From Aestuariivirga sp. (GTDB lineage Bacteria; Pseudomonadota; Alphaproteobacteria; Rhizobiales; Aestuariivirgaceae): a stretch of DNA of 64,000 nucleotides. The notes under the pieces are model-generated. The model was not told where the DNA came from. It made no database searches and saw only the letters and a list, made by a program, of their open reading frames with translations. Below, one piece after another: positions 1 through 64,000 of the stretch. Made by a program: the position numbers and the translations under genes. Position 1 is the stretch's first letter. Every line of letters starts with the position of its first letter. Location: positions 16,931 to 80,930 of the forward strand of contig NZ_JADCDA010000075.1 of assembly GCF_020252405.1 (NCBI RefSeq), written 5' to 3'.

Positions 1-109
1 TGGCGGAGACGGGTGTTTCAAGATCGGCGACGAGTCTGGTCGATACGATCTGCGCTTCGCCGCGGTCATAGGCGCTGGCGAAGCTCTCGTAATCGGGGGA
101 GATGATCAT
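1..109 (-). CDS. trpE: Anthranilate synthase component I, N-terminal part only (runs off left edge)
   Basis: Reverse complement from ATG at 109 reads MIISPDYESFASAYDRGEAQIVSTRLVADLETPVSA, typical alphaproteobacterial TrpE N-terminus; follows ppiD in the common tpiA/ppiD/trpE gene order. Confidence 0.75.
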   Translation of the reverse strand, partial: MIISPDYESFASAYDRGEAQIVSTRLVADLETPVSA

Positions 110-149
110 TGGCCTATTCCGGCAGAAGGGTCACGGGGGGGGGGGCGGC

Positions 150-2036
150 TCAGTTCGTCTGTTGTCCCGCAACCTGTTGCCAGAGGGCGTCGTTGATCTT
201 GACGCCCACCTGGCCCTGCAGCGCGTTGAGATAGGCGGTGAGAATGGCGTCGGCCAGCTGCGGCTCAAGCGCGGCGGCGATGCTTTTCGCGTCGGGCGAA
301 TTGGGGTCGAAGGGCGGCAGCAGCACCGGCGCCGACTGCATCACGCGCGCGCCTTTGCCGTCAGGCTCCGCGGCGTAGGCGAAGCCGCTGTCGGGCACCG
401 AGAACAGCGCGCGGACGGCGGCGGCCCCGAAGCCGGCGCCCGTTTCGTTGCGCTTCAGGCCCTGGGCGGTTTGCACCTCCGCATTGACTTCCCTGGCGAG
501 GTCGTCGAGGCTGGCGCCGGACCGGGCGCGCTCCACCAGCTTCCTCGCCTTTTCCTCCGAGCCGGCCCTGACCTTTGTGGCCATGACCGCGGCGCGGGCC
601 TGGTCCTTCACCTGGTCGAAAGGCTTGAGCGCCGCGGGCACGACTTCGCGCACCTCGTACCAGACATAGCCGTTGTCCAGCGAGATCGCGTCATTCTCGA
701 CGCCGACGTCGCTGGAGAAGCTGGCCTGCAGCACCTCCGGCGCATGCGGGATGTCGAGGGGCTTGCCCGCCTTGTCATTGCCCTGGGCATCGGCCGCCGC
801 GATCAGGACGAAGGGAATGCCGGCCTTGGCGGCAATGTCCTCGAATTTGGTCTGGGCGGCGCGCGCGTCTTCCACAGCTTCGTAGATGGACTGGATCTGC
901 CCGATCGCCTGCTCCATCCTGACGCGCTCCGAAAGCTGCGGCTTCACCTCCTCGAGTGTGGCCTGGTGTTCCGGCACGATCCTCACCACCTTGAGAAGCG
1001 CGGTGGACAAAGCACCCTTGACGGGCTCGCTCACCGCGCCCTCCTGCAGCGCGAAGGCGGCATCGGCAATGGCCGGGTCGATGAAGTCGGCCTTGGTTTT
1101 GTCGGCGAAGGTGGCGTCAGCCTCGGTGAGGCCGCGCTCCCTGGCCAGCGCCAGAAAATCCGCGCCGCCCGCCAGCCTGGCCCTGGCGGCGGCGGCATCG
1201 GCGAGGCTGGGGAAGGTGATCTGCAGCACGGTGCGCTTCTCGGGCGAGAAATACTCGGCCTTGTGCTTGGCATAGGCGTCGGCGAGGTCCTGGTCGGTGA
1301 GGGTGATCCTCGACACGATGTCGGCGGGTTCAACCTTCATGATGGCGATCGAGCGGTGTTCGGGCGCGGTGTAGGCGGCCGGATTGGCGTCATATTCCTT
1401 CCTGATCTCGTCGCCGGTCGGGGGCGCCACCTCGCTTTCGGCGGTGGTGACCGTGAAAAAGCGCGCATCGCGCTGCTCATTGTCATAGCGGTACTGCGCC
1501 TCGACCAGGCCGGCGCCGGCGGCCACGCCGGCGGTGGCCGTCCCGGTCAGCGCCTCGCGCAGCCTGCGCTTGCGCTCCTCCGCGAAAAAGGTCGCTTCGC
1601 TGTAGCCGTTCTGCGCCAGCGCCTGCCTGAAGCGGTCGGCGTTGAACTTGCCCGCCGCATCGAGGAAGGCCGGATTGGCCATCACGTCCTTGGCAAGGAA
1701 CTGGTCTGACACGCCGAGCTTAAGCCTGGCGGCCTCGTCGTCCAGCGCCGCGCCCTGGATCAGAAATGCGAGCACGCCCTTGTCGATGCCATAGGCGCGG
1801 GCCTGCTCGGGCGTGATGCCCTGGCCGGTCTGGCGGGCAATGTCCTGCAGCCGGTCCCGAAAGGCCTTGTCATATTCCGCGGCGGTCACCTTCTGGCTGC
1901 CGACGGTGGCAAGCCCGGCGGACGAACCGAAGCGGAACACGTCAGCGATTCCCCATACGCCGAAGCTCACGGCCAGCAAGCCAATGAGGAGCTTCGCCAC
2001 CCAACCCTTGGCGGCCTTGCGCATGGAATCCATCAT
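150..2036 (-). CDS. ppiD: SurA N-terminal/PpiD-type periplasmic peptidyl-prolyl isomerase
   Basis: 628 aa, N-terminal membrane anchor (MRKAAKGWVAKLLIGLLAVSFGVWGIADVF), SurA_N and parvulin-like regions; divergent from tpiA. Confidence 0.9.
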   Translation of the reverse strand: MMDSMRKAAKGWVAKLLIGLLAVSFGVWGIADVFRFGSSAGLATVGSQKVTAAEYDKAFRDRLQDIARQTGQGITPEQARAYGIDKGVLAFLIQGAALDDEAARLKLGVSDQFLAKDVMANPAFLDAAGKFNADRFRQALAQNGYSEATFFAEERKRRLREALTGTATAGVAAGAGLVEAQYRYDNEQRDARFFTVTTAESEVAPPTGDEIRKEYDANPAAYTAPEHRSIAIMKVEPADIVSRITLTDQDLADAYAKHKAEYFSPEKRTVLQITFPSLADAAAARARLAGGADFLALARERGLTEADATFADKTKADFIDPAIADAAFALQEGAVSEPVKGALSTALLKVVRIVPEHQATLEEVKPQLSERVRMEQAIGQIQSIYEAVEDARAAQTKFEDIAAKAGIPFVLIAAADAQGNDKAGKPLDIPHAPEVLQASFSSDVGVENDAISLDNGYVWYEVREVVPAALKPFDQVKDQARAAVMATKVRAGSEEKARKLVERARSGASLDDLAREVNAEVQTAQGLKRNETGAGFGAAAVRALFSVPDSGFAYAAEPDGKGARVMQSAPVLLPPFDPNSPDAKSIAAALEPQLADAILTAYLNALQGQVGVKINDALWQQVAGQQTN

Positions 2037-2166
2037 GTCAGAACATTCCTCATAAACTGCCGAGCCTCACCGGGCGCGGCGCACTATAGGTAGGCGAACA
2101 CCCCCTCGCAAGCGCGGGATGCGTCTGCTAAGAGTCTGTTTCGCAAGGGAGTGAGAGCAGTCAATC

Positions 2167-2925
2167 ATGGCAAGCAAAGGGCCGCGGCCGCTGGTCGCCG
2201 GAAACTGGAAAATGAACGGCAGCCTGGCTATGCTGAGGGAGCCCCGCCTCCTCGCCGCCATGCTCAAGGATGTGAGGCTGAAGGCCGACGTGATGGTCTG
2301 CCCGCCGGCGATTCTCATCCGCCGGGTGAAATCGGTGCTGAAAGGCTCCAAGATCAAGGTTGGCGGCCAGGACTGCCACTGGAACGCGGCGGGCGCCCAC
2401 ACCGGCGACATTTCAGCGGACATGCTGAAGGAGGCGGGCTGCACTGCTGTCATCGTCGGTCATTCCGAGCGCCGCGCCAACCACGGCGAGACCGACGAGA
2501 TCGTGGCCCGGAAGGCCAGGGCCGTCCAGAAAGCGGGGCTCAAGGCCATCATCTGCATCGGCGAGACGCTGGAGGAGCGGAAGGCGGGCAAGACGCTGGA
2601 CGTGGTCGCCCGCCAGATCAAAGGCTCCCTGCCGCACGAGTCGGCGGCGTCGGACACGGTGATCGCCTATGAGCCGGTCTGGGCCATCGGCACGGGACTG
2701 ACCCCCACCACCGCGGAAGTGGCCGAAGTGCATGCCCTGATCCGCAACGAACTGGGTGGCCTGATGAGCAATGACGGAGCGGGGGTGCGCATCCTTTATG
2801 GCGGGTCGGTGAAGCCCTCCAACGCCGGGGACCTGATGAGCCTGCCCAATGTGAATGGCGCGCTGGTTGGCGGCGCCAGCCTTAAGGCGGCTGATTTCCT
2901 GGGGATTATCAAGGTCTTCGCGTAA
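2167..2925 (+). CDS. tpiA: Triosephosphate isomerase
   Basis: GNWKMNGS, VIVGHSERR, AYEPVWAIGTG, YGGSVKPSNA motifs. Confidence 0.97.
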   Translation: MASKGPRPLVAGNWKMNGSLAMLREPRLLAAMLKDVRLKADVMVCPPAILIRRVKSVLKGSKIKVGGQDCHWNAAGAHTGDISADMLKEAGCTAVIVGHSERRANHGETDEIVARKARAVQKAGLKAIICIGETLEERKAGKTLDVVARQIKGSLPHESAASDTVIAYEPVWAIGTGLTPTTAEVAEVHALIRNELGGLMSNDGAGVRILYGGSVKPSNAGDLMSLPNVNGALVGGASLKAADFLGIIKVFA

Positions 2926-3410
2926 TGTCAGAAATCCCCACTTTAACCAAGCGCAGGCTCCAGGCGCAGGTGATCGGGCCGATCTATGCCGAGATGGTGG
3001 AACAGCTCGGTCAGGAAAAGGCGGCGGCCATCCTCGACGCCGCGATCAGCAAGGCGGCGGTGGCCGAGGGGCGATATTTCGCCGGGAAAACCGGCGGCCA
3101 GACCTCCATGGCCGAATTCATCAAGCTCTACGAGCACTGGACGGCGGACGGGGCACTGGAAATGAAGGTGCTGAAGGCGGATGACACGTCCTTCGATTTT
3201 GACATCACCCGCTGCCGCTATGCCGAGACCTACAAGGAGATGGGTCTGGGCAAGATCGGTCACCTGCTGTCCTGCAACCGCGACGGGACTTTCTGCGAGG
3301 GCTATGACCCCAACATCGTCCTGGAGCGCAAGCAGACCATTATGGAAGGTGCTTCCTGCTGCACCTTCCGCTACCGCTACAAGGGAGCGGCCGGGCAGGA
3401 CGTGGAGTGA
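2925..3410 (+). CDS. L-2-amino-thiazoline-4-carboxylic acid hydrolase family protein
   Basis: 161 aa; overall pattern incl. DITRCRYAETYKEMGL..GHLLSCNRDGTFCEGYDPNI resembles the ATC hydrolase-like family; start codon overlaps the tpiA stop (TAATG). Confidence 0.75.
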   Translation: MSEIPTLTKRRLQAQVIGPIYAEMVEQLGQEKAAAILDAAISKAAVAEGRYFAGKTGGQTSMAEFIKLYEHWTADGALEMKVLKADDTSFDFDITRCRYAETYKEMGLGKIGHLLSCNRDGTFCEGYDPNIVLERKQTIMEGASCCTFRYRYKGAAGQDVE

Positions 3411-3438
3411 CTAAAAGCGGGTGTTCAGAAAATAGTCC

Positions 3439-3467
3439 TTGACAGCGCGCGCTCGATGTGCTAGAAA
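3439..3467 (+). promoter_or_regulatory. Putative sigma70-type promoter upstream of secG
   Basis: TTGACA at 3439-3444, 17-bp spacer, TAGAAA at 3462-3467. Confidence 0.4.
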
Positions 3468-3582
3468 GGCGCATCATCCTGAAATCTCCTCACTCTACCC
3501 CGGCCAGCCCCTGCCGGTTGCTTTCCCCGGATGAAGCGGGTAAAGCCAGCCCGCAATTTGATCGGAAAAACCCGGAACGCCC

Positions 3583-3957
3583 ATGGAAACCGTCATTCTC
3601 GTCATTCACCTCGTTGTTGCCCTGTCGCTGACCGGCGTGGTGTTGCTGCAGCGCTCGGAGGGCGGTGCGCTGGGAATCGGCGGTGGCGGCGGCTCGGGGG
3701 GCAATTTGTTCACGGCGCGCGGTGCCGGCAATGCGCTGACGCGGACCACGGCCTGGCTGGCGGTGGCCTTCTTCTCGACCTCGATCGCCCTCACGGTGAT
3801 CGCCACCCACCGCGTGTCCGGCTCGGTGATCGACAACGTGACGCCGCCGGCCGCCACAGGCCCGGAGCAGGCCAAGCCCGTGCCAGGCGATTCCCCGGTG
3901 CTGCCCAAACTGGCGCCCGCCGCGCCGGCCCAGCCGCAGGTTCCAGTCAGCCCGTAA
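3583..3957 (+). CDS. secG: Preprotein translocase subunit SecG
   Basis: VALSLTGVVLLQRSEGGALGIGGGGGSGGNLFTARG plus second TM segment. Confidence 0.92.
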   Translation: METVILVIHLVVALSLTGVVLLQRSEGGALGIGGGGGSGGNLFTARGAGNALTRTTAWLAVAFFSTSIALTVIATHRVSGSVIDNVTPPAATGPEQAKPVPGDSPVLPKLAPAAPAQPQVPVSP

Positions 3958-3983
3958 GGCCACGTATTTATTGATTTATCCAC

Positions 3984-4012
3984 AAAGCCCGGAAACGCTG
4001 TTTCCGGGCTTT
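3984..4012 (+). terminator. Terminator-like perfect hairpin after secG
   Basis: AAAGCCCGGAAAC-GCT-GTTTCCGGGCTTT, 13-bp perfect arms, 3-nt loop, between secG stop and pyrG start. Confidence 0.7.
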
Positions 4013-4040
4013 CCAATGTGATGTGAAGCAGATAGGGTGA

Positions 4041-5675
<1,635 letters not shown>

Positions 5676-5679
5676 CCCG

Positions 5680-8040
5680 ATGCGCGCGGCACGCATCCTG
5701 CTGGGGGCGCTGCTTGCGCTGTGCCTTGCGGTTTCCGCGGGCTTTGCGCTCGACCGCGCCATCATCGGCGAGACGGACCGCGCGCTGCAGCAGCTGCGCA
5801 TCGACCTCGACGGCGCGGGCATGCAGCTGCGGAGGCCCAACCTCAGCGACAAGGAACTCGCCAGCCTCAAGGTCACGCTCGAAAAGATCCGAACCACGGC
5901 GGCGGACAGGTCGATCAAGCTGCTTGGTCCGCTGGGAGAGGTGACGCAGCAGCTGAACTCGCTGGGCGCCGCGCCCGCCGCCGGCCAGAAGGAGGATGAG
6001 GGCGTCGCCCAATCGCGCGCCGACCTCACGGCAACGCGTGACAGGCTGCAAAGCCTCAAGGCGCAGCTCGACGTGGTCACCGTCGAGGCCGAGCAGCTTT
6101 CGAGGTCGGTGTCGAGCATACAGCGAAACCAGTTCTTCGGCCGCATCTTCGACCGCACCCGGTCCGTGTTCAACCCGCAGCTCTGGTATGACCTGGTGGC
6201 GGGCGTGGGCGTGCTGTTCACCGGTCTGTCGCTGATGCTGCGCAACTGGTGGGCGGACGTATCGCAGACGGCGCAGCCGCTGGGGCTGCTGATGATCCCG
6301 GTTTTCGTCACTGCGTTTGCTTTTGCCTTCCGGCTTCTCAAGCGGTTCTTCGCGCGCTGGCTGACGGGCTACAAGGCTTCGGTCCGCCCCATCGACAACA
6401 TGACCCGGCTGTGGATCATCCTGCGCGCCCTGATGGTGACCCTGGCGGCGCTGGCGATCCTGTTCTTGCCGATCCGCTTCGCGCTGGAGACGAGCGGCTA
6501 TTTCAGCGATGCAACGCCGCGCATGGTGATGCTGTGGGAGGCGGTGCGCGACACGGTGTTCACCACCATCTTCTATTACGTGCTCGGACGGCGCATGGCG
6601 GCCCCCGGACGCCCCGAGATCCGCATTGTCAACATGGACGAACGGTCGGCCCGGCGGTTCGCCTGGCTGGTGGGCCTCACGGCCTTCGCCGCCACCTTCA
6701 ACAAGCAGTTCGGCCAGATCTCGGCCGGCATGTATCTGAGCCTCAACTACACGCAGGGGCAGTCGGCGCTGGGCGCGCTCATCCTGCTGGTGCTGACGAG
6801 CCTCGTGCTGCTGGCGCTGCGCAAACAGCCGGGCCTTCCGCAGGAGGATAAGCGGCGCTTCTATTTCGGCTGGGCCACCAGGCTGGCACCCCTCGTGTGG
6901 GCGCTGATCTTCGTCGGCTTCGCGGCGCTGGCCACGGGCTATCTGGCGCTCGGCGACTACATCGCTCACCAGATCGTGCGCACCGCCATGGTCGTGACGC
7001 TGGTGTTCCTGGTCTATTACCTGCTCGACGCCATGGTGCAGGCGAGCTTCGATCCGCAGTCGAATTTCGGCACCTTCCTTCGCCGCATCACCGGGCTTGG
7101 CGAACGCGCCATCGAGCGGCTGGGCCTGATGTTCCGCACCATGGTCGATCTCGTGCTGGTGATCGTCGGCGTGCCCACCCTGCTGCTGCTGTGGACGCTG
7201 AACTGGGTCGACATGCGGGGCCTTCTCACCACCCTCTCCCTCGGCATCACCATCGGCGACGTCACCATCCTGCCGGGAACGCTCGCCATCATGCTGGCGA
7301 TTCTGGTTCTCGGCGTCATCGCCACCAAGCTGTTCAACAGCTGGCTCGATCGCCGCATCCTGTCGGACACGCGGATCAAGAAAGGCGTGCAGGATTCGAT
7401 CCTCACGGGATCGCGCTATATCGGATACCTCCTCGCGGGCGTCTTCGCGCTCACGGCGGCGGGCGTCGATTTCTCCAGCCTCGCCATCATCGCCGGCGCG
7501 CTCGGCCTCGGTATCGGTCTCGGCCTGCAGTCGATCATCAACAACTTCGTCTCGGGCGTCATCCTGCTGGCCGAGCGGCCGATCCGGGTGGGCGACTGGG
7601 TGTCGCTGCCGGAGGGCGAGGGCATTGTCAGGCGCATCAACGTGCGGTCGACCGAGATCGAGACCTTCGATTCCTGTTCGATCATTCTGCCGAATTCGGC
7701 TCTGGTCACCGAAGCCGTCAAGAACTGGACCCACAATGACGACATGGGCCGCTTCTCGGTCGACGTGGTGGTCGACTACGACACGGACGCCGAGGTGATG
7801 CGGAAACTGCTGCTCGACACCGCGAGGGCCCACCCCAAGGTTCTGAAGCATCCCGCCCCCGTGGTTCTGCTGACCAGCTTCGGCAAGAACGGCCTCGAAT
7901 TCGTGGTCCGGGCCTTCGTCGCCGACGTGCTGACGGGCGCCCAGGTCGCAAGCGACATCCGCTTCGCTCTTTTGTCGCAATTCCGCGGCATGGGCATAAC
8001 CATTGCCCAGGCCGTGCCGGTGGTGCAGGCGGCGAAGTGA
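5680..8040 (+). CDS. MscS-family mechanosensitive ion channel with DUF3772-like N-terminal region
   Basis: 786 aa, multi-TM; GALGLGIGLGLQSIINNFVSGVILLAERPIRVGDWV MscS signature. Confidence 0.92.
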   Translation: MRAARILLGALLALCLAVSAGFALDRAIIGETDRALQQLRIDLDGAGMQLRRPNLSDKELASLKVTLEKIRTTAADRSIKLLGPLGEVTQQLNSLGAAPAAGQKEDEGVAQSRADLTATRDRLQSLKAQLDVVTVEAEQLSRSVSSIQRNQFFGRIFDRTRSVFNPQLWYDLVAGVGVLFTGLSLMLRNWWADVSQTAQPLGLLMIPVFVTAFAFAFRLLKRFFARWLTGYKASVRPIDNMTRLWIILRALMVTLAALAILFLPIRFALETSGYFSDATPRMVMLWEAVRDTVFTTIFYYVLGRRMAAPGRPEIRIVNMDERSARRFAWLVGLTAFAATFNKQFGQISAGMYLSLNYTQGQSALGALILLVLTSLVLLALRKQPGLPQEDKRRFYFGWATRLAPLVWALIFVGFAALATGYLALGDYIAHQIVRTAMVVTLVFLVYYLLDAMVQASFDPQSNFGTFLRRITGLGERAIERLGLMFRTMVDLVLVIVGVPTLLLLWTLNWVDMRGLLTTLSLGITIGDVTILPGTLAIMLAILVLGVIATKLFNSWLDRRILSDTRIKKGVQDSILTGSRYIGYLLAGVFALTAAGVDFSSLAIIAGALGLGIGLGLQSIINNFVSGVILLAERPIRVGDWVSLPEGEGIVRRINVRSTEIETFDSCSIILPNSALVTEAVKNWTHNDDMGRFSVDVVVDYDTDAEVMRKLLLDTARAHPKVLKHPAPVVLLTSFGKNGLEFVVRAFVADVLTGAQVASDIRFALLSQFRGMGITIAQAVPVVQAAK

Positions 8041-8501
8041 CGGGACATATGGACACCCAGGGCAGCAAGACCCCTCCGCAAAGCGGGCTCGACCATCTCC
8101 GCCAGCTGCTGCAGGGCTGGCATGGCTCGGCCATGGCCGAAACGTTGAATTTCCGCCTCATTGCGGTCGACGACGGCACGGCCACTTTCGAGGCCTTCCC
8201 ATCGCCCAAGTTCTATAACCCGCAGATGCGCATGCATGGCGGCTATGCGGCGACGCTGATCGACTCGGCCACCGGCTGCGCGGTGCAGACCAAGCTGCCC
8301 GCCGGAACCGGCTATGGCACGATCGAGCTCAAGGTGAACTACGTCGGCAAGATCGACGCCTCGGTGACGCGCCTCATCTGCACCGGCACGGTGATCCATG
8401 CCGGCCGCATCATGCTGACGGCGGAAGCGAAGCTCACCGGCGACAACGGCAAACTCTACGCCCATGGCTCGGGCACATTCCTGGTGTATCCCACGAAATG
8501 A
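8037..8501 (+). CDS. PaaI-family hotdog thioesterase
   Basis: [33 protein letters not shown] hotdog motif; GTGA overlap with upstream gene (ATG alternative at 8049). Confidence 0.85.
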
Positions 8502-9328
8502 CTCCCAACAGCATCGTCTCCGCCACCAACGTCAGTTTCAGCAACAGCCTCCCGATCTCGCTCATCGCCGGCCCCTGCCAGATGGAGAGCCGCGACCATG
8601 CCTTCATGATGGCGGAGAGGCTCAAGGAGATCTGCACCCGCCTCGGCATCGGGCTGGTCTACAAATCGAGTTTCGACAAGGCCAACCGGACCAGCCTCCA
8701 GGGCCGGCGCGGCATGGGGCTTGAAAAATCGCTCGCCGTCTTCGCCGACCTGCGCAAGGAACTGGGCCTCGCCCTGCTCACCGACGTGCATGAGAGAGGC
8801 CAGTGCGCCGAGGTGGCGACCGTGGTGGACATTCTGCAGATCCCGGCCTTCCTCTGCCGCCAGACGGACCTGCTGATCGCGGCGGCCGAAACGGGCCGGG
8901 CCGTGAACGTCAAGAAGGGCCAGTTTCTGGCGCCATGGGACATGAAGAACGTTCTGTCCAAGATCGTCGACAGCGGCAATCCCAACGTTCTGCTCACCGA
9001 ACGCGGCGCGTCCTTCGGCTACAACACGCTGGTCTCCGACATGCGCGCACTGCCGGTCATGGCGGCGACCGGCGCACCGGTGATCTTCGACGCCACCCAT
9101 TCGGTGCAGCAGCCGGGAGGCCAGGGCGCCTCGTCGGGCGGTGAGCGCCGCATGGTGCCGGTGCTGGCGCGCGCTGCCGTGGCCGTGGGTGTGGCCGGCG
9201 TGTTCATCGAAACCCACCAGGACCCGGACAATGCGCCCTCCGACGGCCCCAACATGGTGCCGATCGGCCAGATGGAAGGGTTGCTGCGGACGCTGATGGC
9301 GCTGGACAGGGTGGCGAAGGCGGTTTGA
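8498..9328 (+). CDS. kdsA: 3-deoxy-8-phosphooctulonate synthase
   Basis: [36 protein letters not shown] motifs; ATGA overlap with thioesterase. Confidence 0.96.
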
Positions 9329-9381
9329 TGCCGTCATCCCTCCCGCATCCGTCTTGCAAACGACATTCGCCCCCGCCATAA

Positions 9382-11346
<1,965 letters not shown>

Positions 11347-11350
<4 letters not shown>

Positions 11351-12273
11351 GCCTTCGAATTCCTGACCGCGAAGATGCCGGCCGCGATGATGATGACGGT
11401 GCCGGTCACCGTCGTCCAGCGCGGGATTTCCGCGAAGAACAGGAAGCCCCAGAGCGGCACCCAGAACATGCCGGTATATTCGAACACCGTGACAAGATTG
11501 GCCCGCGCCAGACGATAGGCGTGGGTGAGCAGCGTCATGCCCAGCGCGGCGATGACGCCGCACAGGCCCATGAGAAGGAGATCGCGCAGGTCCGGCACGG
11601 CCCAGGGCCTGACCAGGAATTCGAGGCTCGGATGCGCGGCATGGGTGACGCCAAGCAGGTGGAAGGCGAGGGCGACGCCCGCCGCAGCCACCATGTAGAC
11701 GGCGTTGACGTAGAAGGCCATGACGGTGGTGGGCTCATCCGCGCTGTAGCGCCGCGCCAGCACCATGGAAAGCGCATAGGCCGCGGCGCTGAACAGGCTC
11801 AGCAGGGCTGCCGGCTCAAACAGGCCAGTGCCCGGGCGCAGAATGATGAGCACGCCCACGAAGCCCGCGATCACCGCCCCCCAGGCCTTGAGCGTCACCT
11901 TCTCGCGCAGGAAAAGCGCGGCGAGGATGGTGACGAAAATCGGCGAGGTGAAGAACAGCGCCACCGCCTCGGCCAGCGGCAGCGCCGGGAAGGCCATGTA
12001 ATAGGTGGTGTAGGAGGTGAGGAGGATCAGGCCGCGCGCCACGAGCAGTTTCCAGTTTTTCGTGCGCAGCGCCTGCGGCCCCTTCTCGGCCCACACCATG
12101 GCGAAGAGGATGGGAAGCCCCACGACGGAGCGCAGCATGATGGCCAGCGTCACCGCATGGCTGCCGCTCAGACCCTTAAGGATCGCATCCTGGGCGGAGA
12201 ACACCAGCACACCGGCGCAGAGCGAGACAACGCCCACGAGGTTGCGGTTCATGGCGGGGGAGGGCTGAGTCAT
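11347..12273 (-). CDS. DMT-superfamily (EamA) transporter
   Basis: ~10 TM, EamA repeats (LAEAVALFFTSPIFVTILAALFLREKV). Confidence 0.88.
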
Positions 12274-12461
12274 GCACCCACCTTGGCGGGCAGCGGGGGC
12301 GGCTGCCAGCCGGGGCGCGGCATTTCAGGTCTGCTTGCGGCGTTTGGCGCCATTCCGCGGCGGCGGTGAGTGGCCGGATGCCCCTGACCACGCCCTTCTG
12401 CCGCACCAACGGGTCATGCTCAGGCTCTCGATCTGGGGCATGGCGGCGAACGCGACGGTCT

Positions 12462-13331
12462 TCATGCCCGTCGTTCCCCCGAAAAGATGTAAAGCCCGGA
12501 GCCGATGATGAGCGCAGCACCCGCCCAGGTCCACAGGTCCGGCCAGTCGCCCCAGATGACGAAGCCAAAAAACGTCGCCCATATCAGCGATGAATAGGAG
12601 AAGGGGGCCACAACGGAGGCGGGCGCCGCGCGGAAGGCGCGGATGAGGAACAAATGGCCGAGGCCACCTGCGACGCCGGTGCCCACCAGCAGCAGCCAGT
12701 CGAAGCCGGTGGGCCAGGACCAGAACCACGGCGCCAGAACGCTGGTCACCGCCGCACCAGCCGTGGCGGTGTAGAGGAGGGAGGTCAGCGGGTCGTCACC
12801 GCGCACGCGCCGCGTGAGGATTTGGTAGTTGGCATTGAGCATGGCGGCGGCGAGCAGGAACAGCACGCCGGCGCCATGGGCCCCCATGTCCTCCTGCCAG
12901 GGCCTGACCACGATCACGACGCCGAGGAAGCCCAGGAGCACGCCGGTCCAGCGCCGCAGCCCCACCTTCTCGCCCAGCAGCGGGATGGCCAGCACCGTCA
13001 CCAGCACCGGGTTGAGGAACATGATGGTGGTGGCGGTGGCCAGCGGCACGGTGCGAATGCCGGCGTTGAACATTCCGGTCGTCAACATCAGGAACACCGA
13101 GCGCAGCAGTTGCTGCTTCGGGTGGCCGCTGACGGCAAGCTGGCCGATGCGCGGTCCGCAGGCAATGATCGCGACCACCGTGGCGAAGAAGAAGCGCGCC
13201 CAGGTGACCTGCACCAGCGAATAGGTCTCCATCAGGTACTTCATCATCGTATCGAGCGCGATGAAGCAGAACATGGTGGCGAGCATCCACAAAATGCCGC
13301 GCGTCCGGTTCTCCCTCAGGTCAGGCGCCAT
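12462..13331 (-). CDS. DMT-superfamily (EamA) transporter
   Basis: ~10 TM, PLATATTIMFLNPVLVTVLAIPLLGEKVGLRRWTGVLLGFLGVVIVV. Confidence 0.88.
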   Translation of the reverse strand: MAPDLRENRTRGILWMLATMFCFIALDTMMKYLMETYSLVQVTWARFFFATVVAIIACGPRIGQLAVSGHPKQQLLRSVFLMLTTGMFNAGIRTVPLATATTIMFLNPVLVTVLAIPLLGEKVGLRRWTGVLLGFLGVVIVVRPWQEDMGAHGAGVLFLLAAAMLNANYQILTRRVRGDDPLTSLLYTATAGAAVTSVLAPWFWSWPTGFDWLLLVGTGVAGGLGHLFLIRAFRAAPASVVAPFSYSSLIWATFFGFVIWGDWPDLWTWAGAALIIGSGLYIFSGERRA

Positions 13332-13418
13332 CAGAACTCCGGCGGCACGCCCGTTCCGGTCCGCCCGCCGGAGCGGGCGAAAAGGGGGCAGACCGGGCGA
13401 CGGCGGCAGTGCGGGCCA

Positions 13419-14399
13419 TCAGGCGATCTTGCCGCCGAGCTCGTCCTCGATGTGGACGCGGATGATGTCCTCGAAGCTGTTCTCGGCCTCGAAGCCCAGT
13501 TCACGGCCGCGTCTCGCCTCGAAATTCCGGGGCCAGCCGGCGACGATCTTCATGATGGACTCGTCAGGCTCACGCCTGATGCGCGCCACCACCGTGTCGC
13601 CCGCCACCTTGCGCAGCGCCGCGATCTGTTCGCCCACCGTGCAGGAGACGCCGGGCAGCGTGATGTTGCGCCGCGCCCCCAGCTTCGCGGTATCCATGGC
13701 CGCCGCATGAATCAGGAAACCGGCGGCGGCGCGAGGCGACGCGTGCCAGTGGCGCACATCCTCCGGCACGGGAAGGACGGCTTCCTGCCCCGCCAGCGGT
13801 TCGCGGATGATGTTGGAGAAGAAGCCCGAGGCCGCCAGGTTCGGCTTGCCCGGGCGCACGCAGATCGTCGGGAAACGCAGCCCCACCCCATCGAAGAAGC
13901 CGCGGCGCGAATAATCCGCCAGCAGCAATTCGCAGATGGTCTTCTGCGTGCCGTAGCTGGTCAGCGGCGTGTTGAAGAATTCGTCCGGAATGGCGTCCGG
14001 GAAGGGCGCGCCGAACACCGCGATGGACGAGGTGAAGATGACCCTGGGCCTGTAGCCGCCGCTCGCCTTGCGGATCGCCTCAAACAAACAGCGCGTGCCG
14101 TCGAGATTGATGCGGTAACCCTTCGCGAAATCGGCCTCGGCCTCGCCCGAGACGATGGCCGCGAGATGGAAGATCACGCCGGGCCTCAGCGCCACCAGTT
14201 TCTCCGCCTCGCCCGGTGTCGAAAGGTCGCCGATCAAGGTTTCGACGGGAAAGGCGGAGGCAGGCGGGGGCGGCGGCAGCACCACGTCATGCCGGATGAT
14301 CCTTGAGATGGGCGTATTGCCAAGCGTGCCGTCCTTCGCCAGGCGGTTGATCAGTTTGACGCCGACCATGCCGCCGCCGCCGATGACCAGAATGCTCAT
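13419..14399 (-). CDS. denD: NAD-dependent epimerase/dehydratase, D-erythronate dehydrogenase (DenD)-like
   Basis: MSILVIGGGGMVGVKLINRLAKDG; IFTSSIAVFG, TSYGTQKTICELLLADYSRRGFFDGVGLRFPTICVRPGKPN resembles the DenD group. Start trimmed to 14399. Confidence 0.75.
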   Translation of the reverse strand: MSILVIGGGGMVGVKLINRLAKDGTLGNTPISRIIRHDVVLPPPPPASAFPVETLIGDLSTPGEAEKLVALRPGVIFHLAAIVSGEAEADFAKGYRINLDGTRCLFEAIRKASGGYRPRVIFTSSIAVFGAPFPDAIPDEFFNTPLTSYGTQKTICELLLADYSRRGFFDGVGLRFPTICVRPGKPNLAASGFFSNIIREPLAGQEAVLPVPEDVRHWHASPRAAAGFLIHAAAMDTAKLGARRNITLPGVSCTVGEQIAALRKVAGDTVVARIRREPDESIMKIVAGWPRNFEARRGRELGFEAENSFEDIIRVHIEDELGGKIA

Positions 14400-14576
14400 T
14401 TGGCTTCTCCCCGTAAGGTTCGCGACAATGGCGGAGTTCCGGCGGGGGAACAAGGGCTTGGGAGGCGGGGCGAGGATGCGGAGAGGGCATGGCGGCCGGT
14501 GCGGGACGTGCCGAAAGGAGGTGAATTCCGCCCTGACTTCTTCCATCATACGCCCCGCTCACAAGACGGACTCATC

Positions 14577-17018
14577 ATGACCCTTCCCTCGCATGCGCAA
14601 TATGTGGTGATCGGCGGCGGCATCATCGGCTGCTCGACTGCCTATCACCTCGCCCGGGACCACAAGGCCAACGTGGTGCTGCTGGAGCAGAACAGGCTCA
14701 CCTCCGGCTCCACCTGGCATGCGGCTGGCCTCGTGGGCCAGCTCCGCTCTTCGGCCTCGATCACCCAGATGCTGAAATATTCGGTCGATCTCTATAAGCG
14801 GCTTGATGCCGAGACGGGACTTGCCACCGGCTGGAAGATGACCGGCTGCCTCAGGCTGGCCACCAATGACGACCGCTGGACCGAGTTCAAGCGGCTTGCC
14901 ACCACCGCGCAAAGCTTCGGCATGGAAATGCATCTGATCTCGCCGGAGGAGGTCAGGAAGATGTGGCCGCTGATGGATGTGTCCGATCTCATCGGCGCAT
15001 CGTGGCTGCCGACGGACGGGCAGGCCTCTCCCTCCGACATCGCGCAGTCGCTCGCCAGGGGGGCGCGCATGCATGGTGCGAGGATCGTCGAGGGCTGCCG
15101 CGCCGAGGGCTTCGAAATCAAGGATGGCCGGGTGACCGCGATCCGCACCAGCCAGGGTGTGATCGCCTGCGAGACGGTGATCAACTGCGGCGGCCAGTGG
15201 GCCCGCCAGATCGGGGCCATGGCGGGCGTCTGCGTGCCGCTGCAGCCGGTGAGACATCAATACGTCATCACTGAAAAGGTGGGCGGGCTCAGCCCCGATG
15301 CCGCCACGCTGCGCGATCCGGACCGGCGCACTTACTTCAAGGAGGAGGTCGGTGGCCTCGTCTTCGGCGGCTATGAGCCGAACCCGGTCCCGTGGACCAA
15401 CGGCGACGTGCCGGGCGATTTCGAATTCCAGCTCTTCGAGGATGACTGGGACCACTTCGAACAGCACATGGGCGCGGCGTTGGCGCGCGTGCCGGCTCTC
15501 GCCGGGACCGGCATCAAGAAGATGATCAACGGGCCCGAAAGCTTCACGCCCGACGGCAACTTCATCCTCGGCCAGGCGCAGGAGCTGAAGAATTTCTATG
15601 TCGGCGCGGGGTTCAATGCCTTCGGCATTGCATCGGGCGGCGGCGCGGGCTGGGTGCTGGCGGAATGGGCGGCGAAGGGCGAAGCGCCGATGGACCTATG
15701 GGTCGTCGACATCCGCCGCTTCTCGGACCTGCACAAGGACCGCGCCTGGACCTGCGAAAGAACACTTGAGGCCTATGGCAAGCATTACACGGTGGTCTTC
15801 CCGCATGAGGAATACCAGAGCGGCCGCCCGCGCATCGTCTCGCCGCTCTATGAGCGGCTGAAAAAGCTCAATGCCTGCTTCGGCTCGAAGCTCGGCTGGG
15901 AGCGGCCCAACTGGTTCGCACCGCCGGGCGTGGAGCCCAGGGACGTCTATTCCATGGGCCGTCAGAACTGGTTTGCCCATGTGGGCGAGGAGCACCGCGC
16001 GGTGCGCGAGCGCGCGGGGCTGTTCGACCAGTCGTCCTTCGCCAAGTTCGAACTGAAGGGCAGGAGTGCCGCGGAGGCCATCTCCTTCATTGCGGCCAAC
16101 CGCGTGGCGCGGGGGCCCGGCAAGCTCACCTATACCCAGATGCTCAACAGCCGCGGCGGCATCGAGTGCGACCTGACGGTGGCGCAGCTGGCGGAGGATC
16201 ATTTCTACATCGTCACCGGCACCGGCTTCCGCACCCACGACTATGCGTGGATCAGGGAGCACATCAAGCCGGGCCTCGACGCGACGCTCACCGACGTCAC
16301 CGGGCAGTGGGGGACACTCTCGCTCATGGGCCCGGCATCCCGCGCCATCCTTGCGGCGGTCACCGATGCCGATGTCGGCAATGCGGCCTTCCCCTTCGGC
16401 GCGGTGCGCGAAATCGCCATTGCGGGGGCGCAGGTGCGGGCGCTGCGCGTCACCTATGTGGGCGAGCTCGGCTGGGAGCTGCATGTGCCGGTCGCCGCGG
16501 CGGGCGGCGTGTTCGATGCGCTGATGGCGGCCGGGCGCCGGCACGGCATTGTGCCCGCCGGTTACCGCGCCATCGAATCGCTGCGCCTCGAGAAGGGCTA
16601 TCGCGCCTGGGGAGCGGACATCACGCCCAATGACTCGCCCTTCCATGCCGGGCTCGGCTGGGCGGTGAAGCTCAAGTCCGGCGAGGATTTCATCGGCCGC
16701 GCCGCATCCGGGGCCATTGCGGCGAAGCGCCTGGCGAAGATGCTTGCAGGCTTCACGACCGAGCGCGAGGACGTGGTGCTGGCGGGGCGCGAAACCATCC
16801 TCCGCGACGGCCAGTTTGCGGGCTATCTCACCAGCGGCGGCTATGGCTATACGGTGGGCCGGCCCGTGGGCTATGGCTATGTGCGCCGCGCCGAGGGGGT
16901 GGACCAGGCCTATCTCCGGTCAGGCCGCTATGAGCTGGTGGTGGCGAACCAGGTGGTGGCCGCCCGCATCCACCTGGGGGCGCTGCATGATCCGGCGAAT
17001 CTGAGGGTCAGGGGCTGA
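14577..17018 (+). CDS. FAD-dependent oxidoreductase fused to GcvT/aminomethyltransferase domain (dimethylglycine/sarcosine dehydrogenase family)
   Basis: N-terminal YVVIGGGIIGCSTAYHLARD Rossmann/DAO plus C-terminal GcvT region (VTYVGELGWELHVP, AIESLRLEKGYRAWGADITP). Confidence 0.88.
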   Translation: MTLPSHAQYVVIGGGIIGCSTAYHLARDHKANVVLLEQNRLTSGSTWHAAGLVGQLRSSASITQMLKYSVDLYKRLDAETGLATGWKMTGCLRLATNDDRWTEFKRLATTAQSFGMEMHLISPEEVRKMWPLMDVSDLIGASWLPTDGQASPSDIAQSLARGARMHGARIVEGCRAEGFEIKDGRVTAIRTSQGVIACETVINCGGQWARQIGAMAGVCVPLQPVRHQYVITEKVGGLSPDAATLRDPDRRTYFKEEVGGLVFGGYEPNPVPWTNGDVPGDFEFQLFEDDWDHFEQHMGAALARVPALAGTGIKKMINGPESFTPDGNFILGQAQELKNFYVGAGFNAFGIASGGGAGWVLAEWAAKGEAPMDLWVVDIRRFSDLHKDRAWTCERTLEAYGKHYTVVFPHEEYQSGRPRIVSPLYERLKKLNACFGSKLGWERPNWFAPPGVEPRDVYSMGRQNWFAHVGEEHRAVRERAGLFDQSSFAKFELKGRSAAEAISFIAANRVARGPGKLTYTQMLNSRGGIECDLTVAQLAEDHFYIVTGTGFRTHDYAWIREHIKPGLDATLTDVTGQWGTLSLMGPASRAILAAVTDADVGNAAFPFGAVREIAIAGAQVRALRVTYVGELGWELHVPVAAAGGVFDALMAAGRRHGIVPAGYRAIESLRLEKGYRAWGADITPNDSPFHAGLGWAVKLKSGEDFIGRAASGAIAAKRLAKMLAGFTTEREDVVLAGRETILRDGQFAGYLTSGGYGYTVGRPVGYGYVRRAEGVDQAYLRSGRYELVVANQVVAARIHLGALHDPANLRVRG

Positions 17019-17194
17019 CGGGAGCTTGCGGAGCGGGGATGCAGCCGATAAAACCGCGGCAGCATTAATTCGAGTTCAATTGCTTTCTGACAGGCAATCC
17101 CTCACAAGCGGCGGGCCATCGTTAATATGTGCTTAGCGTTTGCCCGCCAATTTGGTACGACAAAGCCGTGATTTCCAGACCCGACGAGAGGACC

Positions 17195-17806
17195 ATGATG
17201 CTTTCCCGCCGCGCAGTTCTGACTGGAGCGTCCGCAGCCCTGCTGGCGGTTCCCCTGTCCACTGCGGCCCTTCCGCAGTCCACTGATGACGATCCCTATC
17301 CGCTGCCGCCCTTCGACTATTCGAAGCTGCCGGCGGCCTTCCGCCCCGCAACCGTGGCCTACACCGGCCGCCAGTGGCCGGGCACCATCATCGTCGATAC
17401 GCCCAACCGCCAGATCTACCTCGTGCAGGAGGGCGGCCAGGCGCTGCGCTGGGGCTGTGCCGTCGGCAAGGATGGTTTCCGCTGGGCGGGTCTTGCCGAC
17501 ATCGGCCGCAAGGTCATGTGGCCGCGCTGGACTCCGCCTAAGGAAATGATCGCCCGCGTGCCGGAGAAGGCCAAATGGGCCAATGGCATGCCCGGCGGCC
17601 CGGACAATCCGCTGGGGGCGCGCGCGCTTTACCTCTTCCAGAACGGTCAGGACACGCTCTACCGCATCCATGGCACGACCGACCCGATGTCGATCGGCCA
17701 CAACGCCTCGTCCGGCTGCATCCGCATGGTCAACCAGGATGTTGAGGAACTTTACCGCCGCGTTCCCATCGGCACCCGCGTCGTGGTGCTGGCGGAAGGA
17801 GTCTGA
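17195..17806 (+). CDS. L,D-transpeptidase (YkuD)
   Basis: Signal peptide, IHGTTDPMSIGHNASSGCIRM catalytic motif. Confidence 0.9.
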   Translation: MMLSRRAVLTGASAALLAVPLSTAALPQSTDDDPYPLPPFDYSKLPAAFRPATVAYTGRQWPGTIIVDTPNRQIYLVQEGGQALRWGCAVGKDGFRWAGLADIGRKVMWPRWTPPKEMIARVPEKAKWANGMPGGPDNPLGARALYLFQNGQDTLYRIHGTTDPMSIGHNASSGCIRMVNQDVEELYRRVPIGTRVVVLAEGV

Positions 17807-17810
17807 CGCA

Positions 17811-18245
17811 ATGGGCCTGGCCCGCGGAATGTCCGGCCTGTTGCTGGCGGCGGCGGCTTTGTCGCTTGCCGCCTGCGCGTCGGGCACGACCACGCCCGAT
17901 CTGGCGCCAGTCACCACGGCGCCCGTGGCGCCCGCTCCGGGGCCGCTGCCGGTGGGCAACGCTCTCACCGCGGCGCAGATCACCAATGCGCTGGCGGAGC
18001 GCAAATTCACCTATGCCGCGCCCAGCATGAAGGGCACCGTGTCCTTCTTCAGGGACGGCACATTCGAATATGATCAGGCGGGCAGGGGCGTTGGAACCGG
18101 CATCTGGCAGGCTTCCGATGGCAAGCTGTGCCAGGCGCGCAACCCCACGAGCTGGCTTCCCAAGGGCACGCCCTCGACCTGCCAGCCCATCACCTCCGAC
18201 GGCATGCGGCTGACAGCCGGCCAGGTCCAGTTCACGCCGCTTTAG
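17811..18245 (+). CDS. Hypothetical lipoprotein
   Basis: MGLARGMSGLLLAAAALSLAACASG lipobox-type N-terminus; in frame within ORF 17583-18245. Confidence 0.65.
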   Translation: MGLARGMSGLLLAAAALSLAACASGTTTPDLAPVTTAPVAPAPGPLPVGNALTAAQITNALAERKFTYAAPSMKGTVSFFRDGTFEYDQAGRGVGTGIWQASDGKLCQARNPTSWLPKGTPSTCQPITSDGMRLTAGQVQFTPL

Positions 18246-18292
18246 CGCATGTTCACGTCAGGCGCACTTACCTGACCGGGAAGAACATGCGC
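18245..18292. repeat. Palindromic intergenic element
   Basis: GCGCATGTTC..TCAGG..CCTGA..GAACATGCGC; 10-bp outer and 5-bp inner complementary arms. Confidence 0.7.
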
Positions 18293-18355
18293 CACCTTAA
18301 AAGCTTGGGCATGACCTTTCCGCGGAAGTGAGTTCCACTTTTGCGCTTCATGCTC

Positions 18356-18394
18356 CGTGCACGGACCTTCGTGCACGGACCTCCGTGCGCGGCG
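18356..18394. repeat. 14-bp tandem repeat (~2.7 copies)
   Basis: CGTGCACGGACCTT / CGTGCACGGACCTC / CGTGCGCGGCG. Confidence 0.7.
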
Positions 18395-18522
18395 TTTTCG
18401 TTTGCCGCCGCCCGGACAGGCGGGCTTGATTTTTAGAGGCAATTCTCCGGATTCATCTTTCGTAAGCCATTTCCTGCGATTCTTGCTTTCCAAATCGCTA
18501 ATGTCATCGCCGGAGACCCACC

Positions 18523-19350
18523 ATGAAAACGCTGCTTCTCGCATCCTGCGCCACTCTGATGTTCGCCGGCTGGGCGGGGGGCGCGCGGGCGGGCGACCTC
18601 GGGCTTGCCGGGTCCACCTATGACTGGTCAGGCGGCTATGTGGGCGTCAACGCCGGCGCCGCCCTCGACAGCAGCGAGTTCAGCTCCAACTACCGCTATA
18701 CCGGCTCGGACAGCCTTACCGCAGACGAGCGGACGCTGATCGACAATTTCGGCTTCAGCGACACGGCGGACGACCTGTGGTTTTCCGGCGGCTTTCTGGC
18801 GGGCTACAATTGGCAGTATTCCAGCTTCGTGCTGGGCGCCGAGGCTGACGTCAACTACATCGGCTTCAACGGCTCCGTGAGGCATGACGTCGGCGACGCC
18901 ATCAGCGAGGTTATGGCGCCCGAGAACGCCTCGGGCACGGACAAGATCGACTACACCGCCGACTGGTTCGGAACGGCGCGTGCGCGTTTGGGCTATGCCA
19001 TGAACGACGTGCTGATCTATGGCACCGGCGGCCTGGCCTGGGGGCAAATGAAGATCAAGCAATCGCTTGAAGCCACCAATGGCGACGGCGAAACGCTCAG
19101 CTGGGCGAGCGAGACAGACGGCTACAGGGCCGGCTGGACACTGGGCGGCGGCATCGAATATGGCGCCGGGCGCTGGCTGCTCGGCGCCGAATATCTCTAC
19201 GTCAACCTTGGCAGCTACAGCTGGGGCGGTTCGGGCAACGTCGACCTCGCCGACCCAACGCTCGACGACATCTTCGACAATGTGAGGCAAACCGGCAACG
19301 CCGACTATGCCTTCAGCGTGGCGCGCGCCACGCTCAAATACCGGTTCTGA
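18523..19350 (+). CDS. Outer-membrane beta-barrel protein (Omp25/Omp31-like)
   Basis: Signal peptide, YDWSGGYVGVNAG, GYNWQYSSFVLGAEADVNY, terminal aromatic ..ATLKYRF. Confidence 0.88.
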   Translation: MKTLLLASCATLMFAGWAGGARAGDLGLAGSTYDWSGGYVGVNAGAALDSSEFSSNYRYTGSDSLTADERTLIDNFGFSDTADDLWFSGGFLAGYNWQYSSFVLGAEADVNYIGFNGSVRHDVGDAISEVMAPENASGTDKIDYTADWFGTARARLGYAMNDVLIYGTGGLAWGQMKIKQSLEATNGDGETLSWASETDGYRAGWTLGGGIEYGAGRWLLGAEYLYVNLGSYSWGGSGNVDLADPTLDDIFDNVRQTGNADYAFSVARATLKYRF

Positions 19351-19580
19351 GCGGACGCGTGCCGGCTCAGGAAGGGAAACCATACCTATTTCATTTGATC
19401 GCCCGGCGCTCCCGCCGGCCGGAAATCTGCTCGGGCGGCCATCCCATCCTCCTGTCCTCAGGGCTCAGGCGTGGGTGCTCTGTTCCCACCTGAACCTCAT
19501 CCTGCCCGTGTTGCGCCTGTTCTGACAATCCGCCGGGTGACGAGTGTGGGGAATGCCTGCCGGAATGATGCAAGCAGACA

Positions 19581-20561
19581 TCAGAGTTTCAGCGTCTGGC
19601 GATATTTCTCCGCATCCCAGTTCACCAGACGGCCGATATCGTCATCCGTCAGCGCCAGCAGCGGATCGCCTTCCTCCACACGGCGCATGACGTCGGCGAG
19701 GCAGCGGCCCATGGGTTCGACGGCGGGCCTCGCGTCATCGCGGATCAGCACGCCCACACCGGGGATTGCGACGAGGGGCGGGTTGCCGTCGAAGCCGGTG
19801 GCCACGCCGGCGCCGAGGAAGACCACGTGGTCGGGGTAGAAGACCTTGTGCCGGGCGCGCTTCAGGGCGAGGGGATCGGTGGCCAGCGCGTGGGTCTCGT
19901 CCATCTCCGCAGGCCTGTAGGAGGCGCCTGTGCCGAGCTTTTCCAGCGCGGCGCGGTCGGGCTTCGCGGCCTCGCGCACAGGGCGCGTCACGGCGGCGGC
20001 GACCCTGTCGAGGAGCGCCCCGGCGTCTTCCACGCTGTCGGCGGCGACGGCGAGGCCGTGGTTGCCGAGGACGAGGACGTTGACGCCCTTGCGCATGCGG
20101 GACCGGATGGCGGCGGCGAGCGGCAGGCCCGGCCGCGCATAGGGAATGAAGGCCCAGTCGAAGCCCCTGAGCTTTTCGGCAAGGCGCTGTTCGGCATCCG
20201 TCCGGATGGCCCAGGCGATGGTGTTGACGCAGTGGACGTGCACCACGACGCGCTGCGGCATGAGCGCATGCACGGTGGTTTCGATCGAGGGGCGAAGGCC
20301 CGTGCCGTTCAGGTCGGCGCGCACGAAGTCCGTGCAGGATTCACATGCCGGATCGTCCTTCGCCAGTGCGGCGAGGATGGCCGCGTGGTCGAGCGGCACG
20401 AAGATGTCACGCGTGGCGGCGTCCTTCAGCCATGTGCCGGAGGCCTTGATCCACATCACGCCCCCGCGTTTGAGCGAGGTGTTGCCGCCGGCGGCCTGAA
20501 CCAGCAGGGGGTCGCTGCCCACCCTCGCCGAAAGGGTGCGGAGGCGGTCGAGTTCTACCAT
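19581..20561 (-). CDS. Class II aldolase/adducin family protein
   Basis: LVQAAGGNTSLKRGGVMWIKASGTWL; VVHVHCVNTIAWA metal-site histidines. Confidence 0.85.
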   Translation of the reverse strand: MVELDRLRTLSARVGSDPLLVQAAGGNTSLKRGGVMWIKASGTWLKDAATRDIFVPLDHAAILAALAKDDPACESCTDFVRADLNGTGLRPSIETTVHALMPQRVVVHVHCVNTIAWAIRTDAEQRLAEKLRGFDWAFIPYARPGLPLAAAIRSRMRKGVNVLVLGNHGLAVAADSVEDAGALLDRVAAAVTRPVREAAKPDRAALEKLGTGASYRPAEMDETHALATDPLALKRARHKVFYPDHVVFLGAGVATGFDGNPPLVAIPGVGVLIRDDARPAVEPMGRCLADVMRRVEEGDPLLALTDDDIGRLVNWDAEKYRQTLKL

Positions 20562-21334
20562 TGGAAAGCGTCCATCACATAATCGGGTTGGGGAGAGAGC
20601 GTCGCCGGGTCGTGCCCCGCCGAGACGCCCTGCAGCACGAGGAGGGTGGCAAAACCCGCGTTGCGGCCGCCCGCCACATCATGCAGGGCACTGTCGCCGA
20701 TGCAGAGGATGCGGGCGGGATTGCCGATGAGCCGCGCGGCCTGCCGGTAGATCCCGGCGTAGGGCTTGCCGATCCACGTCACCTTGCGTCCCATCTCCTC
20801 ATAGAGCGCCGCGATGGCGCCGGGGGCGGGCACGAGGCCCTGCGGCGTCAGCATCAGCCTGTCCGGGTTGCAGCAGACGGCAGGCAGGTCCATGCCGGCG
20901 AGCAGCCTGCGGTAATCATCGAGCGAGGTCCTTGGCGCGTTGGAACCGAGGATGAGGATGATCTCGGCCTCGTGCGGGTCGCTGACGAAACTGATGCCGT
21001 CGAAGCCATAATGCTCGCCGTCCTTGCCGATGAGGAAGGCGCGTTTCGCGGTGAGGCCGGAGAAGGCGACCTCGCCGGAGCTCACGGCATCGACGAAGTG
21101 GCCGCGCGGCACGCCCATGCCGACCAGGCGCTGGCGGTTCGCCTCGGCGCGCTTGCCGGAATTGGTCATCACCGCGACGGGGATGCCGAGCGCCTTCAGC
21201 CCGGCCAGCACGCGCAGGGCGTCGGGATAGAGCGTCTGGCCGTCATGGATGACGCCGAACTGGTCGATCAGCATGCCGTCAAAGCGGGATGCGATCTCGT
21301 GGAGCCCGTTTATCCGCTTTGCATCAGTTGGCAT
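20555..21334 (-). CDS. TIGR01459-type class IIA HAD hydrolase
   Basis: FDGMLIDQFGVIHDGQTLYPDAL..VAVMTNSGKR..ILCIGDSALHDVAGGRNAG; start trimmed to ATG at 21334 within ORF 20555-22042. Confidence 0.85.
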   Translation of the reverse strand: MPTDAKRINGLHEIASRFDGMLIDQFGVIHDGQTLYPDALRVLAGLKALGIPVAVMTNSGKRAEANRQRLVGMGVPRGHFVDAVSSGEVAFSGLTAKRAFLIGKDGEHYGFDGISFVSDPHEAEIILILGSNAPRTSLDDYRRLLAGMDLPAVCCNPDRLMLTPQGLVPAPGAIAALYEEMGRKVTWIGKPYAGIYRQAARLIGNPARILCIGDSALHDVAGGRNAGFATLLVLQGVSAGHDPATLSPQPDYVMDAFQW

Positions 21335-22589
21335 GGCCGATCCCGCGCCAGGCAAGACGGGCCGTGCCAACGGCGGCGTGTTCGCTGAGGGACGCTTTCC
21401 CGGGAACGCCCAGCGCCTTGAGCCGGATCGCCGTCCAGGCCGCATTGGCCGAGCCGCCGCCGGCGGTGCGGATGCTGGCGAGCTTCGAGGCGCCCAATGC
21501 GCCGAGCTTGGCATAGGCCTCCGCCTCGATCCGCGCGATGCCCTCGAGGATGGCCTGAAAGAAGATGCGGTCATCGGCGGGCCGCGGCGTGAGGCGCGGC
21601 TGGAGAGCCGGGTCGTTGACGGGGAAGCGCTCGCCTGGCCTGGGGAGGGGATAATAGTCGAGGCCCGTGGGCTGCTCCGGATCGAGCAGCGGCGTGAGGC
21701 GCGCGATGTCGTCCTTCGAGAAACAGGCGCCGATGGCGGCGCCACCGGTGTTGGAGGCGCCACCCGCCAGCCACCGGTCGCCGATACGGTGGCTGTAAAT
21801 GCCGAAGTCCGGGGCGAAGACCGGCGTCTTCGAGAGCAGCTTGAGGGTGAGCGTGGTGCCGAGCGAGGTGACGCCGTCACCCGGTTCGGAGGCGCCCGAG
21901 GCGAGGAAGGCGGCGCAGCCGTCGGTGGTGCCCGCAACGATGGCGGTGTTCCGAGGCAGGCCGAGCCGGGCGGCCATCTCCGCGGTGATGTTGCCGATCC
22001 TGGTTCCGGCGGGGACGACAGTGGAGAACAGGCGGGTGTCAAAGCCGGTCCTGGCGATCCAGTCCGGCCAGGAGCGGGTGACGGGGTCGTAGCCGGATTT
22101 CAGCGCGTTGTTCTCGTCCGTGACTCCGTAGCGGCCAGACAGCTTGCCCAGGACCCAGTCGGCCTGATGCAGGATGCGCGTGCCCTTGCCCACGAGTTCC
22201 ATGGCGCGGGCGAGAGGCGAGGTGCTGCCGAGGGCCGCGGTCCCGCGCGGGGCGGCGGCGGCGATCTTCGCCAGGTTCGCCGCATCGCAGACGTCGTTGT
22301 ACATGGAGCCCAGGCTGGCCGGCGCGCCGTCGTCCCCGACGGCGAGGATGGTGCCGGAGGTGCCGTCGACCGCAATGGCCCGCACATGCAGGCCGTCCAG
22401 CCTGAGGGCGGCGAAGGCGGCAAGCGTGGCGTCCCACCACAGCTGCGGGTCCTGCCAGGCGCGGCCGAAACCGGCGATGGGCGCGGCGATGGGGGCCGTG
22501 GCCATGGCCTTTGGCGTGTTGGCCTCATCGGTGGCGGCGATGCGCACGCCGGAGGTGCCGATGTCGATGCCGAGGACGACGTCCGTCAT
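21324..22589 (-). CDS. FGGY-family carbohydrate kinase
   Basis: MTDVVLGIDIGTSGVRIAA; IVAGTTDGCAAFLASGA; IRTAGGGSANAAWTAIRLKALG. Confidence 0.88.
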   Translation of the reverse strand: MTDVVLGIDIGTSGVRIAATDEANTPKAMATAPIAAPIAGFGRAWQDPQLWWDATLAAFAALRLDGLHVRAIAVDGTSGTILAVGDDGAPASLGSMYNDVCDAANLAKIAAAAPRGTAALGSTSPLARAMELVGKGTRILHQADWVLGKLSGRYGVTDENNALKSGYDPVTRSWPDWIARTGFDTRLFSTVVPAGTRIGNITAEMAARLGLPRNTAIVAGTTDGCAAFLASGASEPGDGVTSLGTTLTLKLLSKTPVFAPDFGIYSHRIGDRWLAGGASNTGGAAIGACFSKDDIARLTPLLDPEQPTGLDYYPLPRPGERFPVNDPALQPRLTPRPADDRIFFQAILEGIARIEAEAYAKLGALGASKLASIRTAGGGSANAAWTAIRLKALGVPGKASLSEHAAVGTARLAWRGIGHAN

Positions 22590-22996
22590 GTCTCCTCCAT
22601 GGCGAGGATGGACCGGGCCGTCTGCCCGTCCGTGATGATGACGTCGCACATGCCGCCATTGAGCACGCCCCGCAGGCCCTGCGCCTTGGTGCGGCCACCG
22701 GACGCGATCACGACGCAGGGAATCTGCTTCAGTTTCTCCTCAAGCTCGACGCAGGAGGCCAGTCTCCCGGTGATGTTGATCTGAACGAGGCCCTGGCCGC
22801 GCGCCTGGGCCAGGAGGCGGTTGACGCGGGTGCGGTTGATCCCCAGCTTCCTGCCGATCTGCGCCTGCGTCAGGCTCGCCACGAAAGAAAGCCAGGCGGC
22901 GCGGGTGGCGAATTGTTCCTCCGGGTCGACGGCGAAATTCACGCCGACGGCAGGCGCCAGCTCCGGCAATGCGCGTGTCTCGCCCTCCTCCATCAT
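22586..22996 (-). CDS. Internally deleted SorC/EryD-type sugar-binding regulator (HTH plus C-terminal remnant); possible pseudogene
   Basis: RAAWLSFVASLTQAQIGRKLGINRTRVNRLLAQARGQGLVQINITGRLASCVELEEKL (SorC HTH) joins directly to PCVVIASGGRTKAQGLRGVLNGGMCDVIITDGQTARSIL (SorC extreme C-terminus). ~136 aa versus ~300+ aa for the family. Confidence 0.75.
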   Translation of the reverse strand: MMEEGETRALPELAPAVGVNFAVDPEEQFATRAAWLSFVASLTQAQIGRKLGINRTRVNRLLAQARGQGLVQINITGRLASCVELEEKLKQIPCVVIASGGRTKAQGLRGVLNGGMCDVIITDGQTARSILAMEET

Positions 22997-23000
22997 CGCC

Positions 23001-24056
23001 TCACATGCGCTGGAAGGCCGCCCAGGGAATGTCGAGGGCGGAGTCGCCGGTGAGTGCGTCCAGCAGGGCTGTGGTGAGGGGCAGCGACCTCGCGTCAAGC
23101 GCGCCGGTGCTCATCATGGCGCGGAGTGTCGCCGCCACGGCGACGCCGAGCTCAGCGCCCTCGATGGTGTCGCCTTTCATCGGGCCGTCCCTGGTTTGGC
23201 CGTAGGTGAGGCCGCGCCCGAGATTGTTGCCCAGCCTTGAATTGCGGCCCGCCTGGCAGGTGACATAGAGATCGCCCGCACCCGGCATGCCCCAGACGCT
23301 CTGTTCCGAGCCGCCATGGGCGCGGACCAGCACCGTCAGCTCGCGGATCGCCTGGCCGAAAATGACGGCCGCGGCATTGTGGTTGAAGGCGCGGTTTTCC
23401 GTGGCGGGCATGTTTTCGAGACGCCCCGCCGCCCAGCCGACGCCGATCGCGAAGAAGTTCTTGAAGGCCGCGCAGATCTCGACGCCGATGACATCGGCGG
23501 AGAGGCGCGGATGATAGTAGTCGCACGCCAGCATGTCGCAGAGCGTCTGCGCGAAGGCAAGATCGTGCGCGGTGATGACGGTGCCGGTCTGCCGCCTGAC
23601 CGCGAGTTCGCCGGCGATGCAGGGGCCTCCGATGGCGGCGATGGCGAGCGCAATGCCGGTGCGGCGCTTCACTTCCGCGGCCACGCGATCAGGCAGGGCG
23701 GTGAGGCGGCCGACCTCCGGGTGCATGCCCTTGGTGATCATCACGATGGGCACGGGACCCTTGAGCGTTTCGCACAGGCGGTCGATGGCCCAGCCGACAC
23801 CGGCCGAACTGATGCCGAGCAGGATCAGGTCCGTGTCGCCGCCCAGCGCCGTGGCGAATTCATCGTGCTGGAAGGCGGCAACACCCCCGGGGAGCTTGAC
23901 GTTGAGCCTGGGATGGCGGCCCGTGGCCCTGACGCTGTCGATGATCCCGGTGTCGAGATGGGTGCCCACGAGGCGGACGCCGTGGCCGCGGTCGCGCAGC
24001 GGCATGCACATGGACGAGCCCATGACGCCGGCGCCGAGGATGGTGACGGTGCTCAC
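23001..24056 (-). CDS. NAD(P)-dependent glycerol-3-phosphate dehydrogenase family protein (GpsA-like)
   Basis: STVTILGAGVMGSSMCMPL Rossmann; GVEICAAFKNFFAIGVGWAAG; MPGAGDLYVTCQAGRNSRLGNNLGRG. Confidence 0.87.
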   Translation of the reverse strand: MSTVTILGAGVMGSSMCMPLRDRGHGVRLVGTHLDTGIIDSVRATGRHPRLNVKLPGGVAAFQHDEFATALGGDTDLILLGISSAGVGWAIDRLCETLKGPVPIVMITKGMHPEVGRLTALPDRVAAEVKRRTGIALAIAAIGGPCIAGELAVRRQTGTVITAHDLAFAQTLCDMLACDYYHPRLSADVIGVEICAAFKNFFAIGVGWAAGRLENMPATENRAFNHNAAAVIFGQAIRELTVLVRAHGGSEQSVWGMPGAGDLYVTCQAGRNSRLGNNLGRGLTYGQTRDGPMKGDTIEGAELGVAVAATLRAMMSTGALDARSLPLTTALLDALTGDSALDIPWAAFQRM

Positions 24057-25105
24057 GCCAGGGCCTTTCCGCTTGTCGCGTCGAAGAGGTGCACCTTCTC
24101 GAGGCGCGGCTGCAGGTGGAAGACCTCGTCACGCGAGAGCGACACGCGGTCCTGGGTGATGGCGCAGATCTCCTGCCCGCCCATGTCGGCATAGATGTGC
24201 ATCTCGGGGCCTGTCGGCTCCACCACCACGACCTTGGCGGGGGCGCCTGAGCCGAAGGTGAAGTGTTCGGGCCTGATGCCATAGACCACCTTCTGGCCCG
24301 GCGTGGCCTTGTGGACGGGCGGCAGCGGCAGCACCGTGCCTTCGCCCAGGAGCACGCCATCGGACGTGACCTCGCCCTTCAGGAGGTTCATCGACGGCGA
24401 GCCGATGAATTCGGCGACGAAGAGATTGGCCGGCCTGTCATAGACTTCGAGCGGCGAGCCTTCCTGTTCGATATGGCCGTCGCGCAGGATGACGATCTTG
24501 TCGGCCATGGTCATGGCTTCGATCTGGTCATGCGTGACGTAGACGGTGGTGGTCCTGAGGCGCTCGTGCAGCTCCTTGATCTCGGTGCGCATCTGCACGC
24601 GCAGCTTGGCGTCGAGATTGGAGAGCGGCTCGTCGAAGAGGAAGACGGCGGGATTTCGAACGATGGCGCGGCCCATGGCGACGCGCTGGCGCTGGCCGCC
24701 CGAAAGCTCGCGCGGGTAGCGGTCCAGGTAAGGTTCGAGGTTCAGGATCTTCGCCGCCCACTTCACCTTCTCGTCGATCTCGGACTGCGGACGCCTGGCG
24801 AGCTGCAGGGAGAAGCTCATGTTGTCCCTGACCTTCATGTGGGCGTAGAGCGCATAGTTCTGGAACACCATGGCGATGTTCCGGTCCTTCGGGTGCACCT
24901 TGTTGACGCGGCGGCCCTGGATCTCGATGTCGCCCGAGGTGACGCTTTCCAACCCCGCGATCATGCGCAGGAGGGTGGACTTGCCGCAACCGGAGGGCCC
25001 GAGCAGCACCACGAAGGACCCGTCGTCGATCGTGAGGTCGATGCCGTGCACGACCTCGAGGTTGCCGTAGTTCTTCCTGACGTTCTTGATCGTTACCGAT
25101 GACAT
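24053..25105 (-). CDS. Carbohydrate ABC transporter ATP-binding protein (UgpC/MalK type)
   Basis: LLGPSGCGKSTLLRMIAGLE Walker A, LSGGQRQRVAMGRA signature, FLFDEPLSNLD Walker B, C-terminal TOBE region. Confidence 0.95.
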   Translation of the reverse strand: MSSVTIKNVRKNYGNLEVVHGIDLTIDDGSFVVLLGPSGCGKSTLLRMIAGLESVTSGDIEIQGRRVNKVHPKDRNIAMVFQNYALYAHMKVRDNMSFSLQLARRPQSEIDEKVKWAAKILNLEPYLDRYPRELSGGQRQRVAMGRAIVRNPAVFLFDEPLSNLDAKLRVQMRTEIKELHERLRTTTVYVTHDQIEAMTMADKIVILRDGHIEQEGSPLEVYDRPANLFVAEFIGSPSMNLLKGEVTSDGVLLGEGTVLPLPPVHKATPGQKVVYGIRPEHFTFGSGAPAKVVVVEPTGPEMHIYADMGGQEICAITQDRVSLSRDEVFHLQPRLEKVHLFDATSGKALA

Positions 25106-25114
25106 TCTACGGTC

Positions 25115-26434
25115 CTATTGTTCATCGCGGGCGAGGAAATCGTCGAGCAGGCCGGCATCGTCCGCCAAGTCGAGGAAGGACCAGCGGTTGCGGACATCGC
25201 GGGCGAATTTCATGGCATCGCGCCACACCTGGCGGTCGAGGCCGAGCTCGGTGGCCGTGGTCGGGCCCCCGGCCGCGGCGAGCGCCGCCTTCATCTTCGC
25301 CGGATCCATGAGCATGGGGCGCAGTTCCCCGCGGAGCTGCGGCCACATGGCGGCGAGCTTCCTGTTGAAGGCTTCGGCCCCGGCGCGGTCGAAGGATTTC
25401 TTCCTGGCTTCGGCATGGCACATGCGGCCGATGGCCTCGCCATAGCGGGCGACGAATTCCTTTTCCTCGATGTGCGTCGCCCTGATCAGCGGCGGCTGGT
25501 CGAGGGCAAGAAGCTCATGGTGGAGGCGCGCGATGGCGAGCGAGGCCACGCCCACCTGCTGGCCATGCGTTGACCCCGGATGCTTTCCGCCGGCGAACAT
25601 GTCGATCCAGTGCGACACCTGATGCTCGCCCATCGAGCCGTGGTGCGACACGCCGGTGAAGCAGACGCCGAGGCCGCAGAGCGTCAGCACGCGGTGGAGA
25701 TGGCCGTTGGCGGCGATATCATGGGTCTTGAGGCCCGCCGCGTTGTCGATCATGCGGGGCTCGTCGCCGCCGGTGAGGGTGTAGGGCACGCCCGAATAGA
25801 AGGTGCCGAACAGGCGGTGCGAGGCCCACCATTCGACCTGCGCGGTGGGGCGGCAGAGCGAGTCGCCGAGGCCCGCGGCGGAGAGCCAGTGCGGCGCGGC
25901 GGCGGAGACTTTCAGGTCGAGGAAGATGCCGCGCGGGGCATGGGCGGGAAGCGAGGTCTTGTAGCCGTTCGCCAGCGTCACCGAGGCGGTGGAGGCGGCA
26001 TAGCCGTTCATCGAGGCGGCCGTGCCGAAGGTGGCGTATTTCCGTCCGTCCTTGAAGGTGGCGAATTTGCAGGTGTCAGAGAGGGCGCCGGAGCCCACCG
26101 CGACCAGCGCATCGGCGTGGCGCGTCTTCTCCCGCACCATGGCGATGGTCGGTTCGTCGCAGTGGGTGTCGCCGGGGAGAACGAGTTCCTCGACGGCGCC
26201 GAGCGACTTCAGGCGCCTGGCGACGCGGCGGCCCATGGCCTCATGCGTGTTGACGTCCGAGACCACCGCGATGCGCCTGCCGAGATTCAAAGGGGCCAGC
26301 ACGTCGGCCTCGCCGCCATCGAGGTCTTCCTCGATGCGGATCACCTCGAAAGGGACGGTGGCGGTCTTCCCCGTGGCGGGGTCCTGCCAGCGGCCCGCCA
26401 CCACATCGCTGATCAGTTCGTTCCAGTCGGTCAT
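25115..26434 (-). CDS. sn-glycerol-1-phosphate dehydrogenase-like (EgsA/AraM family)
   Basis: VGSGALSDTCKFATFKDGRKYATFGTAASMNGYAASTASVT; GLGDSLCRPTAQVEWW; SHHGSMGEHQVSHWIDMFAGGKHPGSTHGQQVGV. Confidence 0.85.
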   Translation of the reverse strand: MTDWNELISDVVAGRWQDPATGKTATVPFEVIRIEEDLDGGEADVLAPLNLGRRIAVVSDVNTHEAMGRRVARRLKSLGAVEELVLPGDTHCDEPTIAMVREKTRHADALVAVGSGALSDTCKFATFKDGRKYATFGTAASMNGYAASTASVTLANGYKTSLPAHAPRGIFLDLKVSAAAPHWLSAAGLGDSLCRPTAQVEWWASHRLFGTFYSGVPYTLTGGDEPRMIDNAAGLKTHDIAANGHLHRVLTLCGLGVCFTGVSHHGSMGEHQVSHWIDMFAGGKHPGSTHGQQVGVASLAIARLHHELLALDQPPLIRATHIEEKEFVARYGEAIGRMCHAEARKKSFDRAGAEAFNRKLAAMWPQLRGELRPMLMDPAKMKAALAAAGGPTTATELGLDRQVWRDAMKFARDVRNRWSFLDLADDAGLLDDFLARDEQ

Positions 26435-27957
26435 TTCCGTGCGCTTCGCGAGAAATCGACGAGTTTCTGGTTCCAGCCGGAGAGCTTCGGCCAGAGTTCG
26501 GCATAGATGGCGAGCAGGTCCTGGTAGCGGGCCTTATCCTTCTTGCGCGGGCGGAAGGTCTTCGACGGCTTGCCGGACATGGCGGCGGAGGCCTGCGGGA
26601 GGCTCTTGTACCAGCCCGCACCCCTGGCAGCCGCCATGGCGGCGCCCAGTGCGGAGGCTTCCGCCGTTTCCAGCCGCTTCACCTCGCGCGCCGAGGCATC
26701 CGCCAGGATCTGGCACCACAGGTCGGAGCGCGAGCCGCCGCCCACCGCGGCGAAATGCGTGATGGGTGTCGTGGCATCCGCCACCTGGTTGGTCATCATC
26801 GCCTGTTCCAGCGCCACGCCTTCAAGCAGCGCGCGATAGACATCGCCGCGCGAGTGGTTGCCCGAAAGACCGGCGATGACGCCGCGGGCGGCCGAGTCCC
26901 AGTAGGGCGTCATCACGCCGGACCAGTAGGGCACCAGCACAAGGCCGTGAGCGCCGATGGGGGAGGCGGCGGCTTCCGCCTCCAGCGCCTGGAAGATGGC
27001 CGGGTGCTTGCCCGGGTTCACATTGAACAGACGCTCCACCATCCAGTTGACGAGGAAAGTGCCGGTGCGGATTGCGGTTTCGAAGGAGAAGCCCTCCTCG
27101 CCCACCGCCATCATGGTGCGGAAGGACCGGTGCACGGCATAGTGCCTGCCATAGCTGCCCGAGACCGCGGCGGTGCCAAGGTTCACATAGGCGCGGCCCT
27201 CAAGGAATGTGTTGGCGCCGGTGCCGGCGCATTGCCCGTCGCCGCCGCCGGCGATGACGGGGGTTCCGGGTTTGAGGCCGGTGAGCCTGGCGGCTTCGGC
27301 CGTCACCCCGCCCATGATGTCACCCGGGCGATGGAGCCGCGGCAGCTGCTCGCGCGTCAGCCGCGCGGCCTTGAGCAGAACGTCCGACCAGTCATAGGCG
27401 CTGGCGTCGAGGAGGCCCATGGGATCGGCCGAGGCGGTGGAGGTGGCCCATTGGCCGGTGAGGAAATGGGTGAGGACGCCGTGCACCTCCGCCGTCTTGG
27501 CGGTCCTGCCCCAGAGCTTCGGCATGTGGGTTGAGAGCCAGCGGCAGCGATAGAGGCAGGGGGTGACGTCGGCGGGCTTGCCGGAGACTCGGTGCAGCGT
27601 GTCGGCGCCGAGTTCGGACACGATGTCCTTGACTTCCTTCTGGGCGCGCTCGTCGAGCCACAGCGTGCCGGGGCGGAGGGCTTTGCCCCTGGCGTCGAAC
27701 TGCGCGAAGCTTTCGCGCTGGTTGGAAATGGCGAGGCCCGCGACGCGCTTTGCGTCGATCTTCTTCAACAGCTGCCTCAGCGCCCTGGTGAGCGCGCCGG
27801 TCCAGTCGCCGACCTCCTGCTCGAACCAGCCGGGATGCGGGTTGGACAGCGCAATGGGCGCTCTGCCTTCCGCGACGATGCGGCCCCTTGCATCGAAGGC
27901 AATGGCTTTGGTGGCCGTGGTCGAACTGTCGATGCCGATGACGAGATCGGGGCGCAT
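26431..27957 (-). CDS. FGGY-family carbohydrate kinase
   Basis: MRPDLVIGIDSSTTATKAIAFD; AISNQRESFAQFDARGKALRPGTLWLDERA; VIAGGGDGQCAGTGAN; AAVGGGSRSDLWCQILAD. ATGA overlap with 25115 gene. Confidence 0.92.
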   Translation of the reverse strand: MRPDLVIGIDSSTTATKAIAFDARGRIVAEGRAPIALSNPHPGWFEQEVGDWTGALTRALRQLLKKIDAKRVAGLAISNQRESFAQFDARGKALRPGTLWLDERAQKEVKDIVSELGADTLHRVSGKPADVTPCLYRCRWLSTHMPKLWGRTAKTAEVHGVLTHFLTGQWATSTASADPMGLLDASAYDWSDVLLKAARLTREQLPRLHRPGDIMGGVTAEAARLTGLKPGTPVIAGGGDGQCAGTGANTFLEGRAYVNLGTAAVSGSYGRHYAVHRSFRTMMAVGEEGFSFETAIRTGTFLVNWMVERLFNVNPGKHPAIFQALEAEAAASPIGAHGLVLVPYWSGVMTPYWDSAARGVIAGLSGNHSRGDVYRALLEGVALEQAMMTNQVADATTPITHFAAVGGGSRSDLWCQILADASAREVKRLETAEASALGAAMAAARGAGWYKSLPQASAAMSGKPSKTFRPRKKDKARYQDLLAIYAELWPKLSGWNQKLVDFSRSARK

Positions 27958-28010
27958 GGGACGTGAGGCTTCTTTCCGGGGTGAAGACGGAGGCGGCCTG
28001 CGCAACGGAC

Positions 28011-28033
28011 CCTCAAGCGCATGGCGCTTGAGG
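28011..28033. repeat. Palindrome, 10-bp arms
   Basis: CCTCAAGCGC-ATG-GCGCTTGAGG, flanked by a further outer pair CGCAACG/CGTTGCG (28001-28046). Confidence 0.8.
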
Positions 28034-28043
28034 GCAGGACGTT

Positions 28044-28067
28044 GCGCCAGACTTTCAACTCTGGCGC
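28044..28067. repeat. Palindrome, 8-bp arms
   Basis: GCGCCAGA-CTTTCAAC-TCTGGCGC. Confidence 0.8.
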
Positions 28068-28137
28068 ACCTTACGCTTCGCAAGCGTTGCCGCTTGCCCG
28101 CACGATGCGCTGTGCCGCCTCCGCGTGGCGTGGTTCA

Positions 28138-28173
28138 GAGCAGGTTTCGGTTCAGCGGAATCGAAACCTGCTC
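28138..28173. repeat. Palindrome, 12-bp arms
   Basis: GAGCAGGTTTCG-GTTCAGCGGAAT-CGAAACCTGCTC. Confidence 0.85.
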
Positions 28174-28185
28174 CATCTCTTTGCT

Positions 28186-28290
28186 TGGCCGCATTTTCGA
28201 CGGTCAACCGGTGTCCACTTGACCTGAAAATGCTTTGTCTGGCCGCATTTTCGACGGTCAACCGGTGCCCACTTGACCTGAAAATGCTTT
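28186..28290. repeat. 54-bp tandem duplication of a palindromic intergenic element
   Basis: TGGCCGCATTTTCGACGGTCAACCGGTG(T/C)CCACTTGACCTGAAAATGCTTT occurs at 28186 and 28240; each copy has GCATTTTC..GAAAATGC arms. Confidence 0.9.
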
Positions 28291-29809
28291 AGAGCCCGGC
28301 GTCGGCCACGGCGGCATCGATCGCCGCGGCGATCGTGTCCATGCACTTCTTCGGGTCGCCGCCGAAGTCCTGGCCGGTCAGCAGCTTGCCGAGGTTCACC
28401 GGGATCTCGTTGTTCGAGAAGCCGGCCCACAGCGGCATGTCGGGCTCGGACGCCATGTCGTTGTCGATGATCCACTTCACCAGCTCGAGATGGCGCGTGG
28501 TGCCGGGGCCCACGACAGCCTTCGCCGCAACGCGCGGATCGGTGAAGGATGAGATGCGCATCGGCGCGAAGCCGCCGATGAGCGTGCAGCGGGTCATCAC
28601 ATCCTTCGAGCAAGCCCACTGCATGAAGATCCACGCGGCGTCGACGTTCTTGGAGTATTTCGACAGGCCGAGCACCGAGCCGCCCTGATGCGCGCGGTTC
28701 GGCACTTCGCCGAAGCCCACTTCGGACTTCGGACGAAGGTCCTTGCCGGTGAGCGGCTTCGCCGGCATCCACAGGCCCTGCACCTTGGAGTCCTTGCCGT
28801 CGAGGCCGGGGAAGAACTCGTCCCAGGACTGGACGAGGGCGCACTGGCCGGACGCCATCATCTGGAACTGGCCGTCCCAGGTGGAGTTGAGCGATTCCGG
28901 CGGGGCATTCTTCGCCCATTCCTGGTACAGCGCGAGGCCCCGGATGCCGGCCTCGTCATTGCCCTTGAACTTCTTGTCGGCGCCGAAGATCGAGCCGCCG
29001 GCGTTCCACACCATCTGGGTCCAGTCGCAGTTCAGCGAATAGTGGCCGGACTTGGCCTGAAGGCCGGTGCCGTACATGCCGTTGGCCTTCTCCGCCTCGG
29101 TGATCTTCTTGATGGCGGCGGTGAACTCCTCCTCCGTCTTCGGCACCGCGATGCCGTGCTTCTCCAGAACGTCCTTGCGGTACATGAGCATGAAGATCGG
29201 GATGTCGAAGGGAATGCCGACCATCTTGCCGTCATACATGGCGAGGCCTTCGACCAGCGGCTTGGAGAAGTCGTCCCAGTCAAAGCCCGGCATGGCGAGG
29301 TTCGGCTTGTCCTTGTAGTACTGCACCGGATCGATGGTGTCCTGCGCGAAGGTGGCCACCCAGGACTGGTCAAGGTAATAGAGGTCATAGGTGCCGAGCT
29401 GGCCCTGCACGTCCTGCGTGGCCTTGGCGAGAACCTGCTCCAGGGGAACGATCTCGACCTCCACCTCGATGCCCGTCGGCTCTGTGAATTCCTTCTTGAT
29501 CTGGTCGAGCACGACGGTGGGGGGCGTTGCTTCCGAGGTGTAGCGGATCTTGGCGCCCTTGAAGGGGGCGCCCACGTCCTTCAGCCACTGCGTCATGGAC
29601 GCATCCTGCGCCATGGCCTCGGTGCCGATGAGCCCCAAATTGCCGCGGAAGCCGCGGCTGTTGCCGAGAAGGCCTGCCGAGAAGGCCGAGAAGCCGACGC
29701 CGGCGAGCGCCATCTTCTTCATGAAATCGCGCTTGGAGATGCGGCGGGCGGCAAAGTCGCGGGCCGTATCGGCGATGAACGTCTTCTTGTCGTGGTCTTT
29801 GAAGCTCAT
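28289..29809 (-). CDS. ABC transporter extracellular solute-binding protein (carbohydrate type)
   Basis: Family-1 SBP pattern (DLYYLDQSWVATFAQDT, YRKDVLEKHGIAVPKTEEEF, GSVLGLSKYSKNVDAAWIFMQW); start trimmed to 29809. Confidence 0.9.
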   Translation of the reverse strand: MSFKDHDKKTFIADTARDFAARRISKRDFMKKMALAGVGFSAFSAGLLGNSRGFRGNLGLIGTEAMAQDASMTQWLKDVGAPFKGAKIRYTSEATPPTVVLDQIKKEFTEPTGIEVEVEIVPLEQVLAKATQDVQGQLGTYDLYYLDQSWVATFAQDTIDPVQYYKDKPNLAMPGFDWDDFSKPLVEGLAMYDGKMVGIPFDIPIFMLMYRKDVLEKHGIAVPKTEEEFTAAIKKITEAEKANGMYGTGLQAKSGHYSLNCDWTQMVWNAGGSIFGADKKFKGNDEAGIRGLALYQEWAKNAPPESLNSTWDGQFQMMASGQCALVQSWDEFFPGLDGKDSKVQGLWMPAKPLTGKDLRPKSEVGFGEVPNRAHQGGSVLGLSKYSKNVDAAWIFMQWACSKDVMTRCTLIGGFAPMRISSFTDPRVAAKAVVGPGTTRHLELVKWIIDNDMASEPDMPLWAGFSNNEIPVNLGKLLTGQDFGGDPKKCMDTIAAAIDAAVADAGL

Positions 29810-29853
29810 TGAAATCCTCCCATGGGTTTGAGCTTTGGGTTCTCGCGCGCGGA

Positions 29854-30762
29854 TCACTCTTTCAGCGAGCCAAGGGTGAGGCCGCGCACCAGATTCTTTT
29901 GGACGAGCAGGATGAAGATGAAGCTCGGGATGATCGCCGCGGTGCCGAGCGCCGCGATGAAGCCCCATTCATTGCCCGTCGAGGTCACGAAGGTCTGGAT
30001 CTTCACCGGAACGGTGCGGATCTCCGTCGTGAGGAACAGCGAAAGCAGGAACTCGGTCCAGCTGAAGATGAAGACGAGGACGGCCGAGGCCGCGATGCCG
30101 CCCCTGACCATCGGCAGCACCACCTTGCGGAAGGTCTGGAAGCGGGTGGCCCCGTCGATCATCGCCGCCTCGTCAACATCCTTCGGCACGTCGTCGAGAA
30201 AGGACTTCATGAGGAGCACGGCGATGGGCAGGTTCATCAGCGCATAGATCATCATGAGGCCGAGATAGCCCATGGCGAGGTTGTCCGTGTCGCGCAGGCC
30301 CGCCGTCTTGTAGATCGTGACGAGCGGCACGAGGATGGCGATGGGCGGCATGAAGCGCTGGCCCAGCACCCAGTTGAGATAGTGGCCGCGGCCGCGGAAC
30401 ATCATGCGCGAGATGGCATAGGCCGCGAAGACAGCGACGCTCATGGTGATGGCCGTGGCGCCGAGCGAGACGATGACCGATTCGAGGATCGACTGGCGCG
30501 AATCATAGGCGCCGCCGCCGCCCACCCCCATGCCGATGCCCTGGTCGATGGCCATCTCCGAGCGCGACATGCCGAGCAGCGTCACGCCGTAATTGATGAA
30601 GGTCGGCGCGAAATCGAAAAAGTTGACGCGGTCCTTGTCGAAGATCGCATAGGCCGGCTTGATCGAGGTCAGCGCCCACCAGAAAATGGGGAACATGAAG
30701 AGGCCGACCACGAGGATGGCCGTGACATCGCGCAGGATCTGCAGGGCGCGCGGGGTTTCCAT
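29854..30762 (-). CDS. Carbohydrate ABC transporter permease (MalG type)
   Basis: METPRALQILRDV start; EAAMIDGATRFQTFRKVVLPMVRGGIAASAVLVFIFSWTEF EAA loop. Confidence 0.92.
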   Translation of the reverse strand: METPRALQILRDVTAILVVGLFMFPIFWWALTSIKPAYAIFDKDRVNFFDFAPTFINYGVTLLGMSRSEMAIDQGIGMGVGGGGAYDSRQSILESVIVSLGATAITMSVAVFAAYAISRMMFRGRGHYLNWVLGQRFMPPIAILVPLVTIYKTAGLRDTDNLAMGYLGLMMIYALMNLPIAVLLMKSFLDDVPKDVDEAAMIDGATRFQTFRKVVLPMVRGGIAASAVLVFIFSWTEFLLSLFLTTEIRTVPVKIQTFVTSTGNEWGFIAALGTAAIIPSFIFILLVQKNLVRGLTLGSLKE

Positions 30763-31688
30763 CAGAGCCTCACCCTGAAGATCCGCATGAACAGGGTCGA
30801 GACGACGATGACGATGACCAGCGTCAGCAGCGCCACGGTGGAGGCATAGGGGAAATCGGCATTGCCGAAATAGATGCGGCCGGCATAGGAGGTGAGCGTC
30901 TCCGTCGCGGTGCCTGGCCCCGAATCCGTCATCACCTTCACATAGTCGAAGGCGCGGAACAGGTCGATGCCGCGGATCAGCACCGCAATGGCGATGACCT
31001 TCGACATCATCGGAAGGGTGAGCCTGAAGAAGGCCTGGAATGCACTGGCGCCGTCGATGGCGGCGGCCTCGAAAGGTTCCTTCGGCAGCGAGCGCAGGCC
31101 CGCCAGCATGATCAAAACCATGAAGGGCGTCCACTGCCAGATTTCCGCCAGCAGCACGCCGGCCATGGCGGTGTTGGCCGTGCCCAGAATGGAGAAGCCG
31201 GGCGGAAAGACCCCAAGCGCGATCAGCCCGCGGCTCAACACGCCGAAGGAGCCGTTGAGCATGAGGAGGAACATCATGCCGGTGACGGCGGGCGGGATGA
31301 CGAGGGGCAGCGTCATCATGGCGCGCAGCACGCCGTAGCCTTTGCGGTCCGAATCGAGCAGCAGCGCAATCAGCATGCCCAGCACCAGCTGGAAGACCAG
31401 CGCCACGCCGGTATAGAGGAAGGTATTGTAGATGGCATTCCACACGCGCTCGTCGGCGAGGATCTTGGTCCAGTTGTGGGTGGGGTCGAAGGTCATCTTC
31501 CGGGTGGCGGCGTTCCTCTTGTAGAGCGACAGTGTTATCGCATAGATCAGCGGATAGATGCCGAAAACCGCCATCAGCGCCGCCGTCGGCAACAGCCAGG
31601 GCAAGGGGCTCTCCGACGTCAGCCAGTGCGGCAGCCACGGACGGCGCTCCGGCGCGGCGCCAACGGGGCTGGCGGAATCGGCAGTCAT
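30762..31688 (-). CDS. Sugar ABC transporter permease (MalF type)
   Basis: EAAAIDGASAFQAFFRLTLPMMSKVIAIAVLIRGIDLFRAFDYV; start may be 31688 or 31721. Confidence 0.92.
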   Translation of the reverse strand: MTADSASPVGAAPERRPWLPHWLTSESPLPWLLPTAALMAVFGIYPLIYAITLSLYKRNAATRKMTFDPTHNWTKILADERVWNAIYNTFLYTGVALVFQLVLGMLIALLLDSDRKGYGVLRAMMTLPLVIPPAVTGMMFLLMLNGSFGVLSRGLIALGVFPPGFSILGTANTAMAGVLLAEIWQWTPFMVLIMLAGLRSLPKEPFEAAAIDGASAFQAFFRLTLPMMSKVIAIAVLIRGIDLFRAFDYVKVMTDSGPGTATETLTSYAGRIYFGNADFPYASTVALLTLVIVIVVSTLFMRIFRVRL

Positions 31689-31946
31689 CAGCACGGCTCC
31701 CATTCCCGGCGTTGCGGGCAATCGTATTTGTCATTTTTGAATTGCAAAAGTGCAGGGGAATTGGCCGCAAGTCAACGGCGCGCAGCCAAATGGCGCAGGA
31801 TATCGCAGCGCAAACAGTATGTTGCAGTGCGACGGTTGCCCCTAGCAGATGCCCCCAAATGCCAAAGTAACGGGTTTCAATGCGATTCACTTTCCTGATA
31901 TGGAGGTGAAAACAACCGGAAGTAAAAAACGGGTCGAGGTCGCCAT

Positions 31947-32426
31947 ATGAACCTGAAGGAAGTTCTGAGAGGGGTCAAAATCACGTTGGACGAAGGAAAG
32001 TGGCAGGAAGGTCATGTACCACGTTCGGCCTTCCCTCTATCCGGGTTGTCGAACAAGCGATACAAATATGGCCCAGATTACAAATGGCGCGTAGTGCGAT
32101 TCCAATGCGTCGGCGAGGTATGTCGAGTGCTAATCATCTTGAATGAGGACAAACAGATTTTTCGCGCAACGCTGGGCGTTGAGGACAACGGCGACATGCG
32201 AGTGCTCTGTCAGTTCGAGTACCACGCTTCAGAACCCGGTTGGCATTGTCACCTAAAGTTAGATGATCATTCAAGAGTGGAACCGGGTTATGCGAGGAAG
32301 ACCGCTCGCCGTTGGCCGGCTAGGCACGCCAAACATTCAAGAACAGATTTTAACGTTACGATCAGGTCTGGTGTGTCGGTGGCTGCAGAGCGCTTTCGCT
32401 TCAAGGCTCAGGGCGATCTAATATGA
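31947..32426 (+). CDS. Hypothetical protein, partner of downstream DUF1828-type protein
   Basis: 159 aa, no family recognised; visibly lower GC than neighbours; TGA overlaps the next ATG (ATGA, 32423-32426). Confidence 0.65.
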   Translation: MNLKEVLRGVKITLDEGKWQEGHVPRSAFPLSGLSNKRYKYGPDYKWRVVRFQCVGEVCRVLIILNEDKQIFRATLGVEDNGDMRVLCQFEYHASEPGWHCHLKLDDHSRVEPGYARKTARRWPARHAKHSRTDFNVTIRSGVSVAAERFRFKAQGDLI

Positions 32427-33202
32427 ACAGAGAAAACTTCTGTGAAGCGATTTGTTCAGAGCTACAGCTGCGGACTGTGCCTCTGGGATATGTCCTCAAG
32501 ACCCCTTTTCTTAAGGATGACGGTGAGAGTATTGCAATCTACATCCGTAGAAGCTCAGCTGACAGCAAGTTTTATAGACTTGAAGATGATGGCGAAACTG
32601 TCGCCGCCTTGGAAGCAGTAGGAGTCGATTTTGATAGCGAGAGTCGTCTGGAGGCTCTAGCAGATTTGCTTCGAACTCACCAAGCCAGCTATGACGAAGC
32701 TGGCTCAGTACTGCATACAGAATATTTTCTTGAAGACGAAATTCCGGCCAGGGCGATTTCATTCATGTCGCTGATGAACCGAGTCTTTGATCTTTCTCTA
32801 CTGGCAAAGAATAGGGTTCGAAGCAGGTTTAAGGAAGACCTCATCAAGCTGGTCGAAGCCCAATTCAGTGGTACGGCCCGGATCAGAATTGGTGAACCTA
32901 TTCGCGAAACCATGAAGGACTACATCGTCGACATTGTTGTCGAAGGTCGTGACGGAAGAATTCTGGCCATTTTCGCGGGCACATCCGAAGTCAAGGCGTT
33001 AGAGGCACTTTTGTTCGTCAATGAACAGAAAAAACAATTGCTATCTAACGTGCGCGCGATGCTAGTTCTTGAAAAGGCAAAGCCTGCCGACATCAAGGAA
33101 AGGACGTTATCACGAGTAATTAACTCCGAGATACGTCTGGCTTCTATGGATGGTGAGGCGGTCGCGGTCAAACAAAAGCTAGAGGACAGCCTGCTCCACT
33201 AA
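32423..33202 (+). CDS. DUF1828/DUF1829-like domain protein
   Basis: N-terminal ..TPFLKDDGESIAIYIRRSSADSKFYRLEDDGETVAALEAVGVDF pattern of DUF1828; C-terminal segment DUF1829-like. Assignment from memory of family pattern. Confidence 0.65.
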   Translation: MNRENFCEAICSELQLRTVPLGYVLKTPFLKDDGESIAIYIRRSSADSKFYRLEDDGETVAALEAVGVDFDSESRLEALADLLRTHQASYDEAGSVLHTEYFLEDEIPARAISFMSLMNRVFDLSLLAKNRVRSRFKEDLIKLVEAQFSGTARIRIGEPIRETMKDYIVDIVVEGRDGRILAIFAGTSEVKALEALLFVNEQKKQLLSNVRAMLVLEKAKPADIKERTLSRVINSEIRLASMDGEAVAVKQKLEDSLLH

Positions 33203-33241
33203 GCGATTACCGACCTTTGAAAAAATCCTCGTTTGGCTGTC

Positions 33242-34564
33242 TTACAGCGCGTGCAAGCGCGTGTCGGACTGGTCCAGGCGGCGGCGGATCTGGGTGATGA
33301 GGAGCGACTCATCGGGTGCGCAATTGCCGTAGGTGAGGGGCTCGCCGGACTTGATCGCCTTCAGCACCTTCGCCCCCTGGGCGAGGCCCAGGGGCACGGC
33401 GTTGGCGTTGCGGGCCTCGGCGTGGGTCATGGCCCAGGCGCGGTAATCCGTTTCGCCGATGCGGCCGAGGTTTTCGCCCGGCGAAAGATCGCGCTTGGCG
33501 ACGGTGGCGCATTCGGCCACGGGCTGAGCCAGCGGCGCCATGTCGGCCTGGCCATGCAGCACGGCGCGGGCGGCGGAGAGCGGCACTTCGAGGCTGGTGA
33601 GATGATAGGGGCGCGTCAGGGCAAAATAGGGACCCTTGCCGACCTTGAGGTCGATGAGGCGCTCTTGCAGGCGCGGGTGATCCGTCGTCACGATGCAGAA
33701 GACGCCGGGGGCCACACCCTTGCCGATGGAATAATCCACACAGCCCTTCCTGGAGAGCACGCCGCCATGTTCCTTCGGGATCAGCACCGAGGCGAGTTCG
33801 TCTCCCGCCGCCGCGGGGCCATGCATGCCGGGCACGTCCGGCACGAGGCCGGTGCAGTTGGCGATCGCCACCATCTCCACCATGGTCTTGGAGCCGTCGA
33901 CGAATTCGACCAGCATGCGGGCATTCATGTTGCGGGATCTGGCCTCCGCCTCGTAGTCGGCGGGGACGGCGTCCCATTTGAGCGGATTATTCTTGCCCTT
34001 GCCGGCGCAGACGACCTCAAGGCCGATGGACTGGGCGAAGCCGATCAACTCCAGCGTGGCGGCGGGCTCGTCGCCTGCAGCACCGGTGTAGACGACGCCG
34101 GCGCGCTTGGCCTCCCCGTGCAAATGGCGGCCGATGGTGATGTCGGCCTCGACATTGAGCATGACGACATGCTTGCCGTTGGCGATCGAGTCGAGCGCGA
34201 ATTGCGCGCCGGTGTTGGGATTGCCCGTGGCGTCGATCACCACGTCGATGCGCGAGGACCTGGCGAGCACCGCCGGGTCTGACGTTATGGCGATGCGACC
34301 GGTCCCGATCGCGGCATCGACGGCCGACGGCGTCTCGGCGTAGACGGTGCGGTCTTCCGTGAAGCCCGCCATGGCGGCGGCGGCCCTGGCCTGGGGCGGG
34401 CGCATTTCGGCCACGGCGCCCAGGCGCAGGCCGGGCATGCGGTTCAGCTGCACCATGATGTCGGCGCCCATCTGGCCGCAGCCGGCAAGGCCGATGGTCA
34501 CGGTCTTGCCCGCCTCTTCGCGGGCTTTGAGTTCGGCAACGAGCGGGGAGACACCTGCGATCAC
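33242..34564 (-). CDS. NAD(P)H-dependent oxidoreductase with homoserine-dehydrogenase-like and SAF domains
   Basis: TIGLAGCGQMGADIMVQLNRMPGLRLGAVAEM Rossmann; VVIDATGNPNTGAQFAL; C-terminal AKRDLSPGENLGRIG SAF-like. GTG start at 34564 (GTGA overlap with upstream aldolase). Confidence 0.8.
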   Translation of the reverse strand: MIAGVSPLVAELKAREEAGKTVTIGLAGCGQMGADIMVQLNRMPGLRLGAVAEMRPPQARAAAAMAGFTEDRTVYAETPSAVDAAIGTGRIAITSDPAVLARSSRIDVVIDATGNPNTGAQFALDSIANGKHVVMLNVEADITIGRHLHGEAKRAGVVYTGAAGDEPAATLELIGFAQSIGLEVVCAGKGKNNPLKWDAVPADYEAEARSRNMNARMLVEFVDGSKTMVEMVAIANCTGLVPDVPGMHGPAAAGDELASVLIPKEHGGVLSRKGCVDYSIGKGVAPGVFCIVTTDHPRLQERLIDLKVGKGPYFALTRPYHLTSLEVPLSAARAVLHGQADMAPLAQPVAECATVAKRDLSPGENLGRIGETDYRAWAMTHAEARNANAVPLGLAQGAKVLKAIKSGEPLTYGNCAPDESLLITQIRRRLDQSDTRLHAL

Positions 34565-35307
34565 CGCTTCGCCGCGCCTCTCTTCTTCGCGGCGGGCGTC
34601 CCCGGCGCATCGCGGCGCTCCAGGCCGGTGACCGATGCGGCATCGGTCGTCTTGAACTCGCCCGACTGCTTGCCATAGGTCTTCATGCGCGCCAGCACGG
34701 TGCCCATCTGGTTCGCCTTGAGGATGACGGGCTTGCCCACCTGCAGGGCCGCCCAATACTGCTGCGCGATGGTTTCGACCTCGCCCGCCCGCCACAGCGC
34801 CTTTTCCAGATCGGGGCCGAAGGCGATCTGGCCATGGTTGCCGAGGAGGCAGGCGGAGCGGTCTTCCAGCGCCTTCAGCATCACTTTCGAAAGTTCCGGC
34901 GTGCCGAACTCGGCATAGTCCGAGCAGCGGATGTCGGAGCCCCCGGCAATGCCGATCATGTAGTGGAAGGCGGGAATGTCCATCCTGAGGCAGGCGAGTG
35001 CGGTGGCATAGATCGAATGGGTGTGGACGATGGCGCCCGCCTCGGCGCGGCGCCTGAAGATGTCGAGATGCATGCGCCACTCGGTGGAGGGCAGGTACTC
35101 GCCGATATAGCCGCCGTCCAGGTCCATCTCGACGATGTGTTCGGGCTTCATCCGGGCATAGGGGATGCCCGAGGCCGTGATCAGAAAGCCTTCCGGGGTG
35201 CGGACGCTCACATTGCCGGAGGTGCCCTGGTTGATCCCTTCCTCGTTCATCCTGAGGCAGGTGTTGATCACCGCCCGGCGGAGGTCGGGATACTTCAGCT
35301 TGGCCAT
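34561..35307 (-). CDS. Class II aldolase/adducin family protein (fuculose-phosphate aldolase-like)
   Basis: NEEGINQGTSGNVSVRTPEGFLITASGIPYARM; AIVHTHSIYATALACLRMDIPAFHYM; ACLLGNHGQIAFG. Confidence 0.9.
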   Translation of the reverse strand: MAKLKYPDLRRAVINTCLRMNEEGINQGTSGNVSVRTPEGFLITASGIPYARMKPEHIVEMDLDGGYIGEYLPSTEWRMHLDIFRRRAEAGAIVHTHSIYATALACLRMDIPAFHYMIGIAGGSDIRCSDYAEFGTPELSKVMLKALEDRSACLLGNHGQIAFGPDLEKALWRAGEVETIAQQYWAALQVGKPVILKANQMGTVLARMKTYGKQSGEFKTTDAASVTGLERRDAPGTPAAKKRGAAKR

Positions 35308-35439
35308 GTGGACGGGTCTCCGGACGGGTTGTCAGGTGCATGGCTATAGACCCGGGCCGCCCGCCCCTTCAAGTGCCCGGGGCGATTGACGCCCATGCGG
35401 CGGATGCGAGAGACTGGCTAAAACGGCAGGACGAGGCGA

Positions 35440-36840
35440 ATGGGGCAGGACGGCTTGCGCGGCATCGCGGTGGTGGATGTGGGCTTCACCAACACCAAGA
35501 TCGCGCTGTTTTCGGGGGCGGGCGAGTTGCTGGCCGAGCGCAAGGCGCCGAGTCGGCATGTGCCCGCGCCGCCCTACAAGCACATCGACCCCGAGCCGAT
35601 GGTGGCGCTGTGCCGGAGCGCACTGCCCGAGCTTGACGCCATGCTGCCCATCGATGCGGTCGTGCCCACGGCGCATGGCGCGGCCATGGCCTGCCTCGAT
35701 GCGGAGGGCAGGCTGGCGCTCCCCGTGATGGACTATACCAGCGAGCCGCCGCCGGCGGTCGTGGCGGATTACGAGAAGATCATGCCGGGCTTCGAGGAGG
35801 CGCTGTGCCCGCTGCTGCCGATGGCGATCACCCACGGACTGCAGCTCTACTGGCAGCAGCGGGCCTGGCCGGATGACTTCGCCAGGGTGAGGACGCTGCT
35901 GCCGTGGATCCAGTATGTGGGCTTCCGGCTGAGCGGGGTTGCGGTGACCGAGATTTCCTCCATGGCCTGCCAGACGCATCTCCTCGACATCCGCGCGCAG
36001 GAACCTTCGAGCACCGCAAGGCGGCTGGGCTGGGACAGGCTTTATGCGCCCCGCGCCAAGGCGTGGGAGACGATCGGGACGCTTAAGGATGAGTTCCGCG
36101 GCGCAAGCTTCCGCGGCGCGGCCCGCGTGCTCGGCGGCGTGCATGACTCGACGGCCAATTTCATGCGCTATGTCTGCGCCGGGCTTGACCGCTTCACGCT
36201 GGTTTCGACCGGCACGTGGAGCATCAGCTTCGATCCGTCGACGAGCGTGGACGTGCTGGACCCGGCGCGCGACACCAACACCAACACCGACGTGCTGGGC
36301 CGCAACGTGTGCTGCAGCCGCTTCTTCGGCGGCATGGAATTCGCCGCGGTGGCCAATGGCGCGCCGGCGGAAGCGGCAAGCCTCGCCTGCGTGGCCGCAC
36401 TGGTGGCGCGCGGCACATACGCCGTGCCGTCCTTCACCATGACCAGCGGGCCTGCGCCCGGCTCAGCTGGAAAAGGCTGTGTGAAGGGGCCCGCGGCAGA
36501 GAGTGCGGAGGAGCGCGCCACGCTGGCGGCGCTCTATTGCGCGCTGATGGTGTCAGAGCAGCTCGATGCCATTGCGTCGAAGGACGGCATCATCGTCGAT
36601 GGGCCCTTCTCGCAGAACCCGGTGCTGCTTGGCGTGCTGGCGGCACTCAGGCCCGCACAGCAGGTGAAGGCGTCTGCCCTGCGTGACGGCACCACCGCGG
36701 GGGCGGCGGCACTGGCGATGATCGAGAATGGCAGGCTGCCGGCGATCGCCATCAGGATGGCCGAGGTGACGCCGGCCGATGTGCCGGGGCTTGATGCTTA
36801 TCGGGCAATATGGCGTGCGTTGGCTTATGCAGCGCGGTGA
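35440..36840 (+). CDS. FGGY-family carbohydrate kinase (fuculokinase/rhamnulokinase-like)
   Basis: RGIAVVDVGFTNTKIALFSG; VLGGVHDSTANFMRY; LVSTGTWSISFDP. Confidence 0.88.
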   Translation: MGQDGLRGIAVVDVGFTNTKIALFSGAGELLAERKAPSRHVPAPPYKHIDPEPMVALCRSALPELDAMLPIDAVVPTAHGAAMACLDAEGRLALPVMDYTSEPPPAVVADYEKIMPGFEEALCPLLPMAITHGLQLYWQQRAWPDDFARVRTLLPWIQYVGFRLSGVAVTEISSMACQTHLLDIRAQEPSSTARRLGWDRLYAPRAKAWETIGTLKDEFRGASFRGAARVLGGVHDSTANFMRYVCAGLDRFTLVSTGTWSISFDPSTSVDVLDPARDTNTNTDVLGRNVCCSRFFGGMEFAAVANGAPAEAASLACVAALVARGTYAVPSFTMTSGPAPGSAGKGCVKGPAAESAEERATLAALYCALMVSEQLDAIASKDGIIVDGPFSQNPVLLGVLAALRPAQQVKASALRDGTTAGAAALAMIENGRLPAIAIRMAEVTPADVPGLDAYRAIWRALAYAAR

Positions 36841-36851
36841 CGGCCACGGGT

Positions 36852-36885
36852 CCTTCTCCCATTGGCTCGCGCCAACGGGAGAAGG
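36852..36885. repeat. Hairpin after FGGY kinase
   Basis: CCTTCTCCCATTGGC-TCGC-GCCAACGGGAGAAGG, near-perfect ~15-bp arms. Confidence 0.65.
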
Positions 36886-37007
36886 GGAAGTTGCTGCGGC
36901 TTGCTTTCCCGCTTCCCTCAAATTCCGCAAGCTTCGCACAAGGGGTGTTAACCATCCCGCAAAGCATCGGGCGCAGGATGGGGCCTGTGTGTTGCTTGAG
37001 GTGTTTC

Positions 37008-37388
37008 ATGTCCCCGTCCCTGCCGGAAGACTCGTTTACGCTCGTATCGCCCGGCTATCGGCCCCAGGCGGGGCGGCTGGCCTTCACCATCGGGGCTCAG
37101 CTTGTCGCCGAGATGGATGACGACGACCTGGCCCAGAGCTGGCAGGCGGCGGATGATCTCACCGCGGGCGAGGCCGCCGAACTCAGCGACGCCGCGGCGC
37201 TGCACCTGATGGAACTGCTGGAGGAGGGTCTGCCCGCGGCCGATCTGTCCGAGGCCGTGGCCGATGCGGCGGTGGTCTTCCTCATCGCCATGAAGCGCCA
37301 TGGCATTGCCGACCCGAAGCGGATTCCCGCCTGCGCCGTGAAGTGGAACTTGCACGCCGAACGTGCCAGTGTTCACATTGCTTCATGA
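37008..37388 (+). CDS. Hypothetical protein
   Basis: MSPSLPEDSFTLVSPGYRPQAGRLAF..; overlaps next gene by ATGA. Confidence 0.6.
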   Translation: MSPSLPEDSFTLVSPGYRPQAGRLAFTIGAQLVAEMDDDDLAQSWQAADDLTAGEAAELSDAAALHLMELLEEGLPAADLSEAVADAAVVFLIAMKRHGIADPKRIPACAVKWNLHAERASVHIAS

Positions 37389-37816
37389 GCGATACCAATC
37401 CCGAACCGAATGCCGCCGAATATGGCCGAAGCCTCAGGGGCCTCGGCTTCAACCTGCTGGTGACCGACGTGCCGCGCGCCGTGACCTTCGCAAAGGAGGT
37501 GCTGGGCGCCACCAGCTTCTATGACAATGAGGATTTCGCCGCCCTGCGCTGGCAGGGGCAGGACTTCATGTTCCATGCCGACCGTTCCTATCGCGGGCAC
37601 CCGCTGTCCGGCCTCGTCGCCGGGTTGGAGGCGCGCGGGGCGGGCGTGGAACTGCGGATTTTCGGCTGTGACCCGGACCGGGCGGAAGCAAAGGCGCGCG
37701 AGCTGGGCTTCACGGTGCTGGCGGGCTCACTCGACAAGGCGCACGGGCTTCGCGAATGCGTCATTCTCGATGATGACGGATATTCGTGGGTGCCGACGGC
37801 GCCGACGCCGCGATAG
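37385..37816 (+). CDS. VOC (glyoxalase/bleomycin-resistance) family protein
   Basis: LGFNLLVTDVPRAVTFAKEVLGATSFYDNEDFAALRWQGQDFMFHADRSY..; REC VILDDDGYSWVP. Confidence 0.8.
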   Translation: MSDTNPEPNAAEYGRSLRGLGFNLLVTDVPRAVTFAKEVLGATSFYDNEDFAALRWQGQDFMFHADRSYRGHPLSGLVAGLEARGAGVELRIFGCDPDRAEAKARELGFTVLAGSLDKAHGLRECVILDDDGYSWVPTAPTPR

Positions 37817-37837
37817 GCGACCAGTCGAACACTGCCG

Positions 37838-38200
37838 TTACGAAATCGCCGGTGTCGTGCATCGCCTCGCCGAGGATTGAAAGAGCCGTCGGCGGGTCGG
37901 TGTCGATCTCGCCCAGGGCCTCGCCGTCATCAAGGCGGCTTCCGCCATCACGTCGCCCACGGCATGGAGCGAGCGGAGCTCCGCCGAGGCATACATCTCA
38001 CGCCTGATGAAGGCGCCATAGACCACTGAGCCGATGCGGAAGGCCGTTTCGGCATAGGCGTTCAGGAAATTGTCGTTCACCGGGGTTCCGAAGCGGAATT
38101 GGCGGGTTTCGGGGTCAAGCCGCAGTAAATGGCGGCGGAACGCCCCGGTCTCAAGCGGCCAGAGCTTGCGGATGCGGTAGATCCGGAGCTGACGCTGCAT
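37838..38200 (-). pseudogene. Truncated/frameshifted GNAT acetyltransferase remnant
   Basis: N-terminus LRIYRIRKLWPLETGAFRRHLLRLDPETRQFRFGTPVNDNFLNAYAETAFRIGSVVYGAFIRREMYASAELRSL matches the start of GNAT proteins of this type; the acetyl-CoA binding half is absent and the reading degrades into ARPWARSTPTRRRLFQSSARR. Confidence 0.55.
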
Positions 38201-38424
38201 TGTTAGCTTTTCCTGCCTGAACTTAAATTCGTCCGACGAAATAAAGATTATGTTGCAATGCGGCGAAGGCTTAATGAATGATCCATGCGCTTTGCACATG
38301 GCTCTTCGCGGTTGCAGCGCCATGCGTTCTGGCTTCACTTTCATTGTGAGGCTGACCCTTGCCGGGGTGGCGGGGGGGATTTAGGTTGCGCAACCGTTTT
38401 GTTTCAGTTTGGAGGATGGCCTTC

Positions 38425-39924
38425 ATGGTCAAGAACATCGGACATTTCATCGGCGGCAAGCATGTGGCGGGCACGTCTGGCCGCTTCGCCGATGTCTTTA
38501 ACCCCAACACCGGCGAGGTTCAGGCGAAGGTTGCGCTGGCCTCGCCCGCCGAACTCCGCGCCGCGGTCGAGAATGCCAAGGCGGCCCAGCCCGAATGGGC
38601 CGCCAGGAACCCGCAGGTGCGCGCCCGGGTGATGATGAAGTTTCTTGAACTCGCCCGCACCCATGCCGAGGAAATCGCCACGCTGATTTCCATGGAACAC
38701 GGCAAGACCATCCCCGATGCGCTGGGCGACCTGCAGCGCGGCGTCGAGGTCGTCGAATTCGCCTGCGGCATTCCGCATCTTCTCAAAGGCGAATACACCG
38801 ACGGTGCAGGCCCCGGCATCGACATGTATTCGATGCGCCAGCCGCTCGGCATCGCAGCCGGCATCACGCCCTTCAACTTCCCGGCCATGATCCCGCTGTG
38901 GAAGGCCGCACCGGCGATTGCCTGCGGCAATGCCTTCATCCTGAAGCCCTCGGAGCGTGACCCGTCCTGCCCGATGCGGCTTGCTGAACTCTTCCTCGAG
39001 GCGGGCCTGCCCGCCGGCATCTTCAATGTGGTGAATGGCGACAAGGAAGCCGTCGACGGCATTCTCGACGATCCGGACATCGCGGCGGTGGGCTTCGTGG
39101 GCTCGACGCCGATCGCGCATTATGTCTATTCGCGCGCCACCGGCGCGGCCAAGCGCGCGCAGTGCTTCGGCGGCGCCAAGAACCACATGCTGATCATGCC
39201 CGACGCCGACATGGACAAGACGGTCGATGCGCTGATCGGCGCGGGCTATGGCTCGGCCGGCGAGCGCTGCATGGCGATCTCGGTGGCGGTGCCGGTGGGC
39301 GAGGCAACCGCCAATGCGCTGGTCGAGAAGCTTGTGCCGCGTGTCGGGAAGCTGAAGGTGGGGCTTTCCACGGACCGCGAGGCGGATTACGGCCCGCTCG
39401 TCACCAGGCAGGCGCTGGACCGCGTTGTGGGTTACATCGACCAGGGCGTCAAGGAAGGTGCCACGCTGAAGGTCGATGGCCGCGGCTTCAGGATGCAGGG
39501 CTACGAGAACGGCTTCTTCCTCGGCGGCACGCTGTTCGACAATGTGACGAAGGACATGAAGATCTACAGGGAGGAGATCTTCGGGCCCGTGCTCTCCGTG
39601 GTGCGTGCGAAGACCTATGACGAGGGGCTGAAGCTGGTGAATGACCATGAATATGGCAATGGCGCCGCGATCTTCACGCGCGACGGCGACACGGCGCGCG
39701 ACTTCGCCTCGCGCTGCCAGATCGGCATGGTGGGCGTCAACGTGCCGATCCCGGTGCCGCTGGCCTATCACACCTTCGGCGGCTGGAAGCGCTCGGCCTT
39801 CGGCGACCTGAACCAGCATGGCCCAGACTCGGTGCGCTTCTACACCAAGACCAAGACGGTGACGGCGCGCTGGCCCTCGGGCATCAAGGAAGGGGCGCAG
39901 TTCTCGATCCCGACCATGCGCTGA
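38425..39924 (+). CDS. mmsA: CoA-acylating methylmalonate-semialdehyde dehydrogenase
   Basis: GITPFNFPAMIPLWKAAPAIACGNAFILKPSERDPS; GSAGERCMAISVAVPVG catalytic Cys region. Confidence 0.94.
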   Translation: MVKNIGHFIGGKHVAGTSGRFADVFNPNTGEVQAKVALASPAELRAAVENAKAAQPEWAARNPQVRARVMMKFLELARTHAEEIATLISMEHGKTIPDALGDLQRGVEVVEFACGIPHLLKGEYTDGAGPGIDMYSMRQPLGIAAGITPFNFPAMIPLWKAAPAIACGNAFILKPSERDPSCPMRLAELFLEAGLPAGIFNVVNGDKEAVDGILDDPDIAAVGFVGSTPIAHYVYSRATGAAKRAQCFGGAKNHMLIMPDADMDKTVDALIGAGYGSAGERCMAISVAVPVGEATANALVEKLVPRVGKLKVGLSTDREADYGPLVTRQALDRVVGYIDQGVKEGATLKVDGRGFRMQGYENGFFLGGTLFDNVTKDMKIYREEIFGPVLSVVRAKTYDEGLKLVNDHEYGNGAAIFTRDGDTARDFASRCQIGMVGVNVPIPVPLAYHTFGGWKRSAFGDLNQHGPDSVRFYTKTKTVTARWPSGIKEGAQFSIPTMR

Positions 39925-39954
39925 CATCCATGTCCGGGCGGTCGTGACCGATCC

Positions 39955-40572
39955 ATGGCGACGTTTCATCCGAGGCCGCTTCCCGAGGGCTATCACCCGC
40001 TGCCGCAAGGCCACCTCGCCAATGTGGTGACCTGCCTCGAGATGACGGCGAGACCGGCGCTGCGGCCCGTGCCGGAGCAGGGCTTCACGCTGGAGCGCAT
40101 GGGGGCTGCCGGTGCTGAACGCTTCCGCGCGCTGTTCCGCGCCATCGGGCAGGACATCATGTGGTTCTCGCGTCTCATCCTGCCGGAGGAGAAGCTCTCC
40201 GCGATTATCGGACACCCGGACGTGCTCTGCCTGGCGCTGGTGAAGGAGGGAGCCGACATCGGCCTGCTCGAACTCGATTTCCGCGGGGAGGGCCAGTGCG
40301 AACTCTCCTTCTTCGGCGTCGTGCCCTCCGCCGTCGGCGGCGGTGCCGGCCGCTTCCTGATGAATGAGGCCCTGACGCGGGCCTGGGCGCGGCCCATCAC
40401 GCGGCTCTGGCTGCACACCTGCAACTACGACCATCCCAATGCGCCGGCCTTCTACCAGCGCTCGGGCTTCCGGCCCTATGCGGTGATGGTCGAAGTGCAT
40501 CCCGATCCGCGGCTGACGGGCGAGATGCCCAGACACGCGAGTCCGCGGGCGCCGCTCATCGATACTCAATAA
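39955..40572 (+). CDS. GNAT family N-acetyltransferase
   Basis: GLLELDFRGEGQCELSFFGVVPSAVGGGAGRFLMNEALTRAW; LWLHTCNYDHPNAPAFYQRSGF. Confidence 0.88.
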   Translation: MATFHPRPLPEGYHPLPQGHLANVVTCLEMTARPALRPVPEQGFTLERMGAAGAERFRALFRAIGQDIMWFSRLILPEEKLSAIIGHPDVLCLALVKEGADIGLLELDFRGEGQCELSFFGVVPSAVGGGAGRFLMNEALTRAWARPITRLWLHTCNYDHPNAPAFYQRSGFRPYAVMVEVHPDPRLTGEMPRHASPRAPLIDTQ

Positions 40573-40658
40573 TGCCGTCCCCCCGGCGAAAGCCGGGGCC
40601 CAGCTTTGGGTCAGCGAGTATGGTGAGAAAGCGGGGTCGCGGCTTTCGCCGGGATGAC
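40572..40658. repeat. REP-like palindromic element
   Basis: GCCGTCCCCCCGGCGAAAGCCGGGGCCCAG ... GCGGCTTTCGCCGGGATGACGG inverted arms; same family as 54824-54906. Confidence 0.75.
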
Positions 40659-40659
40659 G

Positions 40660-40716
40660 GCCTGAAGACGTGATTATAGCCTGAAGACGTGATTATGGCC
40701 TCAAGCGGGTGATTAA
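40660..40716. repeat. 19-bp tandem repeat, 3 copies (third degenerate)
   Basis: GCCTGAAGACGTGATTATA / GCCTGAAGACGTGATTATG / GCCTCAAGCGGGTGATTAA directly upstream of xerC. Confidence 0.8.
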
Positions 40717-40750
40717 CGAATGTTTACCGCTGCACGATACTCTCCGCACC

Positions 40751-41686
40751 ATGTCCGACTTCGTCATCAGTCTCGCGCCCGATGCCGCCGCTGCTATGCA
40801 GGGGTGGTTGCAAAGTCTCAAATCCGAGCGGCGCATGGCGGCAAAGACGCTCGAAGCCTATGCACGTGACTTCGGGCAGTTCGCGCAGTTCATGGGCGAT
40901 CATCTCGGGGGTGCGCCCGGCAACCGCGAGCTTGCCGAACTTACCGTCTCAGATTTCCGCGCCTTCATGGCGCGGCGGCGCAACCAGGGCGTGGAGAGCC
41001 GCACGCTGGCGCGGCAGCTTTCAAGCCTGCGCTCCTTTTATCGCCATGCGGAGAAAACCGGGCTGTTCCGCAACGCGGCCCTCTCCGCCCTGCGCGCGCC
41101 CAAGCTGCCGCATGCGGTGCCGAAACCGCTCTCGCCCGAAAAGGCGCGGCAAGTGGCAAAGGCCGAAGCGCTGGCTGGAGATGAAACCCCGCGCTGGGTG
41201 CTGGCGCGCGACCAGGCGGTGCTGACGCTGCTGTATGGCTGCGGCCTCCGCATCTCGGAGGCCCTGTCACTCACCCTGGCGCAGGCGGAGCAGCCGGCGC
41301 TGACCATCACCGGCAAGGGCAACAAGACGAGACTCGTGCCGCTGCTGCCGGTCGTGCGGCAGGCCGTGGCGCTGTACCGAGATCTCTGCCCCTTTGCGCT
41401 CAAACCCAGTGAGCCGATGTTCCGCGGGCAGAAGGGTGGGCCGCTCAATGCCCGCAACATCCAGCTCCTGATTGCCCGCCTGCGCGGCGCGCTTGGCCTG
41501 CCGGAGACCGCGACGCCGCATGCGCTGCGCCACTCCTTCGCCACGCATCTGCTCGCCAATGGCGCGGACCTTCGCGTCATCCAGGAACTGCTGGGCCATG
41601 CCAGCCTGTCCACCACGCAGATCTATACGGAAGTGAACCGCGCGCATCTGCTGGAGCAATATCGCAAGGCTCACCCGCGCGCCTGA
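40751..41686 (+). CDS. xerC: Tyrosine recombinase XerC
   Basis: LLYGCGLRISEALSL; TPHALRHSFATHLLANGADLRVIQELLGHASLSTTQIYTEVN. Confidence 0.92.
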   Translation: MSDFVISLAPDAAAAMQGWLQSLKSERRMAAKTLEAYARDFGQFAQFMGDHLGGAPGNRELAELTVSDFRAFMARRRNQGVESRTLARQLSSLRSFYRHAEKTGLFRNAALSALRAPKLPHAVPKPLSPEKARQVAKAEALAGDETPRWVLARDQAVLTLLYGCGLRISEALSLTLAQAEQPALTITGKGNKTRLVPLLPVVRQAVALYRDLCPFALKPSEPMFRGQKGGPLNARNIQLLIARLRGALGLPETATPHALRHSFATHLLANGADLRVIQELLGHASLSTTQIYTEVNRAHLLEQYRKAHPRA

Positions 41687-41724
41687 GGGTGGAACTTGCC
41701 GGGGTCCCACGCTAGACTTTGATC

Positions 41725-43053
41725 ATGCCCGGCATCAGGCTCGTCCAGCCCAGTTCACAGCTTCCCAAACAGGCCGCAGTCTGCGTCATCGGCGGCGGTG
41801 TTGCCGGCGTGTCGACGGCCCTTGAACTGGCCGAGCGCGGCATCGACGTGGCGCTGCTGGAAAAGGGCGAGATCGCCGCCGAGCAGTCGGGCCGGAACTG
41901 GGGCTGGTGCCGCCAGATGGGGCGCGATGCCCGCGAGATTCCGCTGATACAGGTGGCGATGAATATCTGGGACGGCATGGACGCGCGCGTCGAAGGCCAG
42001 ACCGGCTTCACCCGCTGCGGCATCCTCTATCTCTGCGAGACGGACGGGCAGCTGGCCGCCAGGAACGGCTGGTGCGAGAAGATCGCGAAGCCCGCCGGGC
42101 TCGCCACGCGCATGATCGGCGGACGGGAAGCCAACGCGCTTCAGCCCGGCTGCACCAGGCCCTGGAAGGGTGCGCTCTATACGCCTGACGACGGCCGCGC
42201 CGAACCCTTCGTGGCCGTGCCGCTGATGGCGGAGGCGCTCATGCGCAAGGGCGGCAAGCTGTTCACCAACTGCGCGGTGCGCGGGCTGGAGACGACGGGT
42301 GGCCGCATTTCATCGGTGGTCACGGAGAGGGGCGCCATCGCCTGCGATACCGTGGTTCTGGCGGGCGGCGCATGGTCGCGGCGCTTCTGCCACAACCTCG
42401 GCATTTCGCTGCCGCAGCTCACCGTCGTCAATTCGGTGATGCGCACCGCGCCTATCGACACCGGGCTGACGCGGACCTGCTCCGGCGGCGGCTTCACCTT
42501 CAGGAAGCGCATGGACGGCGGCTACACCATCACCGACAATCATTTCTCGGTGGCTGACATCGTGCCGGACTCGTTCCGGCTGTTCCGCGAATTCCTGCCG
42601 GCACTGATGCTCGACTGGAAGGGCCTGCGGCTGCGCCTCGGCAAGCGCTTCATCGAGGAGGCCAGGCTGAAGCGGCGCTGGGCGCTGGATGAGGTCTCGC
42701 CCTTCGAAGAGGTGCGCATTCTCGATCCCGAACCGGTGACCGACGTGCTGGACAGGGCCGCGGCTGCGCTAAAGGAATATTATCCGGTGTTCAGGCCCAT
42801 GAAGATCGCGGAGCGCTGGGCGGGCGCCATCGACGCGCTGCCGGATGCGGCGCCAATCATCTCGAAAGTGGAGAAGCTGCCGGGTTTCCATTTGTGCACC
42901 GGCTTCTCGGGCCATGGCTTCGGGCTTGGCCCGGGCGCCGGCAAGCTGATGGCGGAGATCGTGACGGGGGAGACGCCGTGTGTTGACCCCTCGCCGTTCC
43001 GCCACGCGCGGTTCTTCGACGGCAGCAATCCGCGTCCTTCGACGGGGCTGTAG
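41725..43053 (+). CDS. FAD-binding oxidoreductase (DadA/DAO family)
   Basis: AAVCVIGGGVAGVSTALELAERGIDVALLEKG; LCTGFSGHGFGLGPGAGKLMAEIV. Confidence 0.88.
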   Translation: MPGIRLVQPSSQLPKQAAVCVIGGGVAGVSTALELAERGIDVALLEKGEIAAEQSGRNWGWCRQMGRDAREIPLIQVAMNIWDGMDARVEGQTGFTRCGILYLCETDGQLAARNGWCEKIAKPAGLATRMIGGREANALQPGCTRPWKGALYTPDDGRAEPFVAVPLMAEALMRKGGKLFTNCAVRGLETTGGRISSVVTERGAIACDTVVLAGGAWSRRFCHNLGISLPQLTVVNSVMRTAPIDTGLTRTCSGGGFTFRKRMDGGYTITDNHFSVADIVPDSFRLFREFLPALMLDWKGLRLRLGKRFIEEARLKRRWALDEVSPFEEVRILDPEPVTDVLDRAAAALKEYYPVFRPMKIAERWAGAIDALPDAAPIISKVEKLPGFHLCTGFSGHGFGLGPGAGKLMAEIVTGETPCVDPSPFRHARFFDGSNPRPSTGL

Positions 43054-43203
43054 CGCGGCACTCGCCCACACGGGAATGCTCACCTTGCCCGGGGTCGACC
43101 CGGGCATCCTCTTCCATGGCGGGTGAAAAGGATCGCCGGGTCATGCCCGGCGAAGGTGAGTTGTCTGATGAGGCGTTCGCGCGCCGGGATGACGCCAATT
43201 ACC

Positions 43204-44592
43204 TCAGGAATGTATCGCCCGGCCCGCCACCGCCATGGCCGCTTCCTTCACCGCCTCCGAAAGCGTGGGGTGCGCGTGGCAGGTGCGGGCGAGGTCTTCC
43301 GCGGAGCCGCCGAATTCCATCAGCACGGCGGCCTCGTGGATCAGTTCGCCGGCCATGGGGCCGACGATGTGAACACCCAGCACGCGGTCGGTCCTGGCGT
43401 CGGCCAGAACCTTCACGAAGCCGTCCGTCGTCTGGTTGGCCTTGGCGCGGCCGTTGGCGAGGAACAGGAACTTGCCGGCCTTGTAGTCCGCGCCTTCCGC
43501 CTTCAGCTCCTCCTCGGTCTTGCCGACGGCCGCGACTTCCGGGTTGGTGTAGACGACGCCGGGGATGACGCCATAGTTCACGTGGCCCGCCTGGCCCGCC
43601 AGGATTTCGGCGAGTGCGATGCCTTCGTCCTCCGCCTTGTGGGCCAGCATGGGGCCACGGATGACGTCGCCGATGGCATGGATGCCGGGAACGCTGGTCT
43701 GGAAGCGGTCGTCCACCTCCACCCGTCCGCGATTGTCAAGCTTAACGCCCGCGGCGTCGAGACCCAGGCCTTCGGTGTAGGGCGTGCGGCCGACGGCGAC
43801 GAGCGCCACTTCGGCCTCGATCTGCTCAGGCGCGCCACCCGCGGCAGGCTCCACCGCGAGGGTGACCTTGTCCTTCGCCTTCACGGCCCCCGTGACCTTT
43901 GAGGACAGGCGGAAGGCGAAGCCCTGCTTCTGGAGGATGCGCTGGAAATTCCTGGCTGCGTCGAGGTCCATGCCCGGCAGGATGCGGTCCAGGTATTCGA
44001 TGACGGTGACCTTCGCGCCGAGGCGGGCATAGACCGAGCCCAGCTCGAGGCCGATGACGCCCGCGCCGATGACGGCCATCGAGGCCGGAACCTTCTCCAG
44101 CATCAGCGCACCGGTGGAGGAGACGATCTGCTTCTCGTCCATCTCGATGCCCTTGAGCTTCGCTGCGTCCGAGCCTGTGGCGATGACGATGTTCTTCGTC
44201 TCGATCGTGTCATTGCCGACCGTCACCGTGCCGGGCCCGGCGATCTTGCCGGTTCCGCGGAACACCGTGACCTTGTTCTTCTTCAGCAGAAAGTCGACGC
44301 CCTTGGTGTTGCCGTCGATGGCCTCCTGCTTGAAGCCCATCATCCTGGGGAAGTCGATCGACGTCTCGGCCCTGATGCCCATCCTGGCGAAGCTGTGCTT
44401 CGACCCGGCGTAGAGCTCTGAGGCATGCAGCAGCGCCTTGGAGGGAATGCAGCCGACGTTGAGGCAGGCGCCGCCGTGGGTGGCGCGCTTTTCGACCACC
44501 GCCACTTTCAGCCCCAGCTGGGCCGCACGGATGGCGCAGACATAGCCGCCGGGGCCGGTGCCGATGATGGTGACGTCGAACTGGTTCGCCAT
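43204..44592 (-). CDS. lpdA: Dihydrolipoyl dehydrogenase
   Basis: [20 protein letters not shown] redox motif; [18 protein letters not shown]-terminus. Confidence 0.96.
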
Positions 44593-44605
44593 GGTGTTGT
44601 TCCTG

Positions 44606-45355
44606 TCAGCAGCGTCCGCCGGCCACGGGGATGATGGAGCCGGTGACATAGGAGGATTGGTCCGAGCACAGCCACAGGATGGCGTCCGCCACCTCGTCCG
44701 CCGTGCCTTCGCGCTTCATGGGGATGTGCTCGCGCATCATCTTCACGCGGCCGGGAATGCCGGAGCTGTCGTGAATCTCGGTGTCGATGATGCCGGGGCG
44801 CACGGCGTTGACGCGGATGCCCTCGGCGGCGACCTCGCGGCCAAGGCCGATGGTGAGGACGTCCATGGCGCCCTTGCTGGCGGCATATTCGACGCCAAGC
44901 CCCGGCGCGCCCAGCACGGAGGCCGCGGATCCGAGATTGACGATCGATCCGCCGCTGCCGCCATGCTTCCTCGACATGCGCTTCACCGCCTCGCGCGCGC
45001 AGAGGAAGGCGCCGAGGATGTTGATGTCGAAGAGGCGCGTCAGGCGCCCGGCGCTCATCTCGTCAAGCCGGCTCTGGCGGTCCATGATGCCGGCATTGTT
45101 GACCAGCACCTTGAGCGGGCCGAGCTTGTCGGCTGCGGCGAAGAGGGCGAGGATGTCGGCCTCCTTCGCGACGTCGCCCCTGATGGCCACGGCCTTGCCG
45201 CCTTGGGCGGCGATGGCGTCGACCGCCCCGTCAGCGGCGGCGGCGTTGGCCGCGTAGTTGACGACGACGGTGTAGCCGGCCGCGCCCAGCTTGAGGGCCG
45301 CGGCCCTGCCGATGCCGCGGCTGCCGCCGGTGACGATGGCGATCTTGTCGGTCAT
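44606..45355 (-). CDS. SDR family oxidoreductase
   Basis: [34 protein letters not shown] YxxxK; NNAGIM. Confidence 0.92.
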
Positions 45356-45377
45356 GCAGGTCCTCTCCTTGATGCCC

Positions 45378-46595
45378 TCACAGGTCCAGAATCATCCGCT
45401 GCGGGTCTTCGAGGTTTTCCTTGACGCGCACCAGGAAGGTGACGGCTTCCTTGCCGTCGACGATGCGGTGATCATAGGAGAGGGCGAGATACATCATCGG
45501 GCGGATCGCCACCTGGCCGTTGACGACCACGGGGCGTTCCTGGATTTTGTGCATGCCGAGGATGCCGGACTGCGGCGCGTTGAGGATGGGCGTCGACATC
45601 AGCGAGCCGTAAACACCGCCGTTGGAGATGGTGAAGGTGCCGCCCTGCATGTCGGCGATCTGCAGGCTGCCGTCCCGCGCGCGCCTGCCGTATTCCGCGA
45701 TGGTCTTCTCGATGCCGGCGAAGGACAGCATGTCGGCGTCGCGCAGCACGGGGACGACGAGGCCCTTGTCGGTGCCCACGGCCACGCCGATGTTGTAGAA
45801 GTTCTTGTAGACGATGTCGTCGCCGTCGATCTCGGCATTGACCGCCGGGATTTCCTTCAGCGCCTGGATGCAGGCCTTCACGAAGAAGCTCATGAAACCC
45901 AGCTTCACGCCGTGCTTCTTCTCGAACAGGTCCTTGTACTGGTTGCGGAGCGCCATGGCCGCCGTCATGTCCACCTCGTTGAAGGTGGTGAGCATGGCGG
46001 CGGTGTTCTGCGCATCCTTCAGGCGGCGCGCGATGGTGAGGCGCAGGCGCGACATCTTCACGCGCTCCTCGCGCGCGGCATCCGGCGGAGCCGAAGGCGT
46101 GCGGGCGGCGGGGGCGGGCGTTGCCGGGATAACCGGCGGCCTGGCTTGCGCAGCGGGCTTTTCGAGATGCGCGATCACGTCGCCCTTGGTGAGGCGGCCA
46201 TCCTTGCCGGTGCCGGAAACGGCGGCGGCATCGATCTTGTTTTCTTCCACCATCTTGCGGACGGCGGGCGACAGCGTCTGCTCCGCGGCCCTGGCAGGCG
46301 CCGCGGCTTCGGCCCTCTTCGGCGCTTCGGCGGGTTTCGACAAGGCGGCGCCGGCCGCGCCTTCCTCGATCATGCCGAGAAGGGCGCCGACATTCACCGT
46401 GACGCCCGGTTCGGCGGAGATGGAGGAGAGCCTGCCCGAGGCCGGCGCCGGGACTTCGACCGTCACCTTGTCGGTTTCAAGTTCAACGAGGGGCTCGTCG
46501 GCCTTCACCGCTTCGCCGGCCTTCCTGAACCACTTCGCAATCGTCGCCTCGGTGACCGATTCACCCAGAGCCGGAACGCGGATTTCCTTTGCCAT
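45378..46595 (-). CDS. sucB: 2-oxoglutarate dehydrogenase E2, dihydrolipoyllysine succinyltransferase
   Basis: Lipoyl domain [51 protein letters not shown]. Confidence 0.96.
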
Positions 46596-46607
46596 GTTCT
46601 CTGTCCC

Positions 46608-49565
<2,958 letters not shown>

Positions 49566-49591
49566 CCCATGATCCTCGTGAAGGGTCCCCG

Positions 49592-49732
49592 CCCGCGGAG
49601 CGGGAGAGGAAAGGGGCCCGCCGCGAAAGCGGTGGGATAGGTGAGGGGAACCACGTTCGGAGTCAGCGGCCCCTCACCTCCCCCATGCTGCGCATGGGGC
49701 CCCTTCCTCTCCCGCCTTGCGGGAGAGGACGA
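49592..49732. repeat. Nested inverted repeat in the sucA-sucD spacer
   Basis: CGGGAGAGGAAAGGGGCCC (49601) pairs with GGGGCCCCTTCCTCTCCCG (~49696); internal GGTGAGGGG / CCCCTCACC pair. Confidence 0.7.
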
Positions 49733-49765
49733 GGAGGCGAGTGCCACCGGTTCTGTGTGCATCAA

Positions 49766-50641
49766 TCAGCCCTGCAGCTTCCTGACCAGCGTCTTGCCCA
49801 GCAAAGCGGGCGAATCCGCCACCGCGATGCCGGCGCGCTTCATGGCCTCGATCTTGGATTCGGCCCCGCCCTTGCCACCGGAGATAATGGCGCCGGCATG
49901 GCCCATGCGGCGGCCCGGCGGCGCGGTGCGGCCGGCGATGAAGCCGGCCATCGGCTTCTTCTTCCTGGACTTCGCGATGAATTCCGCCGCGTCTTCCTCG
50001 GCCGAGCCGCCGATTTCGCCGATCATGATGATCGATTCCGTCGCGTCGTCGGCCAAAAACATGTCCAGCATGTCGATGAATTCGGTGCCCTTGACGGGGT
50101 CGCCGCCGATGCCGACCGCCGTGGTCTGGCCGAGGCCTTCCTGCGTGGTCTGGAACACCGCCTCATAGGTGAGCGTGCCGGAACGCGAGACGATGCCCAC
50201 GGAGCCTTGCCTGAAGATATTGCCCGGCATGATGCCGATCTTGCATTCGTTGGGCGTGAGCACGCCCGGGCAATTCGGCCCGATGAGGCGGGACCTGGAG
50301 CCCGTGAGCGCGCGCTTCACCTTCACCATGTCGAGGACCGGAATGCCTTCGGTGATGCACACGATGAGCGGGATCCCGGCGTCGATGGCCTCGAGAATGG
50401 CATCCGCCGCGAAGGGCGGCGGCACATAGATCACGGAGGCATCCGCACCCGTGGCCTGCCTGGCATCCCAGACGGTGTCGAACACCGGCAACCCGATGTG
50501 GGTGGTTCCGCCCTTGCCCGGTGTCACGCCCGCCACCATCTGCGTGCCATAGGCGATGGCCTGCCCGGTGTGGAAGGTGCCGTTGTTGCCGGTGATGCCC
50601 TGGCAGATGACCCTGGTGCCGCGGTTAACGAGAATTGACAT
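49766..50641 (-). CDS. sucD: Succinyl-CoA synthetase alpha subunit
   Basis: [40 protein letters not shown] phosphohistidine loop. Confidence 0.97.
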
Positions 50642-50723
50642 GCTGTTCTCTGAAGCTGCGATTGATCGGCATGCGAGGCGCGGGCACCGTTTCCCCGACG
50701 GTAAAAATGTGGTGACTCATTGC

Positions 50724-51152
50724 TTACGCCGCCCCGAATGGATTGATGACGGTGACCGAACCATATTTTTGCCTATGGCTCATATCCTGCGAATAGAGAA
50801 CCGGCAGTTTGAGCCGTTGCGCCGCGGCGATCAGCGCGGCGTCCCAAAACTGGATCTTGAAGCGCTCACGCACGAAGGCCGCGGCGCCGATCAGAGCCGC
50901 ATCGACGTCCACCTCGCAATAGGCCCGGAGGCGGCGAACCCACTCCTGGGCGCGGGTCACGTCAAGCGCTTCATGCTGCAGGTGCCTGATGACATGATAG
51001 AACTCGCCCAGCACCTGAGCCGAGATCGCATAGGCGCCTTCAGCCACGATGCGGCTCGCCACGGCGTGCTCATGCGGATACTTATCTCTTCCGGCCGCGG
51101 CGTAGACCAGGATGTTTGTGTCGAGGAAGCAGCGGGCCGCCATAGATTTCAT
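50724..51152 (-). CDS. vapC: PIN-domain toxin (VapC-like)
   Basis: MAARCFLDTNILVYAAAG; GAYAISAQVLGEFYHVI; IQFWDAALIAAAQRL conserved acidic PIN residues. Start 51143 or 51152. Confidence 0.88.
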   Translation of the reverse strand: MKSMAARCFLDTNILVYAAAGRDKYPHEHAVASRIVAEGAYAISAQVLGEFYHVIRHLQHEALDVTRAQEWVRRLRAYCEVDVDAALIGAAAFVRERFKIQFWDAALIAAAQRLKLPVLYSQDMSHRQKYGSVTVINPFGAA

Positions 51153-51366
51153 CCCTGTCGATCTTGAAGCCGTCCGGCAACCGCCCGGCGGATGACTTCA
51201 TCAATTCGATCAAGCCAAGCCGCGCCTCTTCCCGCTGGGCCTCTTTTGCCATGGCGCCGGCGAGCAGCTTCCGCACCAGCGCGTTGAGCGTGGTGCCCTC
51301 CGCCCTGGCGAAGGCGCGCGCCGCCGCCAGCAATTCTTCGTCCATGGCCAGCGTGATATTGGGCAT
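51082..51366 (-). CDS. vapB: RHH-type antitoxin of VapBC-like pair
   Basis: MPNITLAMDEELLAAARAFARAEGTTLNALVRKLL RHH pattern; immediately upstream of and overlapping vapC. Confidence 0.82.
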   Translation of the reverse strand: MPNITLAMDEELLAAARAFARAEGTTLNALVRKLLAGAMAKEAQREEARLGLIELMKSSAGRLPDGFKIDRDEIYGGPLLPRHKHPGLRRGRKR

Positions 51367-51420
51367 CGCGGGCTTTCTCCCACACAGTCTCACATAGGAT
51401 ATGTGAAATTACGTGGAACA

Positions 51421-52590
51421 TCAAGCCGCCTCCCTCACAGCTTTGACGATCTTGGATGCGGCATCGTCGAGATCGTCGGCGGGGATGACGTTGAGCTTGG
51501 AGTCGCGGATGATCTGTTTGCCCAGGTCCACATTGGTCCCCTCGAGGCGGACGACGAGCGGAACCTGCAAGCCCACTTCCTGCACCGCGGCGATGACGCC
51601 CTCGGCGATCACGTCGCACTTCATGATGCCGCCGAAGATATTGACGAGAATGCCTTTGACCTTCGGGTCGGCGGTGATGATCTTGAAGGCTGCGGCCACT
51701 TTTTCCCTGGTGGCGCCGCCGCCGACATCGAGGAAGTTGGCGGGCTCGGCGCCATAGAGCTTGATGATGTCCATGGTCGCCATGGCGAGGCCCGCGCCAT
51801 TCACCATGCAGCCGATGGAACCGTCGAGCGCCACATAGGAGAGGTCGAACTTCGAAGCCTCGATCTCCTTCGGATCCTCTTCCGTCAGGTCGCGCAGTTC
51901 CCTGATCTCGGGATGACGGTCGAGCGCGTTGGAGTCGAAGTTGATCTTGGCATCGAGGCAGATCAGGTTGCCGTCCCTGGTGACGACGAGCGGGTTGATC
52001 TCCAAGAGGCTCATGTCCTTGTCGGTGAAGGCCTTGTAGAGCTGCCCGATCATCTTCACGCATTGCTTGACCTGTTCGCCCTCGAGCCTGAGGGCGGACG
52101 CGATGCGGCGTCCGACATAGGGCGCGTAACCTGCGGCGGGATCGACCTGCACGGTGACGATCTTCTCCGGCGTGTCATGCGCCACCTTCTCGATGTCCAT
52201 GCCGCCTTCGGTGGAGGCGATGAAGGCGACGCGCGAGGTTTCGCGGTCAACCAGGATCGAGAGATAGAGTTCGCGGGCGATCGCCGTGCCTTCCTCGATG
52301 TAGAGGCGCTGCACGAGCTTGCCTTCGGGGCCGGTCTGGTGGGTGACCAGCGTCATGCCGAGCATGCGCCCGGCCTCGGCCCTCACGCCGTCGATGGACG
52401 TCACCACCTTGACGCCGCCGCCCTTGCCGCGGCCGCCGGCGTGGATCTGCGACTTCACGACCCACACAGGGCCGCCCAGCTTTTCGGCGGCCTTCACGGC
52501 CTCTTCCACGGTGAAGGCGGGAAGGCCCTTGCCGGTGGCGACGCCGAAGCCGCGGAGGACTTCCTTGGCCTGATATTCATGAATGTTCAT
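51421..52590 (-). CDS. sucC: Succinyl-CoA synthetase beta subunit
   Basis: [61 protein letters not shown]. Confidence 0.97.
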
Positions 52591-52617
52591 TGGCGCGCTC
52601 CTCGCGTTACGTGCGCA

Positions 52618-53712
<1,095 letters not shown>

Positions 53713-54804
53713 TCAAGTTTCGGCGATTTTTTTGCCCCACCAGGAGGCCGACTGCATCTCCTTGAGGCGCGAGACGGTTCTGCCGAACTCGAAGGCGTGA
53801 TCGACCGCCGGATAAATACCCTCCGGGGCTTGCGCGGAGGTCGCCACCAGCCTGACCTTCCCGTCATAGAGCGTGTCGATGAGCAGCACGAAGCGCCTGG
53901 CCTCGTTGCGGCTCTCCGGCCCCAGTGCGGGGATGTGCTCAAGGAACAGGACCTGGAAATTCCGGGCCAGGGCGAGGTAGTCCGGCGGGCCCAGCGGCTG
54001 TTCGCAGAGCTTGGCGAAGCTGAAGCGCGCGCAGCCATGGGCGGCCTGGGGCACATGCAGCTTGCGGCCGAGCACGTCGATGTCCAGGGGCTCGCCGCGG
54101 TCGGTGTCGGTGAGGCGCAGCCACAGGTCCTGCAGGCGGGCGTCGGTCTGGGCCGAAATGGGGGTGAGGAAGGTCTCGTGCGCCTTGACGCGGCCAAGGC
54201 GGTAATCCGTCGGGCTTTCGAGCGGGACGATGTCCAGGCGGTCCCTGATCAGCGCGATGAAAGGCAGGAAGAGCTGGCGGTTGAGGCCGTTCCGGTAAAG
54301 CTGGTCAGGGCTCAGGTTCGAGGTGGTGACAATCGCCGTGCCGGCGGCCAGCAGGCCCTCGAAGAGGCGGCCGACGATCATCGCGTCGGCAATGTCGGCG
54401 ACCTGCATCTCGTCGAGGCACAGCAGGCGGGCTTCCTTCGCCAGCGCCCTGGCGACGGGGGCGATGGCGTCCCGGGCGTGCGATTGCCGCGCCGCGTGCA
54501 GGCGCTTGTGCACGTCCTGCATGAAGGCATGAAAATGCACGCGGCGCTTCGGGGCGAAGTCGACGGTCTCGTAGAAGAGGTCCATCAGCATGGTCTTGCC
54601 GCGGCCGACCTCGCCGTGGATGTAGAGGCCCCTGGGCGGGGCTGAGGGCTTCCTGAAGCGCGCGAGGAGGCCGGTGTGCGGGGCCTGTGCCGTCAGCTCG
54701 GTGGCGAGTTGATCCAGCCTCGTTGCAACAGCGCGCTGGGCGGCATCGGCCTTGATGAGGCCTGCGTCGCGGCGGCGGTCGTATTCGGCGAAGATGGGGG
54801 TCAT
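53713..54804 (-). CDS. zapE: Cell division protein ZapE (AFG1-family ATPase)
   Basis: GLYIHGEVGRGKTMLMDLFYE; LLCLDEMQVADIADAMI. Confidence 0.93.
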   Translation of the reverse strand: MTPIFAEYDRRRDAGLIKADAAQRAVATRLDQLATELTAQAPHTGLLARFRKPSAPPRGLYIHGEVGRGKTMLMDLFYETVDFAPKRRVHFHAFMQDVHKRLHAARQSHARDAIAPVARALAKEARLLCLDEMQVADIADAMIVGRLFEGLLAAGTAIVTTSNLSPDQLYRNGLNRQLFLPFIALIRDRLDIVPLESPTDYRLGRVKAHETFLTPISAQTDARLQDLWLRLTDTDRGEPLDIDVLGRKLHVPQAAHGCARFSFAKLCEQPLGPPDYLALARNFQVLFLEHIPALGPESRNEARRFVLLIDTLYDGKVRLVATSAQAPEGIYPAVDHAFEFGRTVSRLKEMQSASWWGKKIAET

Positions 54805-54823
54805 TACATCCCACCTCCTGAGG

Positions 54824-54906
54824 CCGTCATCCCGGCGAAGGCCGGGATCCAGCTTTCCACAGGGTCGATGCCCGAAGCTGGACCCCGGCCTTCGCCGGGG
54901 TGACGG
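54824..54906. repeat. REP-like palindromic element
   Basis: CCGTCATCCCGGCGAAGGCCGGGATCCAGCTT ... AAGCTGGACCCCGGCCTTCGCCGGGGTGACGG. Confidence 0.85.
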
Positions 54907-54942
54907 AAACAGGGGAGTGTGCGTCGCACCAAAGGCCGCGCC

Positions 54943-55593
54943 TTACAGCGTCTGCCCGGTGTTCTTCCAGTCGGCCAGGAACTGCTCGATGCCTTTGTCG
55001 GTCAGCGGGTGCTTGACCAGCGACTTGATGACGGCGGGCGGGCAGGTGGCGACATCGGCGCCGATCAGGGCCACCTGCTTCACATGCAGCGCGGTGCGCA
55101 CGGAGGCGGCGAGGATCTCGGTGTCGAAGGCGTAATTGTCATAGATCTGGCGGATCTCGGCGATCAGGTCCGTGCCGTCCAGGTGAATGTCGTCCAGCCT
55201 GCCGATGAAGGGCGAGATGAAGGTGGCGCCGGCCTTGGCGGCCAGCAGCGCCTGGATGGCCGAAAAGCACAGCGTGACGTTCACCATACAGCCGTCCGAG
55301 GCGAGCGCCTTGCAGGCCTTGAGGCCGTCGAGGGTCAGCGGCACCTTGACCGTGACGTTGGAGGCGATCTGGCGCAGGCCCCTGGCCTCGCGCATCATGC
55401 CTTCATAGTCGAGCGAGACCACCTCGGCGGAGACCGGGCCTTCGACGATCGAACAAATCTCCGCGATCACGTCCTTGAAGTTGCGGCCGGACCTGGCGAT
55501 CAGCGAAGGATTGGTGGTCACGCCATCAAGGAGGCCCAGATCGTTGAGCTCCGTAATGTCCTTCACGTCGGCGGTATCGGCAAAGAATTTCAT
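54943..55593 (-). CDS. fsa: Fructose-6-phosphate aldolase/transaldolase (TalC/FSA type)
   Basis: [53 protein letters not shown]. Confidence 0.93.
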
Positions 55594-55623
55594 GGCGGCG
55601 GTCCCTCTTGCTTGGGCCGAGCC

Positions 55624-56490
55624 TTACCGCCCGGCCCTGGCCAAATCAACCATGCGCGGGTCATGGCCGCATTGGAGCCGCGCCGTCTCGCAAAGGGACT
55701 GGACGAGGGGGCCGAGATCGGCCTGCGCCAGCGGCTCCCGGTCCAGCGCCGTGACGGGCCTGATGAAGCGCAGGCTGTTGGTGAGGAAGACGGCGTCAGC
55801 GTGCTTCAGTTCCTCCGGCCTCACCACCCGTTCCTCGGGCTTCAGCCCCAGATGGGCGGCGGAGTGCAGCAGGGTCTGGCGGGTGACGCCCGTCAGGATG
55901 CCCTGGTCGCGGGCCGGGGTTATGAGGGCCTTGCCCCTGAGCAGGAAGACATTGGCGATAGTGGTGCAGGCGACATGGCCCGCAGTGTTCAGCATCAGCG
56001 CGTCTTCGGCGCCGCGGCCCGCCGCCTCCCGCGCTGCCGCGATGTTGTCGATATAGGACAGCGTCTTCAACCGGCAGGAGACGCTGGCCGGATTGCGGCG
56101 GATCGCGGTTGACGACAGCGCCACGGACTTCAGCATCATGGCGGGATCGAAGGCATCGAGCATCAGGAGCAGACTGGAGCAGCCGCCGGCCGCTGCAAGT
56201 CCTCGCGCCGCGGCGCCGCGGGTCAGCGTCACGCGCAGCACGTGGTGAAGCCTGGGGATGCCGGCGAGGATCTCCTCCACCGCATCATCCAGCATGCCGC
56301 GGTCGAAGCCAAGGCCCAGTTCCCCCGCCGCGGCCTCGAGCCTCGCGAAGTGCATGTTGCCCCACAGCGCCGTGCGGTTGAGGACGAGGATGGTTTCGAA
56401 CAGCCCGTCGCCCAGCAGCAGGCCGCGCTCGCCGCGCTCCACCGCCAGCGGCCCCTCGGCGAGGGCGCCGTTGAACCAGGTGCGGCTCAT
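55624..56490 (-). CDS. pabC: Class IV aminotransferase, probable aminodeoxychorismate lyase
   Basis: GLLLGDGLFETILVLN; TLSYIDNIAAAREAAGRGAEDALMLNTAGHVACTTIANVF; adjacent to pabA/pabB. Confidence 0.85.
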   Translation of the reverse strand: MSRTWFNGALAEGPLAVERGERGLLLGDGLFETILVLNRTALWGNMHFARLEAAAGELGLGFDRGMLDDAVEEILAGIPRLHHVLRVTLTRGAAARGLAAAGGCSSLLLMLDAFDPAMMLKSVALSSTAIRRNPASVSCRLKTLSYIDNIAAAREAAGRGAEDALMLNTAGHVACTTIANVFLLRGKALITPARDQGILTGVTRQTLLHSAAHLGLKPEERVVRPEELKHADAVFLTNSLRFIRPVTALDREPLAQADLGPLVQSLCETARLQCGHDPRMVDLARAGR

Positions 56491-57050
56491 TCCACCGCCT
56501 TCAGGAAATTGCGCAGCATGTCGTAGCCGCCCTCGGTGAGGATCGATTCGGGGTGGAACTGTACTCCATAAGTCGGGTGGCTGGCATGGCGCAGCCCCAT
56601 GATCTCGCCCTCGTCGCTCCTCGCCGTGACGATGAGCGGTGTGCCGCGGCCTTCCAGTTCCACGATCAGAGAATGATAGCGCCCGGCCGAGAAGCGCTGC
56701 GGCAGGCCTTCGAAGATGCCTTGGCCGTCGTGGTTGATCTCGGAACTTTCGCCATGCATGGGGCGTTTGGCCCGCGTGACGAGGCCGCCGAAAACCTCGC
56801 CCATCACCTGGTGGCCGAGGCAGATGCCGAGGATGGGGAGCTTGCCCGAGCAGTCGCGCATGATTGCCATCGACTGGCCCGCCTCGGTGGGCGTGCAGGG
56901 GCCGGGCGAAATCACGATGGCCCTGGCGGCGCCCAGGTCCCGCGCCGTCACCCCGTCATTGCGCACCACGCGCGTGCGCTGGCCCAGCTCCTCGAAATAG
57001 CGCGCCACGTTGTGGACGAATGAGTCGTAATTGTCGACGATCAGGATCAT
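56487..57050 (-). CDS. pabA: Aminodeoxychorismate/anthranilate synthase glutamine amidotransferase
   Basis: MILIVDNYDSFVHNVARYFEELG; LGICLGHQVMGEVFGG; YGVQFHPESILTEGG. Confidence 0.92.
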   Translation of the reverse strand: MILIVDNYDSFVHNVARYFEELGQRTRVVRNDGVTARDLGAARAIVISPGPCTPTEAGQSMAIMRDCSGKLPILGICLGHQVMGEVFGGLVTRAKRPMHGESSEINHDGQGIFEGLPQRFSAGRYHSLIVELEGRGTPLIVTARSDEGEIMGLRHASHPTYGVQFHPESILTEGGYDMLRNFLKAVE

Positions 57051-58387
57051 GGCCGGAAGGCCTCCATGACGCGCCTGATCTTGGTGATGCTCTCCTCGTA
57101 TTCGGCGGCAGGCTCGGAGCGCGCGGTGATGCCGCCGCCGCCCTGCACGCGGGCGACGCCGTTCGAAAACTGCGCGGTGCGGATGGCGATGTTCAAATCC
57201 GTCCGGCCATTGAAGCCGATATAGCCGATGGCGCCGCAATAAACGCCGCGCGGGGCCTGCTCGATCTCCGCGATGATCTCCATGGCGCGGATCTTCGGCG
57301 CGCCGGTGATCGAGCCGCCGGGGAAGGTGGCGCCGATGAGATCGCCGATGCCGTGCCCGTCCTTCATCTCGGAGGTGATGACCGAGACGAGGTGATGGAC
57401 ATTGGCATAGGTCTCGAGCCCGCAGAGCACCGGCGCCTTCACCGTGCCGGGCCTGGAGACGCGCGAGAGATCGTTGCGCAGCAAGTCGACGATCATCACG
57501 TTCTCGGCGCGGTCCTTGCGGCTGGACGTCAGGTCGGCGATCAGCTTCGCATCGCGCATCGGGTCCGTGTCGCGCCGTCTCGTGCCCTTGATGGGGCGGG
57601 CCTCGACGGCGGCGCCGTCACAGCGCAAGAGCCGTTCGGGCGACGATGAGGCGATCTGGACCGACCCGTAATCCATGTAGGCGGAAAAGGTGGCGGGGTT
57701 CTTCCGCCGCAGCACGTGGTAGAAGCCCAACGGATCGAAGCCTTGCGGAATGGGTGCCGAGAACATCTGCGTGATGTTCGCCTGGAAAATGTCGCCCGCC
57801 AGAATATAGTCGACCGTGCGCGCGACAGCCTTCTCGTAATCCCCGCGGGTGAAGTTCGATTGCCAGCCCTCGATGACGTGGCCTTCCGCGACCCTGGGGC
57901 GGCGGCGCAGCAGCTCCTCCATCTCGTCCGCGCGCTCCGGGCTCTCCGAAATGATCCAGGCGCGCTCCTGCATGTGATCGAAGGCGGCCACGCAATCGAA
58001 GTGATGCAGCATCAGGTCCGGGCAGACGGGTGAGAAGTCCGGTATTCTGGCATGCGGTTCGAGGCGGCGGCCATAATCATAGGAGATGTAGCCGGCGAGA
58101 CCGCCCTGGAAGGGCGGCAGGCCCGCAATGTGGCGCCGGCGGTTCTCCGACAGGATGCGGTCGATCAGGGCCAGCGCGCTCCCGGCGAGCGGCACGCCGT
58201 TGAAGAAGGCGCCTCTGGCGTTCACCTCGATGGTGGCCGCCGGGTTGCAGGCGAGGAAGGAATAGCGCCCCAGATGCTCCGAGCGCATGACGCTCTCGAG
58301 CAGCGTGAGGTGGCGCTCGCCCTTCAGCCGCAGGGCGAGTGCGGACGGCTCCAGGCAGACGATCTCTCTGGCGTGGGGTTCCCTCAT
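57047..58387 (-). CDS. pabB: Aminodeoxychorismate synthase component I
   Basis: EARPIKGTRRRDTDPMRDAKLIADL; ENVMIVDLLRNDLSRVSRPGTVK; GSITGAPKIRAMEII. Confidence 0.93.
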   Translation of the reverse strand: MREPHAREIVCLEPSALALRLKGERHLTLLESVMRSEHLGRYSFLACNPAATIEVNARGAFFNGVPLAGSALALIDRILSENRRRHIAGLPPFQGGLAGYISYDYGRRLEPHARIPDFSPVCPDLMLHHFDCVAAFDHMQERAWIISESPERADEMEELLRRRPRVAEGHVIEGWQSNFTRGDYEKAVARTVDYILAGDIFQANITQMFSAPIPQGFDPLGFYHVLRRKNPATFSAYMDYGSVQIASSSPERLLRCDGAAVEARPIKGTRRRDTDPMRDAKLIADLTSSRKDRAENVMIVDLLRNDLSRVSRPGTVKAPVLCGLETYANVHHLVSVITSEMKDGHGIGDLIGATFPGGSITGAPKIRAMEIIAEIEQAPRGVYCGAIGYIGFNGRTDLNIAIRTAQFSNGVARVQGGGGITARSEPAAEYEESITKIRRVMEAFRP

Positions 58388-58441
58388 GGCGGGGCCATAT
58401 AAGAGTGGAAGCGAGCAGGCCCCAAGTCTATTTCAGACGGG

Positions 58442-60610
58442 ATGAGCCGCGATTCCGCCATAGCCGAGGTGCTGCTGCCGCTGGCGCTCGACGGCCCCTA
58501 TTCCTACCGGGCGCCGGACGGGATGGCGCTGGAGCCGGGGAGCTACGTCATCGTGCCGTTGGGGCCGCGTCAGACGATCGGCGTGGTCTGGGCCTTGAAG
58601 GACAAGGCGGAGACCGGCAAAGAGCTGCGTGATGTCGCTCACGTCCTCGACATGCCGCCGCTGCCCGAAACGCACCGGCGCTTCGTCGATTGGCTGTCGG
58701 CCTATTATCTCGAACCCGCGGGAAACGTGCTGCGCATGGTGCTGCGCTCGCCCCGCGCCCTCGAAGGCCCCCGCGAGCAGTTGGCCTACCGCGCAACCGG
58801 GCAGGCGCCGAAACGGATGACCCCGCAGCGTGCCCGCGTGCTGGAGGTGGCCCGCGAAGGCTTCGCCATGCGCGCCGCGGAACTGGCCGAGGCCGCCGGC
58901 GCCGGCATCCCGGTGATCAGGGCGCTGGCCAGGGATGGCGCGCTTGAGGCGGTGGCATTGCCCGCGCTGAGGCCCTTTCCTCCGCCGGATCTCAATGCCG
59001 GCGGCTACGCGCTGTCGAAGGATCAGCTGGCGGCTGCCGCGGAACTCCGCGCCGTGGTGGCCCAGCGCCAGCACAAGGTGATGCTGCTCGACGGCGTCAC
59101 CGGTTCGGGCAAGACGGAGGTTTATTTCGAGGCGATGGCGGCGGCGCTCGCGTCCGGCGCCCAGGTGCTGCTGCTGCTGCCCGAAATCGCGCTCACGCAG
59201 CCCTTCCTCGCGCGCGTCGAGCGGCGCTTCGGCGCCGAGCCCGCGCAATGGCACTCGGACCTGCGCCCGCGCGAGCGCGAGCGGGTGTGGCGCGGCGTGG
59301 CCGATGGCACGGCGCGGATCGTGGTGGGCGCGCGCTCGGCCCTGTTCCTGCCGTGGAAGAAGCTGAAACTGATCGTCGTCGATGAGGAGCACGAGAACGC
59401 CTATAAGCAGGACGACGGCGTTCCCTATCACGCGCGCGACATGGCTGTGCTTTATGGATCGATCGGCAAGTTCCCCGTGGTGCTCTCGTCCGCCACACCG
59501 TCGCTCGAAACCCTGGTGAATGTCGACCGCGGCCGCTACGGCGTGGTGCGGCTCACCGGCCGGCACGGGCGGCCGGAGTTGCCCGAGATCGGGCTCATCG
59601 ACATGAAGCGCGTCGCCCCAGAGCCCGGCACGTGGATTTCACCGCCGCTCTTCGACGCGGTGAAGGCGGCGCTGGAGGAGGGCGACCAGGCGCTCCTCTT
59701 TCTCAACCGACGCGGCTATGCGCCCCTGACCCTGTGCCGCGCCTGCGGCCACAGGCTCGAATGCCCGAACTGCGCGGCCTCGCTGGTGGAGCACCGCTTC
59801 CGGCGCCAGCTGATGTGCCACCACTGCGGCCACCTCGAACCGAGCCGCAAGGACTGCCCGGGCTGCCACGCCGAGGGGAAGATGGCGCCCGTGGGGCCGG
59901 GCGTCGAGCGCCTGGCCGAGGAGGCTGCCGCGCGCTTTCCGCAAGCGCGCATCGCCGTTCTCTCCAGCGATCTGTCGCGAGGGCTCCTGCTGCGCGATGC
60001 GATCCGCGACGTGGAGAAGGGGCAGTTCAACCTCGTCATCGGCACGCAGCTGGTGGCCAAGGGGCATCATTTTCCGCACCTCACCCTGGTGGGCGCGGTC
60101 GATGCCGACCTCGCCCTGGAATCATCCGACCCGCGCGGGGCTGAGCGCACCTGGGCGCTGATGGCGCAGGTGGCGGGGCGTGCGGGCCGCGGCGCCAAGC
60201 CCGGCCGCGCGCTGGTGCAGACCTATCTGCCCGAACACCCGCTGATGCAGGCGCTGAAGAGGGGCGACCGCGATTCCTACCTCAACCAGGAGAAGGCGAT
60301 CCGCGAGACTGCCGGGCTTCCGCCTTACGGGCGGCTGGCGGCGATCATCGTGTCCGGCGCGGACGCCGCGGAAACGGAACGCTTCGCGCGGAACCTCGGG
60401 AAGATTGCTCCGTTGGCGGACGGTATCGCCGTGCTGGGGCCTGCCGCCGCCCCCATCGCCATGGTGCGGGGCCGCCACCGCGTCCGCTTCCTGGTGAAGG
60501 CGAAGCGCGAGGCGAACCTGCAGGCCTTTCTCCGGCTGTGGCTGAAGGACGTGAAGCCGAAGGGTTCGCTGGCGCTGCAGGTGGATGTGGACCCGTATAA
60601 TTTCTTGTGA
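58442..60610 (+). CDS. priA: Primosomal protein N' (PriA helicase)
   Basis: MLLDGVTGSGKTEVYFEA Walker A; VVDEEHENAYKQDDG; zinc-binding CRACGHRLECPNCAASL / CHHCG..CPGCH. Confidence 0.96.
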   Translation: MSRDSAIAEVLLPLALDGPYSYRAPDGMALEPGSYVIVPLGPRQTIGVVWALKDKAETGKELRDVAHVLDMPPLPETHRRFVDWLSAYYLEPAGNVLRMVLRSPRALEGPREQLAYRATGQAPKRMTPQRARVLEVAREGFAMRAAELAEAAGAGIPVIRALARDGALEAVALPALRPFPPPDLNAGGYALSKDQLAAAAELRAVVAQRQHKVMLLDGVTGSGKTEVYFEAMAAALASGAQVLLLLPEIALTQPFLARVERRFGAEPAQWHSDLRPRERERVWRGVADGTARIVVGARSALFLPWKKLKLIVVDEEHENAYKQDDGVPYHARDMAVLYGSIGKFPVVLSSATPSLETLVNVDRGRYGVVRLTGRHGRPELPEIGLIDMKRVAPEPGTWISPPLFDAVKAALEEGDQALLFLNRRGYAPLTLCRACGHRLECPNCAASLVEHRFRRQLMCHHCGHLEPSRKDCPGCHAEGKMAPVGPGVERLAEEAAARFPQARIAVLSSDLSRGLLLRDAIRDVEKGQFNLVIGTQLVAKGHHFPHLTLVGAVDADLALESSDPRGAERTWALMAQVAGRAGRGAKPGRALVQTYLPEHPLMQALKRGDRDSYLNQEKAIRETAGLPPYGRLAAIIVSGADAAETERFARNLGKIAPLADGIAVLGPAAAPIAMVRGRHRVRFLVKAKREANLQAFLRLWLKDVKPKGSLALQVDVDPYNFL

Positions 60611-60617
60611 GGGGAAG

Positions 60618-61541
60618 TTAAACGGAGAACCGCCACTCCATGCGGTGGCGATAGACGTCGTCCGGCCGCAGCAGGGCGCTCGGAAAGTTCGCGTGCGTCG
60701 GGGCGTCGGGGAAGTTCTGGGGCTCGATGGCGATGGCGGCGTATTGCTGCAAGGGGCCTGTCTTGCCGGGAAAGCCCTCGTTCCAGTGTTCGGCGGTGTA
60801 CATCTGCATGCCGGCCTCCGTGGTCCACACCTCCATGGTGCGGCCGGAGACCGGGTCCTTCAGCGTGAGGCCGTGCCTCAGCGTGCCGCGCGGGCCGTCC
60901 AGCACCCAGCAATTGTCATAGACGCCGCTGACCTTGCGGAGTTCACGAAAGTCCCAGCGCGTGCCGGTGACGTCGCGGATCTCGCCGGACGGCAGCAGCC
61001 CGGCGCTCAAGGGAAGATAGTGCGAGCCGAGGATCTCGATCTCGTGGGCGAAGGCGTTGCGCGCGCCGCCGGACAGATTCCAATAGGTGTGGTTGGTGAG
61101 GTTGACGGTCGTGGGCTTCGTGGTGCGCGCCGCGAAGTCGAGCGAGAGGGTTGCGCCGTTCACGGCGTAGGTGGCGGTGACATCGAGTGCGCCCGGATAG
61201 CCCTGGTCGCCATCGGGCGAGTGGAGGCTGAAGCGAACAGCATTCTCCGTGGACTGAACGTTCCAGTGGCGAACCGAGAAATTATCCGGCCCGCCATGGA
61301 GCTGATGGGCACCCGTGTTGGGGACCAGCGGATATTCGGTTCCGTCGATGTTGATGCGGGAATTGGTGATGCGGCCGGCAATGCGGCCCGCCACGGCGCC
61401 CGTGGTCCAGTCGCCTGCGAGAATGTCCGAATCCGTGCCGCCGCCCATGATCACGTCAGCGCCGGCGAAATCGAGCGCCACGAGCCGCGCGCCCAGCGTG
61501 GTGAAGCGGGCGCGGATCTGGCCGCTGTTCAGTTCGAGCAT
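60618..61541 (-). CDS. galM: Aldose 1-epimerase
   Basis: NTGAHQLHGGPDNFSVRHW; VNLTNHTYWNLSGG; AIEPQNFPDAPTHANFPSALL. Confidence 0.92.
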   Translation of the reverse strand: MLELNSGQIRARFTTLGARLVALDFAGADVIMGGGTDSDILAGDWTTGAVAGRIAGRITNSRINIDGTEYPLVPNTGAHQLHGGPDNFSVRHWNVQSTENAVRFSLHSPDGDQGYPGALDVTATYAVNGATLSLDFAARTTKPTTVNLTNHTYWNLSGGARNAFAHEIEILGSHYLPLSAGLLPSGEIRDVTGTRWDFRELRKVSGVYDNCWVLDGPRGTLRHGLTLKDPVSGRTMEVWTTEAGMQMYTAEHWNEGFPGKTGPLQQYAAIAIEPQNFPDAPTHANFPSALLRPDDVYRHRMEWRFSV

Positions 61542-61567
61542 GGGAAGGGCTCCTCGATTGTTCCAAT

Positions 61568-61609
61568 CTGTTCCTCTCCCCCGGTGCACAGACCGGGGGA
61601 GAGGAACAG
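61568..61609. promoter_or_regulatory. Perfect 18-bp-arm hairpin between dehydratase and galM
   Basis: CTGTTCCTCTCCCCCGGT-GCACAG-ACCGGGGGAGAGGAACAG. Confidence 0.8.
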
Positions 61610-61614
61610 CGGTG

Positions 61615-63417
61615 TCAGTGATTGTCGCGCGGCAGGCCCATGGTCTTGGCGACGCGCCGGAACTTGGTGGCGCCCTTCAGCACCATGCCGCCGTCGAGTT
61701 GACCCACTTCCTTGCGGAAGATTTCCTGCCAGGGCGTCTGGCTCGGCGGCGCCTGGTAACCGCCGTTCTTCTCAAGCTCCTCGCGGCGGCGCTTCAGCTC
61801 GTCCTCGGCCACGAGCATGTCGCAGGCGCCCTTGTTGAGGTCGATGCGCACCATGTCGCCGTTCTTGAGGATGGCGAGGCCGCCACCGGCCGCCGCCTCG
61901 GGCGAGGCATTGAGGATCGAGGGCGAGCCCGACGTGCCGGACTGGCGGCCGTCGCCCACGCAGGGCAGCGAGCGGATGCCCTTTTCGAGCAGGTAATTCG
62001 GCGCCCGCATGTTGACCACTTCCGCCGCGCCCGGATAGCCCAGGGGACCGACGCCGCGGATGAACAGGATGGTGTTCTCGTCGATGCCGAGCTTCGGATC
62101 GTCGATATGGGCGTGGTAATCCTCCGGACCGTCGAAGACGATGGCCTTGGCCACGAAGGCATTGGGGTCCGTGGGGTTGGAGAGATAGCGCTGGCGGAAT
62201 TCCTCCGAGATCACGGAGGTCTTCATGATGGCGTTGTCGAAGAGGTTGCCGGTCAGGCGCTTGAAGCCGGCGTGCTCCTTCATGGGCTTTGCAAACTCGC
62301 GGATCACCGCGCGGTCCCAGGAATACTGGCCCTTGCAGTTTTCGCCGATGGTCCTGCCATTGGCGGTGACGCAGTCCTCGTGGATCTTGCCCGCGCCAAT
62401 CAGCTCCGCCACCACGGCGGGAACGCCGCCGGCGCGGTGATAGTCCTCGCCGAGGTATTCGCCGGCGGGCTGCAGGTTGACAAGCAGCGGCAGATCATAG
62501 CCGTGTTTCTCCCAGTCCGCCACGGTGAGCTCGATGCCGAGATGGGCCGCGATCGCGTTCAGGTGGTTCGGCGCGTTGGTGGAGCCGCCGATGGCGGTGT
62601 TCACCGCAATGGCGTTCTCGAAGGCCTGGCGCGTCATGATCCTGGACGGCGTCAAATCCTCCTTCACCATGTCGACGATGCGGCGGCCGGTGGCATAGGC
62701 CATCTGCCCGCGCTCGCGGTAGGGCGCGGGGATGACGCCATTGCCGGGAAGGCACATGCCAAGCGCCTCCGTGAGCGAGTTCATGGTCGTCGCCGTGCCC
62801 ATGGTGTTGCAGAAGCCGGTGGAGGGCGCGGACGTGGCGACCAGTTCGATGAAGCCTTCGTAGTCGAGCTCGCCCGTTGCCAGCTTCTCGCGCGCCATCC
62901 ACACGATGGTGCCGGAGCCGGTGCGCTGGCCCTTGTACCAGCCGTTGAGCATCGGGCCCGACGAGAGCGCGATCGCCGGAATGTCGACCGTCGCCGCCGC
63001 CATCAGGCAGGCGGGCGTGGTCTTGTCGCAGCCGATGGTCAGCACCACGCCGTCCAGCGGATAGCCATAGAGCACCTCGACAAGCGAGAGGTAGGACAGG
63101 TTCCGGTCGAGCGAGGCGGTGGGGCGCTTGCCGGTTTCCTGGATGGGGTGGATGGGGAATTCCAGCGGAATGCCGCCATTCTCATAGATGCCGTCGCGCA
63201 CGCGCTTCACCAGATCCACATGGGCGCGGTTGCAGGGCGAGAGGTCGGAACCCGTCTGGGCGATGCCGATGACCGGCTTGCCAGCCTGCAGTTCCGAGCG
63301 CGTGAGGCCGAAGTTCAGATAACGCTCAAGATAGAGCGCGGTCATGTCGGCATTGGCCGGATTGTCGAACCAGGCCTGGGAACGGTATTTGAGCGGCTTC
63401 TGCGGGGTGTTTGCCAT
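61615..63417 (-). CDS. IlvD/Edd-family dehydratase (sugar-acid dehydratase, L-arabonate-like)
   Basis: [71 protein letters not shown]; ~600 aa. Confidence 0.88.
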
Positions 63418-63682
63418 GGGATCCTCCAATCGTCCGATATTTACAGGGGGATCCCCGGTGCGTCCATGGTAAGCACGTTGCGGAGGGCGTGAATGGGCCG
63501 GCGGGAAGGGCCTGTTCCGGACGGGGAGGAAGGTTCTTGACCGTCCGGACGGGTTTGGACCCGCCGGAGCACGTCCCGATTTCCAATTCCTGACCGCGAT
63601 GACCTCTGACCTTCATGACGCACTGATGACTGTTACAATTCATTCACTTATCGTTTTTTTGAAGATTTGACGTTTTCCGGTG

Positions 63683-63712
63683 TTGACAGTTCGCAGGGGC
63701 TCGCCATATACA
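63683..63712 (+). promoter_or_regulatory. Putative strong rrn-type promoter
   Basis: TTGACA (63683-63688), 18-bp spacer, TATACA (63707-63712). Confidence 0.6.
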
Positions 63713-63862
63713 CCCCATCACTGAGGGGCGCGGCGCTGCGGCGCGGCATGCCTTTCTGCCGAAAGCTGACAAGCTGGCGTGGCTGCCGGATGTCCTGAAA
63801 AGGGGATCCGGAGGTTCCTGCGCCTGTGGTCAGGTTGAGGTTTTGGGGACGCGAGTTCCCGT

Positions 63863-63915
63863 TGCTGATTGACATTGTGAAGAGAGAAAGAGAGACGCAG
63901 GCGGCGTGTGTTCTT
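63863..63915 (+). promoter_or_regulatory. boxA-like antiterminator and pre-16S leader of an rRNA operon lying beyond the right edge
   Basis: TGCTGATTGACATTGTGAAGAGAGAAAGAGAGACGCAGGCGGCG resembles the rrn leader of Rhizobiales; 16S gene itself not in window. Confidence 0.6.
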
Positions 63916-64000
63916 GCGGGTCCTGGGGTAACCTGGGGCTGTTAGGAAACAACGTATCGCATGCGTCTTTGAGAGTAGCCAAAAGCTTTGGCGGGAGCAC

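Follow-up and report, generated by a model that had tools for sequence, protein, structure and literature searches.

A DUF1828 gene pair inserted in an Aestuariivirga chromosome, with relatives in phages and IS1595 transposons

What is a compact, AT-rich pair of genes doing between a divergent ABC permease gene and an oxidoreductase gene of Aestuariivirga sp., and does it represent a system that has escaped description? A first-pass annotation of the 64,000-nucleotide stretch of DNA analysed here (the window) had singled out two open reading frames joined by an ATGA stop/start overlap, had judged them more AT-rich than their flanks and had proposed that they form a horizontally acquired two-component module. 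Its reading of the gene order, of the overlap and of both flanks was accurate (Table 1), and the compositional step is pronounced: GC content is 0.492 in the inserted segment (31826-33242) against 0.659 in the rest of the window, where no other stretch of 1417 bp falls below 0.608 (mean 0.660, sd 0.019). Horizontal acquisition is likewise borne out by empty sites in five genomes of the same genus (G029, G019, G001, G006 and G031), in which the permease and oxidoreductase genes adjoin across a short intergenic region; these sites make the pair an insertion of foreign DNA. In the alignment with G029, homology extends up to window position 31825 and restarts at 33243, within the stop codon of the oxidoreductase gene. 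About 1.42 kb was inserted, slightly more than the two ORFs take up, containing the pair and little else and breaking no gene. Neither direct nor inverted repeats were found at the ends of the insertion, the window holds no tRNA, no Rfam element usable as an attachment site was found at the insertion, and the presumed leader region contains no consensus promoter or terminator above chance. In three further genomes of the genus (G018, G011 and G026; loci L109, L110 and L111), 8-11 kb of other genes lie between the flanking permease and oxidoreductase genes, the contents of this region having been listed for G018 only.

Table 1. Features of the gene pair in the window, and IS1595 elements that carry its relatives
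Feature	Position in window	Strand	Description
Inserted segment	31826..33242	.	49% GC; missing from five same-genus genomes (blastn/MAFFT of intergenic regions)
Presumed leader/promoter region of the pair	31826..31946	+
OrfA	31947..32426	+	159 aa, ATG start; small beta-rich protein, presumed effector
Conserved E91-x-H93 ... W99-H100-x-H102 motif of OrfA	32217..32252	+	No variation at E91, H93, H100 and H102 among 15 aligned sequences
ATGA stop/start overlap (translational coupling)	32423..32426	+	4-bp overlap recurs in most relatives
OrfB	32423..33202	+	259 aa, ATG start; DUF1828 protein, presumed partner or antitoxin/sensor
DUF1828 domain of OrfB	32501..32785	+	Residues 27-121, PF08861, E=1.3e-13
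C-terminal PD-(D/E)xK-like domain of OrfB, without E-x-K (predicted)	32870..33199	+	Residues ~150-259; Foldseek, alignment
L005 element			2808 bp; 8-bp target duplication GGGAAAAT
L006 element			4324 bp; 8-bp target duplication ACAAGATA
L021 element			4041 bp; 8-bp target duplication AATTTCTT
L022 element			3404 bp; 8-bp target duplication TTTTTCTT
L106 element			2522 bp; 8-bp target duplication GAAATATG

Neither protein has a housekeeping assignment. OrfB had been taken for a DUF1828-type protein, and its Pfam match agrees; to our knowledge, the DUF1828 domain, though widespread, has no assigned function. OrfB also matches PDC-M24B (PDLC04539, E=1.1e-15, residues 23-145), a component of a candidate system in PADLOC-DB, and, along almost all of its sequence (residues 4-245), phrog_5059 (1.5e-23). 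No Pfam match to DUF1829 (PF08862) was obtained in OrfB, and one was obtained at locus L037 (7.3e-32). OrfA, listed initially as unrecognised, indeed has no match at E<=10 in any of Pfam, NCBIfam, PADLOC and PHROGs. Its AlphaFold2 model (pLDDT 84.5, pTM 0.83) is a beta-meander for which fold searches against the PDB and viral models returned nothing significant (best PDB E 0.057, low TM); matches to galactosidase folds were dismissed for their low TM. A sequence search for solved structures in the OrfA and OrfB families found none. The invariant residues of OrfA include K11 and L76 in addition to those of the motif in Table 1, with G114 nearly invariant. In the model, the strand bearing E91 and H93 and the strand bearing H100 and H102 form a hairpin and, judged from the secondary structure, these four residues would cluster.

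Do the two genes belong together? Homologues of OrfA have a patchy distribution, given that they occur in 2 of 100 relatives and in 8 of 398 genomes from the order, with one doubtful case among the eight (weak matches in G100 and G1042, which contain internal stops, were not counted); others reside in one Rhizobium phage, in viral contigs and in genome contigs. The adjacency expected of a two-component module is fully conserved: at all 19 distinct OrfA loci, the window and 18 further ones, a DUF1828 gene lies directly downstream, and in most cases the two overlap by 4 bp (frameshifts interrupt OrfA in L033 and OrfB in L124). Because homologues of both proteins, always paired, recur at 18 further loci, the two ORFs cannot be ascribed to chance. 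Seen from the side of DUF1828, a small ORF containing an H-x-H motif precedes the gene at 15 of 19 other places from a class and phylum sample (four of these being OrfA loci that also figure in the former count); at one place the upstream ORF is decayed and at three there is none, by our own count. These upstream partners fall into several families, namely the OrfA type, DUF6978 (PF22398, which is PDC-M24A), a HIHRAT-like type and the L045 type. What emerges is a pairing rule whereby DUF1828 follows a small protein of one of several types that share an H...HxH core. Adjacency being conserved, the GC deviation real and a housekeeping assignment absent for both proteins, none of the three outcomes named as refuting the first-pass proposal came about.

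Plasmid records searched with both window proteins yielded no relative, a scan of genome contigs with the single OrfB sequence and viral scans with A2 and A7 yielded no match, and E. coli genomes contain nothing that matches the L045 pair at the DNA level. At L027 (1099-2229, minus strand), DUF6978-like and DUF1828 frames run together and the HxH is altered (PHPYIYRED), as in a decayed or fused PDC-M24 pair. On plasmid pAOF1 of Acetobacter orientalis (L056:5001-6208), small pieces annotated as 'prophage protein' make up a DUF6978-like stretch, and a 258-aa 'prophage protein' comes immediately after it.

Might the small partners share an origin? OrfA resembles the others in place, size and a K...H...HxH pattern. 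The HIHRAT-like partners, found in Gammaproteobacteria and Pseudomonas phages, have K19, L66, H88, H96, H98 and G108 in the same order as OrfA, as well as the same DUF1828 partner and position, and the HIHRAT and DUF6978 profiles are related to each other (hhalign 86%). A comparison of OrfA with HIHRAT scored 26.6 in hhalign, equalled by 1 of 200 column shuffles, and 17.4 with deeper alignments, equalled by 5 of 200. At the level of profiles, this is only suggestive of one superfamily comprising OrfA and the other small DUF1828 partners. Membership of OrfA in DUF6978 itself was rejected at that level (hhalign E 0.45).

Which of the two proteins would then be active? Of the nuclease folds that the first-pass annotation had suggested looking for by structure prediction, one is found in part: the C-terminus of OrfB is predicted to be PD-(D/E)xK-like, but the E-x-K is absent, and OrfA has no significant fold neighbour. 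The AlphaFold2 model of OrfB (pLDDT 91.5, pTM 0.54) is good per domain, and the best Foldseek neighbours of its C-terminal part are VC1899, an archaeal repair endonuclease (2vld) and Can2 (E 1.6e-4 to 3.7e-4), a predicted match that indicates fold class only, at modest TM. Among 22 aligned OrfB-type proteins, D170 is invariant (22/22) and no conserved E-x-K is present, the respective strand having A-[ILV]-[FY] or a comparable sequence. Since D170 is invariant yet the E-x-K is missing, it appears likelier that an inactive nuclease fold serves for binding than that OrfB is an active nuclease. Conceivably, the polarity of the pair could be reversed, with OrfB attacking nucleic acid via its PD-(D/E)xK-like domain and OrfA serving as antitoxin or sensor. 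The invariance of D170 and the identity of the fold neighbours, which are nucleases and in several cases (Can2, Card1, MspJI, McrC) come from defence, would fit such an arrangement; it is nonetheless quite unlikely in our estimation, as all 22 proteins are devoid of the E-x-K and the invariant polar E/H/H/H cluster sits in OrfA.

The first-pass annotation had also pointed to prophages as a possible setting, and pairs do occur near the repressor in Rhizobium, Pseudomonas and Staphylococcus phages. In Rhizobium phage RHph_N28_2, the pair lies directly behind an S24 repressor. Staphylococcus phage 37 encodes a DUF6978-type protein (M24A, 4.7e-23) and a DUF1828 protein between repressor and integrase. 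In Pseudomonas phage 5399, a HIHRAT-type protein follows cI with one small gene between, and the gene after it, the putative DUF1828 partner, is annotated only as hypothetical. Several IMG/VR contigs have an HTH repressor-like ORF before the pair (repressors judged by eye), and at the G293 locus an S24 gene lies upstream (PF00717, 4.2e-9). The repressor side of the phage switch is a site of accessory genes expressed during lysogeny. The recurrent position directly behind CI-like genes might accordingly suggest an accessory pair with no part in defence, that is, a lysis-lysogeny regulator or host-fitness gene co-transcribed with the repressor. This explanation we regard as unlikely: the pair also occurs as free-standing cargo of IS1595 transposons and in chromosomes that lack a repressor, and in Staphylococcus phage 37 four genes separate it from the repressor.

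Five relatives (L005, L006, L021, L022 and L106) reside within complete transposons, bounded by terminal inverted repeats, CCTAATTATATACTTGACAAAG and variants, that match in 18-22 of 22 bp and by perfect 8-bp target duplications. None of 300 random placements in the window reached 18 of 22, an imperfect control given that the window is more GC-rich. The transposase is of the IS1595 type (PF12762, DDE_Tnp_IS1595, 4.9e-31 and 1.4e-29 in two elements), those of the other elements being 47-70% identical to that of L005 (tblastn). L105 retains one transposon end and transposase fragments, and a transposase remnant lies directly upstream at L004 (by eye). The L022 element is probably non-autonomous, because its transposase (L022:7071-8035) is split in two frames. 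Additional cargo consists of an N6/N4 DNA methyltransferase whose C-terminal part is Mrr-like in the L006 element (6478-7974, minus strand) and, in L021 (9454-10838, plus strand), of two genes encoding 298 aa and 163 aa, the latter with apparent membrane segments; neither gene matches Pfam or PADLOC. At L005 (6262-6429), L006, L021, L105 and L106, DUF1828 is followed by a small ORF that bears a [ML]L.TPPKPH-like motif; these are exactly the five IS1595-borne loci with a convergent transposase, and the other OrfA loci checked do not have this ORF.

Transporter IS (tIS) of the IS1595 family, which carry passenger genes, are already well established (Siguier 2009, as cited in PMC5704250 and PMC3129680), and the five relatives resemble them in having an IS1595 transposase, inverted repeats of ~22 bp and 8-bp duplications around pair and transposase. 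Titles and abstracts in the literature yielded no paper describing IS1595 elements with a DUF1828 pair as cargo. The window copy differs from a tIS: no IS1595 transposase was found in its genome and no terminal inverted repeat or 8-bp target-site duplication around the pair. On these grounds the idea that it represents an intact IS1595 element was rejected; it is stranded in the chromosome without transposase or recognisable ends.

Compact, coupled genes on mobile carriers would also be expected of a selfish toxin-antitoxin (TA) pair that stabilises phages and transposons by addiction, with defence at most a side effect, and the antitoxin-like nature of the DUF1829 subunit in HipAD would agree with this. 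Toxicity is only an assumption of that explanation, however, and addiction is hard to tell from defence by sequence; we give it a low probability, similar to that of reversed polarity.

How might the pair then serve its carriers? The explanation that we hold with slightly better than even confidence is a mobile module of the PDC-M24 kind, carried by temperate phages and IS1595 elements and most likely directed against phages as a TA or abortive-infection pair, in which OrfA is an effector restrained by OrfB. Defence of the carrier appears most likely because OrfB matches PDC-M24B, because of the position on the repressor side and because a DUF1829 subunit is part of HipAD. Carriage as IS1595 cargo, in one element together with the methyltransferase bearing an Mrr-like end, counts in favour of this explanation, as do the strict pairing, the foreign origin of the insertion and the patchy distribution. 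Against it count that genes beside a repressor can have other functions in the lysogen, that OrfA has no confident fold match, that DUF1829 is not detected in OrfB by sequence and that other PADLOC candidates can fail. Taken separately, a function in defence or as TA is probable, and the exact polarity, with OrfA as effector and OrfB as its restrainer, is a tentative assignment. We envision a scenario whereby the pair is kept and exchanged as cargo by phages and transposons and would be expressed in the lysogen. OrfA, a predicted beta-sheet protein with its E-H-H-H cluster, would act as a hydrolase of the metal-dependent or acid-base type, possibly a nuclease; OrfB might bind and restrain it via the degenerate PD-(D/E)xK fold and make it responsive to a phage or DNA cue, and the module would protect the carrier against other phages. 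A bolder possibility, which we consider speculative, is that OrfA is the first member of a new family of effectors in phage defence (E-x-H ... H-x-H beta proteins) under DUF1828 control and that IS1595 shuttles the module, along with other cargo such as a methyltransferase-nuclease, between phages and chromosomes. If so, IS1595 transposons would move small, jumping defence units. Leads for following up these alternatives are the residues to mutate, the carriers (the repressor side of phages and IS1595) and a subfamily that defence-finding models miss on the side of the small protein.

Does the pair finally constitute an undescribed system, for which the first-pass annotation had held it the best candidate in the window? 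One half of this suggestion stands: the OrfA family is missed by all libraries and, as far as our tools reach, this family and the carriage of the module by IS1595 are new. The other half does not, since the combination of DUF1828 with a small upstream DUF6978 protein is already the PADLOC-DB candidate PDC-M24; as a general kind the pair is a listed candidate and is not categorically new. We found no paper naming PDC-M24 in the literature, and two other PADLOC candidates, PDC-M63AB and PDC-S04, failed to protect their native host (PMC12409345). A validated point of comparison is HipAD (DS-6), a two-gene TA-like defence system in which a DUF3037+DUF1829 protein is the antitoxin-like partner of the HipA kinase (PMC13092281). 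HipAD shares with PDC-M24 the DUF1829 domain, the usual C-terminal half of PDC-M24B; it differs from the present pair in that its effector is a kinase and its partner combines DUF3037, rather than DUF1828, with DUF1829. The likeness to PDC-M24, defined by M24A (DUF6978, PF22398) and M24B (DUF1828+DUF1829), is closer. A small gene precedes a co-oriented DUF1828 gene with a 4-bp overlap, the sizes correspond, both are carried by prophages, the M24B model recognises OrfB and other DUF1828 genes do have DUF6978 upstream. Unlike M24B, OrfB contains no detectable DUF1829, and the M24A/DUF6978 models match neither OrfA nor the OrfA-family proteins of L004, L009, L031 and L032. Because failure of a defining feature, here the M24A component, bars membership, we do not file the pair as PDC-M24, and we refer to it as a variant whose mode of action is probably similar to that of PDC-M24.
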